A stretch of 64,000 nucleotides of DNA from Nocardioides pini (GTDB taxonomy: Bacteria; Actinomycetota; Actinomycetes; Propionibacteriales; Nocardioidaceae): assembly GCF_026712185.1 (NCBI RefSeq), contig NZ_JAPPUX010000001.1, forward strand, positions 1,178,001 to 1,242,000, read 5' to 3'. Position 1 is the stretch's first letter, and every line of letters begins with the position of its first letter. The translations under genes were made by a program, and so were the position numbers. Below, piece after piece: positions 1-64,000 of the stretch. Below the pieces are notes generated by a model that did no database searches, was not told the DNA's origin, and worked only from the letters and a program-made list of their open reading frames with translations.

Positions 1-763
1 CGTCGGCCATCGGCAGGGCGCGCAGGCGCACCTGCTGCTCCTGGGCGAAGCCGGGGACGGTGAGCCGGGTCCACCCGCGGGCGACGGTGCTCGTGATGTC
101 GCCGAGCCGGTCCTCCGGCACGCCGACCGACAGGTCGGTGGCGGCACGGAGCCAGCCCTGGAGCGGCGTCAGCGTGGCCTCCGGCACGGCCTGGGTGGTC
201 CGGGCGAGGGAGGAGGAGACGTAGGCGACGCGGCCGTCCGCGACGCCGACCGTGACCAGGCCGCCGAGGGCGGGGGCGAGACCGCCGAAGTCCTGGCGGA
301 GCAGCACGGCACGGGCGTCCGATCCCGCGAGCCGCTGCGAGCCGACGAGCACCAGGTCGTCGACCGCGGTGGTCGACATGCCGAAGGCGGCGGCGTGCTC
401 GCGCAGCCAGGCGCGCGCCCCCTCCACCGGCGTGCCGGGAGCGGCGCCGAGGCTGCCGTCGGCGGGCAGGATCGAGGCGGGGGTGCCGAAGGCGTTCCAG
501 CGGGCCGTCACGTCGCCGATCGCGGAGACGGCCGCGCGCTGGGGCGAGGTCGGGAGGGCCGAGCCGCGGGTGTCGATGTCGCGGGGACCGGCGACGGGGT
601 CACCGAGGGTGCGGACGTCGGGCGGCGTCGGGCCCGGCGTGATCCTGCCGGTCCCGGCCGTGGCCGGGGAGGCGATCGTGGGGACGGTGCCCAGCGTGGA
701 GATCGCGAGGAGCGTCGCGGCGGCGAGGGAGGCGCGGCCGACGCGGGGGCGGGGGATGGTCAT
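1..763 (-). CDS. Secreted protein with FTP-type propeptide, probable M36 (fungalysin-like) metallopeptidase, C-terminus outside window
   Basis: The frame starts with ATG at 763 and runs off the window at base 1, leaving about 254 codons and no stop. The N-terminus is a signal peptide: basic MTIPRPRVGR, a hydrophobic stretch and an Ala-rich cleavage region near residue 37. Residues about 65-190 have the pattern of a fungalysin/thermolysin propeptide, with WNAFGTPASIL, ARAWLREHAAAFGMS, VLLRQDFGGLAPALGG and GRVAYVSSSL. In known proteins this domain keeps a secreted metalloprotease inactive. The catalytic HExxH region would lie outside the window, so the peptidase assignment rests on the propeptide alone. 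It is transcribed divergently from glgP. Confidence 0.6.
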   Translation of the reverse strand, partial: MTIPRPRVGRASLAAATLLAISTLGTVPTIASPATAGTGRITPGPTPPDVRTLGDPVAGPRDIDTRGSALPTSPQRAAVSAIGDVTARWNAFGTPASILPADGSLGAAPGTPVEGARAWLREHAAAFGMSTTAVDDLVLVGSQRLAGSDARAVLLRQDFGGLAPALGGLVTVGVADGRVAYVSSSLARTTQAVPEATLTPLQGWLRAATDLSVGVPEDRLGDITSTVARGWTRLTVPGFAQEQQVRLRALPMAD

Positions 764-831
764 GCCGCCACAACGCCGGGGTGGACCCGCGGGTTATGCC
801 CGGATGTGACGCGTGTCGGGTGGGGCCGCTC

Positions 832-860
832 TTGGATCGTTCCAAGAAATGGCCTAGCGT
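832..860 (+). promoter_or_regulatory. glgP promoter (leaderless) with inverted repeat over the -35
   Basis: A -35 element TTGGAT (832-837) is separated by 17 bp from a -10 element TAGCGT (855-860). Eight bases later comes the GTG at 869, so the transcript should begin at or next to the start codon. The -35 lies inside a short inverted repeat, CTTGGA-TCGT-TCCAAG (831-846), which could bind a regulator. Confidence 0.5.
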
Positions 861-868
861 GCTGGTCC

Positions 869-3451
869 GTGCGAGCGTTCCGACGATTCACCGTCCGTCC
901 CGTCCTGCCCGAGCCCCTGGGGGCGCTGGCCGCCCTGGCCGGCAACCTCCGCTGGTCGTGGCACCCGCCCACGCAGGACGTGTTCTCCTCGATCGACCCC
1001 GAGCTGTGGCGCCAGGTCAAGGGCGACCCGGTGCGCTTCCTCGGCGCCGTGGGGCGCGAGCGGCTCGACGAGCTGGTCGAGGACGGCGACTTCCGCGCGC
1101 GCCTCGGCGCTGCGCACGCCGACCTCCAGCGCTACCTCACCGAGGACCGGTGGTACGCCCGCAAGGCCGGTGACGACGCCCCGCGCGCCATCGCGTACTT
1201 CTCCTCCGAGTTCGGCATCACCTCGGTGCTTCCGCAGTACTCCGGCGGTCTCGGCATCCTCGCCGGCGACCACCTCAAGGCGTCCTCCGACCTCGGCATC
1301 CCGCTGGTGGGCGTGGGCCTGTTCTACCGTCACGGCTACTTCAAGCAGGCGCTCGACCGCGACGGCTGGCAGCAGGAGAGCTACCCGGTCCTCGACCCCG
1401 ACGAGCTGCCGCTGTCGGTGCTCCGCGAGGCCGACGGCAGCCGGGCGACCGTCTCCCTCGCCCTCCCCGACGGTCCCGACCTGGTGGCGCGCATCCTCGT
1501 CGCCCAGGTCGGCCGGGTGCCGCTGCTGCTCCTCGACACCGACATCGAGGAGAACAGCGCCCACTACCGCGACGTGACCGACCGGCTCTACGGCGGCAAC
1601 TCCGAGCACCGGCTGCGCCAGGAGCTGCTCCTCGGCGTCGGCGGCATCCGCGCCCTGCGCGTCTGGTCGCGCATCACCGGCGCCCCGGCCCCCGAGGTCT
1701 TCCACGCCAACGAGGGCCACGCCGGCTTCCTCGGCATCGAGCGCATCCGCGAGCTCACCGTCGACGAGGCCGGGCCCCACCTGGACTTCGACACCGCGCT
1801 CGAGGTCTCCCGCGCCGGCACGGTCTTCACCACGCACACGCCGGTGCCCGCCGGCATCGACCGCTTCCCGCGCGAGCTCGTCTCGCAGTACTTCGGCGGC
1901 AGCTCGCCCACGCCGGGCGTCCCGGTCGACCGCATCCTCGCCCTCGGTGCCGAGGACTACGACGGCGGCGACGCCGGCGTCTTCAACATGGCCGTGATGG
2001 GCTTCCGCCTCGCGCAGCGCGCGAATGGCGTCTCCGAGTTGCACGGCCACGTGTCGCGCGGCATGTTCAACGGCCTGTGGCCGGCGTTCGACGAGGCCGA
2101 GGTGCCGATCACGTCGATCACCAACGGCGTCCACGGCCCGACCTGGATCGCACGCGAGGTCATCGAGCTCGCCGCCAGCCGCGGCGCCGACATCGACGGC
2201 GACGACACCGACGCACTGTGGCCGCTCGTCGACGAGATCCCGGACCGCGAGATCTGGGACCTCAAGCGCACGCTGCGCACCCGGTTCGTCGAGGACGCAC
2301 GCGACCGGATGCGCCGGTCGGCCTCCAAGCGCGGCTACGCCGCCGCGGAGACCACCTGGATCGACAGCGCGCTCGACCCCGACGTGCTGACCATCGGCTT
2401 CGCGCGCCGCGTCCCGACGTACAAGCGGCTCACGCTGATGCTCCGCGACCCCGCCCGCCTCAAGAAGCTGCTCCTCGACCCCGACCGGCCCATCCAGCTG
2501 GTCATCGCGGGCAAGGCGCACCCGGCGGACGAGACCGGCAAGCGGCTCATCCAGGAGATGGTGCGCTTCGCCGACGACCCGGAGGTCCGGCACCGCATCG
2601 CGTTCCTGCCCAACTACGACATCGCGATGGCGCAGCCGCTCTACCCCGGCTGCGACGTGTGGCTCAACAACCCGCTGCGCCCCTACGAGGCCTGCGGCAC
2701 CTCCGGCATGAAGGCCGCGCTCAACGGCGGCCTGAACCTCTCCATCCTCGACGGCTGGTGGGACGAGTGGTACGACGGCAACAACGGGTGGGCGATCCCG
2801 TCGGCCGACGGCATCGACGACCCCGACCGGCGTGACGACCTCGAGGCCGCCGCGCTCTACGACCTCATCGAGAACGAGGTCGCGCCGCGCTTCTACGAGA
2901 CCAACGACGAGGGCGTGCCCCCGCGCTGGCTGGAGATGGTCCGCCACACCCTGAAGTCGCTCGGCCCCAAGGTGCTCGCCACCCGCCAGGTCCGCGACTA
3001 CGTCCGTGAGCTGTACGCCCCGGCGGCCCACACCGCGCGCACGCTCAACTCCGACTACACCGGCGCCCGCACCCTGTCGGGCTGGAAGCACGAGGTCCGC
3101 GCCGCGTGGCCGGGCGTCCGCGTCGAGCACGTCGACTCAGAGGGCGTGGGCGACCAGGCCGTCGTGGGGGCGACGCTCGCCGTCCGCGCCTGGGTGGCGC
3201 TCGGCTCGCTCTCGGCCGATGACGTCGAGGTGCAGGTCGTGCACGGGCGGATCGGCTCCGACGACGTCCTCACCGCGACCTCGGTGACGCCGATGCTGGT
3301 GGGGGAGTCGTACGACGGCAACCGCCACCGCTTCGACGCCGCCGTGCCGCTCGCGGTCTCCGGCCCCTTCGGCTACACGGTCCGCGTCGTCCCGCGCAAC
3401 GAGTCGCTCGCCTCCGTCGCCGAGCTCGGCCTGGTGGCCGAGCCGGCCTGA
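869..3451 (+). CDS. glgP: Alpha-glucan (glycogen/maltodextrin) phosphorylase, long actinobacterial form
   Basis: The enzyme cleaves alpha-1,4-glucan ends with phosphate to release glucose-1-phosphate in the cytosol. At 860 aa it matches the DUF3417-containing family: an N-terminal segment (VRAFRRFTVRPVLPEPLGAL, LAGNLRWSWHPP) precedes the phosphorylase core. The core shows AYFSSEFGI, FHANEGHAGFLGIERIRE and FTTHTPVPAGIDRF. The pyridoxal-phosphate lysine sits at about residue 615 in GTSGMKAALNGG. The GTG at 869 was chosen because it gives the family's usual N-terminus and sits 8 bp behind a clear -10 box. The frame is open further upstream, but that extension is Arg/Gly-rich shadow sequence. Together with glgX, 2.7 kb downstream, it covers glycogen breakdown. 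Confidence 0.93.
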   Translation: MRAFRRFTVRPVLPEPLGALAALAGNLRWSWHPPTQDVFSSIDPELWRQVKGDPVRFLGAVGRERLDELVEDGDFRARLGAAHADLQRYLTEDRWYARKAGDDAPRAIAYFSSEFGITSVLPQYSGGLGILAGDHLKASSDLGIPLVGVGLFYRHGYFKQALDRDGWQQESYPVLDPDELPLSVLREADGSRATVSLALPDGPDLVARILVAQVGRVPLLLLDTDIEENSAHYRDVTDRLYGGNSEHRLRQELLLGVGGIRALRVWSRITGAPAPEVFHANEGHAGFLGIERIRELTVDEAGPHLDFDTALEVSRAGTVFTTHTPVPAGIDRFPRELVSQYFGGSSPTPGVPVDRILALGAEDYDGGDAGVFNMAVMGFRLAQRANGVSELHGHVSRGMFNGLWPAFDEAEVPITSITNGVHGPTWIAREVIELAASRGADIDGDDTDALWPLVDEIPDREIWDLKRTLRTRFVEDARDRMRRSASKRGYAAAETTWIDSALDPDVLTIGFARRVPTYKRLTLMLRDPARLKKLLLDPDRPIQLVIAGKAHPADETGKRLIQEMVRFADDPEVRHRIAFLPNYDIAMAQPLYPGCDVWLNNPLRPYEACGTSGMKAALNGGLNLSILDGWWDEWYDGNNGWAIPSADGIDDPDRRDDLEAAALYDLIENEVAPRFYETNDEGVPPRWLEMVRHTLKSLGPKVLATRQVRDYVRELYAPAAHTARTLNSDYTGARTLSGWKHEVRAAWPGVRVEHVDSEGVGDQAVVGATLAVRAWVALGSLSADDVEVQVVHGRIGSDDVLTATSVTPMLVGESYDGNRHRFDAAVPLAVSGPFGYTVRVVPRNESLASVAELGLVAEPA

Positions 3452-3481
3452 CGGTCCAGCTGGCTCCTTCGGTGGACTCCG

Positions 3482-3631
3482 TCAGTCGGCCGCGCTGGTC
3501 GCCAACGGGTTGCGTCGCCGGCAGCGGCAGAGGTCGCTGCACGGGAGGTAGGAGTGTGCAGCGTGGCCGCACCCCGGGCACGGCAGGTCGTGGCTGAGGC
3601 GGGACCGGCTCGGCTGGACGGTGTCCCACAT
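3482..3631 (-). CDS. 49-aa zinc-ribbon-like small protein
   Basis: A short gene that length-limited gene calling would miss. The ATG at 3631 has a near-perfect ribosome binding site (AAGGAGGTG) five bases upstream. The product begins MWDTVQPSRSRLSHDLPC and carries CPGCGH followed by YLPCSDLCRC: two CxxC-like pairs with histidines between them, as expected for a small zinc ribbon. It then ends in a basic tail (CRRRNPLATSAAD). I know of similar small unnamed proteins in related actinobacteria, but no function. It converges on glgP with about 30 bp between the stops. The ideal SD and Cys/His spacing argue strongly for a real gene. Confidence 0.7.
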   Translation of the reverse strand: MWDTVQPSRSRLSHDLPCPGCGHAAHSYLPCSDLCRCRRRNPLATSAAD

Positions 3632-3791
3632 GGTGCACCTCCTTCCGGCGCGTGGTGGTCCTCACAGCGTGCGCCTCCCCGTGCCCACTTCGCATCCGGG
3701 TTATTACGTACGTCGGCCCTGACCTTGCGCGCGAACGATGACCGGCGCGAAAGGCGTTGCCGGTCGGAGGCGTCGCGGGGACCATCGATCC

Positions 3792-4124
3792 ATGCCCCCG
3801 ACCCCACCGCCCGGCATCCTCGAGCCCTTCCTCGCAGCCGCGGACGCCGCTGCGTCCACGCGACCGGAGGTGGACGCGGAGATCGCGCGGGAGCTGATGG
3901 CCGAGGCGGCGGGCGTGCTGCACGACAGCCTGGCGCTCGACCACCTCGACGGGCACGACCTCGCGATCGTGGTCGGGGCCCTCGCCGACGACCTCACCGC
4001 CCCCGACCCGGGCGCAGCGGTGCGTGCACGGGCCGCAGCGGTGCCGGACGGCGACCCGGACCTCCACGACCCGGAGGGCGTGCGCGGGGCGTACCTCGTG
4101 TCCGTGCAGGTGCTCGGGCTCTGA
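3792..4124 (+). CDS. Hypothetical protein, small alpha-helical
   Basis: The frame gives 110 aa from the ATG at 3792. That start was preferred over one 18 codons earlier because the earlier segment is Arg/Gly-rich and unlike a protein. The body is Ala/Asp-rich and predicted helical (EPFLAAADAAASTRPEVDAE, IARELMAEAAGVLHDSLALD, GHDLAIVVGALADDL). It has no signal peptide, membrane segment or catalytic motif, and I do not recognise a family. It is followed by a long inverted repeat that probably ends transcription from both sides. Confidence 0.5.
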   Translation: MPPTPPPGILEPFLAAADAAASTRPEVDAEIARELMAEAAGVLHDSLALDHLDGHDLAIVVGALADDLTAPDPGAAVRARAAAVPDGDPDLHDPEGVRGAYLVSVQVLGL

Positions 4125-4135
4125 GGTCCACGGAC

Positions 4136-4219
4136 CGGTCCGACGGACCGAACCAGGGTCGCCGACCGCGTCGCGAGCGTCGGCGCCGGTGTGGTCGGTG
4201 CGTTCGGTCCGTCTGACCG
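4136..4219. terminator. Long inverted repeat, probable bidirectional terminator
   Basis: The left arm at 4136-4153 (core GACGGACCGAAC) and the right arm at 4202-4219 pair over 18 bp with one mismatch, enclosing a 48-nt loop. It lies between convergent stop codons (4124 and 4236). No T-tract follows, which is common for actinobacterial terminators. It could also be a small remnant repeat. Confidence 0.45.
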
Positions 4220-4235
4220 CCCGGGTCGCGGGTGG

Positions 4236-4604
4236 TCAGCCGAAGGTGAGCCACAGCCCGACCGCGGTCGGGACGACGGCGAGCAGCAGCCAGGGGGAGA
4301 CGATGCGCTTGCCGTGGATCGCGCGACCGACGGCGACGGCGAAGGCGCCGAAGATGCCGGCGATGACGTTGAGCCCGATCTTGGACGACGTGGGCGAGTC
4401 GTCGAGCATCACGGCGGCCACGACGAGCCCGACGACGAGGTGCAGGATCGTGGTGACGGCCAGCGTCGACATCACCCAGCGCTGCACGCGGGCGAGGTCG
4501 CGCGCGTCCTTCTCGGGGTCCTGGACGATCCGGCGGGGGGCGTCGAGGTCGAGCAGGTGGCCGCGACCCTTCTCCGTACGTCGAGCGGGAACGCTGCCGG
4601 CCAT
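4236..4604 (-). CDS. Small membrane protein with two to three TM segments, divergent from MarR gene
   Basis: The product is 122 aa. A charged cytosolic N-terminus (about residues 1-40, including PARRTEKGRGHLLDLDAPRR) is followed by hydrophobic stretches at roughly 46-66 (TTILHLVVGLVVAAVM), 72-92 and 100-120 (SPWLLLAVVPTAVGLWLTF). The ATG at 4604 has GAGAGG about 8 bases upstream. It is transcribed away from the MarR gene, and the MarR palindrome lies only 18 bp in front of its start. It is therefore a plausible target of that regulator. I do not recognise the family. Confidence 0.6.
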   Translation of the reverse strand: MAGSVPARRTEKGRGHLLDLDAPRRIVQDPEKDARDLARVQRWVMSTLAVTTILHLVVGLVVAAVMLDDSPTSSKIGLNVIAGIFGAFAVAVGRAIHGKRIVSPWLLLAVVPTAVGLWLTFG

Positions 4605-4621
4605 GCGAGCCTCTCTCACCG

Positions 4622-4644
4622 AATCGTTTGCTGTGACAACGATT
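4622..4644. promoter_or_regulatory. MarR-type operator (7-bp inverted repeat)
   Basis: AATCGTT and AACGATT form a perfect 7-bp inverted repeat with a 9-bp spacer, centred in the 54-bp gap between divergent starts at 4604 and 4659. The -10 for the MarR gene (TAGGCT, 4647-4652) begins two bases after the right arm, so a bound dimer would block it. Its position makes autoregulation by the adjacent MarR protein the simplest reading. Confidence 0.6.
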
Positions 4645-4658
4645 GCTAGGCTAACGGA

Positions 4659-5159
4659 ATGCCCGCGCCCCGCCGAATCGACGACGCCGCCGAGACGCTC
4701 GACGACCCCCTGGCCCTCGAGCGTCAGGTCTGCTTCGCCCTCGCCGTGGCGTCCCGCACGGTCATCTCGGTCTACCGCCCGGTGCTGGAGCCGATGGGGC
4801 TCACCCACCCGCAGTACCTCGTGATGCTGGCGCTGTGGGGCGAGGAGCCGTTGTCCGTGACCGACCTGAGCCGTCGGCTCGAGCTCGACCCTGCCACGCT
4901 CTCGCGGCTGCTCCGGCGGCTGGAGTCCGCCGGCCTGGTGCGGCGCGACCGCAACCCCGCGGACGAGCGCAGCCTTGCGGTGGCCCTGACCGACCGGGGC
5001 CGAGGGCTCCGCACGCAGGCGCTCGAGGTGCCGGGGACGGTCCTGCAGCGGCTGGGGATGGGGCTCGACGAGCTGATGGAGCTGCGCGACCGCCTCACCG
5101 AGGTGATCGGCGCCGCCAAGGCGGCGACGGGGCCGGCCACCGAGGCACAGCCCGCCTGA
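4659..5159 (+). CDS. MarR family transcriptional regulator
   Basis: The 166-aa protein has the MarR fold: a dimerisation helix (CFALAVASRTVISVYRPVLE), a winged helix with SVTDLSRRLELDPATLSRLL as the HTH, and RRLESAGLVRRDRNPADERS as the wing, whose DER is characteristic of the family. LTDRGRGL follows. The start is leaderless: TAGGCT ends six bases before the ATG. The palindrome at 4622-4644 is the likely autoregulatory site and may also control the divergent membrane protein. The ligand cannot be told. Confidence 0.88.
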   Translation: MPAPRRIDDAAETLDDPLALERQVCFALAVASRTVISVYRPVLEPMGLTHPQYLVMLALWGEEPLSVTDLSRRLELDPATLSRLLRRLESAGLVRRDRNPADERSLAVALTDRGRGLRTQALEVPGTVLQRLGMGLDELMELRDRLTEVIGAAKAATGPATEAQPA

Positions 5160-5221
5160 CGGGTGCAGACTGCGCACGTGGGATCAAGCGTGCCGCTCGC
5201 TCGCGGGCGAGGGTGGTGGCC

Positions 5222-6130
5222 ATGACGACAGCGGCCGACACCTTCGCCGCGTTCCTCGACACCCTGGCCGAGACGCTCGACCAGGGCGGCGACGAACGGG
5301 CGCGCCGGCTCCACCTCTCGCGCTTCCACCTCGCCCGCGTCGTGTCGGCGACGGGCGGTGAGCCGCCCGAGCGGATGCGTCGGAGGCTGCTGCTGGAGCG
5401 CGCGGCGTACCGCCTGCTGACCGGTGACGGTCAGGTGGTCGACATCGCGTTCGAGGCCGGCTTCGGGTCGCACGAGGCGTTCACCCGTGCGTTCGCGCGG
5501 GAGTACGGCACCGCGCCGAGCCGCTGGCGTCGGCACCCCACCCGCACCCAGATCGAGGGTCCGAGCGGCGTGCACTTCCACCCGCCCGGCAGCCTGCGGC
5601 TGCCGACCTCACGAAAGGTGTCCCCGATGGACCTGATGACGCGCATGATCGAGCACCACGTCTGGCTGACGGGCGAGATGATCGAGCGGGCCACCCGGCT
5701 CACCGACGAGCAGCTCGACGCCCCGATCGAGGTGCCGATCGGCACCATCGACTGCGACATGACCATCCGCTCCGTGCTCGGCCGGCTCGTCGGGCAGCTG
5801 GCGCAGTGGAACGCCGCCGTCGAGCAGCGGCGCTACGACTGGGACCAGGAGCGTGGCAAGTCGCTCAGCACCCTGCGGCGCGAGCTCTCCGAGGAGGGCC
5901 CCGCCTTCCTCGAGCAGGTGCGTACGACGATCGAGGAGGGCCGTCTCGACGACACCTTCGTCGACGTCACCTGCGAGCCGCCGCGGGTCTTCACCTACGG
6001 CGGCATGGTGGCGCACGTGCTCACCTTCGCGGCCGTACGACGCCTCGTGGTGCTCGGCGCCTTCGAGACCCTCGGCATCACCGACCTCGACGCCGGCGAC
6101 CCGATGGAGTGGATGGGGTCCCCGGCCTGA
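5222..6130 (+). CDS. AraC-type DNA-binding domain fused to a DinB-like domain
   Basis: The 302-aa product joins two modules. Residues about 15-110 are an AraC-type double HTH: HLSRFHLARVVSATGGEPPE, then GQVVDIAFEAGFGSHEAFTR and FAREYGTAPSRWRRHP. Residues 136-300 resemble the DinB/YfiT superfamily (MIEHHVWLTGEMIERATRL, YGGMVAHVLTFAAVRRLV), four-helix proteins that often bind metal or use thiols. The ATG at 5222 follows GAGGGTGG. A second in-frame ATG at 5627 has AAAGGTG 8 bases upstream and would yield the DinB domain alone. The domain order resembles regulators that sense small reactive compounds, but the inducer is unknown. Confidence 0.75.
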   Translation: MTTAADTFAAFLDTLAETLDQGGDERARRLHLSRFHLARVVSATGGEPPERMRRRLLLERAAYRLLTGDGQVVDIAFEAGFGSHEAFTRAFAREYGTAPSRWRRHPTRTQIEGPSGVHFHPPGSLRLPTSRKVSPMDLMTRMIEHHVWLTGEMIERATRLTDEQLDAPIEVPIGTIDCDMTIRSVLGRLVGQLAQWNAAVEQRRYDWDQERGKSLSTLRRELSEEGPAFLEQVRTTIEEGRLDDTFVDVTCEPPRVFTYGGMVAHVLTFAAVRRLVVLGAFETLGITDLDAGDPMEWMGSPA

Positions 6131-6143
6131 CCGCTCGGGGGGC

Positions 6144-8327
6144 TCAGGTCTGGCGCAGCACCAGCACCGAGCGCGCCTGCAGCGTCATCGTCGCGCCCGC
6201 GACCACCGGCGTGCCGACGGCCACGTCGGGGTTGGTCGACAGGACGACCTCGCCGTGGTGGACCCATTGGTTGGCCGGCAGCACCAGCTCCACGTCGTCG
6301 ACGCCGGAGTTGAGCCAGATCATGAACGAGCGGTCGCGCACCTGCTCGCCCCGCGGCCCCGGGGAGCGCAGGGGGGCGCCGTTGAGGAACATCCCGATGG
6401 TGCGGATGCTGTCGTCGTTCCAGTCGTCGACGGTCATCTCGTGGCCGGCCGGGTGCACCCAGACGAGGTCCTTGATGCCGCCCTTGATCGTCGGCCGTCC
6501 CTCGAACCAGTGCCGCTGCCGCAGCGCCGGGTGCTCGCGACGCAGCCGAAGCGCGGTCTTGGTGATCTCGTAGACGTCGAGCCACGCGTCGTCGGGGCGC
6601 CAGTCGATCCACGAGGTCTCGTTGTCCTGGCCGTAGGCGTTGTTGTTGCCGCCCTGCGTGCGTCCGCGCTCGTCGCCCGCCGTGAGCATCGGGACACCGC
6701 TGGAGAAGCACAGCGTCGCCATGAGGTTGGCCGCCTGGCGACGACGCAGCGCGATGACCTCCGGGTCGTCGGTCTCCCCCTCGACACCGCAGTTCCACGA
6801 GCGGTTGTTGTCGGTGCCGTCGCGGTTGTCCTCGCCGTTGGCCTCGTTGTGCTTGTCGTTGTAGGACACCAGGTCGCGGAGCGTGAAGCCGTCGTGGGCG
6901 GTGACGAAGTTGACCGAGGCGTAGGGGGAGCGGCCGTCGTCGGCGTACAGGTCGCTCGACCCGGCGAGGCGGGTCGCGACGGTCCGCACCCCGCTGGAGT
7001 GGCCGCGCCAGAAGTCGCGCACCGTGTCGCGGAACTGGTCGTTCCACTCGACCCATGGCGGCGGGAACTGGCCCACGCGGTAGCCGTCCATCGACGCGTC
7101 CCACGGCTCGGCGACGAGCTTCACGTGCCGCAGGACCGGGTCCTGGCCGATCGCGGTCAGCAGGTGCGAGCCCATGTCGACGACCTGGTTGGTGCGCGTG
7201 ATCGCGCTCATCAGGTCGAACCGGAACCCGTCGACGTGCATCTCCGTCACCCAGTAGCGCAGCGAGTCGAGGATCAACCGGAGGCTCTGCGTGTGGGTGG
7301 AGTCGACGGTGTTGCCGCAGCCGGTGACGTCCCAGTAGCTCACGGGCTCGGGGTCCTGGCCCGGCTCGGGCGCCGGCGGCACCACGCGCTGGTAGTAGCC
7401 GCGGTCGTCGAGGCCGCGGAAGCTCAGCGTCGGTCCGCGCGGCCCGGCCTCGGCGGTGTGGTTGTAGACGACGTCGAGGATCACCTCGAGCCCCGCGGCG
7501 TGGAAGTCCTTGACCATCTGCTTGAACTCGGTGACCTGCTGGCCGCGGTCACCGGCGGAGGAGTACGCGTTGTGCGGGGCGAAGAAGCACATCGAGTTGT
7601 AGCCCCAGTAGTTCACCAGGCCGCGCTCGGCGAGGGCGGGCTCGGAGAAGAACTGGTGCACCGGCAGCAGCTCGACCGCCGTCACGCCGAGGTCCCTGAG
7701 GTAGTCGGTCACGGCGGGCGTCGCGAGGCCGGCGTACGTGCCGCGCAGGTGCTCGGGCACCCGGTCGTGCAGCGCGGTCATCCCCTTGACGTGCATCTCG
7801 TAGATCACCGTGTCGCGCCAGCGCCGCCGCGGGTGCGTGTCGCCGCCCCACTGGAAGTCGTCGTAGACCACGACGCTGCGCGGGACGTACGGCGCCGAGT
7901 CGAGGTCGCTGATCGTCTCGGGGTCGCTCGGGTCGTAGCCGAAGATGGCGTCGTCGACGACGAGCTCGCCGGAGACCGCCTTGCCGTAGGGGTCGAGCAG
8001 CAGCTTGGCCGGGTTGAACCGCAGGCCTGCCTCCGGGTCCCACGGGCCGTCGGCCCGGTAGCCGTAGCGGGTGCCGGGGGAGACGTCGGGGATCGCGCCG
8101 TGCCACACGCCCAGCGCCTGCTCGGTGAGCCGGTGACGGGTCTCGGTGCCGTCCTCGTCGAAGAGGCACACCCACAGCGCGTGCGCCTCGGGGGCGTAGA
8201 CCGCGAAGTTCGTCGACTCGCTGGACCAGGTGGCGCCCAAGGGGTAGTTGCGTCCCGGCCAGACCTGCATGGTCTCGCCGTCGTGCATCCAGACTGTGCT
8301 CGTCTCGGGGGGCGTCACGCGGGCCAT
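6144..8327 (-). CDS. glgX: Glycogen debranching enzyme, GH13 (GlgX/TreX type)
   Basis: The enzyme hydrolyses alpha-1,6 branches of glycogen or limit dextrin in the cytosol. The 727-aa product has an N-terminal CBM48-like domain (PGRNYPLGATW, NFAVYAPEAHALWVCLFDE), then the GH13 barrel: VILDVVYNHTAE (region I), HVDGFRFDL with nucleophile Asp371 (region II), LVAEPWD with acid/base Glu407 (region III) and FVTAHDGFTL (region IV). The ATG at 8327 (MARVTPPETSTVW) fits the family N-terminus. The open frame extending far upstream is antisense to the enoyl-CoA hydratase. It supplies linear chains to GlgP. Confidence 0.93.
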   Translation of the reverse strand: MARVTPPETSTVWMHDGETMQVWPGRNYPLGATWSSESTNFAVYAPEAHALWVCLFDEDGTETRHRLTEQALGVWHGAIPDVSPGTRYGYRADGPWDPEAGLRFNPAKLLLDPYGKAVSGELVVDDAIFGYDPSDPETISDLDSAPYVPRSVVVYDDFQWGGDTHPRRRWRDTVIYEMHVKGMTALHDRVPEHLRGTYAGLATPAVTDYLRDLGVTAVELLPVHQFFSEPALAERGLVNYWGYNSMCFFAPHNAYSSAGDRGQQVTEFKQMVKDFHAAGLEVILDVVYNHTAEAGPRGPTLSFRGLDDRGYYQRVVPPAPEPGQDPEPVSYWDVTGCGNTVDSTHTQSLRLILDSLRYWVTEMHVDGFRFDLMSAITRTNQVVDMGSHLLTAIGQDPVLRHVKLVAEPWDASMDGYRVGQFPPPWVEWNDQFRDTVRDFWRGHSSGVRTVATRLAGSSDLYADDGRSPYASVNFVTAHDGFTLRDLVSYNDKHNEANGEDNRDGTDNNRSWNCGVEGETDDPEVIALRRRQAANLMATLCFSSGVPMLTAGDERGRTQGGNNNAYGQDNETSWIDWRPDDAWLDVYEITKTALRLRREHPALRQRHWFEGRPTIKGGIKDLVWVHPAGHEMTVDDWNDDSIRTIGMFLNGAPLRSPGPRGEQVRDRSFMIWLNSGVDDVELVLPANQWVHHGEVVLSTNPDVAVGTPVVAGATMTLQARSVLVLRQT

Positions 8328-8420
8328 TGTGGTCGCTCGGTCCCGGCACGGCACAATGCGGCACGCGCCCGCCATCCCCGGTGCCGCCTCGACGCCGTCC
8401 CACCGTGACAAGGAGCCACC

Positions 8421-9197
8421 ATGGAGTTCGTCTCGATCGACGTGACCGACGGGGTCGCGGTCCTGCGGCTCGACCGCCCGAAGATGAACGCGATCAGCGT
8501 CCAGGTCCAGGCAGACCTGCGCGAGGCCGCGGCCGAGCTGACCGAGCGCGACGACGTGCGCTCCGTGGTGCTCTGGGGCGGCGAGCGGGTCTTCGCCGCG
8601 GGCAACGACGTCAAGGAGATGGCGGACCTGACCTACTCCGACATGGTCAAGGTCTCCGCCTCGGTGAGCTCGGCGACCACCGCGATCGCGCGCATCCCGA
8701 AGCCCGTCATCGCAGCGGTCAACGGCTACGCCCTCGGCGGCGGCTGCGAGCTCGCCCTCGCCGCCGACCTGCGCTTCGCGGCCGAGGACGCCGTCCTCGG
8801 CCAGCCCGAGGTGCTGCTCGGCATCATCCCCGGAGCCGGCGGCACCCAGCGGCTCGCCCGGCTGGTCGGCACGTCGCGGGCGAAGGACATCATCTTCACC
8901 GGGCGCTTCGTCGCGGCCGACGAGGCGCTGCGCATCGGGCTGGTCGACCGGGTCGTCCCGGCGGACAAGGTGCTCGAGGAGTCGGTGGCGTACGCCTCCC
9001 AGTTCAGCGGGGCCGCCGCGCTCGCCGTCCGGGCCGCCAAGGAGTGCATCGACCGGGGCAGCGAGGTCGACCTCGACACCGGCCTGGAGATCGAGCGCCA
9101 GCAGTTCGCCGGGGTCTTCGCGACCGAGGACCGTACCCGCGGCATCACCTCGTTCGTTGAGAACGGACCGGGCAAGGCGACCTTCGTGGGGCGCTGA
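8421..9197 (+). CDS. Enoyl-CoA hydratase/isomerase (crotonase family)
   Basis: The 258-aa crotonase-fold protein hydrates trans-2-enoyl-CoA in beta-oxidation. The oxyanion-hole motif AAGNDVKEM and the segment NGYALGGGCELALAADLRFA carry the first catalytic Glu. QPEVLLGIIPGAGGTQRL carries the second. The C-terminus SFVENGPGKATFVGR is typical of PaaF/EchA8-type hydratases. AAGGAG lies 7 bp before the ATG. It is followed by a small membrane protein and etfBA, the electron acceptor pair for acyl-CoA dehydrogenases, so a fatty-acid oxidation context is likely. The exact substrate is not decided. Confidence 0.9.
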   Translation: MEFVSIDVTDGVAVLRLDRPKMNAISVQVQADLREAAAELTERDDVRSVVLWGGERVFAAGNDVKEMADLTYSDMVKVSASVSSATTAIARIPKPVIAAVNGYALGGGCELALAADLRFAAEDAVLGQPEVLLGIIPGAGGTQRLARLVGTSRAKDIIFTGRFVAADEALRIGLVDRVVPADKVLEESVAYASQFSGAAALAVRAAKECIDRGSEVDLDTGLEIERQQFAGVFATEDRTRGITSFVENGPGKATFVGR

Positions 9198-9235
9198 GCC
9201 CCCGACAGACCTCGACTGAGAAGGAAGACGACCAC

Positions 9236-9538
9236 GTGGCAACGAAGATCCGGGCGACGCTCGCCCAGCTGGTGTGGCTGGCGTGCGCGCTCGCGGCCCT
9301 GGTGCTCGCAGCCGGAGCGCTGCTGATCGCCCTGGACGCCAACAGGTCCAACGAGCTCGTCGACGCGGTCCTGCGGGCCGCGTCCTGGGTGGACCTGGAC
9401 GTGTTCTCGCGCCGGGACGGGATCAAGCAGTTCCGCGGGGAGGGCGCCGAGGTCAAGAACGCGCTCTTCAACTGGGGCCTGGCCGCGATCGCCTGGCTCG
9501 TGGTCGGACGCGTGCTCTATCGCGTCATCAAGCCCTGA
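9236..9538 (+). CDS. Small membrane protein with two TM segments
   Basis: The product is 100 aa, starting with GTG at 9236 behind AAGGAAG. A hydrophobic helix at about residues 10-37 (QLVWLACALAALVLAAGALL) and a second near 80-97 (WGLAAIAWLVVGRVLYRVI) flank a charged linker (DVFSRRDGIKQFRGEGAEVK). It resembles an unnamed family often found upstream of actinobacterial electron-transfer flavoprotein genes, but I cannot give a function. Confidence 0.65.
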   Translation: MATKIRATLAQLVWLACALAALVLAAGALLIALDANRSNELVDAVLRAASWVDLDVFSRRDGIKQFRGEGAEVKNALFNWGLAAIAWLVVGRVLYRVIKP

Positions 9539-9616
9539 CGGGCGCCCGGGCCGCGCTCGTCCCGGGTGGGACCGTGACAGTGCCACTGTGAGCGACCGCA
9601 CCCGGATGGCCATTCC

Positions 9617-9634
9617 GGTCGGTGCTGACCGACC
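9617..9634. promoter_or_regulatory. Candidate TetR-type operator upstream of etfBA
   Basis: GGTCGGT-GCTG-ACCGACC is an inverted repeat with perfect 7-bp arms, 56 bp before the etfB ATG and just ahead of a possible -10 (CATAGC near 9644). ACCGAC/GGTCGGT half-sites are seen in operators of TetR regulators of fatty-acid catabolism. No such regulator gene lies next to it. Confidence 0.4.
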
Positions 9635-9689
9635 AGTAACCTCATAGCCACATCCGAGTGCACAGGAGGGGCCGCGAGGCCACACCACC

Positions 9690-10490
9690 ATGAACATTGT
9701 TGTCTGTGTGAAGTACGTGCCGGACGCGACGGCCGACCGCAAGTTCGAGGACGACAACACCGTCGACCGCGTCGGCGTCGACGGCCTGCTGTCCGAGCTC
9801 GACGAGTACGCCGTGGAGCAGGCGCTGCAGTTCCGGGAGAAGCGCGAGGGCGAGGAGATCACCGTCACCGCGCTGACCGTCGGCCCCGAGAAGGCCGTCG
9901 ACGCGGTGCGCAAGGCGCTGCAGATGGGCGCCGACTCCGGTGTCCACGTCGTCGACGACGCGATCGCCGGCTCCGACTACCTCGGCACCTCCCTGGTGCT
10001 CGCCAAGGCGATCGAGAAGATCAAGGCCGACACCGGCGCGGACCTCGTGGTCTGCGGGATGGCGTCCACCGACGCCTCCGGCTCGGTCGTCCCGGCCATG
10101 CTCGCCGAGCGCCTGGGCATGCCGCAGGTGACCCTGGCCTCCGTCGTGGAGTCGCAGGGCGACCAGGTCCGGATCAAGCGCGACAACGAGGGCTCGACCG
10201 AGGTCATCGGCGCGACCCTGCCGATCGTGCTGTCGGTGACCGACCAGTCGGGCGAGGCCCGCTACCCGTCGTTCAAGGGCATCATGGCGGCGAAGAAGAA
10301 GCCGCTCGAGACGTGGTCGCTGACCGACCTCGGCCTCGACGCCGACCAGGTCGGCCTGTCGGTGGCCTACACGCAGGTCGAGGACACCACCGCCCGCCCG
10401 CCGCGCACGGCCGGCGAGATCGTCACCGACGAGGACGGCTCGGGCGCCGGTGCGCTGGTCGACTTCCTCGCGTCCAAGAAGTTCATCTGA
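9690..10490 (+). CDS. etfB: Electron transfer flavoprotein, beta subunit
   Basis: The 266-aa protein is the AMP-binding beta subunit of ETF, which takes electrons from acyl-CoA dehydrogenases. The N-terminus MNIVVCVKYVPDATADRKF is diagnostic. AVEQALQFRE, VTALTVGPEKAVDAVRKAL and DLVVCGMASTDASGSVVPAM follow, and the conserved ETF-beta loop near KRDNEGSTEVI is present. The start has AGGAGGGG upstream. The alpha subunit begins 13 bp after the stop. Confidence 0.95.
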   Translation: MNIVVCVKYVPDATADRKFEDDNTVDRVGVDGLLSELDEYAVEQALQFREKREGEEITVTALTVGPEKAVDAVRKALQMGADSGVHVVDDAIAGSDYLGTSLVLAKAIEKIKADTGADLVVCGMASTDASGSVVPAMLAERLGMPQVTLASVVESQGDQVRIKRDNEGSTEVIGATLPIVLSVTDQSGEARYPSFKGIMAAKKKPLETWSLTDLGLDADQVGLSVAYTQVEDTTARPPRTAGEIVTDEDGSGAGALVDFLASKKFI

Positions 10491-10503
10491 GGAGCAGCCA
10501 GAG

Positions 10504-11457
10504 ATGTCTGAGGTTCTTGTTGTAGTCGACCACGCCGACGGCGAGGTCAAGAAGCCCACCTACGAGCTGCTCACGATCGCGCGCCGCCTCGGCGAGCCGT
10601 CCGCGGTGTTCTTCGGCTCGCCCGAGCAGGGCGACACGGTGGCGGAGAAGGTCAAGAAGTACGGCGCCGCGAAGGTCTACGTCGTCGACGACGCCCAGAT
10701 CAAGGGCTACCTGGTCGCGCCGAAGGCCGAGGCGCTGCAGCAGCTGGCCGAGAAGACCAGCCCGGCCGCGGTCCTGCTGCCGTCGACGTTCGAGAACAAG
10801 GAGGTCGCCGGTCGCCTGGCGATCAAGCTGGGCTCGGGCCTGATCACCGACGCCGTCGACGTCGCCGAGGGTGGCGTCACGACCCAGTCGGTGTTCGCCG
10901 GCAACTACACCGTGCAGGCGAAGGTCACCACCGGCACGCCGATCATCACGGTCAAGCCGAACTCGGCCGCCCCCGAGGAGGCCGACGGCGCGGGTGCGGT
11001 CGAGGCGTTCGCCGCGACCATCTCCGACGTCGCGAAGACCGCCCAGGTCGTCGCCACCCAGCCGCGCCAGTCCACGGGCCGGCCCGAGCTGACCGAGGCC
11101 GCGATCGTGGTCTCCGGCGGTCGTGGCACCGGCGGCAACTTCGAGCCGGTCGAGGGCTTCGCCGACTCGCTCGGAGCGGCCGTGGGTGCCTCGCGCGCCG
11201 CGGTCGACTCCGGCTGGATGCCGCACGCCTTCCAGGTCGGTCAGACCGGCAAGACGGTCTCCCCGCAGCTCTACGTCGCCAACGGCATCTCGGGTGCGAT
11301 CCAGCACCGTGCCGGCATGCAGACCTCGAAGACCATCGTCGCGGTCAACAAGGACCCCGAGGCGCCGATCTTCGAGCTCGTCGACTTCGGTGTCGTGGGC
11401 GACCTGCACACGGTCCTGCCCGCCGCCACGCAGAAGATCACCGAGCGCAAGGGCTGA
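10504..11457 (+). CDS. etfA: Electron transfer flavoprotein, alpha subunit
   Basis: The 317-aa FAD-binding subunit forms a heterodimer with EtfB. The N-terminal domain ([35 protein letters not shown]) is followed by the C-terminal FAD domain: [58 protein letters not shown] and [35 protein letters not shown] precedes the ATG. A strong hairpin follows the stop, so etfBA ends there. Confidence 0.96.
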
Positions 11458-11472
11458 ACCGCACCACGCTCG

Positions 11473-11508
11473 ACGAACGCCCCCGTCCGCTCGGTCGGGG
11501 GCGTTCGT
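11473..11508. terminator. Terminator hairpin after etfA
   Basis: The arms ACGAACGCCCCCG and CGGGGGCGTTCGT form a perfect 13-bp stem with a 10-nt loop, 15 bp after the etfA stop. No T-run follows. It also lies just beyond the stop of the convergent secreted-protein gene, so it may serve both. Confidence 0.75.
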
Positions 11509-11523
11509 GCGTCCGGAGCACGG

Positions 11524-13071
11524 TCACCAGGTCCGCGCCCGCGCCTTCCACTCGCCGTCGCGCCGCACGATGCGCACGACCTGCCCGCGGTCGATCCGGG
11601 TGCTGATCATGTCGAAGCTGCCGGGCGCGCCGTAGGACTGGTCCGCGTCGCTGCACCTGCCCGGGGTCGGCTTCCCGACCCTCCCGAGCCTCTCCGTCCC
11701 GGTCGAGGACAGGTGCTCGAGGAGCACCGGCCACCGTCGTGATCCGGTCGTCGCGACCAGGCGCACGGCTGCCTCAGGCCCGTCCGGAACCACCACGTCG
11801 CAGCGTCCGCGGACGCCGCCCGGCAGGGTGACGACGCCCCGTTCGGGCGAGATCACGTGGGTGCTGGTGGGGCCGGGCACGGCGACGTACCGCCCGTCGC
11901 GGGACTGGCCCAGCGGCCGTGGGCCCATCCGCAGCGCCTGCCACGACAGGCCGTCGCGGGTGGTGAGCGCCACGTTCTCGTCGTGACAGCTCAGGACGGC
12001 GACGAGCACCGCGGGGGCGTCCTCCGGGTCGGCGTCGCTCCAGCGGCACCGCACGCCCGACTCGTACGCCACCGTCGCCGGGCCCCAGGCCTGGGCGACC
12101 GGGTCGTACACCTGGGCGCGCACCTTCCGGCCCCGGCGCGAGCCGAGGGCGACGAGCGGGGCGTCCGGCGCGGTGAGGAACTCGGTGTATAGGCGCCCCT
12201 CGTGGCGGACCAGGCCGGGCGCGGAGGCCGGTGCGACCCGGGTGACGGCCCACGGCGACCCGGCGTCCGGGCGCGAGATCACGGCGACGGAGGCGGGGTC
12301 GCTGAAGTCCCCGAACACGACGGTGTCGGCGTCGACGTTGGCGAAGCTGCGGTCCTGGCACGCGTCGTCGACGTCGACGTCCTGACGCACCGGCGTGGTG
12401 TCCCCCGTGCGGCTCAGCGCGACCAGGGCGCACCTGCGGCGCGAGACGTTGGCGCCGTACAGGTACGACACGAGGGCGTCGTCGGTGATGGTCACGGTCG
12501 TCGTGTACTCCTGGCCCGGCGTCTCGAGCCGGTGCCGGACGAATCCCTCCGGGCCGAAGGTCACGTAGCCCGCGGACTCCGGGTAGACCGCCCGTCGGCC
12601 GTCGGGGGAGATGCCCGGCTCCTCGTACGCCTCGCCCTCGAGCTCGTACGACACCCAGCTCACCGTGTCGGCCGACCACAGCGCGCGCGAGGCCACCGGC
12701 GCCTGGTCGTCGGAGTACCCGCCGCGATCGCACTCCGCGACGAGCGCCACCGCCCCGTTGGCCGTCCGCGCCTCGACGTCCCCGCAGTAGAGGCGTTTCT
12801 CGCCCAGCACCACCACCGGGCCGGCCCACGCGCCGGTCGCCGCGTCCCGGCGCCTCGCGCGGACGGTGCGGTAGCTCTCCGAGGCCCACACACGGAGCAG
12901 GTCGCCGTCGGCGAGGACGAGCTCGACCCCACGCTCGATCTCCCTCGGCAGGTCGGCGACCCCGGGGACGTCCCCGGCCGGTGTGGACGCTGGCGCGGCG
13001 CCCGAGGTCGAGCCGCTCAGGACAGCCGCCGTCGTCGCCAGCGCGACGATCACCCCCGTGATGCGAGACAT
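11524..13071 (-). CDS. Secreted protein of unknown function, beta-propeller-like
   Basis: The product is 515 aa. The N-terminus [20 protein letters not shown] is a signal peptide with a likely cleavage site near residue 26 (GAA-PA). The mature part is beta-rich with recurring Trp/Tyr/Gly-Asp motifs ([43 protein letters not shown]) and several Cys that could pair outside the cell, suggesting a WD40/TolB-like propeller. I see no catalytic signature. Its promoter is leaderless: TAGGGT ends six bases before the ATG at 13071, back to back with the proA promoter. Confidence 0.7.
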
Positions 13072-13109
13072 GGCGCCACCCTAGGCTCGCCCGCCCTACG
13101 CTGGACAGC

Positions 13110-14360
13110 ATGAGCAGCGAGGACGCGGTGCGCGAGGTCGCCGGCCGGGCCCGGGCCGCGAGCCACGAGCTGGCCACGGCCACGCGGGCGACCAAGGACG
13201 CCGCGCTGCACGCGATGGCCGACGCGCTGGTGGCCTCGGCGGCGGACGTCCTGGCCGCCAACGCCGAGGACGTCGTCCGCGCCGAGGCCGCCGGCACGCC
13301 TGCCAACATCGTCGACCGCCTCCGCCTCGACGAGTCCCGCCTCGAGGCGATGGCCCAGGGCCTGCGCGACGTGGCCGGCCTGCCCGACCCCGTCGGGGAG
13401 GTCCTGCGCGGCAGCACGCTGGCCAACGGCCTGGAGCTGCGGCAGGTGCGGGTGCCGTTCGGGGTGGTCGGGATGATCTACGAGGCACGCCCGAACGTCA
13501 CCGCCGATGCCGCCGGGATCTGCCTGAAGTCCGGCAACGCGGTGCTGCTGCGCGGCTCCTCCAGCGCCCGGTCCAGCAACGCCGCGATCGTCGAGGCGAT
13601 GCGCGGCGCGGTGGGCGGCAGCGGCCTGCCGGAGGACGTCGTACAGCTGGTGCCGGGCGACACCCACGACAGCGTCAAGGCGCTGATGCGTGCCCGCGGG
13701 CTCGTCGACGTGCTCATCCCGCGCGGGGGAGCGGGGCTGATCCGCAGCGTGGTCGAGGAGTCGACCGTGCCGGTCATCGAGACCGGCGTCGGCAACTGCC
13801 ACGTCTACGTCGACGCCTCGGCGGACCTCGAGCAGGCGCTCGCGGTGGTGCTCAACTCCAAGACCCACCGCACCAGCGTCTGCAACGCGGCCGAGTCGCT
13901 CCTCGTCCACGAGGACGTCGCCGACGAGTTCCTGCCCGCCGTGGTCGAGGCCCTGCAGGCGGCCGGGGTGCTCATCCACGGCGACAGCGCGTTCGCGGAG
14001 TACGACGACGTGGTGCCGGCGACCGACGAGGACCACGCCGCCGAGTTCCTCGGCCTCGAGATCTCCGCCGCCGTCGTCCCCGACGTGGAAGGGGCGATCG
14101 CCCACATCCGCCGTTGGTCGTCGGGCCACACCGAGGCGATCCTCGCCCGCGACCAGGCGACGATCCGGCGCTTCGTGGCCGCGGTGGACTCGGCCGCGGT
14201 GATGGTCAACGCCTCGACCCGCTTCACCGACGGCGGGGAGTTCGGGTTCGGCGCCGAGATCGGCATCTCCACCCAGAAGCTGCACGCCCGCGGCCCGATG
14301 GGGCTGCCGGAGATGACGTCGAGCAAGTACGTCGTGGTCGGCGAGGGCCACGTCAGGTGA
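13110..14360 (+). CDS. proA: Gamma-glutamyl phosphate reductase (glutamate-5-semialdehyde dehydrogenase)
   Basis: The enzyme reduces gamma-glutamyl phosphate with NADPH to glutamate-5-semialdehyde, the second step of proline synthesis. The 416-aa product has the family landmarks: [35 protein letters not shown] and [16 protein letters not shown] with the catalytic Cys at about residue 230. [20 protein letters not shown] and a C-terminal [10 protein letters not shown] follow. It starts leaderless behind TACGCT (13097-13102) and precedes the nadD-rsfS group, a common actinobacterial order. Confidence 0.96.
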
Positions 14361-14390
14361 TCGTCCGACGGTGCCGGTAGGGTGAGCGCC

Positions 14391-14537
14391 ATGCTGAGCA
14401 CCGTCATCACGCTGGCCGCCGAGGCCGAGAGCGAGCCTGCCGTCCACCCCTACGTCGTGGGTGCCATCGCCCTGGGGCTGCTGCTCGTCCTGCTGCTGGC
14501 CGTGGTCTCCTTCGGTGGCGGTCGCGAGCACAGCTGA
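14391..14537 (+). CDS. 48-aa single-TM protein between proA and nadD
   Basis: This is a very short gene: [20 protein letters not shown], then one hydrophobic helix (about residues 21-41, [20 protein letters not shown]), ending GGGREHS. TAGGGT (14378-14383) lies seven bases before the ATG, giving a leaderless start. The stop is four bases before the GTG of nadD, so the two are probably cotranscribed. The function is unknown. The C-terminal Gly-Arg tail after the helix suggests an inner-membrane anchor. Confidence 0.6.
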
Positions 14538-14541
14538 GCCG

Positions 14542-15222
14542 GTGACCGGTCCCGTGGGGCAGCGTCGCGTCGGGGTGATGGGCGGCACCTTCGACCCCAT
14601 CCACCACGGCCACCTCGTGGCCGCGTCCGAGGTGCAGGCCTGGTTCGACCTCGACGAGGTCGTGTTCGTGCCCACCGGCGACCCGTGGCAGAAGAGCGAC
14701 CGGGAGGTCACCCCTGCCGAGCACCGCTACCTGATGACGGTGGTCGCGACCGCGGCCAACCCACGCTTCAACGTCTCCCGGGTCGACATCGACCGCGCCG
14801 GCAAGACCTACACGATCGACACGCTCCGCGACCTCAAGGCCCAGATGCCCGACGCCGAGCTGTTCTTCATCACCGGCGCCGACGCGCTCGCCGACATCTT
14901 CACCTGGCGTGACGCCGACGAGCTGTTCGACCTCGCCAACTTCGTCGGCTGCACCCGGCCCGGCTACGAGATGGACCCCGCGGCCCTCGCCAAGATCCCG
15001 GCCGACCGCGTGACCATGGTCGAGATCCCCGCCCTCGCGATCTCCTCCACCGACTGCCGCGAGCGCAAGCGTCGCGGCGAGCCCGTCTGGTACCTCGTGC
15101 CCGACGGCGTCGTCCAGTACATCGCCAAGCACGACCTCTACACGGCCACGGGTGCCACCGCCCGCCACCGGGCCCGCCCCGCCCCGAGCGCCGGCCCCAC
15201 CACCAGCAAGGACTCCGCATGA
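14542..15222 (+). CDS. nadD: Nicotinate-nucleotide adenylyltransferase
   Basis: The enzyme adenylates nicotinate mononucleotide in NAD synthesis. The product is 226 aa from GTG 14542. The nucleotidyltransferase signature [15 protein letters not shown] has the T/HxGH motif. [47 protein letters not shown] and the C-terminal [20 protein letters not shown] (the ISST/R motif) follow. The C-terminal 25 residues are an Ala/Pro-rich extension. The last four bases overlap rsfS (ATGA). A start at an internal GTG nearer VGVMGG is possible. Confidence 0.93.
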
Positions 15223-15578
15223 CTGCCACCGACCACGCCCTCGAGCTCGTCGCCGTCGCGGCCCAGGCCGCGCACGACAAGAAGGCCGACCAGGTCCTGG
15301 CCTTCGACGTCAGCGACCAGCTCGCCATCACCGACGCCTTCGTGCTGGCCAGCGCCAACAACGAGCGGGCCGTCGGCGCGATCGTCGACGAGGTGGAGGA
15401 CAAGCTCCGTGAGGCGGGCGCCAAGCCGATCCGTCGCGAGGGGCACAAGGAGGGCCGCTGGGTGCTCCTCGACTACGGCGAGATCGTGGTCCACGTGCAG
15501 CACGAGGAGGAGCGGTCCTTCTACGCCCTCGAGCGCCTCTGGAGCGACTGCCCGCTCATCCCGCTGACCCTCGCGTGA
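15219..15578 (+). CDS. rsfS: Ribosome silencing factor
   Basis: This 119-aa protein binds L14 of the 50S subunit and blocks subunit joining when nutrients are scarce. Its landmarks are [60 protein letters not shown] and a C-terminal [10 protein letters not shown]. It overlaps nadD and the next gene by 4 bp each, so translation is probably coupled. Confidence 0.95.
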
Positions 15579-16201
15579 GGCGCCTGGTCCTGCTCCGCCA
15601 CGGCCGCACGGAGTGGAACGACACGGGGCGAGCGCAGGGCCACGCCGACGTGCCCCTCGACGCGACGGGTGAGGCGCAGGCCAAGGCGGTCGCGCCGGTC
15701 CTGGCGGCGCTGTCACCGGTCGCCCTCTGGTCGTCCGACCTCGCCCGGGCCGCCGGCACCGCTGCCGTGGTCGCCGCCGAGGCCGGGCTGGAGCCGGTCC
15801 TCGACGCCCGCCTGCGCGAGTTCGACGTCGGCCCGCACCGCGTCGGGCTGACCGACGAGCAGTACGCCGCCGCCCACCCCGAGGAGCACGCGGCCCTGGT
15901 CGCGGGTGACGTCGCGGCCGTCCCCGGGCGCGAGACGCCGGACGACGTCCTGGCGCGCTTCCTGCCCGCGCTGGCGGCGTACGCCGACACGCTGGGGGAG
16001 GACGAGACCGGTGTCGTCGTGTCGCACGGCGCGGCGCTGCGCGTGGCGGTCCCGGCCTTCCTCGGCTGGCGCGGCGAGGTCGCGGAGTCCCTCGGGGTGC
16101 TGGCCAACTGCGGCTGGGTGGTGCTCGAGCACTCGGCGTCGACCTGGACCGGAGGGATCGTGAGGTGGCGCCTGTCGGCGTGGAACCGGGTCGTGGGGTG
16201 A
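15575..16201 (+). CDS. Histidine phosphatase family protein
   Basis: The 208-aa protein has the phosphoglycerate-mutase-like phosphatase fold. The phosphohistidine motif LLRHGRTEWNDTGRAQGHAD is at residues 6-25. LWSSDLARAAGTA, the acid-region LREFDVGPHRVG and a second His in VVVSHGAALRVA complete the active site. It begins with a GTG that overlaps rsfS. The substrate is not identifiable; the nadD-rsfS neighbours are conserved but do not define it. Confidence 0.88.
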   Translation: MRRLVLLRHGRTEWNDTGRAQGHADVPLDATGEAQAKAVAPVLAALSPVALWSSDLARAAGTAAVVAAEAGLEPVLDARLREFDVGPHRVGLTDEQYAAAHPEEHAALVAGDVAAVPGRETPDDVLARFLPALAAYADTLGEDETGVVVSHGAALRVAVPAFLGWRGEVAESLGVLANCGWVVLEHSASTWTGGIVRWRLSAWNRVVG

Positions 16202-16668
16202 GCGACCGCGCCCGCGAGGTCGACGTGGCGCTCAGCCGCCAGCTCGCGAAGGTGATGGACGACGCCGTCACCGTGCCCGGCACCCGCGTCGGGGTCGGCC
16301 TCGACGCCGTGATCGGCCTCGTGCCCGGCATCGGCGACGCCGTCGGCAGCGCCCTCTCCGGCGTGATCGTCCGCGATGCCGTCCGGGCGCGGGTCCCGAT
16401 GGCGGTGCTGGCCCGGATGGGGCTCAACCTCATCGTCGATGCCCTGCTGGGCCTGGTCCCCGGGTTCGGCGACCTCCTCGACGTCGCCCACCGGGCCAAC
16501 CGCAGGAACGTCCGCCTGCTCATGCGCGAGATCGAGCGCCAGCCGCTGCGCGAGCCGCCGAGCACGGCGTACGTGATCGGTGCCGTCGCGCTCATGCTCG
16601 TCCCGGTGCTCGCCGGGGTGGCCGTGGCGGTGCTCGGGTTGTGGCTGCTCTGGCGCTGGCTGACCTGA
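16198..16668 (+). CDS. DUF4112 membrane protein
   Basis: The 156-aa product starts at GTG 16198, overlapping the preceding stop. The DUF4112 pattern is clear: TRVGVGLDAVIGLVPGIGDA near residues 25-45, LNLIVDALLGLVPGFGDLLD near 80-100 and a C-terminal transmembrane helix (VIGAVALMLVPVLAGVAVAV). The paired GLVPGxGD motifs suggest two re-entrant or amphipathic hairpins. The family's function is unknown. It is the last gene of the nadD operon before the tRNA. Confidence 0.85.
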   Translation: MSDRAREVDVALSRQLAKVMDDAVTVPGTRVGVGLDAVIGLVPGIGDAVGSALSGVIVRDAVRARVPMAVLARMGLNLIVDALLGLVPGFGDLLDVAHRANRRNVRLLMREIERQPLREPPSTAYVIGAVALMLVPVLAGVAVAVLGLWLLWRWLT

Positions 16669-16704
16669 TCGGGACAGGCTCCCGACGCAAGGGGGGACCC
16701 CGAT

Positions 16705-16734
16705 TTCACCTGCCGGTCAGGTGTCGGCTAATGT
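16705..16734 (+). promoter_or_regulatory. Probable tRNA-Ala promoter
   Basis: TTCACC (16705-16710) and TAATGT (16729-16734) are 18 bp apart and lie 12 bp in front of the tRNA. The -10 is good and the -35 is weak. Confidence 0.45.
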
Positions 16735-16745
16735 TCTCGACCGTT

Positions 16746-16821
16746 GGGGCTGTGGCGCAGCTGGTAGCGCATCTGCATGGCATGCAGAGGGTCAGGGGTT
16801 CGAGTCCCCTCAGCTCCACCA
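16746..16821 (+). tRNA. tRNA-Ala (anticodon GGC)
   Basis: The 76-nt cloverleaf has an acceptor stem GGGGCTG/CAGCTCC with one G-U pair, a D-stem GCGC/GCGC and an anticodon stem TCTGC/GCAGA. The loop ATGGCAT places GGC at 34-36. A T-arm AGGGG-TTCGAGT-CCCCT and an encoded CCA end (16819-16821) follow. It decodes GCC, by far the most used Ala codon here. Confidence 0.97.
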
Positions 16822-16824
16822 ACG

Positions 16825-16854
16825 AGAAGGCCCGCGGATGTCCGCGGGCCTTCT
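16825..16854. terminator. Terminator after tRNA-Ala
   Basis: AGAAGGCCCGCGGA and TCCGCGGGCCTTCT are a perfect 14-bp inverted repeat around a 2-nt centre, three bases after the tRNA CCA end. It also faces the end of the convergent TetR gene. Confidence 0.8.
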
Positions 16855-16881
16855 GCCGTTCTCCCGGCGCGCGCCGGGGGC

Positions 16882-17502
16882 TCAGGAGGAGGCGGCGGGG
16901 TCACGACCGGTGACGAGCCCCGCGCAGAACAGCTCGGCGAACAGCTGCACGTCGTCCTCGTCGAGGCCCTTCGACCCGGCGAGCGGGCTCGTCTGCACCC
17001 CCAGGAACGCGGCCAGGAGCATGACCGCGGTCCGTGCGGGGTCGAGGTCGGACCGCAGGCGCCCCAGCCGTTGCTCGGCGGCCAGGAAGTCGGCGAGCAG
17101 GAGCGGCGGTCCGCCCGTCGACCGCAGGGCGTCGACGAGCTCCTCACGCGACAGGTCCTCGACCGGGCGCATCACGTGCGGCGAGGCCTCCTCGAGCGGG
17201 AGCACCGCCTCGCGCAACCGGGAGAGCTGGGTCAGCGTCTCCGCCAGGAGCTCCACGACCGGCGCGCTCCCGGCTCGTCCGGGGAGCTGCTCCATCCACT
17301 CGGTCACGTCGCGCTGGCCGGCCATCACGGCCGCGGCGAAGAGGGCCTTCTTGTCCGGGAAGTGCCGGTAGATCGTGCCTTCCGAGACGCCGGCTCGCTC
17401 CGCGATCGCCTTCGTCGTGGCGCCGTGGTATCCGGCCTCCGCGACCAGCTCCGTCGTGGCGCGGATGAGCGCGGCCTGGGTGCGCCGGGACCTCTCCTGC
17501 AT
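16882..17502 (-). CDS. TetR family transcriptional regulator, third gene of the ABC operon
   Basis: The 206-aa protein has the TetR HTH at residues 8-55: RRTQAALIRATTELVAEAGY, TTKAIAERAGVSEGTIYRHF, PDKKALFAA. The C-terminal helical ligand domain is not diagnostic. It starts 41 bp after the permease stop on the same strand, so it is probably made from the ABC operon message. The 26-bp palindrome at 19316-19341, in the operon leader, is its likely operator, which would make exporter and repressor a self-limiting unit. Confidence 0.88.
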   Translation of the reverse strand: MQERSRRTQAALIRATTELVAEAGYHGATTKAIAERAGVSEGTIYRHFPDKKALFAAAVMAGQRDVTEWMEQLPGRAGSAPVVELLAETLTQLSRLREAVLPLEEASPHVMRPVEDLSREELVDALRSTGGPPLLLADFLAAEQRLGRLRSDLDPARTAVMLLAAFLGVQTSPLAGSKGLDEDDVQLFAELFCAGLVTGRDPAASS

Positions 17503-17543
17503 CTCCGTCCGTCCTGTCGTCGTGGTGGAGGCACGTTACGGGC

Positions 17544-18341
17544 CTAGTCCGTGATGTCTCGACTCCGGAAGGCGAACAATGCCGCCCCGAGCGCAGCGAC
17601 GACATAGAGGGCCCCGGTGCTCGCCGCGGCCGCGAGCGAGACGGCCTCGTTGCCACCCTGGGCGAGCGCGGTGAGGATCGCGCCCGGCAGCCAGTCGCTG
17701 ATGTCGGTGGCCACGGCTGAGATGACCGCCTCCACCAGCAGCACATAGCCGACCCCCACCCCGATGGCGACGCCGGCGGAGCGGGTGAGCGTCGCCAGGG
17801 CCAGCCCGATGGAGCCCCAGACGAGCAACGACAGGTAGAGGTGCCCGGTGGCTTCGGCCAGCACCACGAGCAGGTCGGTGCCCCACGCGTCCGGGGAGAA
17901 GCCTCCTGCCTGCGCCGCGACGGGCGCGACCGCCACGTTGACGACCAGCGCCGTGACGCAGGTGAGGGCCGTGACGAGGGCGAGAGCGATCCACTTGCCC
18001 ATGAGCAGCCGCCCCCGACGGGGCTCGGCCGCCACGAGGATGCGGACCAGGCCGGTGCTGTAGTCGCTCGCTGCCGCGAGCGCCCAGAAGGCCAGGGTGA
18101 TGACGCCGAAGAACGACGCGGCTGCTCCCAGGCCGGCGACGATGCCGTCGGGCGACAGGAGCGCAGCGGCGCTCGGGAAGGAGACGCCCGGACCGTCGGC
18201 CGGAGCGGCCCCGGACTCGTCGACGACGTTGAACATCACGAAGTTGATCAGCACGGCGAACACCACCACCAGGCCGAACCAACCGATGAGGACCGAGCGC
18301 CGACGCAGGCGCAGCAGCTCGCTCCGGACCACGCCGATCAT
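17544..18341 (-). CDS. ABC-2 type exporter permease
   Basis: The 265-aa membrane protein has about six TM segments: WFGLVVVFAVLINFVMFNVV near 20-40, then GVITLAFWALAAASDY, LALVTALTCVTALVVNVAV, LSLLVWGSIGLALATLT, VGVGYVLLVEAVISAV and LYVVAALGAALFAF. The early motif AAASDYSTGLVRILVAAEPR is typical of ABC-2 permeases that pair with a separate ATPase. Its ATG overlaps the ATPase stop by 4 bp. The substrate is unknown; regulation by a TetR repressor fits drug or lipid export. Confidence 0.85.
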   Translation of the reverse strand: MIGVVRSELLRLRRRSVLIGWFGLVVVFAVLINFVMFNVVDESGAAPADGPGVSFPSAAALLSPDGIVAGLGAAASFFGVITLAFWALAAASDYSTGLVRILVAAEPRRGRLLMGKWIALALVTALTCVTALVVNVAVAPVAAQAGGFSPDAWGTDLLVVLAEATGHLYLSLLVWGSIGLALATLTRSAGVAIGVGVGYVLLVEAVISAVATDISDWLPGAILTALAQGGNEAVSLAAAASTGALYVVAALGAALFAFRSRDITD

Positions 18342-19300
18342 CGGACGCCCTCCCGTCGGACGCCTCCGCGGAGGGCGGCACCCCGCGCGTCGGCCAGCTC
18401 GCCGTCGTCGGTGCCGGTCATCGCGAGGAAGACGGCCTCCAGGCTGTCGCGGTGCACGGCGAGCGAGCTCAGGGTGATCCCTGCGGCCGCGGCCTGGCGG
18501 TTGATCAGTGCCGCATCGGCCTCGCCGGCGACCACGCGCAGGGTGGGCTCCTCGGCGCTCACGCTCCACCCGTGCCCCTCGAGGACGTCGCGGAGAGCCC
18601 CGCGGTCGGACGCGTCCTCGGGCGCGACCGCGACGCTCGTCGTCGCCCGTCGCATCAGCTCGGACATGGGCCCGGAGAACACCAGGACTCCGAAGCGCAC
18701 GACCACGACGTAGGTGCAGATGGTCTCGATCTCCGACATGAGGTGGGACGAGACGACGACCGTGCGGCCCTCCGAGCCGAGCTGCCGCAGCAGCGTCCTG
18801 ATCTCGACGATGCCGGCCGGGTCGAGACCGTTGGTCGGCTCGTCGAGGATCAACAGCGCGGGATCGGGGAGCAGCGCCGCGGCGATCCCGAGGCGCTGCT
18901 TCATGCCGAGCGAGAAGCGTCGTACGGGCTCGTTCCCCCTCCCGGCGAGCCCGACCACCTCGAGGACCTCGTCGACGCGGCTGCGGGGGAGGCCGCGCAG
19001 CGCGGCCAGCGAGGCGAGGTTCGCCCGGGCGGAGAGTCCGGGGACGAAGGCCGGCCCCTCGATGAGCGCCCCCACCTCTGCGGCGTACGCGGTCGGGTCG
19101 TCGATGCCGCGGCCCAGGACGGTGGCCGAGCCCCCGCTCGGCGCGACCAGCCCGAGCAGCATGCGGATGAGCGTGGACTTGCCCGATCCGTTGGGGCCGA
19201 CCAGGCCGACGACGCCGCCCGCCGGCAGCTCGAGGTCGAGGCCGTCGACGGCGACCAGGGTCCCGAAGCTGCGGGTCAGGGCCTCGGTGGTGATCACCAT
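18338..19300 (-). CDS. ABC transporter ATP-binding protein
   Basis: The 320-aa ATPase has Walker A GPNGSGKS, a Q-loop region, the signature RRFSLGMKQRLGIAAALLPD and Walker B ALLILDEPTNGLDP. The D-loop and switch VVVSSHLMSEIETICTYV are also present. A C-terminal region of about 90 residues follows, as in DrrA/CcmA-type exporters. GGGGAGG lies 8 bases before the ATG. It is the first gene of the ATPase-permease-TetR operon. Confidence 0.92.
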   Translation of the reverse strand: MVITTEALTRSFGTLVAVDGLDLELPAGGVVGLVGPNGSGKSTLIRMLLGLVAPSGGSATVLGRGIDDPTAYAAEVGALIEGPAFVPGLSARANLASLAALRGLPRSRVDEVLEVVGLAGRGNEPVRRFSLGMKQRLGIAAALLPDPALLILDEPTNGLDPAGIVEIRTLLRQLGSEGRTVVVSSHLMSEIETICTYVVVVRFGVLVFSGPMSELMRRATTSVAVAPEDASDRGALRDVLEGHGWSVSAEEPTLRVVAGEADAALINRQAAAAGITLSSLAVHRDSLEAVFLAMTGTDDGELADARGAALRGGVRREGVR

Positions 19301-19315
19301 GGCAGTTCCTCCCCA

Positions 19316-19341
19316 AATGTAAGTGAGTACTCACTTACATT
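19316..19341. promoter_or_regulatory. Perfect 26-bp palindrome, TetR operator of the ABC operon
   Basis: AATGTAAGTGAGT is followed directly by its exact reverse complement ACTCACTTACATT, with no spacer and no mismatch. It lies 15 bp upstream of the ATPase ATG and just before its ribosome binding site, so bound repressor would stop initiation or early elongation. The low-GC palindrome stands out in this sequence. Confidence 0.75.
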
Positions 19342-19414
19342 CTCACGGCCTGCTCGTCCACACAAGTCCGTCGCCGAGTCGGCCATTGCGCCGGGGCGGT
19401 GGCACCATGTGCTC

Positions 19415-20662
19415 ATGACCGCGACCGACGTCTCCACCAGCTCCACTCCGGCCGTCTCCGAGCGCACGGCAGCCCACATCGAGGCCACCGAGCGCTACGC
19501 CGCGCACAACTACCACCCGCTGCCCGTGGTGCTCGCCGAGGGCGACGGCGCGTGGGTCGTCGACGTCGACGGCAAGCGCTACCTCGACTGCCTCGCGGGC
19601 TACTCGGCGCTCAACTTCGGCCACTCCAACGAGCGCCTCGTCGCGGTCGCGCGCGAGCAGCTCGGCAGGCTCACGCTGACCAGCCGCGCGTTCTTCAACG
19701 ACAAGCTCAGCGGCTTCGCCGAGGCCCTGTGCCGCCTGACCGGCAAGGACATGATCCTGCCGATGAACTCCGGCGCCGAGGCCGTCGAGACCGCCATCAA
19801 GGTCAGCCGCAAGTGGGGCTACGAGGTCAAGGGCGTCCCGGCCGGGCAGGCCACCATCATCACGATGGAGGGCAACTTCCACGGCCGCACCACGACCATC
19901 GTGAGCTTCTCCGACGACGAGGTCGCCACCTCGGGCTACGCGCCCTTCACCACGGGCTTCCGCGGTGTGAAGTACGGCGACATCGAGGCGGTCGCGTCCG
20001 CCATCGACGAGACCACGGTGGCCGTCCTCTTCGAGCCGATCCAGGGCGAGGGTGGCGTGGTCATGCCGCCCGAGGGCTTCCTGCGCGACCTGCGTGCGCT
20101 GTGCACCGAGCGCAACGTGCTGATGGTGGCCGACGAGATCCAGTCCGGTCTCGCGCGCTCCGGCAGGACGTTCGCCTGTGACCACGAGGACGTCGTCCCC
20201 GACATCTACATCATGGGCAAGGCCCTCGGCGGCGGGATCTACCCGGTCTCCGCGATCGCCGCGGACCGCGAGGTCATGGACGTCATCACGCCCGGCTCGC
20301 ACGGCTCGACCTTCGGCGGCAACCCGCTCGCGGCGGCCATCGGCACCGAGGTCGTCGCGATGCTCGAGGAGGGCACCTTCCAGGCCCGCTCGGCCGAGAT
20401 CGGCGCGCAGCTCGAGGCCGGCTTCGGCCGGCTCGTCGGCAAGGGCCTCTCCGACGTCCGCGTCCGGGGCGCCTGGGCCGGCATCGACATCGACCCGACG
20501 CTCATGTCGGGCCGGCAGATGTCGGAGGCGCTGATGGCGCGCGGCATCCTCGCCAAGGACACCCACGGCTCCACCGTCCGCTTCGCCCCGCCGCTGGTCG
20601 CCAGCGACGAGGACGTCGCCGGCCTGGTCGCCGCGGTCACCGAGATCGTCGCCGCGGGCTGA
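19415..20662 (+). CDS. rocD: Ornithine aminotransferase (ornithine-oxo-acid transaminase)
   Basis: The 415-aa class-III PLP aminotransferase converts ornithine and 2-oxoglutarate to glutamate-5-semialdehyde and glutamate. Diagnostic segments are HNYHPLPVVLAEGDGAWVVD, YLDCLAGYSALNFGH, MNSGAEAVETAIK and MEGNFHGRTTTIVSFS. FEPIQGEGGVVMPP, VADEIQSGLARSGRTFACDH and the PLP lysine at about 269 in IMGKALGGGIYPVSA follow. With proA, 5 kb upstream, it meets at the proline/arginine branch point. No SD is obvious before 19415, and the promoter is not clear. Confidence 0.93.
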   Translation: MTATDVSTSSTPAVSERTAAHIEATERYAAHNYHPLPVVLAEGDGAWVVDVDGKRYLDCLAGYSALNFGHSNERLVAVAREQLGRLTLTSRAFFNDKLSGFAEALCRLTGKDMILPMNSGAEAVETAIKVSRKWGYEVKGVPAGQATIITMEGNFHGRTTTIVSFSDDEVATSGYAPFTTGFRGVKYGDIEAVASAIDETTVAVLFEPIQGEGGVVMPPEGFLRDLRALCTERNVLMVADEIQSGLARSGRTFACDHEDVVPDIYIMGKALGGGIYPVSAIAADREVMDVITPGSHGSTFGGNPLAAAIGTEVVAMLEEGTFQARSAEIGAQLEAGFGRLVGKGLSDVRVRGAWAGIDIDPTLMSGRQMSEALMARGILAKDTHGSTVRFAPPLVASDEDVAGLVAAVTEIVAAG

Positions 20663-20815
20663 TCGCGCTGCGCGGCCCGGGCGGCCTCCACCGGGGTCAG
20701 CCCCTCCAACGGCGACCGGAGGGTGGGGGATGCGCGTCGAGGTGGTGCGCGACCAGCTCGGCGGCGTCCCCCGCGCAGGCCGCGGCGAAGGACGCCTCGT
20801 CGTCCCCGTGGGACC
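20663..20815. other. Intergenic region between convergent rocD and SDR genes
   Basis: These 153 bp lie between two stop codons. The minus strand reads as an Ala/His-rich open stretch without a convincing start or SD. I see no strong hairpin and assign no gene. Confidence 0.4.
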
Positions 20816-21577
20816 TCAGGCGATGGTGAGTCCGCCGTCGACTGGGATCGTCTGCCCGGTGACGTAGCCCGCGGCGTCGGACGCCAGCCAGACGGCGGTC
20901 GCCGCCAGCTCGCGCGGGTCGCCCTTGCGGCCGGCCGGCACGCGGGTCATGACCTGGTCGAGGTAGCCCTCGGGGTAGGTCGCGGTCATCTCCGAGGAGA
21001 AGAAGCCGGGCGCGAGGGCGTTGACGCGGATGCCCTTGCGGCCCATCCACTGCTGGGCGAGGTCGCGGGTGAGGCCGCCGAGGCCGGCCTTGGAGGCGGA
21101 GTACGCCGCCTGCGGCAGGCCGCCGGTGGTGATCCCGAGGATCGAGGAGATGTTCACGATGCTCGAGCCGGGCTGCATCACCCGGCCGCACGCCTGCGCC
21201 ATCCAGTAGCAGCCGTTGAGGTTGACGTCGATCACCGAGCGGAACTCGTCGGGCGTCTCCCGGGTCGCGGGGACGGCGGTGCCGACGCCCGCGTTGTTGA
21301 CCAGCACGTCGACCCGGCCGAACTTCGCCATCGCCTCGTCCACGAGCCGCTGGCACTGCTCGGGGTCGGCCACGTCGGTCGCGACGGTGTGCACGCGTCG
21401 GCCGGTCGATCGGACGGAATCGGCGACCCGCTCCAGCTTGTCCACACGACGCGCGCCCAGCACGACGTCGGCGCCCGCCTCGGCGAAGCAGTGGGCGAAC
21501 GCGACGCCCAGACCGCTGGAGGCACCCGTGACGATGACGACCTTGCCGTCGAGGCGGAAGAGATCCATGACGCTCAT
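20816..21577 (-). CDS. Short-chain dehydrogenase/reductase (SDR)
   Basis: The 253-aa classical SDR has the cofactor motif VTGASSGLGVAFA at residues 15-27, a helix-2 region GARRVDKLERV that favours NADP(H), DVLVNNAGVGTA and catalytic Ser/Tyr/Lys in NISSILGITTGG and YSASKAG. The C-terminal YVTGQTIPVDGGLTI is typical of FabG-like enzymes. It starts leaderless: TAGGGT (21586-21591) ends 8 bases before the ATG, and its TAG is the stop codon of the upstream MFS gene. The substrate is unknown. Confidence 0.88.
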   Translation of the reverse strand: MSVMDLFRLDGKVVIVTGASSGLGVAFAHCFAEAGADVVLGARRVDKLERVADSVRSTGRRVHTVATDVADPEQCQRLVDEAMAKFGRVDVLVNNAGVGTAVPATRETPDEFRSVIDVNLNGCYWMAQACGRVMQPGSSIVNISSILGITTGGLPQAAYSASKAGLGGLTRDLAQQWMGRKGIRVNALAPGFFSSEMTATYPEGYLDQVMTRVPAGRKGDPRELAATAVWLASDAAGYVTGQTIPVDGGLTIA

Positions 21578-21585
21578 GCCCGCTG

Positions 21586-21591
21586 ACCCTA
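21586..21591 (-). promoter_or_regulatory. -10 box TAGGGT formed from the MFS stop codon
   Basis: On the minus strand the MFS gene ends in TAG, and the next bases GGT complete a TAGGGT hexamer 8 bases before the SDR start codon. Confidence 0.55.
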
Positions 21592-22842
21592 GGACGTGCC
21601 GCTCGTCACCTCGGCCACGGGGGTGGCCGCGGCCCGCGGCAGGTCGCGCACGGACTGGGAGCAGAGCACCGCGGCACAGATCAGCGCGTACGCCACCCCC
21701 GAGCCGACGAGCACCTCGCTGGCGCCCAGCCAGAGCGCGAGGGGACCCCAGAGCAGCTGGCCGATGGGCATGGCGACGAAGGATCCGAGGGCGTCGTAGG
21801 AGTAGGCGCGCGAGAGCATGTCGTCGTCGATGTTCTCCTGCATCGCGAGGTTCCAGCCCATGGAGAAGACCTCGATGCCGGCCCCGCCCACGAAGGCGGC
21901 GAGCACCAGTGCCAGGAGGACGGGGTCGACGCCCAGCATGACCATCGGCACCGAGGCGAGGCTGATCCCGGCCATGCCCCACAGGAGGGGCCGCTCGAGC
22001 CGCACCCGCAGCAGCACCACGGCCATCACGAGTAGGCCGACCGCCTCGGCGGACAGGACGAGTCCCCAGCCCTGGCGACCGACGGCTGCGGTGTCCTCCG
22101 CGACGGCGGGCCCGAGCGTCTGCATGGTGCCGACGTGGATCATGTTGAGGACACCGAAGGCCACCACGACGACCCACAGCCACGTCGTCGACCAGAAGAA
22201 GGTCCACCCCTCGCGGAGCTCCGCGATGGTGCTGGTGGAGGCCTTCCGCTCGCGGGGCGGCACCTTCACGGGCACGAGCAGCACCGCGGCGACGAACCAG
22301 GTCGCGGCGTCGACGGCGAGCGCCCAGCCGGAGCCGATGCTCACGACGAGCAGGGCGCCGACGGTCGGGCCGAGGACGGCGAGGCCGTTGCGGGTCAGCG
22401 ACAGCAGCGCGTTGGCCGGCTGGAGCGCGTCGCGGGGGACCAGCTGCGGCACCATGCTCGCCATCGCCGGGAACGCGATGGCCGAGACCGCACCGTGCAC
22501 GACCGAGAGCACGATGACCATCCACAGCTCGGCGGCGCCCGTGATCACCAGGAAGGCGATGAGGCCCTGGGTGACGGCGGAGGCGAGGTTGGAGGCCTGG
22601 AGCACCACGGTGCGGGGGAACCGGTCGGAGATCACGCCTCCCCAGAGGAGCAGGACCACCATCGGGATGGTGTGCGCTGCCAGCACCTGGCCGAGCGCTG
22701 CCGGCGAGTCGTCGATGTCGAGCACGGCGAAGGCCAGGGCGATGTTGGCCATCATCCCGCCGAAGGTGTTGACCAAGCGCGACGCGAAGTACCACGCGAA
22801 GCTGCGGTTGCGCAGCGGTGCGAAGGAGGCTGCCCAGGTCAT
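21589..22842 (-). CDS. MFS transporter, EntS/DUF894-like exporter
   Basis: The 417-aa protein has about twelve TM segments. The N-terminal pattern RNRSFAWYFASRLVNTFGGM, WGGVISDRFPRTVVLQASNL (the MFS loop 2-3 motif) and SLTRNGLAVLGPTVGALLV fit the MFS_3 (EntS-like) exporters. A central charged loop (VPPRERKASTSTIAELREGW) separates the halves. Its ATG overlaps the upstream ArsR-type gene by 4 bp, so the pair is a regulator-exporter operon. The substrate is unknown. Confidence 0.85.
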   Translation of the reverse strand: MTWAASFAPLRNRSFAWYFASRLVNTFGGMMANIALAFAVLDIDDSPAALGQVLAAHTIPMVVLLLWGGVISDRFPRTVVLQASNLASAVTQGLIAFLVITGAAELWMVIVLSVVHGAVSAIAFPAMASMVPQLVPRDALQPANALLSLTRNGLAVLGPTVGALLVVSIGSGWALAVDAATWFVAAVLLVPVKVPPRERKASTSTIAELREGWTFFWSTTWLWVVVVAFGVLNMIHVGTMQTLGPAVAEDTAAVGRQGWGLVLSAEAVGLLVMAVVLLRVRLERPLLWGMAGISLASVPMVMLGVDPVLLALVLAAFVGGAGIEVFSMGWNLAMQENIDDDMLSRAYSYDALGSFVAMPIGQLLWGPLALWLGASEVLVGSGVAYALICAAVLCSQSVRDLPRAAATPVAEVTSGTS

Positions 22843-23420
22843 CGGCCCGCCTCGGGAGCGGAGTCGCGACCCGGCACCCAGCGGGCGGCCTCGCCCTCGA
22901 GCCCGCCGGTCATCGTGAAGGCGGTGGTGGTGGCGCTGACGTGCACGGTGTCGGGGGTGCCGGCCGGGCGGGCCTCGGCATGGAGGAGGTGGGAGGCCTC
23001 GTGCAGCAGGTCGAGGGCCCGCCGCCACGCCTCGACGGGCACCCACGCCTCGAGGTCGCTCGACGAGCCCGACCCGCGACCCGCCTCGAGCAGCCGGCGC
23101 TCCACCTCGAGCGCCGTGGCCCGGGCGTAGGCGATCCGGTCGTCGAGGGGGCTCGTGCGGTCGGCGACGTCGCGCGTGGCGTCGTACCGGTAGCGCTTGG
23201 CCACGCCGCCGCGGATCTTCTCCTCGCTCTCGACCACGAGCTCGCCGACGTCGTGGAGCTGGCGCAGGTGGTACGACGCGTTGGCGTGGGTGATCCCCAG
23301 GGCGCGGGCCACCTCGGCCGCGCTCATCGCCTCGGCGGTCAGCAGCGAGAGGATCCGCAGCCGCACCGGGTGTGCCGTCGCCCGCAGTCGCGTCACCGCG
23401 TCCTGGTCCGTCTCGTCCAT
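22839..23420 (-). CDS. ArsR-type winged-helix regulator
   Basis: The 193-aa protein has an N-terminal winged helix (residues about 8-85): LRATAHPVRLRILSLL, SAAEVARALGITHANASYHL, RQLHDVGELV. A wing KRYRY and a roughly 100-residue C-terminal domain with acidic and aromatic residues follow. The metal-binding Cys pattern of true ArsR sensors is missing, so it probably senses an organic ligand or the exporter substrate. GGAGGGTGGGG precedes the ATG. The paired 12-bp repeats at 23426-23496 lie in its promoter. Confidence 0.85.
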   Translation of the reverse strand: MDETDQDAVTRLRATAHPVRLRILSLLTAEAMSAAEVARALGITHANASYHLRQLHDVGELVVESEEKIRGGVAKRYRYDATRDVADRTSPLDDRIAYARATALEVERRLLEAGRGSGSSSDLEAWVPVEAWRRALDLLHEASHLLHAEARPAGTPDTVHVSATTTAFTMTGGLEGEAARWVPGRDSAPEAGR

Positions 23421-23425
23421 CGCCC

Positions 23426-23496
23426 CACCCTCCAAGAGTCGTTGGGCAGTAGCGTGCCGTCGCCCCGATGAACTGTCAAACACTTCTTGGAGGGTG
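23426..23496. promoter_or_regulatory. 12-bp inverted repeats flanking the ArsR-type gene promoter
   Basis: CACCCTCCAAGA (23426-23437) and TCTTGGAGGGTG (23485-23496) are exact reverse complements 47 bp apart. The gene-proximal copy overlaps the ribosome binding site, and between them, on the minus strand, lies a consensus -35 TTGACA (near 23474-23479). Two copies facing each other suggest a looped or cooperative repressor site. Confidence 0.5.
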
Positions 23497-23632
23497 ACCC
23501 GCCCGAGACCTCCCGAGCCCGACCCTGAGATGACCCTGACTCGCCCCCGGGAGGGGATGATCCCGGCTGATCGGCGTGCTTGGCTTGTCATCGACAAGGC
23601 GCGGGCACCCGGCCCGCGGAGGAGTGAGTGAG

Positions 23633-24133
23633 ATGTCCGACCAGTACCCCAGCCCGCAGGACCAGTCCGGTCAGGGCGGCTTCCAGCAGGGCGGCCACGA
23701 GCAGGGTGGCTACGCCCAGCAGCCGGAGCCCGCCTACCGCGCGGCGCCCGCCACCATGTCGGCGCAGGAGGAGCGCACCTGGGGTGCGATCAGCCACGCC
23801 GGCGCCGTGGTCGCGATGATCTGCTCGGTCGGGTTGCTGGGGTTCCTGGCCTCGATCGCGGTGTACGTCGTCCACAAGGACCGCGGGCCGTTCGTCCGCT
23901 CCCACGCAGCCAACTCGATCAACGTCCAGATCTCGATGTTCATCTGGCTGGTCGTGGCCGCGGTCCTCTACGTCATCCTCGGCCTCGTCACCCTCGGCAT
24001 CGGGTTCGTGGTCTTCCTGCCGGTCTTCGCCGTGCCGTTCGTCGTCGCCGGCGTCCTGCACGTCATCGGCGCGGTCAAGGCATGGAACGGCGAGTGGTGG
24101 AACCCGCCGTTCACCCCGCAGTTCGTCAGGTGA
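23633..24133 (+). CDS. DUF4870 membrane protein
   Basis: The 166-aa protein begins with a Gln/Gly-rich disordered N-terminus (residues 1-45, MSDQYPSPQDQSGQGGFQQ). The DUF4870 core follows: ERTWGAISHAGAVVAMICSV, YVVHKDRGPFVRSHAANSIN and two further TM segments up to VLHVIGAVKAWNGEWWNPP. GGAGG lies about 10 bases before the ATG. The family has no established function. Its 3' end overlaps the convergent nucleotidyltransferase by 8 bp. Confidence 0.88.
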   Translation: MSDQYPSPQDQSGQGGFQQGGHEQGGYAQQPEPAYRAAPATMSAQEERTWGAISHAGAVVAMICSVGLLGFLASIAVYVVHKDRGPFVRSHAANSINVQISMFIWLVVAAVLYVILGLVTLGIGFVVFLPVFAVPFVVAGVLHVIGAVKAWNGEWWNPPFTPQFVR

Positions 24134-24890
24134 GCTCGCGCAGGACCTCGTCCTGCCACGCGAACGCTGCCCGGGTCCGGACCACCAGGTCCGGCCCGGG
24201 CAGCAGTGCTTCCACCCGCTCCGCCATTCCCGCCGGCAGGTCGGTGCGCAGGTAGCGCAGCCCGAAGTCGTGGCGTGCCGGGCAGTGCCGGATGCGCAGC
24301 AGCCGCACGAGCGGCTCGACCGCGAACCGCAGGTGGAGCGAGGTGGCCTCGGCGAGGTCGTCCCGGGCGATCGCCCGCTCGACGAGCCAGGCCCCCGTCT
24401 GGCGCCGCGCGGCGGTCTGCGCCACCGCCTGCCGGCGCTGCGCCTCCATCTCCGCCTCGTCGTCGTCCTCGAGGACGAGCAGGCCGGCGGGGTCGTGCAC
24501 CACCAGCGGCACGCCGTGCCGGCGGGTGTCCATGGTGAGGCGCTCGGGAGTGGCCTGCACGACCACGTCCAGCAGCCGCGTCGGCCGGCTCAGGTCCGCG
24601 GCATCCGGTTGCAGGTGGACGAAGCACTGCCGGCCGGAGGGCCACGTCGCCTCGGGCAGCTCCCACACGTGGTCGACCGGGAGCTCGCGCCGGGCCAGGG
24701 CCAGCACGGCGTCGTACGTCGCCGTGGCGTCGCCGCTGCACCAGGCCTCGACGTCGAGGTCGGAGTGCTCGTCCCAGCCACCGGTCACCGCCGACCCGTT
24801 GACCACGACCACTTGCAGCGCCGGCACGTGCTGGGGGAGCGCGGCGAGGAAGCGGAGGCAGTCGTCGTACCTGCTCAGGTCAGCAGCCAT
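24126..24890 (-). CDS. Nucleotidyltransferase-fold protein
   Basis: The 254-aa protein carries the minimal nucleotidyltransferase motif: VVVVNGSAVTGGWDEHSDLD (GS, then DxD) at about residues 27-48. A helical C-terminal domain follows (LHLRFAVEPLVRLLRIRH, DFGLRYLRTDLP). This resembles aminoglycoside adenylyltransferases and other stand-alone DNA polymerase-beta-like transferases, but the substrate is undefined. A -10-like CATACT sits 7 bases before the ATG, so it may be leaderless. That element overlaps the start codons of the divergent leuS leader peptide. Confidence 0.72.
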   Translation of the reverse strand: MAADLSRYDDCLRFLAALPQHVPALQVVVVNGSAVTGGWDEHSDLDVEAWCSGDATATYDAVLALARRELPVDHVWELPEATWPSGRQCFVHLQPDAADLSRPTRLLDVVVQATPERLTMDTRRHGVPLVVHDPAGLLVLEDDDEAEMEAQRRQAVAQTAARRQTGAWLVERAIARDDLAEATSLHLRFAVEPLVRLLRIRHCPARHDFGLRYLRTDLPAGMAERVEALLPGPDLVVRTRAAFAWQDEVLRELT

Positions 24891-24900
24891 GGGAGCGAGT

Positions 24901-24948
24901 ATGATGTCTCTCGTGCACCAGCAGCTCCTTCTTCGACAGCCGCGCTGA
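24901..24948 (+). CDS. leuS leader peptide [15 protein letters not shown]
   Basis: A 15-codon reading frame lies in the leuS leader, with three consecutive leucine codons, CTC CTT CTT (24925-24933), and a TGA at 24946-24948. GGGAG lies 5 bases before the first ATG. A hairpin and then a terminator with six T follow within 60 bp. This is the layout of ribosome-mediated attenuation by leucyl-tRNA supply. The leader begins 10 bp from the start of the divergent nucleotidyltransferase, so the leuS promoter must overlap that gene's 5' end. Confidence 0.75.
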
Positions 24949-24975
24949 TCGGGATCTCCCACCCACGGAGACCGA
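24949..24975 (+). promoter_or_regulatory. Hairpin directly after the leuS leader peptide
   Basis: TCGG-(GA)-TCTCC and GGAGA-CCGA form a 9-bp stem with a 2-nt bulge and a 7-nt loop, starting at the base after the leader stop codon. It could be the pause or alternative hairpin. A second possible pairing, GCCGCG (24939-24944) with CGCGGC (24978-24983), would compete with it. I cannot rank these without folding. Confidence 0.5.
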
Positions 24976-24985
24976 CACGCGGCCA

Positions 24986-25008
24986 CCCCTCCATGCGAGG
25001 GGTTTTTT
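24986..25008 (+). terminator. Attenuator terminator upstream of leuS
   Basis: CCCCTC-CATGC-GAGGGG is followed by TTTTTT (25003-25008): a canonical intrinsic terminator, the only one in the window with a full T-run. It lies 43 bp in front of the leuS ATG and therefore must be read through for leuS expression. Confidence 0.85.
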
Positions 25009-25051
25009 CATGCCCGACCCCAGCATCACCCGCACCTGCAGAGGACACGCC

Positions 25052-27556
<2,505 letters not shown>

Positions 27557-27581
27557 TCCCACCACCATCTAGGGTCGCTGC

Positions 27582-28439
27582 ATGACTCAGGTCGTCGTGG
27601 TCACGGACTCGACCGCGAGCCTGCCCGCCGAGGTGGCGCAGGCTCGCGGCATCCGGGTCGTGCCGCTCCAGGTGGTGATCGGCGCGCGGGTGCTCGAGGA
27701 GGGACCCGACGGTGCCACGCCCGACGTGGTCGCGGAGGCGCTGCGCGACTTCGTGCCGGTCAGCACCTCGCGCCCGGCACCGGCCCTGTTCGCCGACCTC
27801 TACCGCTCGCTCGAGGCCGAGGGCGTCGACGAGATCGTGTCGGTGCACCTGTCCGGCGAGATGAGCGGCACCTTCGAGTCCGCCCAGCTCGCGGCGCTCG
27901 AGGTCGAGCTGCCGGTGCACGTGGTGGACTCCGGGCAGGTCGGCATCGCCACCGGCTTCGCCGCCCTCACCGCGGCCGACGTGCTCGACGCCGGCGGGAC
28001 CGGGGAGGAGGCGGCGCAGGCCGCGCTCGCCCGGGGGCAGGCGGCGACCTCGCTGTTCTACGTCGACACGCTGGAGTACCTCCGCCGCGGCGGGCGCATC
28101 GGCGCCGCCGCCGCGATCCTCGGCAGCGCGCTGTCGGTGAAGCCGCTGCTCGAGATCGCCGAGGGCCGCGTGGCACCACGCGAGCGCGTCCGCACCGCCT
28201 CGCGGGCCCTGGCCCGACTCGCCGAGCTCGCCGTCGAGGCGGCGGGCGACCAGCCGGTCGACGTGTGCGTCTCCCACCTGGCCAACGCCGGCCGCGCCGA
28301 GGAGCTCGCCGCCACCCTGACCGACCGGCTCGCCGACGGGCTGGAGGGGCGCGAGGTGATGTGCGGGGAGCTCGGTGCCGTGCTCGGCGCCCACGTCGGA
28401 CCCGGCATGGTCGCGGTCTGCGTCTCCCCGCGGCCCTGA
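27582..28439 (+). CDS. DegV family fatty-acid-binding protein
   Basis: The 285-aa protein has the DegV/FakB fold: VVTDSTASLPAEVAQARGIR at the N-terminus, VSTSRPAPALFADLYRSLE, VSVHLSGEMSGTFESAQLAA and VVDSGQVGIATGFAAL. YVDTLEYLRRGGRIGAAAAI and a C-terminal GAVLGAHVGPGMVAV follow. Family members bind fatty acids, and some serve fatty-acid kinases; no kinase subunit is adjacent. TAGGGT ends six bases before the ATG, giving a leaderless transcript independent of leuS. Confidence 0.9.
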   Translation: MTQVVVVTDSTASLPAEVAQARGIRVVPLQVVIGARVLEEGPDGATPDVVAEALRDFVPVSTSRPAPALFADLYRSLEAEGVDEIVSVHLSGEMSGTFESAQLAALEVELPVHVVDSGQVGIATGFAALTAADVLDAGGTGEEAAQAALARGQAATSLFYVDTLEYLRRGGRIGAAAAILGSALSVKPLLEIAEGRVAPRERVRTASRALARLAELAVEAAGDQPVDVCVSHLANAGRAEELAATLTDRLADGLEGREVMCGELGAVLGAHVGPGMVAVCVSPRP

Positions 28440-28469
28440 CGTCCGAGCGGCTCTCCACAGATTGCCGAT

Positions 28470-28488
28470 CGCCCCTGTCGACGGGGCG
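28470..28488. terminator. Short GC hairpin after degV
   Basis: CGCCCC and GGGGCG form a 6-bp stem around a 7-nt loop, 30 bp after the degV stop and upstream of the comEA -10. It has no T-run. It may be a weak terminator or chance pairing. Confidence 0.3.
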
Positions 28489-28511
28489 TGCGCGTTCCTA
28501 GCGTGGACGGC

Positions 28512-29387
28512 ATGCGCCAATCCCAGTCGTCCTCCGAGCACGCCGAGGCGGTGTCGCGGCGGCTGGCGACGCTGAGCGCGGAGCTTGCCGCGGTGCGCGG
28601 GGAGCCGGCCGACGCGCTCGACCCGGCCCAGGGCCACACCCGGGTCCGCGAGCGACCCGACCGGCACCCTGCGCCTGCGCCCGCTCCGGCGCCCGTCGTG
28701 CCGCCGGTGCCGGGCCGCCACGCCTCGCGCCGGCTGCGGGTCGGCGGGGTGCAGCTCGGCCCGCTGCACCTCGCCGTCGTCGCGGTGGTCGCGGCACTGG
28801 CCGTCGGGCTGGCGGCGTGGTGGGCGGTGCGCGACCAGGCTCGCCCCGTGCCGGTCGCGCCGGCCGCGTCCGGTGCGACCGGGTCGGCCACGCCGCTGGC
28901 CCCCGTCGTGCCGTCGGACGCCACCGGCACGGGTGGCGCGTCCGGCGGGACCGGCCCGGGGGAGGACCTGGTGGTCGACGTCGCGGGCAAGGTACGACGT
29001 CCGGGCATCGCCGTGCTGCCCGCCGGGTCGCGCGTGGTGGACGCCCTGCAGGCGGCGGGCGGCGCCCGGCGAGGTGTCGACCTCACCGCGCTCAACCTCG
29101 CGCGCCCCGTGGTGGACGGCGAGCAGATCCTCGTGGGCGTCGCCCCGGCCGCGGGAGTGGCCGGGACGGTCGACTCCGCGGCCCCGGGTGGGGCGGCGCT
29201 CGTCAACCTCAACACCGCCGACCAGGCGGCTCTCGACACGCTGCCCGGCGTCGGACCGGTGACGGCGGACGCCATCCTCGCGTGGCGCGACAGCAACGGC
29301 GGCTTCACCTCCGTCGACGAGCTGCTCGAGGTCGACGGCATCGGTGAGGCCACCCTCGCCGACCTCGCTCCGCTCGTCACCCTCTGA
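28512..29387 (+). CDS. comEA: ComEA-like DNA-binding competence protein
   Basis: The 291-aa protein has a cytosolic Pro/Arg-rich N-terminus, one TM helix at about 84-105 (LHLAVVAVVAALAVGLAAWW), an Ala/Gly/Thr linker and an SLBB domain (VVDVAGKVRRPGIAVLPAGS, ALNLARPVVDGEQILVGVA). The C-terminal helix-hairpin-helix pair follows (VNLNTADQAALDTLPGVGP, FTSVDELLEVDGIGEATL). Family members bind incoming double-stranded DNA outside the membrane. The start is leaderless (TAGCGT at 28499-28504, 7 bases before the ATG). The comEC gene follows 6 bp after the stop. Confidence 0.88.
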   Translation: MRQSQSSSEHAEAVSRRLATLSAELAAVRGEPADALDPAQGHTRVRERPDRHPAPAPAPAPVVPPVPGRHASRRLRVGGVQLGPLHLAVVAVVAALAVGLAAWWAVRDQARPVPVAPAASGATGSATPLAPVVPSDATGTGGASGGTGPGEDLVVDVAGKVRRPGIAVLPAGSRVVDALQAAGGARRGVDLTALNLARPVVDGEQILVGVAPAAGVAGTVDSAAPGGAALVNLNTADQAALDTLPGVGPVTADAILAWRDSNGGFTSVDELLEVDGIGEATLADLAPLVTL

Positions 29388-29393
29388 CCCGAC

Positions 29394-31661
29394 GTGCCCG
29401 ACCTGCGCGCGGTCGCCCTCGGCCTCGGTGCCTGGGCGGGCGCGCTCCTGGTCCTCCTCGCGCCGGGCCCACCGGCCCTCGCAGCGATCGTGGCGGTGGT
29501 GGTCCTGGTCGTGACCGGCGTGGTCCGCCGGTGGTGGTCCCCCGGCTGGCTGGGGCCGCTCGCAGCCCTCGCGGCGGTCGCCGGGGTGGCCGCGCTCCAG
29601 CACGTCCTCCTGACCACCTCGCCCCTCGCGGCCCTGGCCGAGGAGGGCGCCGTCGTCACGGTGGAGCTCGAGCTGACCTCCGACGTGCGCGTGGTGAGCG
29701 GGCAGTACGGCGACCTCCAGGTCGTCCGGGCCGCCGTGACCCGCGCCGAGGGGCGGGGGAGCGCGTGGACGCTCGACGCGCCGGTCGTGGTGATGGCCCC
29801 CGCCGACTGGCCACGGCTGCCGCTGGGCACCCGGCTGGAGACGACGGCCCGCCTCGTCCCCGGCGACGGGGACGTGGCTGCCCTGGTGCGCCCGTCGGGA
29901 GAGCCGACGGTCGTGGCCGAGCCCGGCGTGTGGTGGGACGCCGCGGCAGCCGTACGCCGCTCGGTGCGCGCCGCGGTCGCCGGACGGGACGCCGACGCGC
30001 GCGAGCTCGTGCCGGCGCTGGTGGTCGGGGACGACGGCGGGCTCGACCCCGACCTCGCCGACGACTTCCGGACCACCGGGCTGACCCACCTGCTGGCGGT
30101 GAGCGGGACCAACCTGACCCTGGTGGTGGGCTTCCTGCTCGTGCTCGGCCGGTGGCTCGGGGTGCGCGGCCCGTGGCTCTACGCCCTGGGTGTCCTCGGC
30201 ATCGTCGGCTTCGTGCTGACCGCGCGGGCCGAGCCGAGCGTCGTGCGCGCCGCGGCGATGGGTGCCGTGGCGCTGGTCGGGATGGGGCGCAACGGACGGT
30301 CCCGCGGGGTGCGGGGCCTGGGCGTGGCGGTGCTCGGCCTGCTGCTGGTGTGGCCGCGGCTCGCCGTGACGGCGGGCTTCGCGCTGTCCGCGCTCGCGAC
30401 CGCCGGGATCCTCCTGCTGGCGCCGGTCTGGCGCGACGCGCTCGGGCGGTGGACGCCGCGGTGGGTCGCGGAGGCGGTGTCGGTGCCGCTGGCGGCGCAG
30501 GTGGCCTGCACGCCGGTCGTGGCGGCCATCTCGGGCCAGGTCAGCCTCGTCGCGGTCGGGGCCAACCTGCTGGCCGCACCGGCCGTCGCGCCGGCGACCG
30601 TGCTGGGCCTGGGCGGCGGGCTGCTCGGGCTGGTGTGGAGCCCGCTCGGGGTCGCGGTGGCTGCCCCGGCGGCGTGGTCGGCGGCCTGGATCATCGCGGT
30701 CGCCCGCTGGGGCGCGGGCATCCCGACGGCCGCGGTCGACTGGGGCACCGGTCCGGTGCCGCTCGTGCTGCTCACCGGGCTGTGCCTGCTGTCGGTGCCA
30801 CTCGCCCCGCGGCTGCTCGGACGACCGGCCACGACCCTCGCCTGCACCGGTCTGCTCGTGGTCATGATGCTGGTCCGGCCGCCCTCGCCGGGCTGGCCGC
30901 CGCGCGGGTGGGTGCTGGCGATGTGCGACGTGGGCCAGGGGGACGCCCTCGTCCTGCGCGCCGGCCCCGGCTCGGCGGTCGTGGTCGACGCCGGGCCCGA
31001 GCCCGCACCGACCGACGCCTGCCTGGACCGGCTCGAGGTCGAGGCCGTGCCCCTGCTCGTGTTGACGCACTTCCACGCCGACCACGTCGGAGGCGTCGCA
31101 GGCGTGCTGGACGGCCGCGAGGTGGGCGAGGTCGAGGGCACGGGGCTGCTCGACCCGCCCGAGGGCGCCAGGGCGACCGGGCGAGCGGTCGGCCACGACC
31201 TGGCCCCGGCGGCGTACGGCCTCACCCGGCGCGTCGGCGCGGTGACACTGCAGACGGTGTGGCCACGTCCCGGCGCCGGCCCGGGCGACCCCGCGGAGAG
31301 CGCGCCCAACAACGCCAGCGTCGTCCTCGTCGCCGAGGTGGGCGGGGTGCAGGTCCTGCTGACCGGCGACGTCGAGCCCTCGGCCCAGCGGACCCTCGCC
31401 CGCGACCTGGCGGGCCTGCGCGTCGACGTGCTCAAGGTGCCGCACCACGGCAGCCGCCACCAGGACCTCGACTGGCTCACGTCGCTGCAGGCGCGGCTCG
31501 CGCTGGTGTCGGTGGGGGAGGACAACGACTACGGGCACCCGGCGCCCGAGCTGGTGGCAGCGCTCTCCGCGGCCGGTGCGAGCGTGTGGCGCACCGACGT
31601 CTCCCGCGACGTGGTCGTGGTGGTCGAGGACGGCGAGCTGGGTGTCGTCGCCCGCGGATAG
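29394..31661 (+). CDS. comEC: ComEC/Rec2 family DNA internalization protein
   Basis: The 755-aa membrane protein has N-terminal TM helices and an OB-like DUF4131 region (up to about residue 180). The competence domain follows with the hallmark LTHLLAVSGTNLTLVVGFLL and about eight TM segments. A C-terminal metallo-beta-lactamase domain has DVGQGDALVLRAG, LTHFHADHVGGVAGVLD, LTGDVEPSAQR and VPHHGSRHQD. In transformable bacteria this is the channel with associated nuclease activity. The start is GTG at 29394. The TAG stop is also the first half of the holA -10 box. Confidence 0.93.
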   Translation: MPDLRAVALGLGAWAGALLVLLAPGPPALAAIVAVVVLVVTGVVRRWWSPGWLGPLAALAAVAGVAALQHVLLTTSPLAALAEEGAVVTVELELTSDVRVVSGQYGDLQVVRAAVTRAEGRGSAWTLDAPVVVMAPADWPRLPLGTRLETTARLVPGDGDVAALVRPSGEPTVVAEPGVWWDAAAAVRRSVRAAVAGRDADARELVPALVVGDDGGLDPDLADDFRTTGLTHLLAVSGTNLTLVVGFLLVLGRWLGVRGPWLYALGVLGIVGFVLTARAEPSVVRAAAMGAVALVGMGRNGRSRGVRGLGVAVLGLLLVWPRLAVTAGFALSALATAGILLLAPVWRDALGRWTPRWVAEAVSVPLAAQVACTPVVAAISGQVSLVAVGANLLAAPAVAPATVLGLGGGLLGLVWSPLGVAVAAPAAWSAAWIIAVARWGAGIPTAAVDWGTGPVPLVLLTGLCLLSVPLAPRLLGRPATTLACTGLLVVMMLVRPPSPGWPPRGWVLAMCDVGQGDALVLRAGPGSAVVVDAGPEPAPTDACLDRLEVEAVPLLVLTHFHADHVGGVAGVLDGREVGEVEGTGLLDPPEGARATGRAVGHDLAPAAYGLTRRVGAVTLQTVWPRPGAGPGDPAESAPNNASVVLVAEVGGVQVLLTGDVEPSAQRTLARDLAGLRVDVLKVPHHGSRHQDLDWLTSLQARLALVSVGEDNDYGHPAPELVAALSAAGASVWRTDVSRDVVVVVEDGELGVVARG

Positions 31662-31664
31662 GGT
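31659..31664 (+). promoter_or_regulatory. -10 box TAGGGT formed from the comEC stop codon
   Basis: The comEC stop TAG (31659-31661) and the following GGT make TAGGGT, 9 bases before the holA ATG. It would give holA its own near-leaderless transcript. Confidence 0.5.
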
Positions 31665-31673
31665 GAGGGCACC

Positions 31674-32660
31674 ATGGCTCGCACTCCCTCCGCCGCGCAG
31701 GTCCTCGGCCACGTCGTCCTCGTGACGGGCAAGGAGGAGTACCTCTCCTCCCGCACCGTCGCGTCCGTGCGCGAGGCCGTGCGGGCCCACGACGCCGAGG
31801 CGGAGATCGCCGAGTCGTCGGCCTCCGACCTGACCCTGGCCTCGCTCGGCGAGATGTCGGCGCCGTCGCTCTTCTCCTCGATCCGGTGCGTTGTCGTGCG
31901 CGGGCTGGAGGATCTCCCCGACGAATCCGTCGACGGGCTGCTCGACTACTGCGCGGCCCCGGCGGACGACGTCGCACTCGTGCTGGTGCACTCCGGCGGG
32001 CAGAAGGGGAGCGGTGTGCTCACCAAGCTGCGCAAGCTGTCGCCGGTGACGGAGGTGAAGTCCGAGGAGGTCAGGCCCAGCGAGATGGCCGGCTTCGTGA
32101 CGTCCGAGGTCGCCTCGCACGGTGCGCGGATCGACTCCGACGCCGCGACCTTCCTCGTCCAGGCCGTCGGCACCGACCTCCGGTCGCTCGCCGCCGCGGC
32201 CGACCAGCTCACCAACGACTTCCACGGCGAGCAGCTGACCGTCGACAAGGTCCAGCGCTACTTCGGGGGTCGCGCCGAGGCGAAGTCGTTCACCGTCGCC
32301 GACGCGGCGTTCGCCGGGCGTCGCGCCGCGGCGCTGGAGGAGCTGCGCTGGGCGCTCGACTCCGGGACCTCGCCGGTGCTGGTCACCTCGGCGATGGCGG
32401 CGTCCGCACGCAGCCTCGCCCGCTACCTCGGCGCCCCGCGGGGAGCCCGTGACGCCGACCTCGCCCGCGACCTCGGCGTGCCCCCGTGGAAGGTGCGCAC
32501 GGTGCGCGACCAGTCACGCTCCTGGAGCGCGGAGGGCATCGCCGCCGCGGTCCGGGCGGTGGCCCACGCGGACGCCGACATCAAGGGGCAGGCGCACGAC
32601 GCGTCCTACACCCTCGAGCGGCTCGTGCTCACCGTCGCCGGCCTGCGCGACGGCCGCTGA
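31674..32660 (+). CDS. holA: DNA polymerase III delta subunit (clamp loader)
   Basis: The 328-aa protein is the wrench subunit of the sliding-clamp loader. Landmarks are VVLVTGKEEYLSSRTVASV at the N-terminus, SIRCVVVRGLEDLPDE, FLVQAVGTDLRSLAAAADQL and FGGRAEAKSFTVADAAFAGR. It ends with VPPWKVRTVRDQSRSW in the helical collar domain. The order comEA-comEC-holA-rpsT is widely conserved. Confidence 0.94.
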   Translation: MARTPSAAQVLGHVVLVTGKEEYLSSRTVASVREAVRAHDAEAEIAESSASDLTLASLGEMSAPSLFSSIRCVVVRGLEDLPDESVDGLLDYCAAPADDVALVLVHSGGQKGSGVLTKLRKLSPVTEVKSEEVRPSEMAGFVTSEVASHGARIDSDAATFLVQAVGTDLRSLAAAADQLTNDFHGEQLTVDKVQRYFGGRAEAKSFTVADAAFAGRRAAALEELRWALDSGTSPVLVTSAMAASARSLARYLGAPRGARDADLARDLGVPPWKVRTVRDQSRSWSAEGIAAAVRAVAHADADIKGQAHDASYTLERLVLTVAGLRDGR

Positions 32661-32688
32661 GGCGGGCCCTCGGCCCCCCGAAATGCAG

Positions 32689-32714
32689 GACACCCGCCAC
32701 GGAGGGCGGGTGTC
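32689..32714. terminator. Bidirectional terminator between holA and rpsT
   Basis: GACACCCGCC and GGCGGGTGTC form a perfect 10-bp stem with a 6-nt loop, between convergent stops at 32660 and 32732. Confidence 0.75.
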
Positions 32715-32731
32715 GCAGGTGAAGGTCCGCG

Positions 32732-32992
32732 TCAGAGCGAGGCGGTCTTCTTGGCGATCGAGGACTTGCGGTTGGCGGCCTGGTTGGCGTGGATGACGCC
32801 CTTCGAGGCGGCCTTGTCGAGGGCCTTCATCGCGTCGCGGCCGGCGGCGACGGCAGCGTCCTTGTCGCCCGCCTCGGACAGCTCGCGGAACTTGCGCACC
32901 GCGGTCTTCAGGCGCGACTTGACGGCCTGGTTGCGCTGACGAGCCTTCTCGTTCTGCTTGTTGCGCTTGATCTGGGACTTGATGTTCGCCAC
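32732..32992 (-). CDS. rpsT: 30S ribosomal protein S20
   Basis: The 86-aa basic protein binds 16S rRNA. The sequence [20 protein letters not shown] at the start and [18 protein letters not shown] near the end are diagnostic. The start is GTG at 32992 with GAGGA upstream. The promoter appears to lie about 105 bp away, leaving a long untranslated leader, unusual in this window where many genes are leaderless. It may allow translational feedback by S20. Confidence 0.97.
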
Positions 32993-33096
32993 GTGTGGGT
33001 CCTCGGAGCTAGAACTGGTCTGGAATGGAAGTCTGGTGCTTGTCGGCTGCCTGGCAACCCCGGGCAGAGGGTCGGGTGCCGGACATGCAGGGAGAA

Positions 33097-33125
33097 ACAC
33101 TACCGTCACGCTCGTGGGCGCCCAA
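33097..33125 (-). promoter_or_regulatory. rpsT promoter with about 100-nt leader
   Basis: On the minus strand TTGGGC (33125-33120) and TAGTGT (33102-33097) are 17 bp apart. A start near 33090 would leave about 98 nt before the GTG. That leader includes a possible stem, GGTTGCC-A-GGCAGCC, that could take part in S20 feedback. Confidence 0.5.
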
Positions 33126-33172
33126 ATCGCCCGCTGCGTGTGCGGGACGGTCGGGACGTACGTCGCAAGCGC

Positions 33173-34117
33173 TCAGCGGCCGGTGCGCCGGGCGACGGCC
33201 TCCAGCATCCTCCTCGACTCCCGCACGCGGAAATCGTTGAGCGTCGGCAGGTTGCGGTCGACCGCCACGACCGAGCGGACCGCGAGGTGCGCGCCGAACC
33301 CGGCCAGGAAGGCCGTCACCACGTCCTCGCCCGCCTCGGCGAGCACGGGGGAGTCGGCGCTCGAGTCGTCGAACCACGGCTCGTCCACCCGCTCGAGCCG
33401 GGCGAGGAGGGGGTCCACCCACGCGGGTCCGCGCGCCGCCATGCCCCAGTCGACGAAGACGACCTCCCCGACCGGGCGCCTGAGCAGGTTGTCCACCCGG
33501 ATGTCCCAGTGCACGACCTGGGTCGTGGGCCGGCCGGCGTGCTCGCGCAGGACGTCGGCCCACCCGTGGGGGTCGGAGCGGAGCCACGGAGGCAGGGGTG
33601 CTGTGGCGGGAGCGTCGACCAGCGTCTCGAGGCACGCGGCCCACTTGCGGAAGACGGAGGCGACGTCGACCAGGTCGACCGACGCCGGCACCCCACGCTC
33701 CTGCAGGACCGCGGAGAGCCGGTCCGTCCCCGACAGCACGGCCTCGAGCTCGCCGGGATGCGTGAAGTCGGGGTGGCGCCCGTCGACGTCCTCGACGAGC
33801 AGCGCGACCCAGGCCCCGTCGTCGTACGACGCCAGCAGCCGCGCCCAGAGCTCGTGGTCGCCGAGGTGGCCGAGCACGCCGATCTCGCGGCGGAACAGCC
33901 CGGGGGTGTCGGGGTTGAGCTCCGACCCGACGGCCTTGACGAAGGCGCGGGTGCCGTCGGCGCAGGTCAGCCGCGTGGCGCACCCCGGTGACATCCCACC
34001 GACCTGCTCGGCCGTCGCGACGACGGGGGACCCGAGCTGCTCCTCCACCCAGGAGCGGACCGGGGCGGGGACGGCGTCGTAGGTGAGGCGTACGCCGACC
34101 GCGCGCGGACCGGTCAC
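33173..34117 (-). CDS. Aminoglycoside-phosphotransferase-like kinase (second of tandem pair)
   Basis: The 314-aa protein has the APH/choline-kinase fold. The N-lobe has GCATRLTCADGTRAFVKAVG, whose Lys is the ATP ligand. The catalytic loop is VVHWDIRVDNLLRR (HxDxxxxN) and the metal motif is VVFVDWGMAARG. It starts at GTG 34117, overlapping the stop of its upstream neighbour by 4 bp. The two are paralogues with the same N-lobe layout (GSPVV...SPG/TPG...DG...FVKA). The natural substrate is unknown; resistance is not implied. Confidence 0.82.
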   Translation of the reverse strand: MTGPRAVGVRLTYDAVPAPVRSWVEEQLGSPVVATAEQVGGMSPGCATRLTCADGTRAFVKAVGSELNPDTPGLFRREIGVLGHLGDHELWARLLASYDDGAWVALLVEDVDGRHPDFTHPGELEAVLSGTDRLSAVLQERGVPASVDLVDVASVFRKWAACLETLVDAPATAPLPPWLRSDPHGWADVLREHAGRPTTQVVHWDIRVDNLLRRPVGEVVFVDWGMAARGPAWVDPLLARLERVDEPWFDDSSADSPVLAEAGEDVVTAFLAGFGAHLAVRSVVAVDRNLPTLNDFRVRESRRMLEAVARRTGR

Positions 34118-35073
34118 GACCAGCCGCGCCGCTCCGCGAGCCAGTCCCAGCACACCTCGCCCTGCCAGCGCTGGTGGTCGCGGATGTGCGGCGACGTCGG
34201 TGGGACGGGCAGCTCGCACTGGGTGAAGAAGTAGCCGACGTAGAGCGCGAGGTTGACGTCGAACGCCTCCGGGTCGACGTCGCGGAGCAGCCGGCGACGG
34301 CCGATGACGGCGTCGACGTCGATGCCCTCGCCCCGCGGTCCGATCAGGGCGGCGAAGGAGTCGAACCACGCAGCGCCGAGCACCGGCCAGTTCCAGTCGC
34401 AGATGAGCGCGCGACCGTCGGGGTCGATGATCGCGTTGTCGGAGCGGATGTCGGTGTGGACGACGGTGTCGCCCCCGACCACCTCGGCGTAGCGCCGTGC
34501 CAGCGCCTCGGCCTCGGCCAGCCGCTCCGCGCCGAGGTCCGTACGCCGCTCGCGGAGCGCCGGCCAGCCCTCGAGCAGCGGGGCGAAGTCGTCCGCCGCC
34601 GTGTCGAGGTCGAGCTCCGGCGGTGCGGGGGTCAGCACGTCGGCGACGACCTCGAGCGCGTCGAGCAGCGCGTCGAGGTCGTCGGCCTGCCACGGCCGGT
34701 GCGGCGGGCGCGCGGCGACGTACTCGATGCCGAGGACCACCCAGTCGTCGTCGAGGTGCCACAGCAGCCTCGGTGCCGGCACCTCCGGCGGCAGGGCGGC
34801 CAGCTTGCGCGCCTCCTCCCGGTAGGAGTCGGCGAATATCCGCTGCGCCTTGGTGGAGGCCGCCTTCACGAAGTGCCGCGAGCCGTCCTCGCAGACGAGC
34901 ACGGAGGCGAGGCCGGGGGTGAACCCGCTCGTCTGGGAGATCGCCGAGACGACGGGGGAGCCGCACCTGCGCTCGATCCAGGCCCGGAGGTGGGGCGGCA
35001 GGAAGGCCCACTCGAGACGGCGCGCGGTCTTCCCGTGCGGCGCGGGGTAGGGGGCGATGGAGGAGCGGACCAT
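34114..35073 (-). CDS. Aminoglycoside-phosphotransferase-like kinase (first of tandem pair)
   Basis: The 319-aa APH-fold protein has GLASVLVCEDGSRHFVKAAS with the ATP lysine, VVHTDIRSDNAIIDPDG as the catalytic loop and LICDWNWPVLGAAWFDSFA as the metal-binding segment. The ATG at 35073 has GGAGGA 8 bases upstream; a start 11 codons earlier lacks an SD. It is transcribed divergently from the GNAT gene and is coupled to the second kinase. The function is unknown. Confidence 0.82.
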   Translation of the reverse strand: MVRSSIAPYPAPHGKTARRLEWAFLPPHLRAWIERRCGSPVVSAISQTSGFTPGLASVLVCEDGSRHFVKAASTKAQRIFADSYREEARKLAALPPEVPAPRLLWHLDDDWVVLGIEYVAARPPHRPWQADDLDALLDALEVVADVLTPAPPELDLDTAADDFAPLLEGWPALRERRTDLGAERLAEAEALARRYAEVVGGDTVVHTDIRSDNAIIDPDGRALICDWNWPVLGAAWFDSFAALIGPRGEGIDVDAVIGRRRLLRDVDPEAFDVNLALYVGYFFTQCELPVPPTSPHIRDHQRWQGEVCWDWLAERRGWS

Positions 35074-35156
35074 GGGCGCATCCTCCACCACGCCGCCGGC
35101 CCCCACGACCGGATATCGGGTGGAGGCGCGAGCGACCGACCGGGGAGACTGTTGCC

Positions 35157-35687
35157 ATGCCCGAGCTCGTGCTGCCGACCACCACCGTCCGCGAGTCGTT
35201 CCTGGAGGCGATGGACGAGTTCGTCGCCGAGGGAGCGCAGAACAGCCAGACGTCCGCGTGGATCGACCGCAACGCGCCCGGCTGGAAGGCCCCCGACGCC
35301 TTCGCGGCCTTCGTCGACGCGGTCCGCGCCGACGCGCTCCCCGGGACGCCCCGGCCGGAGGGGCACGTCCCGTGCACGACGCTGTGGTGGGTCGACGGCG
35401 AGGACTACCTCGGCCGCATCGCCATCCGCCACGAGCTCAACGACTTCCTCCTCGACGTGGGCGGGCACATCGGCTACGACGTGCGCCCGACCCGGCGGCG
35501 CGAGGGCCACGCCAGCGCGATGCTCCGGCACGCGCTGCCATGGGCGCTCGGACTCGGGATCGACCGGGCCCTGGTGACCTGCGACGACGACAACGTCGGC
35601 TCGATCCGCGTCATCGAGGCCGCCGGCGGCGTGCTGGAGGACGTGCGCGGGGCGAAGCGACGCTACTGGGTGCCGACGGCGTCCTGA
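35157..35687 (+). CDS. GNAT family N-acetyltransferase
   Basis: The 176-aa protein has acetyl-CoA-binding motif A in GHIGYDVRPTRRREGHASAM (R/QxxGxG/A-like) and motif B in LVTCDDDNVGSIRVIEAAGG, ending in KRRYWV. It resembles the YkkB/COG3981-type acetyltransferases. Its 3' end overlaps the convergent EamA gene by 25 bp. The acceptor substrate cannot be read from the sequence. Confidence 0.85.
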   Translation: MPELVLPTTTVRESFLEAMDEFVAEGAQNSQTSAWIDRNAPGWKAPDAFAAFVDAVRADALPGTPRPEGHVPCTTLWWVDGEDYLGRIAIRHELNDFLLDVGGHIGYDVRPTRRREGHASAMLRHALPWALGLGIDRALVTCDDDNVGSIRVIEAAGGVLEDVRGAKRRYWVPTAS

Positions 35688-36601
35688 GGGTCCCGCGCGG
35701 ATCCCGGCACCGGCACCGGCGTACGTCGCGTCCGCGTGGCCGCACCCACGCCGACCACCGCGACCACCAGTCCCAACAGCTGGGTCGGCGACAGGGTCTC
35801 GTCGAGCACCAGCCACGCGAGCACGGCGGTGACCGGCGGGCTCAGGAAGAACAGGCTGGCCGCGGCCCCCGAGCCGCCGCGCAGGACGAGCAGCGCGAGC
35901 AGCACGAGGCCGACGATCGAGTTCACGACCGCCAGGAACCCCACGGCCACGACCGCCTGCCGGGTGTCGGTCACCGGCCAGGCGCCCTCGGTGGCCCAGC
36001 CCAGCACGAGCAGCGGGGGAGCCGACACGGCGAACTGCGCCGCGGCCGACCACAGCAGGTCGGGCTGGGCGCCGATCCAGCGCTGGCCGAGCGTGCCGAG
36101 GCTGAGCGTGAGCATGCTCAGGCACCCGACCAGCACCGCGACCGGGCCGCCGGCGTGGTCGAGGTCCGCGCCGAGGACGAGCAGCACCCCGACGACGCCG
36201 GCGGCGAAGCCGGCGACCTGCAGCATCGAGACCCGCTCACCGAGGAGGGCGGCGGCCAGCAGGGCGGTCAGGACCGGGCTGAGCGCGTGGAGGAGGGACG
36301 CCAGCGTCGCCCCGAGGCCGAGGTCGAAGGCGACGTACATCAGGCCGAACTGGACGGCGTTCATCACGAAGCCGACGAGCGCGACCCGGCCCAGCGTGCG
36401 CCGGTCCATCCGCGTCGGGCGGCGCAGCGCGAGGGCCAGGCCGGTGGCGAGGAGCGCCGCGAGGACGAAGCGCCAGCCGAGCACCGTGAACGGCGCCGCC
36501 GCGTGGACCGCCGCCGGGCCGGAGATGTAGCCCGACGACCAGACCAGCACGAACGCCGCGGCGGGGACGAGGGGCAGGCTCGTTCCGGTCCGCGACGTCA
36601 C
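35663..36601 (-). CDS. EamA/DMT family transporter
   Basis: The 312-aa protein has ten hydrophobic segments arranged as two five-helix repeats. The start (LPLVPAAAFVLVWSSGYISG, LGWRFVLAALLATGLAL) is typical of EamA proteins. The second repeat ends GLVVAVVGVGAATRTRR. It starts at GTG 36601, six bases after TAGCGT, so it is leaderless. The substrate is unknown; relatives export amino acids or metabolites. Confidence 0.85.
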   Translation of the reverse strand: MTSRTGTSLPLVPAAAFVLVWSSGYISGPAAVHAAAPFTVLGWRFVLAALLATGLALALRRPTRMDRRTLGRVALVGFVMNAVQFGLMYVAFDLGLGATLASLLHALSPVLTALLAAALLGERVSMLQVAGFAAGVVGVLLVLGADLDHAGGPVAVLVGCLSMLTLSLGTLGQRWIGAQPDLLWSAAAQFAVSAPPLLVLGWATEGAWPVTDTRQAVVAVGFLAVVNSIVGLVLLALLVLRGGSGAAASLFFLSPPVTAVLAWLVLDETLSPTQLLGLVVAVVGVGAATRTRRTPVPVPGSARDPQDAVGTQ

Positions 36602-36728
36602 CGCTGCACGCTAGCGCCCCGACAGGGAGGCACCGGCCGTGCCCGCCGTGCGCCGGCGCCGGTTCGGTGCGGCAGCCCCCGCGTGGAAGAATGACCCGAC
36701 CCCGCCGTCGTACTCCCGAAAGCAGTCC

Positions 36729-38603
36729 GTGAGCCTCATCAACGCGCCGAAGCCGGGCTCGACCGACCCGTCGATCATCCGCAACTTCTGCATCATCGCG
36801 CACATCGACCACGGCAAGTCGACGCTCGCCGACCGGATGCTGCAGCTCACCGGCGTCGTCGACGAGCGGGCGTCGCGCGCGCAGTACCTCGACCGCATGG
36901 ACATCGAGCGCGAGCGCGGCATCACGATCAAGTCGCAGGCCGTGCGGATGCCCTGGACCGTGCCCCCCGACAACGCCGAGGGCGCCGAGCCCGGCACCTA
37001 CGTCCTCAACATGATCGACACCCCGGGCCACGTCGACTTCACCTACGAGGTCTCCCGCAGCCTCGAGGCGTGCGAGGCGGCGATCCTGCTGGTCGACGCC
37101 GCCCAGGGCATCGAGGCGCAGACCCTGGCCAACCTCTACCTGGCCATGGGCGCCGACCTGCACATCATCCCGGTGCTCAACAAGATCGACCTGCCGAGCG
37201 CCAACGTCGAGAAGTACGCCGCCGAGCTCGCCGGCCTGGTCGGCTGCGAGCCCGAGGAGGTGCTGCTGACCAGCGCCAAGACCGGGGTCGGGGTCGAGGC
37301 GCTCCTCAACGAGATCGTGAAGCAGACCCCGGCGCCGGTGGGCGACGCCGACGCCCCCGCGCGCGCCCTGATCTTCGACTCGGTCTACGACACCTACCGC
37401 GGCGTCGTCACCTACGTGCGGGTCGTCGACGGCAAGCTCAGCCACCGCGACCGGATCAAGATGATGTCGACCAACGCGGTCCACGAGATGCTCGAGGTGG
37501 GCGTGATCAGCCCGGAGCCGGTGAAGGCCGGGGAGATCGGCGTCGGCGAGGTCGGCTACCTCATCACCGGCGTGAAGGACGTGCGCCAGTCGCGCGTGGG
37601 TGACACGGTCACCTCCCAGCACCACGGCGCGACCGAGTCGCTCGGCGGCTACAAGCACCCCAACCCGATGGTCTACGCGGGCCTCTACCCGATCGACGGC
37701 GACGACTACCCGACGCTGCGCGACGCCCTGGAGAAGCTGCAGCTCAACGACGCGGCGCTGACCTACGAGCCGGAGACGTCCGGCGCGCTGGGCTTCGGCT
37801 TCCGCTGCGGCTTCCTCGGCCTGCTCCACATGGAGATCACCCGCGACCGGCTCGAGCGGGAGTTCAACCTCGACCTGATCTCGACGGCACCGAACGTGGT
37901 CTACCAGGTCGTCATGGACGACGGCACCGAGCACGAGGTCACCAACCCCAGCGAGTACCCCGACGGCAAGGTCGCCGAGGTCCGCGAGCCGGTCGTGAAG
38001 GCGACGATCCTCGCCCCGGCCGACTTCATCGGCACGATCATGGAGCTGTGCCAGCTCAAGCGCGGCAGCCTGCAGGGGATGGACTACCTCTCCGAGGACC
38101 GCGTCGAGATGCGCTACACGCTGCCGATGGGCGAGATCGTCTTCGACTTCTTCGACCAGCTGAAGTCGCGCACCAAGGGCTACGCCTCCCTCGACTACGA
38201 GCGCTCGGGCGAGCAGGCCGCCGACCTGGTCAAGGTCGACATCCTGCTGCAGGGGGAGCCGGTCGACGCGTTCAGCGCGATCATCCACCGCGACGCGGCC
38301 TACTCCTACGGCGTGATGATGGCCGGCAAGCTCAAGGACCTCATCCCGCGCCAGCAGTTCGAGGTGCCGATCCAGGCCGCCATCGGGGCGCGCGTGATCG
38401 CCCGCGAGACCATCCGCGCGATCCGCAAGGACGTCCTCGCCAAGTGCTACGGCGGTGACATCAGCCGCAAGCGCAAGCTGCTGGAGAAGCAGAAGGCCGG
38501 CAAGAAGCGGATGAAGAACATCGGCTCCGTCGAGGTGCCCCCGGAGGCCTTCGTCGCCGCGCTCTCGACCACGCAGCCGGCGGAGAAGTCCGGCAAGAAG
38601 TGA
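36729..38603 (+). CDS. lepA: Elongation factor 4 (back-translocating GTPase)
   Basis: The 624-aa translational GTPase acts on stalled ribosomes. G1 is [17 protein letters not shown], then [29 protein letters not shown] (G3) and LNKIDLPSA (G4). The LepA-specific C-terminus ([40 protein letters not shown]) is complete. The GTG at 36729 gives the usual short N-terminus ([20 protein letters not shown]). The following gene overlaps by 4 bp. Confidence 0.97.
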
Positions 38604-39103
38604 CCGGCGCCCGGACGGTCCGTGCCGCCGACGTGCGGCCGACGCCGTGGGCCGACGGGGGCGGTACGACGCGCGAGCTGGCGGTCGCCGACGACGGTGC
38701 GTGGCGGATCAGCCTGGCCGACGTCGACCGCGACGGGCCGTTCTCGACGTTCGCCGGCCGCCACCGGGTGCTGACGGTGGTCGAGGGGTCGGTGCTCGAC
38801 CTGGTGGTCGACGGCGAGCCGCACGTGGTCGAGCCGCAGCGACCGTTCGCCTTCTCCGGCGACGCGAGCGCCGTGGGCTCGGTGCCCGAGGGCCCCGTGC
38901 GGGCCCTCAACGTGGTGGTCGACCCGGCCGTCGTCACGCCGTACGTCACGGTGCTCGAGCTGGGCCGCTCCTCGACGCTGCCGCTGGCCGACGACCAGGC
39001 GGCGTACGTCCTCACCGGCGGGCAGTCGGGCACCCTCGTGGTCGGGCCCGGCGAGGTCGAGGGCCGCTGCACGGTCGCGGTCGTGACCCTCGAGCGCTCC
39101 TGA
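38600..39103 (+). CDS. HutD/Ves family protein
   Basis: The 167-aa cupin-like protein has the family N-terminus [20 protein letters not shown] and the central [20 protein letters not shown], followed by LALNVVVDP-type beta strands. HutD proteins are linked to histidine utilisation and Ves to cold response, but no hut gene is present here. It starts at GTG 38600 inside the lepA stop, so it is translationally coupled to lepA. Confidence 0.8.
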
Positions 39104-39140
39104 CGGCGCCTCCGCGCGCCGCGTCGGGCACAGTGGTCGG

Positions 39141-39470
39141 GTGGCCACCTGGCAGGACGTCGAGGAGATCGCCCTCGGGCTCGAGGGTGCCCGCGCAGCG
39201 CTGTCGCACTCCGGCGACCCCGCCGTCGAGGTCGGCCGGCACCCGTTCGCCCGGCTCAGGTGGGACGACGAAGGCCGTGAGCTCCTCCAGGTCTGGTCCT
39301 TCGACCTCGACTCCGAGGCGGCGCTCGCCGACCGCCCGGAGACGTTCGTCAGGGTGGACACGTTCGCGGTCAAGGCGTCGGTGTGGGCGCGCCTCGACCG
39401 GCTCGACCGCACCGAGCTGACCGAGCTCCTCACCGACTCGTGGAGGGCCCGCAGGGGCGTGCGCGGGTAG
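39141..39470 (+). CDS. MmcQ/YjbR family protein
   Basis: The 109-aa protein fits the MmcQ/YjbR (CyaY-like, double-wing) family: TWQDVEEIALGLEGARAALS, EVGRHPFARLRWDDEGRELL, DRPETFVRVDTF and a helical end LLTDSWRARRGVRG. Family members may bind DNA, but no role is established. It starts at GTG 39141. The convergent gene ends 2 bp after its stop. Confidence 0.8.
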   Translation: MATWQDVEEIALGLEGARAALSHSGDPAVEVGRHPFARLRWDDEGRELLQVWSFDLDSEAALADRPETFVRVDTFAVKASVWARLDRLDRTELTELLTDSWRARRGVRG

Positions 39471-39471
39471 C

Positions 39472-40032
39472 TCAGGCGGCGGGCGCCCACCCCGGGTCGC
39501 GGCCGAGCCGGGCCAGGAGCCGGTCGGACGCCGAGGCGTCGTCGGGCACCGGGACCGCCTCGGCGCACACGCCGTCGGAGTAGAGCGCGTCGCCCCACCC
39601 GTCGGCGGTCCGGTGCAGGGCGGCCGCCTCCTCGTCGGTGACCGACCACTCCTGGCCGGTCGCCCGCGCGATGTCGGAGCCGTGGACGACGAGGTCCCAG
39701 CCGTAGAAGTCGGCCATCGTGGCGGCGATCGTCGTCCGCCCGAAGTAGCCGTCGTACTCCTTCTCCGCCACGCCGTCACGCGACAGCACCTCGGCCACGG
39801 CGGCCGCGTGCTCGCGCCAGGCGGACGGCAGGTCGGCCAGGTCCGGTGCCGGCCCGGGGGAGAGGTCCTGCCGCTCGAGGAAGTCGCGCTCGGTCTCGAT
39901 GGCGTGCACGACGACGTCGCGGACGGTCCAGTCGTCGCACGGGGTGGGTGCGTCCCACCTCCCGTCGGCCCGGTCGAGGATGGTGGCGAACGCGTCGGCC
40001 CGCGCGGTGAAGTCCTGTGCACTCGTGGTCAT
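39472..40032 (-). CDS. TIGR03086 / DinB-like metal-binding protein
   Basis: The 186-aa four-helix protein matches the TIGR03086/maleylpyruvate-isomerase-like group. It has a conserved N-terminus WDAPTPCDDWTVRDVVVHAI with the first metal histidine and DFYGWDLVVHGSDIARATGQ with the second. The C-terminal GDALYSDGVCAEAVPVPDDA is also typical. Relatives are mycothiol- or bacillithiol-dependent enzymes, which fits an actinobacterium, but no substrate is known. It is divergent from an AraC gene 51 bp away. Confidence 0.82.
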   Translation of the reverse strand: MTTSAQDFTARADAFATILDRADGRWDAPTPCDDWTVRDVVVHAIETERDFLERQDLSPGPAPDLADLPSAWREHAAAVAEVLSRDGVAEKEYDGYFGRTTIAATMADFYGWDLVVHGSDIARATGQEWSVTDEEAAALHRTADGWGDALYSDGVCAEAVPVPDDASASDRLLARLGRDPGWAPAA

Positions 40033-40083
40033 GCCCCGACGATCGCACCGGGGCTGTCGGTGGCTCTTGTGATAATCCGACAC

Positions 40084-40935
40084 ATGACGGAGCAGGCCGC
40101 GCCGCACCCGGTGGACCCGATCGACCGGGCCCACCTCACCGGGGTCAGCCGGCCGTCCCCGCCGATCCACCGCTACGCGCCGAGCGCGCACCTCACCGAG
40201 CTGGTCGACCGCTACTGGATCCCGGTGTGGTCGCTGGCCGAGCCGTCGACCCAGAGCACCCTCCAGCACCCGGTCTGCCTGGTGGTCGTCAGCGACACCT
40301 ACGCCAGGTTCTACGGCGTCAGCCGCGGGCGCTCGAGCGTGACGCTGGAGGGGGACGGCTGGGCGGTCGGCACGATGCTGCGCCCGGCCGCCGGCCGGCT
40401 GGTGCTCGGCCGGTCCGTCGCGGAGGTGACCGACACCTGGGTGGACCTGGGCGACCTCCTGGCCGGCGGTCGGGCGGAGCGCGCCCTCGTCCACGGCATC
40501 CGCACCGCGATGGCGGCCGACCCGCACGACCCGGGCGCCCACCTCGCCGCGATCTCCCACGTCGAGGCGTGGCTGGCCACGCACCTGCCGGTCGACGCGC
40601 CCGGCCGGCTGGTCAACCGGCTGGTCGCGTGGCTGGGCGACCACCCGGAGGTCACCCGGGTCGACGAGCTGGCCCGTGAGGCGGGCCTGTCCGAGCGCAG
40701 CCTGCAGCGGCTGGTCGAGCAGCGCATCGGGCTGAGCCCGAAGTGGCTCCTGCAGCGGCGCCGCCTCCACGACGCGGTCGAGGCGCTCAAGGCCGGCCGC
40801 GGCACCCTCGCCGAGGTGGCCGCCGACCTGGGCTACGCCGACCAGGCCCACTTCACCCACGACTTCCGCACCGTCACGGGCATGACGCCGGGGGAGTACC
40901 TCAAGGACCAGCCCGTCAGGGCGCCTCGCGGCTGA
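40084..40935 (+). CDS. AraC family transcriptional regulator
   Basis: The 283-aa protein has an N-terminal DUF6597-like sensor (RYAPSAHLTELVDRYWIPVW, TMLRPAAGRLVLG) and a C-terminal AraC HTH pair at about residues 185-275: VDELAREAGLSERSLQRLVE, RRRLHDAVEALKAG, LAEVAADLGYADQAHFTHDF, TGMTPGEYLK. GATAAT ends 7 bases before the ATG, so it is leaderless. It may control the divergent TIGR03086 gene. Its end overlaps the next convergent gene by 20 bp. Confidence 0.88.
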   Translation: MTEQAAPHPVDPIDRAHLTGVSRPSPPIHRYAPSAHLTELVDRYWIPVWSLAEPSTQSTLQHPVCLVVVSDTYARFYGVSRGRSSVTLEGDGWAVGTMLRPAAGRLVLGRSVAEVTDTWVDLGDLLAGGRAERALVHGIRTAMAADPHDPGAHLAAISHVEAWLATHLPVDAPGRLVNRLVAWLGDHPEVTRVDELAREAGLSERSLQRLVEQRIGLSPKWLLQRRRLHDAVEALKAGRGTLAEVAADLGYADQAHFTHDFRTVTGMTPGEYLKDQPVRAPRG

Positions 40936-42004
40936 CCGTCACCTCGGTGACCGTGATGCCGAGCGCCGACTCGAGCGCGGCCACCGGCTCGTCGAGCTCC
41001 GCCCTGCGCGGCCGCCTGGTGCGTGCGAGCCAGGTGACCTCGAGGGGCCGGCGCCTCGCCGTGCCCGCGGCCCGCCAGAAGCCGGTGATCCGGCCGTCGA
41101 CGAGCAGCGGCGGCAGCAGCATCCCGTTGGACTCGTTCCACAGGCGCCGGTGGTGCTCGGGCGTCACGAACCGGTCCCGGGCCTTGGAGTCGTAGCCGCA
41201 GAGCAGGGCGTCGAACTCCGGCAGCAGGCGCACGCCGGGCAGCTCGCGCGGGGGCGGGGCGTCCGGCAGGTCGACGTACGCCCTGCCGTCCGGTCCGTCC
41301 AGCTCGACGGTGTCGAGCCCGGCGAGGCCCTCCTCGACGGCCTTGAGCGGGATCCCGGCCCACCAGGCGACGTCCTGGCGCGACGAGGGTCCGTGGGCGC
41401 GCAGGTGCAGGCGTACGACGTCGGCGAGCGTGGCCGGCCCGGTGCGGTCGAACGTGCGGTAGACCGGCTTGCCCTGCCCCTCCCAGCGGTCGCCCGACGC
41501 CGGCCTGCGGACGAGGGCTCCGTGGGCGAAGCCGAGGTAGCGGCCGGGCCCGGCGGCGGCCGCCTCCCGCGCGGCGGGTGCGTGGCGTCCGAGCCAGTCG
41601 TCGACGTGGGCGCGGAGCTCGTCGGGGGTGCGCCACTCCCGGGCCCAGGCCTCGACGGAGGTCCAGAGCTCGGCGAGCTGCGCGTCGCTGATGCCCAGGA
41701 TCCGGGCCCAGCGCTGGTGCTGACCGACCCGCGTGGCCTCGGCGAGCACCGTGTAGACGTCGGGGTCGGCGGTGTGGACCGTGCCGCGGATCGTGCTGCC
41801 GCGGACGATCTCGCCGGCGTCGTAGGCGGCGGTGATCTCGGCGTGGGTGACGCCGGGGAACCGCGCGCCGAGGCCGATGAACGCCGACCGCGCCGTCTGG
41901 GTCTGCAGGTCGCCGATCGCGTGCACCCGCCCCGCCACCGTGCCGGGGTCGTCGGGGAACTGCCGGGCCAGCGAGCCGGCGGCCAGGTCGTCCCAGCTGA
42001 GCAT
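40916..42004 (-). CDS. Winged-helix DNA-binding domain protein (HTH_42, YcaQ/AlkX-like)
   Basis: The 362-aa protein belongs to the HTH_42 family. It has GRVHAIGDLQTQTARSAFIG, RGSTIRGTVHTADPDVYTVL, VYRTFDRTGPATLADVVRLH, HGPSSRQDVAWWAGIPLKAV and LLPEFDALLCGYDSKARDRF, then NGMLLPPLLVDGRITGFWR. Some relatives act as DNA glycosylases on crosslinks and bulky lesions; the DNA-repair role here is inference. It is leaderless: TAGGCT (42011-42016) ends 6 bases before the ATG, and its TAG is the stop of the upstream lyase gene. Confidence 0.82.
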   Translation of the reverse strand: MLSWDDLAAGSLARQFPDDPGTVAGRVHAIGDLQTQTARSAFIGLGARFPGVTHAEITAAYDAGEIVRGSTIRGTVHTADPDVYTVLAEATRVGQHQRWARILGISDAQLAELWTSVEAWAREWRTPDELRAHVDDWLGRHAPAAREAAAAGPGRYLGFAHGALVRRPASGDRWEGQGKPVYRTFDRTGPATLADVVRLHLRAHGPSSRQDVAWWAGIPLKAVEEGLAGLDTVELDGPDGRAYVDLPDAPPPRELPGVRLLPEFDALLCGYDSKARDRFVTPEHHRRLWNESNGMLLPPLLVDGRITGFWRAAGTARRRPLEVTWLARTRRPRRAELDEPVAALESALGITVTEVTVSREAP

Positions 42005-42010
42005 GCGGTC

Positions 42011-42016
42011 AGCCTA
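42011..42016 (-). promoter_or_regulatory. -10 box TAGGCT formed from the lyase stop codon
   Basis: On the minus strand the lyase ends TAG, and GCT completes a TAGGCT box 6 bases before the next ATG. The downstream gene thus has a leaderless promoter without extra intergenic space. Confidence 0.6.
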
Positions 42017-42922
42017 GGGCGCCGGGAACCCGCCTGCCCTGAGCAGCGCGCCGGGCAGGCGCTTGCCGAGCCGCTCCTCGAGCCACGCGGTCGTGGCGGT
42101 GGTGGTCGCGAGGTCCAGGCCGGTGCTCACGCCCATCCGGTCGAAGAGGTAGACGAGGTCCTCGGTGGCCACGTTGCCGGTGGCGTTCGGCGCGAACGGG
42201 CAGCCACCCGTCCCGCCGATGCTGGCGTCGAGGGTGCGGACCCCTGCGGCGTGGGCGGCGACGGCGTTGGCCACGCCGGTGTGGCGGGTGTCGTGGAGGT
42301 GCAGCCGCAGGGGCACGTCGGCGCCGGCGACCTCAACGGCCAGGGCAAGCCGGGACGTGACCGCGGTGGGCACCGCGACGCCGATCGTGTCGGCGAGGGC
42401 GAGCTCGTCGGGCCCGGCGTCGGCGACGCGCGCGAGCACCTCGCGCAGCCGCTCCTCGGGGACCTCGCCCTCGAACGGGCAGCCGAAGGCCGCGCCGACC
42501 GTGACCGTCGTCAGCACACCCGACTCCCGGGCCCGCCCGACGAGCGCCGCGGCCTGCCGGCACGCGTCCTCGGTGGTGACGCCCTGGTTGCGGAGGCAGA
42601 AGGTGTCGGTGGCCACGACCACGACGTCGACCTCGTGCACCCCCGCGGCCAGCGCCCGGTCGAGCCCCCGGTCGTTCATGACGAGGCCGGCGTAGCTGAC
42701 GCCCTCGGGTCGGGGGAGCGCGGCCATCACCTCGTCGGCGTCGGCCATCTGGGGGACGCGCGCGGGGTTGACGAAGCTGGTGACCTCGATGCGCCGGGAC
42801 CCGGCTCGCACCGCGCGCTCGACGAGCTCGACCTTGTTGGCGGTCGACAGCACGGCGCTCTCGTTCTGCAGCCCGTCCCGCGGGGCCATCTCCACGATGG
42901 CGACCGCGTCCGTCGCGGTCAT
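42014..42922 (-). CDS. HMG-CoA lyase-like enzyme of the hydantoinase operon
   Basis: The 302-aa DRE-TIM metallolyase splits 3-hydroxy-3-methylacyl-CoA compounds such as HMG-CoA or citramalyl-CoA. Landmarks are VEMAPRDGLQNESAVLSTAN, RRIEVTSFVNPARVPQMADA, GAAFGCPFEGEVP, LALADTIGVAVP and LHLHDTRHTGVANAVAA. The active-site loop is GGTGGCPFAPNATGNVATED, where relatives usually have G in place of the N. Its start overlaps the amidase stop by 4 bp. In this operon it probably cleaves the CoA ester formed by the CaiB-type transferase. The true substrate is unknown. Confidence 0.85.
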   Translation of the reverse strand: MTATDAVAIVEMAPRDGLQNESAVLSTANKVELVERAVRAGSRRIEVTSFVNPARVPQMADADEVMAALPRPEGVSYAGLVMNDRGLDRALAAGVHEVDVVVVATDTFCLRNQGVTTEDACRQAAALVGRARESGVLTTVTVGAAFGCPFEGEVPEERLREVLARVADAGPDELALADTIGVAVPTAVTSRLALAVEVAGADVPLRLHLHDTRHTGVANAVAAHAAGVRTLDASIGGTGGCPFAPNATGNVATEDLVYLFDRMGVSTGLDLATTTATTAWLEERLGKRLPGALLRAGGFPAP

Positions 42923-43554
42923 CGGTCCGCGCCCCGGGCCGCACCGGCGAGGTAGTCGACGGCGGTCACCTCGTCCACCACCTCGGCGTACTTGGCCGCC
43001 AGGTCGCGGAGGTTGGACTCGTGCGGCTCCGGGCCGCGGTCGCCGACCGCGTCCGCCACGACGAGCGGGACGAACCCGTGCTGGATCGCGTCGACCGTCG
43101 TCGCCCGGACGCACCCGCTGGTGCTGACCCCGACGACGACGACCGTGTCCACGCCCCGGGCGTGCAGGGTGGAGGCGAGCGACGTGCCGAAGAACGCGCT
43201 GGCGTACTGCTTCACGACCACCAGCTCGCCGTCAGTGGGGGCGACCGGAGGCATCAGCTCGCCCATCGGGCCGTCGCCGACCAACGCCCGCAGGGCGGGG
43301 ACCTTGCGGAAGAACACCCCGCCGTCCACGCCACCGGCGCTGTAGCGCACGCGGGTGTGCACCACGGGCACCCCGGCCTGCCGGGCGGCGCCCAGCACCC
43401 GGGCCGCGGCGTGCAGGCAGTGGTCGTCCGGCAGGCACAGCCCGCTGGCGGGGTCGAAGTAGGCCCGCATCATGTCGACGGCCAGCACGACCGGGGACGT
43501 GCCCGGCCGGAGCGATCCTCCGAAGGGGTCGGCGGACGTGAGGTCGTCAGCCAC
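42919..43554 (-). CDS. Isochorismatase-superfamily amidohydrolase (N-carbamoylsarcosine amidase-like)
   Basis: The 211-aa cysteine hydrolase has the complete Asp-Lys-Cys triad: Asp27 in VVLAVDMMRAYFD, Lys115 in ELVVVKQYASAFFGTSL and Cys148 in VVVGVSTSGCVRATTVDA, with the usual preceding cis-peptide loop. N-carbamoylsarcosine amidase, maleamate amidase and nicotinamidase share this fold. Directly after HyuA/HyuB, the likely job is removing a carbamoyl or amide group from the ring-opened product. It starts at GTG 43554, 6 bp after the HyuB stop. Confidence 0.85.
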   Translation of the reverse strand: MADDLTSADPFGGSLRPGTSPVVLAVDMMRAYFDPASGLCLPDDHCLHAAARVLGAARQAGVPVVHTRVRYSAGGVDGGVFFRKVPALRALVGDGPMGELMPPVAPTDGELVVVKQYASAFFGTSLASTLHARGVDTVVVVGVSTSGCVRATTVDAIQHGFVPLVVADAVGDRGPEPHESNLRDLAAKYAEVVDEVTAVDYLAGAARGADR

Positions 43555-43560
43555 GCCGGG

Positions 43561-45432
43561 TCACCGGGGCACCGGGGGGCGCGGCGCGGGCAGGCCGGTC
43601 TCCTCGAGCGACCGCTCGAGGATCGTCTCCAGCGGCGGCCCCATGTCGAAGGTCGGCAGCGGGTGGGGCCGGTCGGCGTCCAGGGTGGCGCGCAGCGACT
43701 CGGTGGCGTCACTGTCCACGGTGCCGGACCCGTCGCACACCACGCCGTAGCGGCGCGCACCGTCCGCGCTCACCAGGCCGCGCCGGACCTCCAGGCCGAC
43801 CAGGTCGGGGTCACGCGCCAGCGGGTCGCCCCACCCGCCGCCGCCCCAGGTGACGAAGTGCAGCAGGTCGCCGCGGCCGACGGGCACGTCGTGGACCTTG
43901 CTGCCCAGGACCTCGGTCGTGCCGTCGGCCCGCTCGATCCACTTGCGGCCACGCGCGCCGGGCTCCCCGCCGTTGACCCCCCAGGGGTAGGTGAGCCACC
44001 GGTCGTCGTGGATGGCGATGGTGCCGGCCTCGAGGAAGCGGTAGGCGACGTCGACGCCGTTGCCGCCGCGGTGCAGCCCCGCGCCGCCGGTGTCGGCGAC
44101 GGTCTCCCAGCGCTCGATGCGCAGCGGGTAGTAGGACTCGAGGTACTCGCACGGGATGTTGACGAAGGACGGCCACAGCGAGTGGCCGTCGGGGCCGTCC
44201 CCGATCGGCCGGCCGGGGATGCCGCCGAAGCCGATGGAGTAGAGCTGGAACCACTCGCCCTTGCGGTCGCCGTCGCCGTACGTGCCGGAGTACATGAAGT
44301 GCGGCGAGGAGGAGAACCCGGCGGCGTTCAGCAGGTCGGGGTTGGTCTGCCCCAGCAGCCCGCCGAAGAGGTCGAACACGCGGCCGATGCCGTGGTTGCG
44401 CGCGTTCAGCGCGGCCGGGTACTGCGGCTTCCAGAACGAGTCGTCGGGGATCTCGACGTCGACGAGCGGGTAGAAGCCGTCGTTCCACAGGATCTGAGGG
44501 TCCGCCACGGTGATCATGTAGATCCCGAAGAACATCCGGACCAGGTTCTCGTTGATGTAGTAGTTGATCGGCCCCTGCGCCTGCGGGCTGCTGCCGGTGA
44601 AGTCGAGCAGCACCTTGTCGCCGGTGCGGGTCAGGCTCAGCTTGAGCTCGTAGGGGCCGTAGCCGAGGCCGTCGTCGCAGATGTAGTCGGTGAAGGAGAG
44701 GGTCTTCCCCTCCTCGAACACCATGGCCAGGAGCGTCTTCATGGCTCGGTAGTTGCGGTCGAGCAGCGCCTCGAGTGCCGAGTTGTAGGTGTCGACGCCG
44801 AAGCGGGCGCACAGCTCCTGGACCCGGCGGGCGGCGGTGCGGCAGGCGGCCACGATCCCGTTGAGGTCGGCGCGGTTCCAGTCGGGCTTGCGGACCTGGT
44901 TGAGGATGATCCGCAGCGCGTCGTCGTCGAGGACGCCCGCCTTGTAGAGCCGGAAGGGCGGGATGACGACGCCCTCCTCGTAGATGGTGCGCGCGTCGGT
45001 GGGCATCGACGCGGGCGTCTTGCCGCCGACGTCGGACATGTGGCCGAACATCGACGACCAGCCGACGATGCGGCCCTCGAAGAAGATCGGCATGACGACC
45101 AGCCAGTCGTTGGCGTGGCTGATCGCCGCGCCGCAGGAGTAGGGGTCCGACGTCAGCAGCACGTCGCCCTCCTCGATCGTGCCGTCGAAGTTGTCGAGGA
45201 AGTCGGGGATGGACAGGCCGAACTGCCCGACCATCATCTTGCCGTCGCGGTTGGCGATGAGCGGGAACTCGTCGTGCTGCTCGCGGATGCCGGGCGAGAG
45301 CGCCGTGCGGAACAGCACCTCGTCCATCTCGTAGCGGGCGTTGCGCAGGGCGTTCTCGACGAGGTCGAGCGTCACCAGGTCGACGTCGACCTGCTGCATC
45401 GGGGAGGTGTTGGTCTCGATCAGGCGTGCCAT
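43561..45432 (-). CDS. hyuB: Hydantoinase B/oxoprolinase family subunit
   Basis: The 623-aa subunit has the HyuB family pattern: VDLVTLDLVENALRNARYEM at the start, QHDEFPLIANRDGKMMVGQF, LLTSDPYSCGAAISHANDWL and FFEGRIVGWSSMFGHMSDVG. GPINYYINENLVRMFFGIYM and a C-terminal GGGGWGDPLARDPDLVGLEV follow. With HyuA it forms an ATP-dependent cyclic amidase (N-methylhydantoinase, 5-oxoprolinase, caprolactamase or acetophenone-carboxylase-like). The gap to HyuA is 3 bp, so the two are coupled. I cannot choose among these substrates from sequence. Confidence 0.92.
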   Translation of the reverse strand: MARLIETNTSPMQQVDVDLVTLDLVENALRNARYEMDEVLFRTALSPGIREQHDEFPLIANRDGKMMVGQFGLSIPDFLDNFDGTIEEGDVLLTSDPYSCGAAISHANDWLVVMPIFFEGRIVGWSSMFGHMSDVGGKTPASMPTDARTIYEEGVVIPPFRLYKAGVLDDDALRIILNQVRKPDWNRADLNGIVAACRTAARRVQELCARFGVDTYNSALEALLDRNYRAMKTLLAMVFEEGKTLSFTDYICDDGLGYGPYELKLSLTRTGDKVLLDFTGSSPQAQGPINYYINENLVRMFFGIYMITVADPQILWNDGFYPLVDVEIPDDSFWKPQYPAALNARNHGIGRVFDLFGGLLGQTNPDLLNAAGFSSSPHFMYSGTYGDGDRKGEWFQLYSIGFGGIPGRPIGDGPDGHSLWPSFVNIPCEYLESYYPLRIERWETVADTGGAGLHRGGNGVDVAYRFLEAGTIAIHDDRWLTYPWGVNGGEPGARGRKWIERADGTTEVLGSKVHDVPVGRGDLLHFVTWGGGGWGDPLARDPDLVGLEVRRGLVSADGARRYGVVCDGSGTVDSDATESLRATLDADRPHPLPTFDMGPPLETILERSLEETGLPAPRPPVPR

Positions 45433-45435
45433 GGC

Positions 45436-47511
45436 TCAGCCCTCCTGGCTCTGGTCGACGGGTCGGATGAGGAGGCTGCCGCTCGGGTGGACCGTCGCCG
45501 CGTGGTCGCGCAGCACGAGGGTGGTGGAGTCCATCTCGGTGATGACGGCGGGTCCGGGGACCACGTTGCCCGCCTTCAGCAGCGAGCGGTCGTAGACGTC
45601 CGCGTCGACGAGGCCGCCGTCGGACCAGATCCGGTGCCGCTCCACGCGTGCGGACGACGGGTCGGTGCCGCCGTCCTCCAGGTCGACGGACGCCACGTCG
45701 GGGCGGGGGGCGTCGGCGGTGGCGCGGAGCGTCACCAGCTCGTGCTCGGTGTCGAGGACGAAGGAGAAGAGCCGGTCGTGCTCGGTGTCGAAGGCCTTGC
45801 CGAGCGCCTCGAGGCCCCCGCCGCTGCCGTCGAAGGCGTCGATGTCGACCGGCACGGGGATCTCGAAGCCCTGGCCGTGGTAGCGCAGGTCGGCCGCGTA
45901 GGTCACTCGCAGGTCGTCCTCGGGCACGCCCTCGGCGGTCAGGGTCCCACGCGCCGACGCGGCCAGGTCGTCCAGGATGGCCCGGAGACCGTCGTCGGTG
46001 AGCTCGGAGAAGCGGCGTACGAGCGTGCGGACCGCCTCGTCGCGCAGGCTGGTCGTCGCGTCGCCGTAGGCGCAGAGCACGCCGGGGGAGGGCGGGATGA
46101 TGACCGGCCACGACCCGGTCAGCCGCCCGAGCGCGTTGGCGTGCAGCGGGCCGGCGCCGCCGAACGCGACGAGCGCGAAGTCGCGGGGGTCGAACCCCTG
46201 CTGCACCGAGACCAGGCGCAGCGCCCCGAACATGTTCTCGTTGACGATGTCGATGATCCCGGCCGCGGCGGCCTCGACCGAGTCCAGGCCGGTGGCGTCC
46301 GCGATGGTCTGGACGGCGGTGCGGGCCGCCTCGGGGTCCAGTGCGACCTCGCCGCCGGCGAGCGCCGAGGGGAGGTGCCCCAGCACCACGTTGGCGTCGG
46401 TCACCGTCGGCTCGGTCCCGCCGGCCGCGTACGCCGCGGGCCCGGGCGCCGCGCCCGCTGACTGGGGGCCGACCCGCAGCGCCTGGGTGAGCGGGGGGAC
46501 GTGCGCGATGGAGCCGCCGCCGGCGCCGACGGTGCGCACGTCGACCGACGTGGCCCGCACCTTGAGGTCACCGACGGTGGTCTCGCGACCGATGCGCGGC
46601 GTGAGGTCCTCGACCAGCGCGACGTCGGTCGACGTGCCGCCCATGTCGAAGGTGAGGAAGTTGCGGTGCCCGGTCTGGGCGGCCACCCAGGCTGCTCCCG
46701 TCACGCCTCCGGCGGGTCCGGACAGCAGCAGGTTCACGGGGTTGTCAGCGGCCACGCTCGCGGAGACGAGGCCGCCGTCGCTGCGCAGGATCGACAGCGA
46801 GCCGCTGACGCCCGAGTCGCGCAGCTGGCCCTCCAGGTTGGCGACGTAGCGCTTGACCTGGGGCTGCACCGCGGCGTTGGCGACCGTGGTGATCGTCCGC
46901 TCGTACTCCCGCAGCTCCGGGAGGACCGACGAGGACATCGACACCGTGAGACCGGGCAGCTCCTCGGCGGCGATCTCGCGCACCCGCTGCTCGTGGGCGG
47001 GGTTGGCGTAGGAGTTGATGAGGCTGATGCTCAGGGCCTCGATGCCGCGGCCCGCCAGGGCGCGCAGCTGGGTGCGGACGTCGTCCTCGTCGAGCTCGGT
47101 GACCACGCTGCCGTCGCTGGCGATGCGCCCCCGCACCTCGACGGTGTCCTCGAGGGCGGCGAGCGGCTCGGGCTTGGGCCAGATGATCCAGCCCGCGAGC
47201 CCGCCGGGGACGAACGACCGCGCGATCTGGAGGACCTGCCGGAACCCGTGGGTGGTGACCAGGCCGACCCGGGCGCCCTTGCCCTCGAGGATCGCGTTGG
47301 TCGCGACGGTCGTCCCGTGGAAGACGTCGCCGACCGCGCTCCGCTCGATGCCGGCGGCGGCACAGGCCTGGTCGATGCCACGCAGGACGCCCACCGACTG
47401 GTCCTCGGGCGTGGAGGAGGTCTTGGCACGGAACGTCGCGCCGGAGTCCTCGTCGATCAACAGGATGTCGGTGAACGTGCCACCCACATCGACTCCGAGC
47501 CGGTAGGTCAT
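45436..47511 (-). CDS. hyuA: Hydantoinase A/oxoprolinase family subunit (ATP-binding)
   Basis: The 691-aa ASKHA-fold subunit has YRLGVDVGGTFTDILLIDED at the N-terminus (phosphate 1 loop), FHGTTVATNAILEGKGARVG, MSSSVLPELREYERTITTVA and the second ATP motif FLTFDMGGTSTDVALVEDL. ADAVGAGGGSIA-type and FGGAGPLHANAL segments follow. AAGGAGAGAGC precedes the ATG. It activates the cyclic amide carbonyl with ATP for hydrolysis by HyuB. It is the second gene of the five-gene operon, 28 bp after the CoA-transferase. Confidence 0.92.
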   Translation of the reverse strand: MTYRLGVDVGGTFTDILLIDEDSGATFRAKTSSTPEDQSVGVLRGIDQACAAAGIERSAVGDVFHGTTVATNAILEGKGARVGLVTTHGFRQVLQIARSFVPGGLAGWIIWPKPEPLAALEDTVEVRGRIASDGSVVTELDEDDVRTQLRALAGRGIEALSISLINSYANPAHEQRVREIAAEELPGLTVSMSSSVLPELREYERTITTVANAAVQPQVKRYVANLEGQLRDSGVSGSLSILRSDGGLVSASVAADNPVNLLLSGPAGGVTGAAWVAAQTGHRNFLTFDMGGTSTDVALVEDLTPRIGRETTVGDLKVRATSVDVRTVGAGGGSIAHVPPLTQALRVGPQSAGAAPGPAAYAAGGTEPTVTDANVVLGHLPSALAGGEVALDPEAARTAVQTIADATGLDSVEAAAAGIIDIVNENMFGALRLVSVQQGFDPRDFALVAFGGAGPLHANALGRLTGSWPVIIPPSPGVLCAYGDATTSLRDEAVRTLVRRFSELTDDGLRAILDDLAASARGTLTAEGVPEDDLRVTYAADLRYHGQGFEIPVPVDIDAFDGSGGGLEALGKAFDTEHDRLFSFVLDTEHELVTLRATADAPRPDVASVDLEDGGTDPSSARVERHRIWSDGGLVDADVYDRSLLKAGNVVPGPAVITEMDSTTLVLRDHAATVHPSGSLLIRPVDQSQEG

Positions 47512-47539
47512 GCTCTCTCCTTGGTGGTCGGTGGTGCGC

Positions 47540-48745
47540 TCAGATGACGCCGTCGGCGCGGAGGGACGACAGATCGTCGTCCTGCAGCCCCAGCAGGCCG
47601 CGGTAGACGACGTCGTTGTGCTCGCCCAGGGCCGGTCCGACGTGTCGGACCGAACCGGGGCTCTCCGAGAGCTTGGGGGCGACGTTGTGCATCGCGAACT
47701 CACCCAGGTCGGGGTGGGCCAGGCGGACGATGGCCTCGCGGGCGGCGAAGTGCTCGTCGGCCAGCATGTCCTTGGCGCGGAAGATGCGCCCGGCGGGGAC
47801 GCCGCCGGCGTGCAGGCGCTCGAGGAGGTCGTCTGCGTGCAGCGTCGTGCTCCACGCGGCGATGAGGCCGTCGAGGTCCTCCATGTGCTTCCCGCGGGCG
47901 CCGTGCGTCGCGTAGTGCTCGTCCGTGGCCAGCTCGGGGCGGCCCATCACGTCGGCCAGCCGGCGGAACACGGTGTCCTGGTTGGCGGCGATGAGCACCA
48001 TCTCCCCGTCGGCGGTGGGGTAGACGTTGCTCGGCGAGACGTTGGGCAGGGTCGTGCCGGTCCGCTCGCGCTGGTAGCCGGCCACCTGCCACTCCGGGAC
48101 CAGCGACTCCATCAGGGCCAGCACGGCCTCGTAGATGGCGGAGTCGACCACCTGGCCGCGACCCGTGCGGCCGCGCTGGTGCAGGGCGACGAGCGTGCCC
48201 AGGCAGGCGAAGGTGGCGGCGAGCGAGTCGCCGAGCGAGACGCCGGCGCGCGCCGGTGGCCGGTCGGGGTCGCCGGTGACGTAGCGGATCCCGCCCATCG
48301 CCTCGCCGATGGAGCCGTAGCCGGCGCGGGACGCGTACGGGCCGGTCTGCCCGAACCCGGTGACCCGGGTGACGACGAGCCCGGGGTTGGTCTCCCACAG
48401 CGTCTCGGGGGCCAGGCCCCACCGCTCGAGGGTGCCGGGGCGGAAGTTCTCGATCAGCACGTCGGCCTCGGCGACGAGGCGCCGGACCAGGTCCTGGCCG
48501 CGCTCGGTGCGCAGGTCGGCGGTGACCGACAGTTTGTTGCGCGCCACGACGGGCCACCACAGCGACTGGCCGTAGGGCTTCTCCCGTCCCCACTGGCGCA
48601 TCGGGTCGCCGGTCGCCGGGTCCTCGACCTTGATGACCTCGGCGCCGAAGTCGCCGAGCAGCTGGCCGCAGAACGGGCCGGCGAGGAGCTGGCCCAGCTC
48701 GACGACGCGCAGGTCGTCGAGGGGGAGAGGCGACGGTGAGGCCAC
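47540..48745 (-). CDS. CaiB/BaiF family CoA-transferase
   Basis: The 401-aa class-III CoA-transferase has VVELGQLLAGPFCGQLLGDF, GAEVIKVEDPATGDPMRQWG, KLSVTADLRTERGQDLV, ADVLIENFRPGTLERWGL and TGFGQTGPYASRAGYGSIG. The catalytic Asp173 lies in GVSLGDSLAA, matching the formyl-CoA-transferase Asp. The GTG at 48745 has AAAGGG upstream. It is the first gene of the hyu operon and probably attaches CoA to the carboxylate released after ring opening. The donor and acceptor are unknown. Confidence 0.88.
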   Translation of the reverse strand: MASPSPLPLDDLRVVELGQLLAGPFCGQLLGDFGAEVIKVEDPATGDPMRQWGREKPYGQSLWWPVVARNKLSVTADLRTERGQDLVRRLVAEADVLIENFRPGTLERWGLAPETLWETNPGLVVTRVTGFGQTGPYASRAGYGSIGEAMGGIRYVTGDPDRPPARAGVSLGDSLAATFACLGTLVALHQRGRTGRGQVVDSAIYEAVLALMESLVPEWQVAGYQRERTGTTLPNVSPSNVYPTADGEMVLIAANQDTVFRRLADVMGRPELATDEHYATHGARGKHMEDLDGLIAAWSTTLHADDLLERLHAGGVPAGRIFRAKDMLADEHFAAREAIVRLAHPDLGEFAMHNVAPKLSESPGSVRHVGPALGEHNDVVYRGLLGLQDDDLSSLRADGVI

Positions 48746-48755
48746 GGAAGCCCTT

Positions 48756-48765
48756 TCGTATGCAA
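48756..48765. promoter_or_regulatory. GntR/FCD operator copy 1
   Basis: TCGTATGCAA lies 10 bp upstream of the CoA-transferase GTG. It matches the reverse complement of the copy at 48853-48862 in nine of ten positions and sits where a repressor would block the operon. Confidence 0.5.
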
Positions 48766-48852
48766 CGCGGGAACGGGGTGTGAGCCAAGTCATACGTGCT
48801 GACGGTGACGCTAGCGAGGACAGGGCGACGCCGTCAACGGGCGTCTCGCGGA

Positions 48853-48862
48853 TTGCATACAA
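48853..48862. promoter_or_regulatory. GntR/FCD operator copy 2
   Basis: TTGCATACAA is a near-palindrome of the TTGnATnCAA type used by FCD-class GntR regulators. It lies 22 bp in front of the regulator's -10 (TAGGGT, 48885-48890), so autoregulation is likely. Confidence 0.55.
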
Positions 48863-48898
48863 TATGGGGACGCGGTGGCGCTGCTAGGGTTCGCGACC

Positions 48899-49597
48899 AT
48901 GACCCAGGACGCGGGCGCGGACGCCGGCAAGGCCGCCGAGGTCACCTACGCCACCATCCGCCGGCAGATCCTCAGCGGCGAGCGCGCGAGCGGGGAGTGG
49001 TTGCGGGAGGGCGACCTCGCCGCGGTCATCGGGGTGAGCCGTACGCCGGTGCGGGAGGCCCTGCGACGCCTCGCCGCGGAGGGCCTGGTCAGGCACGAGC
49101 CCAACCGGGGCGTGCAGGTCGAGGACTGGGGCGTGGCGGACCTCGACGAGATCTTCAGCCTGCGCTCGCAGCTCGAGCCGTGGGGGTGCGGTCTCGCCGC
49201 CACCACCGGCCTCGCGGACCTCGACACGCTCGGCCGGCTCGCCGACCGGATGGACGAGGAGGCGCGTCGCGACCCGCCCGACCTCGACGCCATCACCGAG
49301 CTGAACAACGCGTTCCACCGCGGCGTCCTCGAGGCCTCCGGCAACGGGAGGCTCGTCGGGCTGGTGTCGTCGGTGGTGGAGGTGCCGCTCGTGTGGCGCA
49401 CCTTCTCGCACTACTCGCCCGAGGCGATGCGACGCAGCCTGGCCCACCACCACGAGATCGTGCAGGCGCTCGCTGCCGGCGACGCCGAGTGGGCGGAGTC
49501 GGTGATGAGGTCGCACGTCCGCGCCGCCTGGGTGAGCCTGCGGGACGAGCACCCGGTCGCGGGTCAGCCGCGCATCGAGCCGCCGGGCCGGCCGTAG
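48899..49597 (+). CDS. GntR family regulator, FCD subclass, divergent from the hyu operon
   Basis: The 232-aa protein has the GntR winged helix at residues about 15-80 (VTYATIRRQILSGERASGEW, EGDLAAVIGVSRTPVREALR, RLAAEGLVRHEPNRGVQV). The helical FCD ligand domain follows, with metal-type residues in NNAFHRGVLEASGN and HHHEIVQALAAGDAEWAE. Such regulators usually sense carboxylates. TAGGGT lies 8 bases before the ATG. Two matching near-palindromes in the 153-bp divergent gap are its likely sites. The end overlaps the convergent XdhC gene by 34 bp. Confidence 0.9.
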   Translation: MTQDAGADAGKAAEVTYATIRRQILSGERASGEWLREGDLAAVIGVSRTPVREALRRLAAEGLVRHEPNRGVQVEDWGVADLDEIFSLRSQLEPWGCGLAATTGLADLDTLGRLADRMDEEARRDPPDLDAITELNNAFHRGVLEASGNGRLVGLVSSVVEVPLVWRTFSHYSPEAMRRSLAHHHEIVQALAAGDAEWAESVMRSHVRAAWVSLRDEHPVAGQPRIEPPGRP

Positions 49598-50016
49598 GAC
49601 TCGGCGACGACCTCGGCCACCACTGAGAGGGCGATCTCGCCCGGTCCCTTGCCGCCCAGGTCGTGCCCGGCCGGCACGTGCAGGGTGGACACGTCCACGC
49701 CCTCGGCGGCGAGCTCCTCGAGGAGCCCGGCCGCGCGCCCGCGACTGGCCATCATCGCGACGTAGGACGCGTCCGAGGCCAGCGCCGCCCGCAGCACGGC
49801 GGGCGCATCGGGCGCGTCGTGGTCGCACAGGACCACGGCGTCGCCGGGCTGCGGGTCCAAGCCCGGTCCGCCGTCGTCGGCCGACTCGACCAGCACCGTG
49901 CGCCCGGCCGTCGAGGCGATGGCCGCGATCGACCGTGCGATGGGGTTGTCGCTGAGGACCAGGATCCGACCGTGCCGCACGCCGTCGTCGGACCACGGCT
50001 GCTGCCGAGGACTCAT
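49564..50016 (-). CDS. Free-standing XdhC-type Rossmann domain
   Basis: The 150-aa protein matches the C-terminal half of XdhC/CoxI maturation factors: RILVLSDNPIARSIAAIAST, DAVVLCDHDAPDAPAVLRAAL, YVAMMASRGRAAGLLEEL and LHVPAGHDLGGKGPGEIALSVVAEVV. The N-terminal XdhC domain with its molybdenum-cofactor Cys is absent. Full-length XdhC proteins load sulfurated molybdenum cofactor into hydroxylases, and no such hydroxylase is in the window. It is leaderless from the shared -10 at 50024-50033. It may be a reduced or alternative-role protein. Confidence 0.75.
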   Translation of the reverse strand: MSPRQQPWSDDGVRHGRILVLSDNPIARSIAAIASTAGRTVLVESADDGGPGLDPQPGDAVVLCDHDAPDAPAVLRAALASDASYVAMMASRGRAAGLLEELAAEGVDVSTLHVPAGHDLGGKGPGEIALSVVAEVVAESYGRPGGSMRG

Positions 50017-50023
50017 GCCCGCC

Positions 50024-50033
50024 AGCCTAGGCT
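50024..50033. promoter_or_regulatory. Palindromic -10 shared by two divergent leaderless genes
   Basis: AGCCTAGGCT is a perfect palindrome containing TAGGCT on both strands. On the plus strand it ends 6 bases before the ATG at 50040, and on the minus strand 7 bases before the ATG at 50016. The two start codons are only 23 bases apart, so both promoters must use the same core. Confidence 0.65.
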
Positions 50034-50039
50034 CGCGGG

Positions 50040-50972
50040 ATGCCGGTCACCATCCCTCCCGCGCTGCTCGCCCAGCGGGCGCTCGGGGACGACTGGGGGC
50101 GCTGGCTCGACCGGCTGCCCCGGCTCGCGGTCGACCTGCTCGACGAGTGGCGCCTGACCCTGGTCGGCGCGCCGAGGCACGGCTTCTGCTCGCTGGTGCT
50201 CCCCGTCGCCGGCGCCGACGGCACGCCCGGCGCGCTGAAGATCGCCTTCGACGGCGACGACGAGTCGCTCCACGAAGGCCTCGCGCTGCAGCACTGGGGC
50301 GGCAGGGGCGCCGTACGGCTCCAGCGGGCCGACCCGCGCCGTCGCGCGCTGCTGCTGGACTGGCTGCCCGGGCCGGACCTCGGCGACTCGTGGGACGTCG
50401 AGGCCTGCGAGGTGGTCGGTGGGCTCTACGGCCGGCTCCACCTCCCGGCGATGCCGCAGCTGGTCGCCCTCTCGTCCTTCGTCGAGCGCTGGTTGGGCGA
50501 CCTCGAGGAGCTCGGTCGCGCGCTCCCGGTCCCGCCGCGCTACGTCGAGCAGGCACTCTCGCTCGGTCCGGACCTGCTCGCCGGCGACGCGGCGCCGGTC
50601 GTCGTGCACGGCGACCTGCACTACGCCAACGTGATGGCCGACGAGACGGGGGAGTGGCTGGCCATCGACCCCAAGCCGATGGCCGGCGACCCGCACTACG
50701 AGCCCGCGCCGATGCTCTGGAACCGGATGGACGAGCTGAGCGGTCCGGGCGCCGTCGGCTCCGTGCGTGACGGCATCCGCCGCCGCTTCCACGCCCTGGT
50801 CGACGCGGCCGGCCTCGACGAGGCGCGCGCCCGGGACTGGGTCGTCGTGCGGATGGTGCTCAACGCCGGCTGGGCGGTGCAGGACGCGCAGCGGGCCGGG
50901 CGTCGCCTGGCGAGGGACGAGCAGGACTGGATCACCCGCTGCATCGCCATCACGAAGGCCGTGCAGGACTGA
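50040..50972 (+). CDS. Aminoglycoside/hydroxyurea phosphotransferase-like kinase
   Basis: The 310-aa protein resembles the APH(6)/hydroxyurea phosphotransferase family: LTLVGAPRHGFCSLVLPV, ALKIAFDGDDESLHEG with the ATP lysine, PVVVHGDLHYANVMADETG as the catalytic loop and WLAIDPKPMAGDPHYEPAPM as the metal segment. GRRLARDEQDWITRCIA ends it. It is leaderless. It differs from the tandem pair near 34 kb. The natural substrate is unknown. Confidence 0.83.
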   Translation: MPVTIPPALLAQRALGDDWGRWLDRLPRLAVDLLDEWRLTLVGAPRHGFCSLVLPVAGADGTPGALKIAFDGDDESLHEGLALQHWGGRGAVRLQRADPRRRALLLDWLPGPDLGDSWDVEACEVVGGLYGRLHLPAMPQLVALSSFVERWLGDLEELGRALPVPPRYVEQALSLGPDLLAGDAAPVVVHGDLHYANVMADETGEWLAIDPKPMAGDPHYEPAPMLWNRMDELSGPGAVGSVRDGIRRRFHALVDAAGLDEARARDWVVVRMVLNAGWAVQDAQRAGRRLARDEQDWITRCIAITKAVQD

Positions 50973-51024
50973 CGAAAGTCGGAAAGCCGCCCGTCTGACG
51001 GGACATTCGGGGCGTTTGCTACCG

Positions 51025-51049
51025 CTGGGTAAACCCAGTGATCTAGGTT
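51025..51049 (+). promoter_or_regulatory. Promoter region and inverted repeat before the acyl-CoA ligase
   Basis: CTGGGT-AA-ACCCAG (51025-51038) is a 14-bp inverted repeat just ahead of a -10 box TAGGTT (51044-51049), 43 bp before the ATG. The repeat occupies the spacer, so a bound protein would block transcription. Confidence 0.4.
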
Positions 51050-51092
51050 ACAGCCCAAGTCAGCCCCGCCCCGACGAATGAGTAGGTAACAG

Positions 51093-52913
51093 ATGCCGAC
51101 CACCATCGACACGGCCTTCCTCGACACCATGCCGCCCAACGTCGCCGTCCAGTTCTTCGACCGCGTCGGAGCCACCCCTGACGCCGAGGCCTTCCGCTTC
51201 CCCCGCGGTGAGGCGTGGGAGTCCGTCACCTGGAAGCAGGCCGGGGACAAGGTCGAGGCGCTGGCCGCCGGCCTGATCGCGCTGGGCGTCGAGCCCGAGC
51301 AGCGCGTCGGCATCGCGTCGGGCACGCGCTACGAGTGGATCCTCGCGGACCTCGCGATCATGTGCGCCGCCGGCGCCACCACCACGGTCTACCCGAGCAC
51401 CAACGCCGAGGACACCGTCTACATCCTGGGCGACTCCGAGAGCCGCGTCGTCTTCGCCGAGGACGACGAGCAGGTCGCCAAGCTCACCGCCCACCGCTCC
51501 GAGCTGCCCCACGTGACCAAGGTCGTCACCTTCGAGGGCGCGACCGACGGCGACTGGGTGATGTCCCTGGAGGACCTCGCGGCGCTGGGCGCGGAGAAGC
51601 TCGCCGAGCAGCCCGACGTGGTGCGTACGACGTCGCAGGCGATCCGTCCCGACCAGCTGGCCACCCTCATCTACACGTCCGGCACGACCGGCCGCCCCAA
51701 GGGCGTGCGGCTGCGTCACTCGTCCTGGGTCTACGAGGGCGAGGCGATCCGCGCGCAGGGCATCCTCGGTCCCGACGACCTCGAGTTCCGCTGGCTGCCG
51801 ATGGCCCACTCCTTCGGCAAGGTGCTGATGTCCACGCAGATGGCCTGTGGCTTCGCCGCGGCGATCGACGGCCGGGTCGAGAAGATCGTCGACAACCTGG
51901 GCGTCGTGAAGCCGACCTTCATGGGTGCCGCGCCGCGCATCTTCGAGAAGGCCCACGGCCGCATCGTCACCATGCAGGCCGCGGAGGGCGGTGCCAAGGA
52001 GAAGATCTTCAAGAAGGCCTTCGACGTCGGCCTCGAGGTCGAGCGCCGCAAGCGCGAGGGCAAGTCCGTGCCGATCGGCCTCAAGGTCCAGCACGGCCTC
52101 TTCGACAAGCTCGTCTTCTCCAAGATCCGCGACCGCTTCGGCGGCAACGTCCGCTTCTTCATCTCCGGTGCCGCGGCCCTCAACCGCGACATCGCCGAGT
52201 GGTTCGGCGTCGCCGGCATCAAGATCCTCGAGGGCTACGGCCTCACCGAGACCTCCGCGGGCTCGTTCGTCAACCACCCCGACCGCAACAAGTTCGGCAC
52301 CGTGGGCCCGGTCTTCCCGGGGAGCGAGGTCAAGCTCGGCGACAACGACGAGATCATGATCAAGGGTCCCGGCGTGATGGACGGCTACCACAACCTGCCC
52401 GAGGAGACCGCCAAGACGCTGACCTCCGACGGCTGGCTGCACACCGGTGACAAGGGCGCCCTCGACGAGGACGGCCACCTGGTCATCACGGGTCGCATCA
52501 AGGAGCTCTTCAAGACCTCCGGCGGCAAGTACATCGCGCCGCCGGCGATCGAGTCGAAGTTCAAGGCCGTGTGCCCCTATGCCAGCCAGTTCATGGTCTT
52601 CGGCGACGAGCGCAACTACTGCGTCGCGCTCGTCACCCTGGACCCCGACGCGATGGCGGGCTGGGCCGAGGAGAACGGCATGGGCGGCAGGTCCTACACC
52701 GAGATCGTGCAGTCCGACGAGGTGCAGAAGATGGTCGGCGGCTACGTCGACGAGCTCAACAGCCACCTCAACCGCTGGGAGACCATCAAGAAGTGGAAGC
52801 TCCTCGACCACGACCTCACGGTCGAGTCGGGCGAGCTGACCCCGTCGATGAAGGTCAAGCGCAACGTCGTCCAGGAGAACAACCAGGCGCTCATCGAGCA
52901 GATGTACGCCTAG
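51093..52913 (+). CDS. Long-chain fatty acyl-CoA synthetase (AMP-forming)
   Basis: The 606-aa ANL-superfamily enzyme activates fatty acids to acyl-CoA. The AMP-binding P-loop is LIYTSGTTGRPKGVRLRHSS at about residue 190. WLPMAHSFGKVLMSTQMACG, RFFISGAAALNRDIAEWFGV, ILEGYGLTETSAGSFV, WLHTGDKGALDEDGHLVITG and GRIKELFKTSGGKYIAP with the C-terminal Lys motif follow. It resembles FadD15-type ligases. The message ends at a 17-bp hairpin at 52924-52961. Confidence 0.92.
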   Translation: MPTTIDTAFLDTMPPNVAVQFFDRVGATPDAEAFRFPRGEAWESVTWKQAGDKVEALAAGLIALGVEPEQRVGIASGTRYEWILADLAIMCAAGATTTVYPSTNAEDTVYILGDSESRVVFAEDDEQVAKLTAHRSELPHVTKVVTFEGATDGDWVMSLEDLAALGAEKLAEQPDVVRTTSQAIRPDQLATLIYTSGTTGRPKGVRLRHSSWVYEGEAIRAQGILGPDDLEFRWLPMAHSFGKVLMSTQMACGFAAAIDGRVEKIVDNLGVVKPTFMGAAPRIFEKAHGRIVTMQAAEGGAKEKIFKKAFDVGLEVERRKREGKSVPIGLKVQHGLFDKLVFSKIRDRFGGNVRFFISGAAALNRDIAEWFGVAGIKILEGYGLTETSAGSFVNHPDRNKFGTVGPVFPGSEVKLGDNDEIMIKGPGVMDGYHNLPEETAKTLTSDGWLHTGDKGALDEDGHLVITGRIKELFKTSGGKYIAPPAIESKFKAVCPYASQFMVFGDERNYCVALVTLDPDAMAGWAEENGMGGRSYTEIVQSDEVQKMVGGYVDELNSHLNRWETIKKWKLLDHDLTVESGELTPSMKVKRNVVQENNQALIEQMYA

Positions 52914-52923
52914 GACCACGTGA

Positions 52924-52961
52924 CGGACGGGTGCCGGTGGGGGACCACTGGCACCCGTCCG
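52924..52961. terminator. Strong terminator after the acyl-CoA ligase
   Basis: The arms 52924-52940 and 52945-52961 (CGGACGGGTGCCGGTGG with CCACTGGCACCCGTCCG) pair over 17 bp, with one G-U, around a GGGA tetraloop. It starts 11 bp after the stop. No T-run follows. Confidence 0.8.
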
Positions 52962-52989
52962 CGCGTGCGGCACGTGGTTGGATACCGGC

Positions 52990-54207
52990 GTGTCCCCCGC
53001 CCAGCCCGACGGTGACGTCGCCCCCGAGGACGGACTGCTCCCCGACGAGGCGTGGGCGCAGTTCGGCAGCAAGCCCTTCGGTCTCTACGTCCACGTGCCG
53101 TTCTGCTCGGTGCGCTGCGGCTACTGCGACTTCAACACCTACACCGCGCAGGAGCTCGGCGACGAGGTCGGCGCCAGCCGGTCGTCGTACGCCGAGGCGG
53201 CGATCCGCGAGATCCGCTTCGCGCGCCACGTGCTCGGGCACCGGGACGTCCCGATCGAGACGATCTTCTTCGGCGGCGGCACCCCCACGCTCCTGAAGGC
53301 CGCCGACCTCGGGGCCATCGTGGCCAGCGCCGCGGCGGAGTTCGGACTCGTCGACGACGTGGAGATCACCACCGAGGCGAACCCCGACAGCGTCGCCGCC
53401 TGGGACCTCGAGGAGCTGCGCACGGCCGGTTTCAACCGGATCAGCTTCGGCATGCAGTCAGCCGTCGACCACGTGCTGCGCACCCTCGACCGCACCCACG
53501 ACCCGATGCGCGTGCCCGCGGTCGTCGACTGGGCCCGGCAGGCCGGGTTCGACGACGTCAGCCTCGACCTCATCTACGGCACGCCGGGGGAGTCGCTGGC
53601 CGACTGGGAGACCTCGGTCGACGTCGCCCTCGGCTGCCGCCCCGACCACATCTCGGCGTACTCCCTCATCGTGGAGGAGGGCACGGCGATGGGCCGCCAG
53701 GTCAGGCGCGGCGAGCTCCCGATGCCCGACGAGGACGACCTCGCCGACAAGTACCACCTCGTCGACGAGAAGCTCGCCGCCGCCGGGATGAGCTGGTACG
53801 AGGTGTCCAACTGGGCCACGTCGCCCGACCACTGGTGCCGCCACAACCTCCTCTACTGGACCGGTGGGCACTGGTGGGGCGTCGGCCCCGGCGCCCACTC
53901 CCACGTCGGCGGGGTGCGCTGGTGGAACGTCAAGCACCCGGCGGCGTACGCCCAGCGCCTCGCCACCGGGGTGTCACCGGCCCAGGCGCGCGAGGTCCTC
54001 GGCCACCACGACCAGCGCGTCGAGCGGATCCTCCTGGAGATCCGGCTCGTCGAGGGGCTGCCCGTCACCGCCCTCGAGGCCACCGGCCGCTCCCACGTCG
54101 CCCGCCTCGTCGCCGACGGCCTCGTCGAGCTCGCCGCCGAGCGCCTCGTGCTCACCCAGCGCGGGCGGCTCCTCGCCGACGCGATCGTCCGGGATCTCGT
54201 CGACTGA
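52990..54207 (+). CDS. hemW: HemW-type radical SAM protein (heme chaperone, formerly CPO-like)
   Basis: The 405-aa protein has the radical-SAM cluster motif in HVPFCSVRCGYCDFNTYTAQ (CxxxCxxC), then FFGGGTPTLLKAADLG, TTEANPDSV, RISFGMQSA, HDPMRVPAVVDWAR and DVSLDLIYGTPGESLADWET. The C-terminal HemN_C region has YEVSNWATSPDHWCRHNLLYW, where the EVSNW segment is typical of HemW. It binds heme and donates it to respiratory proteins in characterised relatives. GTG 52990 was chosen; an in-frame TTG four codons upstream is possible. Confidence 0.92.
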   Translation: MSPAQPDGDVAPEDGLLPDEAWAQFGSKPFGLYVHVPFCSVRCGYCDFNTYTAQELGDEVGASRSSYAEAAIREIRFARHVLGHRDVPIETIFFGGGTPTLLKAADLGAIVASAAAEFGLVDDVEITTEANPDSVAAWDLEELRTAGFNRISFGMQSAVDHVLRTLDRTHDPMRVPAVVDWARQAGFDDVSLDLIYGTPGESLADWETSVDVALGCRPDHISAYSLIVEEGTAMGRQVRRGELPMPDEDDLADKYHLVDEKLAAAGMSWYEVSNWATSPDHWCRHNLLYWTGGHWWGVGPGAHSHVGGVRWWNVKHPAAYAQRLATGVSPAQAREVLGHHDQRVERILLEIRLVEGLPVTALEATGRSHVARLVADGLVELAAERLVLTQRGRLLADAIVRDLVD

Positions 54208-54586
54208 GCTGGTTGGCGGTGTTGTCGGCGCTCGCTCCGCTCGCGCGTGCTCGGCGCCCTGAGAGACGTCGTCTTCCCTCCTCGCTCCCAAGCTGCCTCG
54301 CTGCGCTCGTCGCGCTTGCTCGCTCGTCAGTCCAGACGACGTCGGGCGCCGAGCGCGGTGGCTGAGGCAGCTGGGGCGATGAGGGTGCCGTGTGCCGGCG
54401 CGCCACTGATCGAACCGCGCAAGCAGGGCACCCAGGCGGTTCGGTCGACGGCCCGGTGGTCGTCGCGGCGCGCCCGGGAGTGCAGGAGGAGCGGCGAAGC
54501 CGGAGGAGCGGAGCGGGGGAGGGTGAAGCCGCGACGACGAACGAGCGGGTCACGAGCGCCGCGACATGCGAGCGAAGCGAGCCAAA
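54208..54586. other. 379-bp non-coding region rich in inverted repeats
   Basis: This is the only long gene-free stretch. It has no codon structure in any frame. It holds an imperfect long inverted repeat (54249-54274 with 54334-54354: an 11-bp and a 10-bp perfect segment, with a 5-base insert on the left). It also holds GTCGTCGCGGC/GCCGCGACGAC (54459-54469 and 54528-54538), and two interleaved pairs: GGGTGCC 54383-54389 with 54427-54433, and CGAACCGC 54411-54418 with 54436-54443. GAGCGnAGCGAGC-like tracts recur at both edges. It lies between convergent hemW and DUF3097 genes. Confidence 0.55.
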
Positions 54587-55432
54587 CTACCCAGTCGTGA
54601 AGTCGATGAGCTCCTCGACCCGGCCCAGGAGGGCGGGCTCGAGGTCGGCGTAGGAGCTCACCCGGCCGAGGATGTGCTTCCAGGCGCGGGCGATGTCGGC
54701 CTGGTCGCGGTGCGGCCAGCCGAGCTGCTGGCAGGTGCCGGTCTTCCAGTCGATGCCGCGCGGGACGGAGGGCCACTGCTTGATCCCGAGGCGCTCGGGC
54801 TTGACCGCCTGCCAGACGTCGATGAACGGGTGGCCCACGATCAGCACGTGCTTGCCCACGGGGGAGCGGGCGATGTTCTGGGCGATGCGTGACTCCTTGG
54901 ACCCGGCGACCAGGTGGTCGACGAGGACGCCGACGCGGCGCTGCGGCCCGGGCTTGAAGTCACGGAGGTGCTCGGCCAGGTCGTCCACGCCACCGAGGTA
55001 CTCGACGACGACCCCCTCGATGCGCAGGTCGTCGCCCCACACCTTCTCGACGAGCTCGGCGTCGTGGCGGCCCTCGACGAAGATCCGGCTGGCGCGCGCG
55101 ACGCGGGCGCGGGCGTTGGGCACGGCGACCGACCCGGAGGCCGTACGGGTGGGTGCGGCCGGGGCGCCCGCGCGGACCGGCCGGGTGAGGATCACCGGCC
55201 GGCCCTCGAGCAGGAAGCCGGGGCCGAGCGGGAAGGTGCGGCGCTTGCCGCGCCGGTCCTCGAGCGTCAGCGTGTCGATGTCGCGATCGACGGCGACGAC
55301 CTCGCCGCACCAGTCGGTGGTGACCTCCTCGACGACCATCCCGAGCTCGGTCGGCAACTCGGTGGCGCGACCGTTCCTGGGGGCACGCCAGTCGCCGGAG
55401 AGGACGTCGGTTCCGTAGCGATCCTGTGGCAC
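54587..55432 (-). CDS. DUF3097 protein
   Basis: The 281-aa protein starts MPQDRYGTDVLSGDW. It has a beta-rich N-terminal domain (VVAVDRDIDTLTLEDRRGKR, FPLGPGFLLEGRPVILTRPV) and a second domain that looks TOPRIM-like or nucleotide-binding: RIFVEGRHDAELVEKVWGDD, VVVEYLGGVDDLAEHL, RRVGVLVDHLVAGSKESRIA and VLIVGHPFIDVWQAVKPERL. The Glu after FVEG and the Asp pair LVDH are consistent with a TOPRIM metal site; that is inference. DUF3097 is conserved in actinobacteria without a known role. Confidence 0.85.
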   Translation of the reverse strand: MPQDRYGTDVLSGDWRAPRNGRATELPTELGMVVEEVTTDWCGEVVAVDRDIDTLTLEDRRGKRRTFPLGPGFLLEGRPVILTRPVRAGAPAAPTRTASGSVAVPNARARVARASRIFVEGRHDAELVEKVWGDDLRIEGVVVEYLGGVDDLAEHLRDFKPGPQRRVGVLVDHLVAGSKESRIAQNIARSPVGKHVLIVGHPFIDVWQAVKPERLGIKQWPSVPRGIDWKTGTCQQLGWPHRDQADIARAWKHILGRVSSYADLEPALLGRVEELIDFTTG

Positions 55433-55532
55433 CGGTCCACGTTAGGCGCCGAGGGGCCCGTGGGCGGGGTGGCACGCCGTGCGGCGCGGATCACACCCGT
55501 ACGACGGACCTGCCGGAGCGCCGGAGCGGAGC

Positions 55533-55931
55533 TCAGCCCCCGGCGATCCCGCCGCCCTCGGCGCCGTCGCCGCTGTTCGCGTCGGAGCCCTCCGAGTCCC
55601 CGTCGGAGTCCCCGTCGGAGTCCCCCGACTGGCTGGGCGCCTGGCTCGCGCCGTCGTCGTTGCCCAGGTCCTCCTGGGTGGCGTCCATCTCGAGCTCCTC
55701 GCGGCTCTTGGTGTTCTCGTCGTCGGGGTCGAGGGGCTCGGCCAGCGGGTTGTCCTCACCGGGCTGCAGGTCCTCGGGCAGCTGGTCGTCGGAGATGCCG
55801 CCCAGGGTGGCGTCGTCGGGCGAGGTGGTCTTGCCGGAGTGGTCGGAGTCGGCAGGGCTGGTGCCGCTGCCCGCCTTGGGCGTGTCGGTCGACTCCGTGT
55901 TGTCGGTCTGGGACTCGCGGTTCTCGGTCAT
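55533..55931 (-). CDS. Acidic, Ser/Asp-rich disordered protein
   Basis: The 132-aa product is almost entirely low complexity: MTENRESQTDNTESTDTPKA, then DDQLPEDLQPGEDNPLAEPL, EELEMDATQEDLGNDDG and a tail with three SDGD-type repeats encoded by near-identical 12-bp units. It has no signal peptide, Cys or hydrophobic core. The segment GGISDDQLPEDLQPGEDNPL is the most protein-like part and probably a short conserved motif. It could be a highly charged stress or scaffold protein. I do not recognise the family. Confidence 0.6.
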   Translation of the reverse strand: MTENRESQTDNTESTDTPKAGSGTSPADSDHSGKTTSPDDATLGGISDDQLPEDLQPGEDNPLAEPLDPDDENTKSREELEMDATQEDLGNDDGASQAPSQSGDSDGDSDGDSEGSDANSGDGAEGGGIAGG

Positions 55932-55994
55932 GCACCAGTCCTACTGGGCCGGGTCACGCGAGACCAGCCCCCGGAGGGTGTGCGGGCCGGACGG

Positions 55995-56858
55995 CTAGAT
56001 CAGGGGGAGCCGCTTCTGGCTGCGGGGCAGGTGCTCGTAACCCAGCCGCACCGCGCTCGCGAGGCGCTCGCGCTCCCACGGCCACTCGCCGGCGGCGAGG
56101 GCCTCGGACTGCGGCACGCCGCGCGTGGCGAGGTCGCGGATCGTCTCGGCGATGACGCCGAGCTCGGCGCGCTGGTCCTGCACGAACGCCTTGTCCACGA
56201 CCTTGCCGTGCCCCGGCACGACGACGGTCGCGTCGGTCATGAGGCCGATGACGAGGTCGAGCGTCATCGGCCACTCCAGCGGCCACGAGTCGTCGCCGAT
56301 GAAGGGCGGGTCGGACTCCTCGACCAGGTCGCCCCCCAGCAGCACGTCGGCGTCCGGCACGCGGACGACGAGGTCGCCGGCGGTGTGCCCGCGCCCGGGG
56401 TGGATCAGCTCCACCGCCCGGTCGCCCAGGTCGAGCTGGAGCACCGACGAGAAGGTGCGGGTGGGCAGGCGGAGGGTGGTCGCGAGGATCTCGTCGCGGC
56501 GCGGGTGGTCGGTGTCCTGCTCGTAGTGCTCGAACGTGTGCGCCGAGGAGACCTCCATGTGCTCGGCGGCCCAGTCCGTCGCGTGGATCGGCAGGTCGCC
56601 GAACTGCTCGACCATGGTCGCGTTGCCGAAGTGGTGGTCCCAGTGCTCGTGGGTGTTGACCAACCCGGTCAGCGGGCCCGCGCCCAGGCGGCGTACGTCG
56701 TCGGCGACCACGCGGGCCTGCGCGGCGGACCCGTGCGTGTCGACCATGAGCAGGCCGTCCGCTCCGCCGACGAGCGTGATGTTGACGTGCATCCAGTCGT
56801 AGTGCGCGACCCAGACGCGTGGGGCGACCTCGGTGAACCGAGGGGTGTCGTCGGGCAT
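55995..56858 (-). CDS. MBL-fold metallohydrolase
   Basis: The 287-aa metallo-beta-lactamase-fold protein has the metal motif [17 protein letters not shown] (HxHxDH-like: HEHWDH), then [20 protein letters not shown] and a [12 protein letters not shown] metal ligand. [11 protein letters not shown] carries the final His. The C-terminal domain is helical. It resembles quinoprotein-relay/SoxH-like hydrolases with unknown substrates. The start at 56858 is leaderless (TAGGCT 7 bases upstream) and divergent from hrcA. Confidence 0.85.
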
Positions 56859-56887
56859 GCCCGCGAGCCTACGGACTGCTAGTAGTC

Positions 56888-56914
56888 TTGGCACTCCGGG
56901 TGAACGAGTGCCAG
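56888..56914 (+). promoter_or_regulatory. CIRCE element (HrcA operator)
   Basis: TTGGCACTC-N9-GAGTGCCAG matches the CIRCE consensus TTAGCACTC-N9-GAGTGCTAA, with arms that pair in eight of nine positions. It begins at the last base of a -10 TAGTCT (56883-56888), so it covers the hrcA start site. The element makes hrcA-dnaJ heat inducible and autoregulated. Confidence 0.9.
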
Positions 56915-56940
56915 ACCGCGACGTGCAGAGGAGAGGCTCG

Positions 56941-57963
56941 ATGGTCGACGACCGCAAGCTCGACGTGCTCCGCGCGATCGTGGAGGACTACGTCGCCACG
57001 GAGGAGCCGGTCGGCTCCAAGGCGCTCGTCGAGCGGCACGGCCTCGGCGTCTCGCCCGCGACCGTCCGCAACGACATGGCGGCGCTCGAGGACGAGGGCT
57101 ACATCCACCAGCCCCACACCAGCGCCGGCCGCGTCCCCACCGACAAGGGCTACCGGCTCTTCGTCGACAAGCTCGCCACGCTCAAGCCCATGAGCGCGGC
57201 GGAGCGCCGGGCGATCGCGACGCTGCTCGACGGGGCGGTGGACCTCGACGACGTGGTGCAGCGCTCGGTCCGGCTGCTCAGCCAGCTCACGCGCCAGGTC
57301 GCGATCGTGCAGTACCCGACGCTCTCGCGGTCGACCGTGCGCCACATCGAGCTGGTGTCGCTCACGCCGACCCGGGTGATGGTGATCCTCATCCTCAGCA
57401 CGGGCCGGGTCGAGCAGCGGCTCGTCGAGCTCGACGCCCCGGTCGTCGACAGCGACCTGGCCGAGCTGCGGGTCGCGGTCAACCAGGCCAGCGCGGGCGT
57501 GCAGATCGCGGCCGCCGCCGCGGCGCTCGGCGACCTGCCCGACGGCGTACGCCCCGAGCAGGCCGACTCGGCCCGCGCGATCGTGGGCGTGCTCACCGAG
57601 GCGATGTCGGACCACCGCAGCGACGAGCGCATCGCGGTCGGCGGCACCGCCAACCTCGCCCGCTACGGCGACTTCGAGACCGCCGTCCGCCCGTTGCTCG
57701 AGGCGCTGGAGGAGCACGTCGTGCTGCTCAAGCTGCTCGGGGAGTCGGGGACCGATGCGCTGACGGTGCGCATCGGACACGAAGGCCCCTACTCCGAGCT
57801 CGCGGCCACGAGCGTCGTGGCCACCGGCTACGGCCCGCAGGAGTTCCACCTCGGCTCCCTCGGCGTCGTCGGCCCCACCCGCATGGACTACCCCGGATCC
57901 ATGGCAGCCGTGCGCGCGGTCGCGCGCTACGTCTCCCGGATCCTCGATGAAGGAAACCAGTGA
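56941..57963 (+). CDS. hrcA: Heat-inducible transcription repressor HrcA
   Basis: The 340-aa repressor has an N-terminal winged helix ([60 protein letters not shown]). The HrcA domain follows, with [20 protein letters not shown] and [20 protein letters not shown]-type C-terminal sequence (here [26 protein letters not shown]). GAGGAGAGG precedes the ATG. The CIRCE element is 27 bp upstream. The dnaJ gene overlaps its stop by 4 bp. Confidence 0.96.
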
Positions 57964-59129
57964 CCCAGGACCCCTACGAGATCCTCGGCGTCTCGCGTGA
58001 GGCGAGCGCCGACGACATCAAGAAGGCCTACCGCAAGCTCGCGCGGCAGCTCCACCCCGACGTCAATCCCGACCCCGACACGCAGGAGCGGTTCAAGGAC
58101 GTCTCCCGTGCCTACGAGGTGCTGAGCGACCCCGGCAAGCGGGCGGCGTACGACCGCGGCGGCGACGCCTTCAGCCAGGGCTTCGGCGGTGCCGGCCAGG
58201 GCTTCAGCTTCACCGACATCATGGACGCCTTCTTCGGCGGCGGTGCCGCCGGCGGCGCGCAGACCCGCGGTCCGCGCTCCCGCGCGCGCCGCGGCCAGGA
58301 CGCGCTGATCCGGCTCGACGTCGAGCTCGCCGAGGCGGCCTTCGGCGTGACGCGCGACCTCAAGGTCGACACCGCCCTGCGCTGCGAGGCCTGCGAGGGC
58401 CAGGGCACCGCCCCCGGCACCAAGCCGATCACCTGCGAGACCTGCCACGGCCAGGGCGAGGTCGCCGTGGTCCAGCGCTCCTTCCTCGGCGAGATCCGCA
58501 CCCTGCGTCCCTGCGCGGCGTGCCGGGGCTACGGCTCGATCATCCCGGACCCCTGCCGCGAGTGCTCGGGCGACGGCCGGGTGCGCTCGCGCCGGACCCT
58601 GACGGTCAAGATCCCCGCCGGCGTCGACCACGGCACCCGCGTCCAGCTGACCGGTCAGGGCGAGGTCGGTCCGGGCGGCGGACCGGCGGGTGACCTCTAC
58701 GTCGAGATCCACGTCGACCCGCACCCCACGTTCACCCGCCACGGCAACGACCTCCACACCACGATCTCGCTGCCGATGACGGCGGCCGCCCTCGGCACCC
58801 AGCTCACGCTGCCGCTGCTCGAGGCCGACCTGCCCGCCTCGGCCGAGGAGTCGTCGGAGACGACGACGACCTACGACCTCGACATCCGCCCCGGCACGCA
58901 GTCGGGCAGCGAGCAGGTGATCCGCGGCTTCGGCGTGCCCAGCCTCCGCGGCGGTCGTGGCGACCTCGTCGTCAGCATCGCGGTGGAGACGCCCACCCGC
59001 CTCGACCCGCGCCAGGAGGAGCTGCTGCGCGAGCTCGCGGCGATTCGTGGCGAGGAGCAGCCCGACGGCAAGAACGAGGCGCCGCACAAGTCGATGTTCG
59101 GTCGGCTCCGCGACGCGTTCCAGGGCTGA
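57960..59129 (+). CDS. dnaJ: Chaperone DnaJ
   Basis: The 389-aa co-chaperone stimulates DnaK. The J-domain at residues 1-68 has [10 protein letters not shown] (HPD). A short Gly/Phe-rich linker ([11 protein letters not shown]) follows. The zinc region has four CxxCxGxG repeats ([32 protein letters not shown]) starting near residue 142. The C-terminal substrate domains include [20 protein letters not shown]. The start is GTG inside the hrcA stop, which is the usual second actinobacterial DnaJ arrangement. Confidence 0.96.
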
Positions 59130-59134
59130 GCCGG

Positions 59135-59875
59135 GTGACGCTCCCGGTCCACCTCGTCGAGTCCCTGGACGGAGCAGCGCCCGGCACGCTGGTCGAGGTG
59201 ACCGGCGACGAGGCGCACCACGCGGTCGCCGTACGACGCCTCCGCGAGGGCGAGCAGGTCGTCCTCACCGACGGCCGGGGCACCTCGGCCACCGGGTCGG
59301 TCGCCTCGACGGGCAAGCGCGTCTTCTCCGTCACCGTCGGGTCCGTCTCGCAGGACCCCCGCCCCGAGCCGGCGATCACCGTGGTGCAGGCGCTGCCGAA
59401 GGGCGATCGCGGGGAGCTCGCGGTCGAGGTGCTCACGGAGGTCGGGGTCGACCGCATCGTGCCGTGGGCGGCGTCCCGCTCGGTCGCGGTCTGGAAGGGC
59501 GAGCGCGCCACGAAGTCCCATGCGAAGTGGCAGTCCACCGCCCGCGAGGCGGCCAAGCAGTCGCGCCGCTCCTGGCTGCCGAGCGTCGCCCCGCTCGCCT
59601 CCACCGCCGACCTCGCGGCCGTCGTCGCAAAGGCCGACCTCGCGGTGGTGCTGCACGAGGACGCCACCCTGCCGCTGGGCGCGCTCGAGGTTCCCGAGGC
59701 GGGCCGGGTGGTGATCGTCGTGGGGCCCGAGGGCGGCATCAGCCCCGACGAGCTCGAGCAGCTGGGCGCTGCCGGCGCCCACGCCGTACGCCTCGGGGCC
59801 GAGGTGCTGCGCACCTCCACCGCCGGCGTCGTCGCCGTGGCCGCGGTGCTGGCCCGCACCAGCCGCTGGGCCTGA
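59135..59875 (+). CDS. rsmE: 16S rRNA m3U1498 methyltransferase
   Basis: The 246-aa SPOUT methyltransferase modifies U1498 of 16S rRNA with SAM. Landmarks are the N-terminal PUA-like region (VTGDEAHHAVAVRRLREGEQ), VVQALPKGDRGELAVEVLTE, GVDRIVPWAASRSVAVW, KWQSTAREAAKQSRRSWLP and the knot VVIVVGPEGGISPDELEQL with VRLGAEVLRTSTAG. It starts at GTG 59135, 5 bp after the dnaJ stop. The order dnaJ-rsmE is conserved. Confidence 0.95.
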   Translation: MTLPVHLVESLDGAAPGTLVEVTGDEAHHAVAVRRLREGEQVVLTDGRGTSATGSVASTGKRVFSVTVGSVSQDPRPEPAITVVQALPKGDRGELAVEVLTEVGVDRIVPWAASRSVAVWKGERATKSHAKWQSTAREAAKQSRRSWLPSVAPLASTADLAAVVAKADLAVVLHEDATLPLGALEVPEAGRVVIVVGPEGGISPDELEQLGAAGAHAVRLGAEVLRTSTAGVVAVAAVLARTSRWA

Positions 59876-59886
59876 CGCGCGCGTCG

Positions 59887-60891
59887 CTAGTCGACGATCG
59901 TGATCCGGCGGGTGTCGGTCTCGGTGGTGCCGTCGGCGCTGCGCACGGCCGCGACCACGACGTACTCGCCGGGGTCGACTCCAGCCAGCCCGAAGCCCGC
60001 CGGCCCGAAGGTCGTGTGGCGGTCTGGCCGGAGCACGCCCTTGATCGTGCCGTCACCCGCGCTGTCCGTGCCGTCCACCCGGTCGATCGTGATGCGCAGG
60101 CGGTTGTTCGAGGTGATGCCCTGGCCGCTGACGTACAGGACCTTCTCGTCCTTGTCGACGACCTGGCCCTCGAACGGCTCGGACAGCGACACCGGCGCGA
60201 GCACGTCGCGGTCGGGCGATCCCGTCAGGGGCGCCGTCGTCGGCACGCCGAGGATCGTGTCGGTCACCTGCTGCTCGATCTGTACGTCGACGGGCACCTT
60301 GCCGCGGCCGCTGACGGACTGGGCGGTCCGGACGAGCTGCTCGAGCGCGAGGCGGGCATCCTCCTCGCTCAGGCCAGCAGGACGCTTCACCGGGGCGCCC
60401 TCGAGGGTGACCGTGATCCCGTCAGGTCTGTCCGACCACTGGCGGAGGACCACGCCCTCGGGCCAGGGGGAGCGGTAGTCGGGGTCGAGCGCGTCGCCCC
60501 CGAGGGCAGCATGGATGGCGAGGAGCACTCGCGAGTCCGCGTCGATCTCAGGCCGGAGCTCGCTGAAGAGCCGCGGTCCCGATGCGGTGTCGCCCACGAA
60601 GTAGACGGCCACCGGGTCGGTCTTCGTACCTCCGTCGGTCGCGGTCGTGCCCGCGGTCGACGCCGGTCCCACGGGGTCAGGCTCCCTCGTCTGCGGCGCC
60701 CCGCCGGTCGTCACGGCGAGGGCCGTGACCACCGACGCGGCCACGAGCCCGGCACCGCCGGCCACCCACCACCCGCGACGGGTACGTCGACCGGCAGGCG
60801 CAGTGGCTGCGCGGATGGCGTCGAGCCGGTCAGCCGGCTCCATGTCGTCGGCGACCTCGTGGAGCAGGTCACGGATCAGCTGGTCGTTCAC
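59887..60891 (-). CDS. Membrane-anchored GerMN-domain protein, candidate anti-sigma factor
   Basis: The 334-aa protein has a short cytosolic N-terminus (VNDQLIRDLLHEVADDMEPA, RLDAIRAATAP) and one TM helix at about 46-66 (GWWVAGGAGLVAASVVTALA). Outside the membrane a GerMN-like domain follows (VAVYFVGDTASGPRLFSELR, LDPDYRSPWPEGVVLRQW, ARLALEQLVRTAQSV), and then a beta-sandwich-like C-terminal domain. Its start overlaps the sigma-factor stop by 4 bp (GTGA). This is the position and topology of an anti-sigma factor, although the cytosolic part is shorter than usual and shows no zinc motif. The outer domain is a paralogue of the lipoprotein two genes upstream. Confidence 0.72.
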   Translation of the reverse strand: MNDQLIRDLLHEVADDMEPADRLDAIRAATAPAGRRTRRGWWVAGGAGLVAASVVTALAVTTGGAPQTREPDPVGPASTAGTTATDGGTKTDPVAVYFVGDTASGPRLFSELRPEIDADSRVLLAIHAALGGDALDPDYRSPWPEGVVLRQWSDRPDGITVTLEGAPVKRPAGLSEEDARLALEQLVRTAQSVSGRGKVPVDVQIEQQVTDTILGVPTTAPLTGSPDRDVLAPVSLSEPFEGQVVDKDEKVLYVSGQGITSNNRLRITIDRVDGTDSAGDGTIKGVLRPDRHTTFGPAGFGLAGVDPGEYVVVAAVRSADGTTETDTRRITIVD

Positions 60892-61499
60892 GAGAGGTCC
60901 TCCCACCAGTCGCCGAGCAGCCCGCGCAGGGCCGCGCTTCCGCGGAACGCGTGTGACTTCACGGCGCCGCGCGAGACGCCGATGGCCTCCGCGATCTGGG
61001 CCTCCGACCAGTCCAGGTAGTAGCGCAGGACGAGCACCTCGCGCTGGCGCTCGGTGAGCTGCAACAGCGCGTCGCGGACGGCGTCACGCCGGGCGGCGCC
61101 CACGCTCGGTCCGTCGACGGTCCCCTCGCCCGGCGCCGTGGCGCGCACGTGGCGCTCGACGACGGCGCGATGGCGCAACGCCGACCGGGAGCGGTTCACG
61201 ACGGCCCGGCGCAGGTAGGCGAGCGCCTTCTCGGGGTCACGGAGCCGCGACCACTTGCCGTGCATCGCGACGAACGCGTCCTGGACGACGTCCTCCGCCG
61301 CCTGCTGGTCGTGGACGAGCAGGGCTGCCAGCCGGACGAGCTGCCGCCAGTGGGCGGCGTACAGCTGCTCGACCGCGACGCCTGCGTCCGCGCCGACGAG
61401 GCTCAGGTGGTCGGGCACCGGAGTCCCCTCTCGGAGGGGCCTGGTCTGGGTGGTCACGCAGGGGAGACGCGCCGGCTCGCGATCTGGTTGACGACTCAC
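60888..61499 (-). CDS. SigE-family RNA polymerase sigma factor
   Basis: The 203-aa ECF-type sigma factor has region 2 (YAAHWRQLVRLAALLVHDQQ, AAEDVVQDAFVAMHGKW) and region 4 (ALLQLTERQREVLVLRYYLD, WSEAQIAEAIGVSRGAVKSH). It belongs to the SigE family common in actinobacteria. GTG 61499 overlaps the upstream lipoprotein stop by 4 bp, which fixes the start by coupling; an in-frame GTG at 61457 is an alternative. Both neighbours are GerMN proteins. A GGAAAC-N18-TACCGT element in front of the operon could be its own promoter. Confidence 0.88.
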   Translation of the reverse strand: MSRQPDREPARLPCVTTQTRPLREGTPVPDHLSLVGADAGVAVEQLYAAHWRQLVRLAALLVHDQQAAEDVVQDAFVAMHGKWSRLRDPEKALAYLRRAVVNRSRSALRHRAVVERHVRATAPGEGTVDGPSVGAARRDAVRDALLQLTERQREVLVLRYYLDWSEAQIAEAIGVSRGAVKSHAFRGSAALRGLLGDWWEDLS

Positions 61500-62470
61500 T
61501 CCACCGTGATCGTCTTGGTGTCGACGGCCGGTCCGGGGCCCTCGGTGCCGCCGGAGGGGTCGTCGGTCTCGCAGCGCACGGTGACCTCACCGGTGATCCC
61601 GTCGAGGGGGAGCGAGGCCTCGAAGGGGAAGAGCTTGTTGCCCATCCACGCCTCGGCCTGGTAGCCACCGCCGACGAGCTCCTCCTCGCCGCGGAGGATC
61701 CAGCACGGTCCCGACGCCTCGAAGGAGTTCGCGACGCCGGTGATCTCCAGGGCGTCCCCGGTGACGGTGTCGCCCTCGGCGGGCGAGGTGATGTTGACGA
61801 GGTTGAGGGTGCGCAGCGCACCGGCCGCCTCGTAGGGCGCGTCCGTCGGTAGCCCAAAGAGCGGCGCCCCGCCCTCGCGCTGCACCTGCACCGGCACCCG
61901 TTCCTGCTGCACGCCCTGCAGCGTGTAGACGAGCTGCTGGAGGGCGAGCCTGGCGTCGCGCCTCGACATCCCGTCGGGCCGGTCGGTGAACCCGTCGGAG
62001 GGGATCTCGACCAGCAGCACGCCGTCGGTCGCCTGCACCGAGGCGATCTCCACTCCCGGCCAGAGGGTGCGGTAGTCCGGGTCGACGGGCTGGCCGGAGG
62101 CCACGAGCCGGGCGGCCTCGGTCAACGGGTCGCCCTCGACGCGCTGGAACTCGCGGAACAGCACGGTGCGCCCGCCCGGGCCGTCTCCGGCGAAGTAGAC
62201 CGGGACCGCGGTGCCGGACGCCGCCGGCTCCGACGGCGACCCCGACCCGGCGGGTGGCTCGGCCGGCGTCGCCGGGGACGACTCCTCCCCGGACGCCTGC
62301 TCGTCGGGCTGCGGGTCCTCGGTCGCCGTGCCCGTGTCGTCGGACACCGGCGCCGGGTCGTCGCTGCACCCGGCGAGGGCCAGGCTGCTCGCCACGACGA
62401 CCGCCGCGGCGCCCGCCCAGCGTCGTACGGCGTGCGGGCGGGCCGGTCGAGCGGTGGTGGGGAAGGTCAT
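61496..62470 (-). CDS. GerMN/Gmad2-domain lipoprotein, first gene of the sigma operon
   Basis: The 324-aa protein has a lipoprotein signal peptide with the lipobox LALAGC (Cys35). An Asp/Glu/Pro/Ser-rich linker leads to a GerMN domain (VPVYFAGDGPGGRTVLFREF, PVDPDYRTLWPGVEIASVQA, ARLALQQLVYTLQGVQQERV). The C-terminal Gmad2-like immunoglobulin domain follows (NITSPAEGDTVTGDALEITG, FPFEASLPLDGITGEVTVRC). GerMN domains occur in spore-germination GerM and mycobacterial LpqB. Placed outside the membrane, it is a candidate sensor or partner for the anti-sigma protein. Confidence 0.8.
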   Translation of the reverse strand: MTFPTTARPARPHAVRRWAGAAAVVVASSLALAGCSDDPAPVSDDTGTATEDPQPDEQASGEESSPATPAEPPAGSGSPSEPAASGTAVPVYFAGDGPGGRTVLFREFQRVEGDPLTEAARLVASGQPVDPDYRTLWPGVEIASVQATDGVLLVEIPSDGFTDRPDGMSRRDARLALQQLVYTLQGVQQERVPVQVQREGGAPLFGLPTDAPYEAAGALRTLNLVNITSPAEGDTVTGDALEITGVANSFEASGPCWILRGEEELVGGGYQAEAWMGNKLFPFEASLPLDGITGEVTVRCETDDPSGGTEGPGPAVDTKTITVE

Positions 62471-62477
62471 GCGCGTC

Positions 62478-62507
62478 ACGGTAGTGGGACGCGCGGCGGT
62501 CGTTTCC
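62478..62507 (-). promoter_or_regulatory. Candidate ECF-type promoter of the GerMN-sigma operon
   Basis: On the minus strand GGAAAC (62507-62502), an 18-bp spacer and TACCGT (62483-62478) lie 7 bp before the ATG at 62470. GGAA-type -35 boxes are typical of ECF sigma factors, so the operon may drive itself. Confidence 0.45.
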
Positions 62508-62544
62508 GGTCCCACGCCGCGCCGCCAGAGCCTAGGCTGGCGCC

Positions 62545-62898
62545 ATGAGCGAGACGGCCCCCGACTGCATCTTCTGCAAGATCGTCGCCGGCGAGGTCCC
62601 GGCAGACGTGCTCGGCCGCAGCGACCACGCCCTCTCGATCAAGGACCTCAACCCGCAGGCGCCGTTCCACGCGCTGGTGATCCCGGTGGAGCACCACGAC
62701 AACGCCGCCGCCTCCGCGGCCGCCGACCCGGCCAGCATCGGCCACCTCGTCGTCCTGGCCGACGAGGTCGCCCGCGACTCCGGCAACGCCGACTACCGGC
62801 TCGTCGTCAACACCGGCGCCGGCGTCGGCCAGACGGTGTTCCACACCCACGTCCACGTGCTCGGCGGCTCCGCGCACCTGTCCGAGAGGCTGGTCTGA
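62545..62898 (+). CDS. HIT family protein
   Basis: The 117-aa nucleotide-binding hydrolase has CIFCKIVAGEVPADVLGRSD at the N-terminus (two Cys of the zinc site in HINT-like members), HALVIPVEHHDNAAA and the histidine triad QTVFHTHVHVLGG (HxHxH). It is leaderless: TAGGCT ends 6 bases before the ATG. Relatives cleave AMP-lysine or dinucleoside phosphates. Confidence 0.93.
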   Translation: MSETAPDCIFCKIVAGEVPADVLGRSDHALSIKDLNPQAPFHALVIPVEHHDNAAASAAADPASIGHLVVLADEVARDSGNADYRLVVNTGAGVGQTVFHTHVHVLGGSAHLSERLV

Positions 62899-62903
62899 GC
62901 GCC

Positions 62904-64000
62904 ATGTCCCGCCGCGCGTCCCGCACCCGTCCCGCACTCGCGGCCCTGCTCGCCGCCGGCCTCCTCGCCCTGTCCGCCTGCAGCGGCGACGACGGCGCCG
63001 GGCGGGCCGACCAGACGGCCACCCAGCCCGCGGACTCCCCGACGAGCCCGTCCACCGCCGACGCCGACGAGGCGGGGCAGGCCGGCCACAGCGGCCACTA
63101 CGCGGAGCCGGCGAGGTCGCGTCCGCTGCGCGCCGGCGAGACGCGTACGACCATCGCCATGGAGGGTGCGTACACGCCGTCCGCGCCCTACGGCACCGGC
63201 ACCGACGACTACCGGTGCTTCCTCCTCGACCCCCAGCTCGACCGGGACGCCTGGCTCACCGGCACGCAGGTGCTGCCCGGCAACCCCGACGTCGTGCACC
63301 ACGTCATCCTGTTCCAGGTCCCGCCCCGGCAGGTCGCCGCGGCCGAGGCCAAGGACGCGGCCGAGGACGACGAGGGCTGGACCTGCTTCGGCGGCACCGG
63401 GCTCGACCGCTTCCAGAACGTCGACCGGTCCTCGTGGATCGGCGCCTGGGCGCCGGGTGGCGAGGAGTCGGTCACCAAGCCGGGCTTCGGCATCCGCCTG
63501 CGCAAGGGCAGCCGGATCGTGATGCAGGTCCACTACAACCTGCTCGCCGGGCAGCAGCCCGACACCTCCGCCGCGCAGCTGCGCCTCGCGCCCGGCAAGC
63601 GCGACTACCAGGCGCTCAGCACGATGCTGCTCCCGGCGCCGGTCGAGCTGCCGTGCCGGCCGAAGCACTCCGGCGGGGAGCTGTGCGACCGCGACGCGGC
63701 GCTCGCCGACGTCAAGGAGCGCTTCGGTGCCGAGGGCAACACCGCCGACCTCCTCTACTTCCTGTGCGGCGGCGAGCCGCGCGCCGGTGAGGTGCAGTCG
63801 TGCGTGCGCACCCTCGCCGACCCGATCACCATCCACGGCGTCGCCGGGCACATGCACCTGCTGGGCCGCTCGCTGAAGATCGAGGTCAACCCGGGCACCC
63901 CGCAGGCGCGCACCATCCTCGACATCCCCGTCTGGGACTTCGACGACCAGGGCAGCCGCCCCATCGACCCGATCCACCTCGAGCCGTTCGAGCAGGTCAA
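62904..64000 (+). CDS. Copper type II monooxygenase-like lipoprotein, C-terminus outside window
   Basis: The frame begins with ATG at 62904, 5 bp after the HIT stop, and is still open at the window end (365 codons). The signal peptide ends in the lipobox LLALSAC (Cys26), followed by a Ser/Thr/Asp linker with GHSGH. The body matches copper type-II, ascorbate-dependent monooxygenases of the peptidylglycine/dopamine hydroxylase type: NPDVVHHVILFQVP (first copper), RIVMQVHYNLLAG and HGVAGHMHLLGRSL (HxH, second copper). Paired Cys suggest disulfides outside the cell. The substrate is unknown and the end is missing. Confidence 0.75.
   Translation, partial: MSRRASRTRPALAALLAAGLLALSACSGDDGAGRADQTATQPADSPTSPSTADADEAGQAGHSGHYAEPARSRPLRAGETRTTIAMEGAYTPSAPYGTGTDDYRCFLLDPQLDRDAWLTGTQVLPGNPDVVHHVILFQVPPRQVAAAEAKDAAEDDEGWTCFGGTGLDRFQNVDRSSWIGAWAPGGEESVTKPGFGIRLRKGSRIVMQVHYNLLAGQQPDTSAAQLRLAPGKRDYQALSTMLLPAPVELPCRPKHSGGELCDRDAALADVKERFGAEGNTADLLYFLCGGEPRAGEVQSCVRTLADPITIHGVAGHMHLLGRSLKIEVNPGTPQARTILDIPVWDFDDQGSRPIDPIHLEPFEQV

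Follow-up and report, generated by a model that had tools for sequence, protein, structure and literature searches.

A leucine-codon leader and two adjoining hairpins as a probable attenuator of leuS in Nocardioides

Results

The leader region of leuS

The leucyl-tRNA synthetase gene, leuS, of the soil bacterium Nocardioides pini lies in the 64-kb stretch of DNA that we analysed (the window) and is preceded by a compact leader region. The parts of the locus, each with the basis of its assignment, are as follows.

24900..24905, + strand: -10 box TATGAT (TAnnnT) of the leader promoter (consensus over genus leaders)
24913..24948, + strand: leader peptide reading frame, 11 codons, GTG start, probably leaderless (genus comparison)
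24925..24933, + strand: Leu control codons CTC CTT CTT, of which the last (24931-24933, CTT) is the most conserved
24939..24983, + strand: hairpin A, core GCCGCG (24939-24944) with CGCGGC (24978-24983) (covariation)
24949..24975, + strand: inner part of hairpin A, lineage-specific (genus alignment)
24985..25003, + strand: terminator hairpin T, ACCCCTC-CATGC-GAGGGGT, 1 nt 3' of A (covariation; terminator scan)
25003..25008, + strand: U-tract T6, then CATG; its first T also closes hairpin T
25052..27556, + strand: leuS, leucyl-tRNA synthetase, 834 aa, ATG at 25052 (reading frame; homologue matches)

leuS has near full-length matches with 71-94% identity in 54 other genomes of the genus; the matches are broken or partial in G042, G048 and G004. 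No conserved -35 box was seen at the leader promoter. As a first, sequence-only reading of the locus had described, the terminator CCCCTC-CATGC-GAGGGG-T6 ends 43 bp before the leuS ATG, and its T6 is the sole run of this kind on either strand of the window (GC 72.9%). A simple terminator scan of positions 20000-30000 returned two sites, one of them the leader terminator, where shuffled sequences lead one to expect 1.1, so the scan alone proves nothing. The RNA from 24913 to 25010 had a folding energy of -38.7 kcal/mol; shuffled versions averaged -27.5 (z -3.25), and none of 200 folded as well. Rfam covariance models, applied to the whole window at gathering thresholds, matched tRNA alone, with no T-box or other family at the element.

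The sequence-only reading had also proposed a 15-codon frame with three Leu codons. The frame through CTC CTT CTT exists, but its ATG start is unsupported: the ATGs at 24901 and 24904 both overlap the TATGAT box, the conserved start is the GTG at 24913, 7 nt past the box, and among 57 loci only the close relative L007 shares the upstream part of that frame. The hairpin at 24949-24975 is likewise present but not conserved, the loop of A varying in both sequence and length among relatives; on the genus alignment, it is a lineage-specific filling of that loop. Nor can it be mutually exclusive with the pairing of 24939-24944 and 24978-24983, as had been supposed, because this pairing encloses it and both belong to the same minimum-energy fold.

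Conservation and covariation within the genus

We searched 59 genomes of the genus and compared 57 leuS upstream regions, leaving out those of G004 and G031, where the leuS matches are fragmentary or weak. The whole element (TAnnnT, a short leader with a Leu run, hairpin A, terminator T) was found in 51 of the 57. An alignment of this kind had been suggested in the sequence-only reading as a check; the recurrence of the Leu-rich frame in 51 of 57 loci, together with covariation of both helices, is more than chance would give. The distance from box to start codon was 6 or 7 nt in all 50 leaders recovered by a search that allowed 4-10 nt and used the TAnnnT box as a criterion, and a second search, which required 6-7 nt, recovered one longer leader (51 in total). 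This spacing from the -10 box suggests that initiation in Nocardioides is probably leaderless. Among the six loci without a leader, five carry TATCCT 6 nt before leuS itself, and in L051 TAGGCT lies 11 nt before leuS (both by eye).

Two of the 51 leaders have two Leu codons instead of three. The peptide takes the form LLLxxP[RH]-stop in 35 leaders and LLLx-stop in 16, and in the shorter form the UAG stop occupies the place where most of the longer leaders have CAG; the RNA arm of A is thereby kept even though it is mostly untranslated there. The U-tract is degraded in 5 of the 51 loci (L032, L035, L036, L037 and L039), which have similar sequences and keep the leader, A and T.

In a MAFFT alignment of the 51 genus sequences, 99.1% of the cells of A and T pair, and two-sided changes occur at 5 of 13 pairs. 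None of 500 shuffles reached the observed number of two-sided changes or the covariation score, but as many pair types as observed were seen in 275 of the 500. Taken separately, the core of hairpin A has 99.3% of cells paired with two-sided change at 2 of 6 pairs, and hairpin T has 98.9% paired with two-sided change at 3 of 7. The 61 leuS elements from outside the genus gave 100% of cells paired in the A core (3 of 6 pairs with two-sided change) and 93.8% in T, whose first pair fails in 15 of the 61. A covarying stem with a U-tract thus makes up the predicted intrinsic terminator between leader and leuS.

Beyond the U-tract (25009-25012 in the window) most genus elements have CATG, TGTG or a near variant, at a constant distance from GGGG; it may belong to a sequence at which the polymerase pauses or terminates. 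That [CT][AG]TG here is a start codon opening the leuS frame was considered and rejected, the frame not being conserved.

Control codons

The last Leu codon of the run is CTT in 48 of 51 genus leaders and in 57 of 61 leaders from outside the genus, and CTT accounts for 4 of 1,898 Leu codons (0.2%) in the coding sequences of 30 leuS genes. At the second Leu position 30 of the 51 have CTT and 21 have CTC; at the first, CTG predominates. That attenuators use rare or sensitive control codons is known (text portions of PMC1183508); the notable point of the codon bias here is its concentration at one position.

Distribution and relation to known leuS leaders

A covariance model of the element (R1) found matches in 147 of 245 genomes of the order and in 25 of 396 drawn from the phylum; the filters applied to R1 were strict, so both counts are lower bounds. 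There were 24 new phylum loci, of which 21 were taken as leuS elements, with LeuS downstream in 21 of 21; the other three (L109, L110, L112) are not leuS elements. LeuS also lies downstream (tblastn) in all 49 genus and 79 further leuS elements that could be parsed. Seven R1 matches are not followed by leuS and were excluded from the leuS sets: those three and L113, L114, L116 and L117, which lie before citramalate synthase-like genes. A search with the exact element pattern gave 67 matches in named genomes, 48 of them in Nocardioides and two in Streptomyces; a LeuS-like motif follows within 600 nt in 65, and in the other two the sequence ends 12 and 174 nt past the element.

Several of these loci have features of their own. 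Three inspected genomes of family f4 (L118, L119, L120) have two leuS paralogues a few kb apart with an element before each, and in one f3 genome (L115) a second leuS also has an element. In distant members of the phylum, L109 has a related element with the leader MSQNLLLT-stop before a leuA-like gene, and L110 and L112 have a related element (leader ending in LIT-stop) before a short reading frame, with an ilvB-like gene further downstream in L112 only.

An attenuator on leuS had been called less familiar in the sequence-only reading, but such elements have been in print since 2005, when they were predicted in Streptomyces (Seliverstov et al., text portions of PMC1262725). The S. lividans leader leuL2, MRAVRLLLSEPR-stop, is described in the text portions of PMC8079986 as a leaderless frame with a hairpin and uridines behind it. 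Nine of the 11 leaders from Streptomyces-like genomes (f6 g39) encode this same peptide, MRAVRLLLSEPR, and the leaders of this group match R1 at E values of 1e-10 to 1e-8. The Nocardioides element has the same gene, Leu leader, hairpin and terminator as the Streptomyces leuS and S. lividans leuL2 elements; the hallmarks of a leuL2-type actinobacterial leuS leader, a start near TAnnnT, an LLL run, a hairpin, a U-tract and leuS downstream, were all found. Judged by these sequence features, it belongs with the Streptomyces leuS attenuators and leuL2.

Spacing of the parts

We parsed 153 elements: 49 genus leuS elements, 79 further leuS elements and 25 elements before cimA (the isoleucine twins described below). 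L036 and L039, in which no terminator was parsed, are outside the 49. In the window, the first pair of hairpin A lies 5 nt past the last Leu codon. Between the last control codon and A there are 4-5 nt in 48 of 49 genus leuS, 69 of 79 further leuS and 25 of 25 cimA elements, and in 51 of 61 leuS elements outside the genus; in L016 and L146 a later Leu codon was taken as the last control codon, and both were counted as departures. The gap between A and T is 0-2 nt in 49 of 49, 77 of 79 and 25 of 25, respectively. The spacings are built into R1, by which the 79 further leuS elements were detected (18 of these come from the same genus), so the geometry of that set carries no independent weight. 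The genus leuS set and the cimA set were collected through their proteins, independently of R1. The outer length of A ranges from 27 to 47 nt in the 49 genus elements and from 21 to 57 nt over the 153, and the position of the stop codon is variable across the 153. The median distance from stop codon to T is 30 nt in both leuS sets and 25 nt before cimA (minimum 17), and it is 17-19 nt in 13 of 128 leuS elements, below the 27 nt reported as repression-free in E. coli. Neither the tight spacings nor the CTT bias is mentioned in the text portions of the 2005 Streptomyces leuS paper (PMC1262725), and the tight geometry and the absence of an antiterminator (see below) were not found in the literature searched, the coverage of which is incomplete and excludes figures.

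An isoleucine twin and other leaders of the same genome

An isoleucine version of the element stands before a citramalate synthase-like gene (cimA) in 25 of 25 parsed genus loci, out of 29 fetched (L219-L247; L232, L238, L242 and L247 were dropped, their gene motif being unmatched). Its layout is an Ile run ending in ATT or ATC, then 5 nt, a hairpin, 0-2 nt and a terminator. The twin in the genome of the window (L224, contig C10 of G000) lies upstream of 504223-505560 and has the leader MTISTIIIA-stop. ATT stands last in the Ile run of 23 of 25 leaders, versus 2 of 391 Ile codons (0.5%) in the 25 citramalate synthase-like genes. No description of this twin was found in the literature searched (coverage incomplete).

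Two further leaders were seen in the same genome. An ilvB-like gene (L253, G000, C10) has the leader MRTEILVRTRRVS-stop with the codons ATT CTT GTA, a hairpin that abuts the terminator, and T6CATG; its layout is looser, with 7 nt, not 4-5, from the last control codon (GTA) to the hairpin. A leuA-like gene (L256, G000, C1) has the leader MMRSLLLLRRRSEA-stop with four Leu codons and no U-tract in the displayed sequence, in agreement with the LEU element described for leuA.

Search for an antiterminator

The E. coli trp, leu, thr and his leaders have antiterminators, and we used them as positive controls. In the 153 elements, constrained and truncated folding revealed no conserved antiterminator of the E. 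coli type. When the 5' arm of A was blocked, T kept its six core pairs in 48 of 51 sequences and five of six in the remaining three, and alternatives without T were on average 7.8 kcal/mol worse (minimum 1.1) in 117 of 137 distinct sequences; the other 20 gave no hairpin A and so were unevaluated. We also computed the probability that the 5' arm of T is paired before its 3' arm is made. The mean was 0.24 for genus leuS, 0.32 for further leuS and 0.27 for cimA elements, with 0.21 for the window's own element, and the controls gave 0.50-0.75.

These values bear on the possibility that the element is a classical trp-type attenuator with an unrecognised 2:3 antiterminator. Seliverstov et al. describe the Streptomyces leuS elements as classical attenuators that have both an antiterminator and a terminator hairpin (2005; text portions of PMC1262725), and the probability that the T 5' arm is paired before its 3' arm is made exceeds 0.5 in 17 of our 153 elements (up to 0.84). 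Folding, however, found no mutually exclusive 2:3 antiterminator, although these 17 overlap the range of the E. coli controls, and the low means of the three sets and the energetic cost of structures without T both argue against one. The loop of A, the sole sequence left free, is moreover unconserved. In E. coli leuL and trpL, which like the present element combine end-product control codons (in leuL with the rare Leu codon CUA) with an intrinsic terminator, the 5' arm of T is paired upstream (0.60-0.71), as a 2:3 antiterminator requires. Since kinetics and tertiary contacts do not enter into such folding, a transient antiterminator is possible, but we regard a classical design as very unlikely. 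The 2005 description, with its antiterminator hairpins, differs in this respect from the 153 elements analysed here.

Two features considered by eye were set aside. The Leu codons CUCCUU could pair with GAGGGG of T as a switch, but a stalled ribosome would cover them and the CTG/CTT variants weaken the pairing; the UG in the T loop could be a hairpin-dependent pause site, but its distance from A varies (9-11 nt) and cimA elements are often without it.

Another parallel is the ilvBNC leader of Corynebacterium glutamicum (Ryabchenko et al. 2025), which is also leaderless, has the control codons CUU and GUA, and places a hairpin directly before the terminator. There, antiterminator and terminator overlap by three nucleotides (text portions of PMC11857589), and by analogy A might be a true antiterminator that displaces the boundary pairs of T when the ribosome stalls, in a fast attenuator of the kind proposed for ilvBNC. 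The order of parts is the same in both, from control codons through hairpin to adjoining terminator. Strictly defined, however, the extension of A into T is 0 nt in 133 of the 153 elements and a single pair in the other 20. With one mismatch allowed it is 1-3 nt in 83, but the full 3 nt is reached in 1 of 153 even then, and a single terminal pair is unlikely to decide between structures. The boundary trinucleotide shared in ilvBNC is thus absent here, and we consider this mode of action unlikely.

Discussion

The leucine-leader attenuator first proposed for this locus has held up: conservation, covariation, codon choice and the published Streptomyces leuS leaders all support it. On the other side stand the six genus loci that have no element, the five with a degraded U-tract, the short distances from stop codon to T in 13 leuS elements and the looser spacing of the ilvB leader. 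Attenuation as such is very likely, and a ribosome-mediated transcription attenuator of leuS is the likely explanation of the element as a whole. It would probably switch leuS on when leucine-loaded tRNA runs short, although both termination in vivo and the response to leucine are here predicted from the sequences.

In the mechanism that we propose, RNA polymerase would start at or very near the GTG at 24913, and a ribosome would translate the leaderless 11-codon leader. With leucyl-tRNA plentiful, the ribosome would pass CTC CTT CTT, reach the stop codon and unfold A; T, at least 17 nt past the stop codon, would then fold, and most transcripts would end at the U-tract. With charged tRNA-Leu scarce, the ribosome would wait, its A site occupied by the last Leu codon. 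Given the 5-nt spacer, A would then begin 11 nt from the first P-site nucleotide, which is the entry of the 30S subunit for mRNA. Docked there, A would place the 5' arm of T against the ribosome; in our preferred reading T would be occluded, and the polymerase would read through into leuS. As 0-2 nt separate the 3' arm of A from the 5' arm of T, any folding of T would be against the ribosome. The start of the terminator is 27-63 nt downstream of the last control codon in sequence.

The idea that A keeps T pressed to a stalled ribosome is new; we give it somewhat less than an even chance and know of no published example of such a step. By the toeprint convention a ribosome covers more mRNA than by the entry-channel convention, and a ribosome with that footprint at the last codon would block part of A, which counts against the step. 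We propose occlusion on two published grounds. Stem-loops 11-12 nt from the first P-site nucleotide lie at the mRNA entry and hinder tRNA binding to the A site, an effect relieved at 13 nt (text portions of PMC7282821), and in E. coli an intrinsic terminator is repressed by a ribosome within about 27 nt (text portions of PMC4824070). The latter paper describes occlusion of the pyrBI type, where, as proposed here, a nearby ribosome prevents the terminator from folding. In pyrBI-type occlusion, however, the ribosome is close in sequence, whereas in our proposal it is close only because A folds the intervening RNA away.

The same position of A, 11 nt from the first P-site nucleotide and known to slow tRNA binding, would also suit a simpler role, in which A merely pauses the polymerase or slows the ribosome while T, as a constitutive partial terminator, fixes the basal level of leuS. 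This is hard to reconcile with the strong selection of a rare codon, Leu or Ile, precisely at the end of the control run, matching the product of the gene downstream, unless the element senses that amino acid, and we consider it very unlikely.

Extending the proposed occlusion, we tentatively entertain a hairpin relay that has no antiterminator: the spacer hairpin at the ribosome entry would let the stalled ribosome block T, the same device would serve leuS and citramalate synthase, and the rare last codon ending in U would mark the sensing site. Taken whole, this is a possibility that we would not favour with confidence.

Attenuators are commonly understood as a contest between two RNA shapes. 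The present one seems to have just a terminator and a single spacer hairpin, set at tight distances, which suggests a steric switch in place of base-pair competition; it may need no alternative RNA shape of the usual kind. The marked bias towards the rarest codon ending in U at one position makes these leaders a clean case for control-codon selection.
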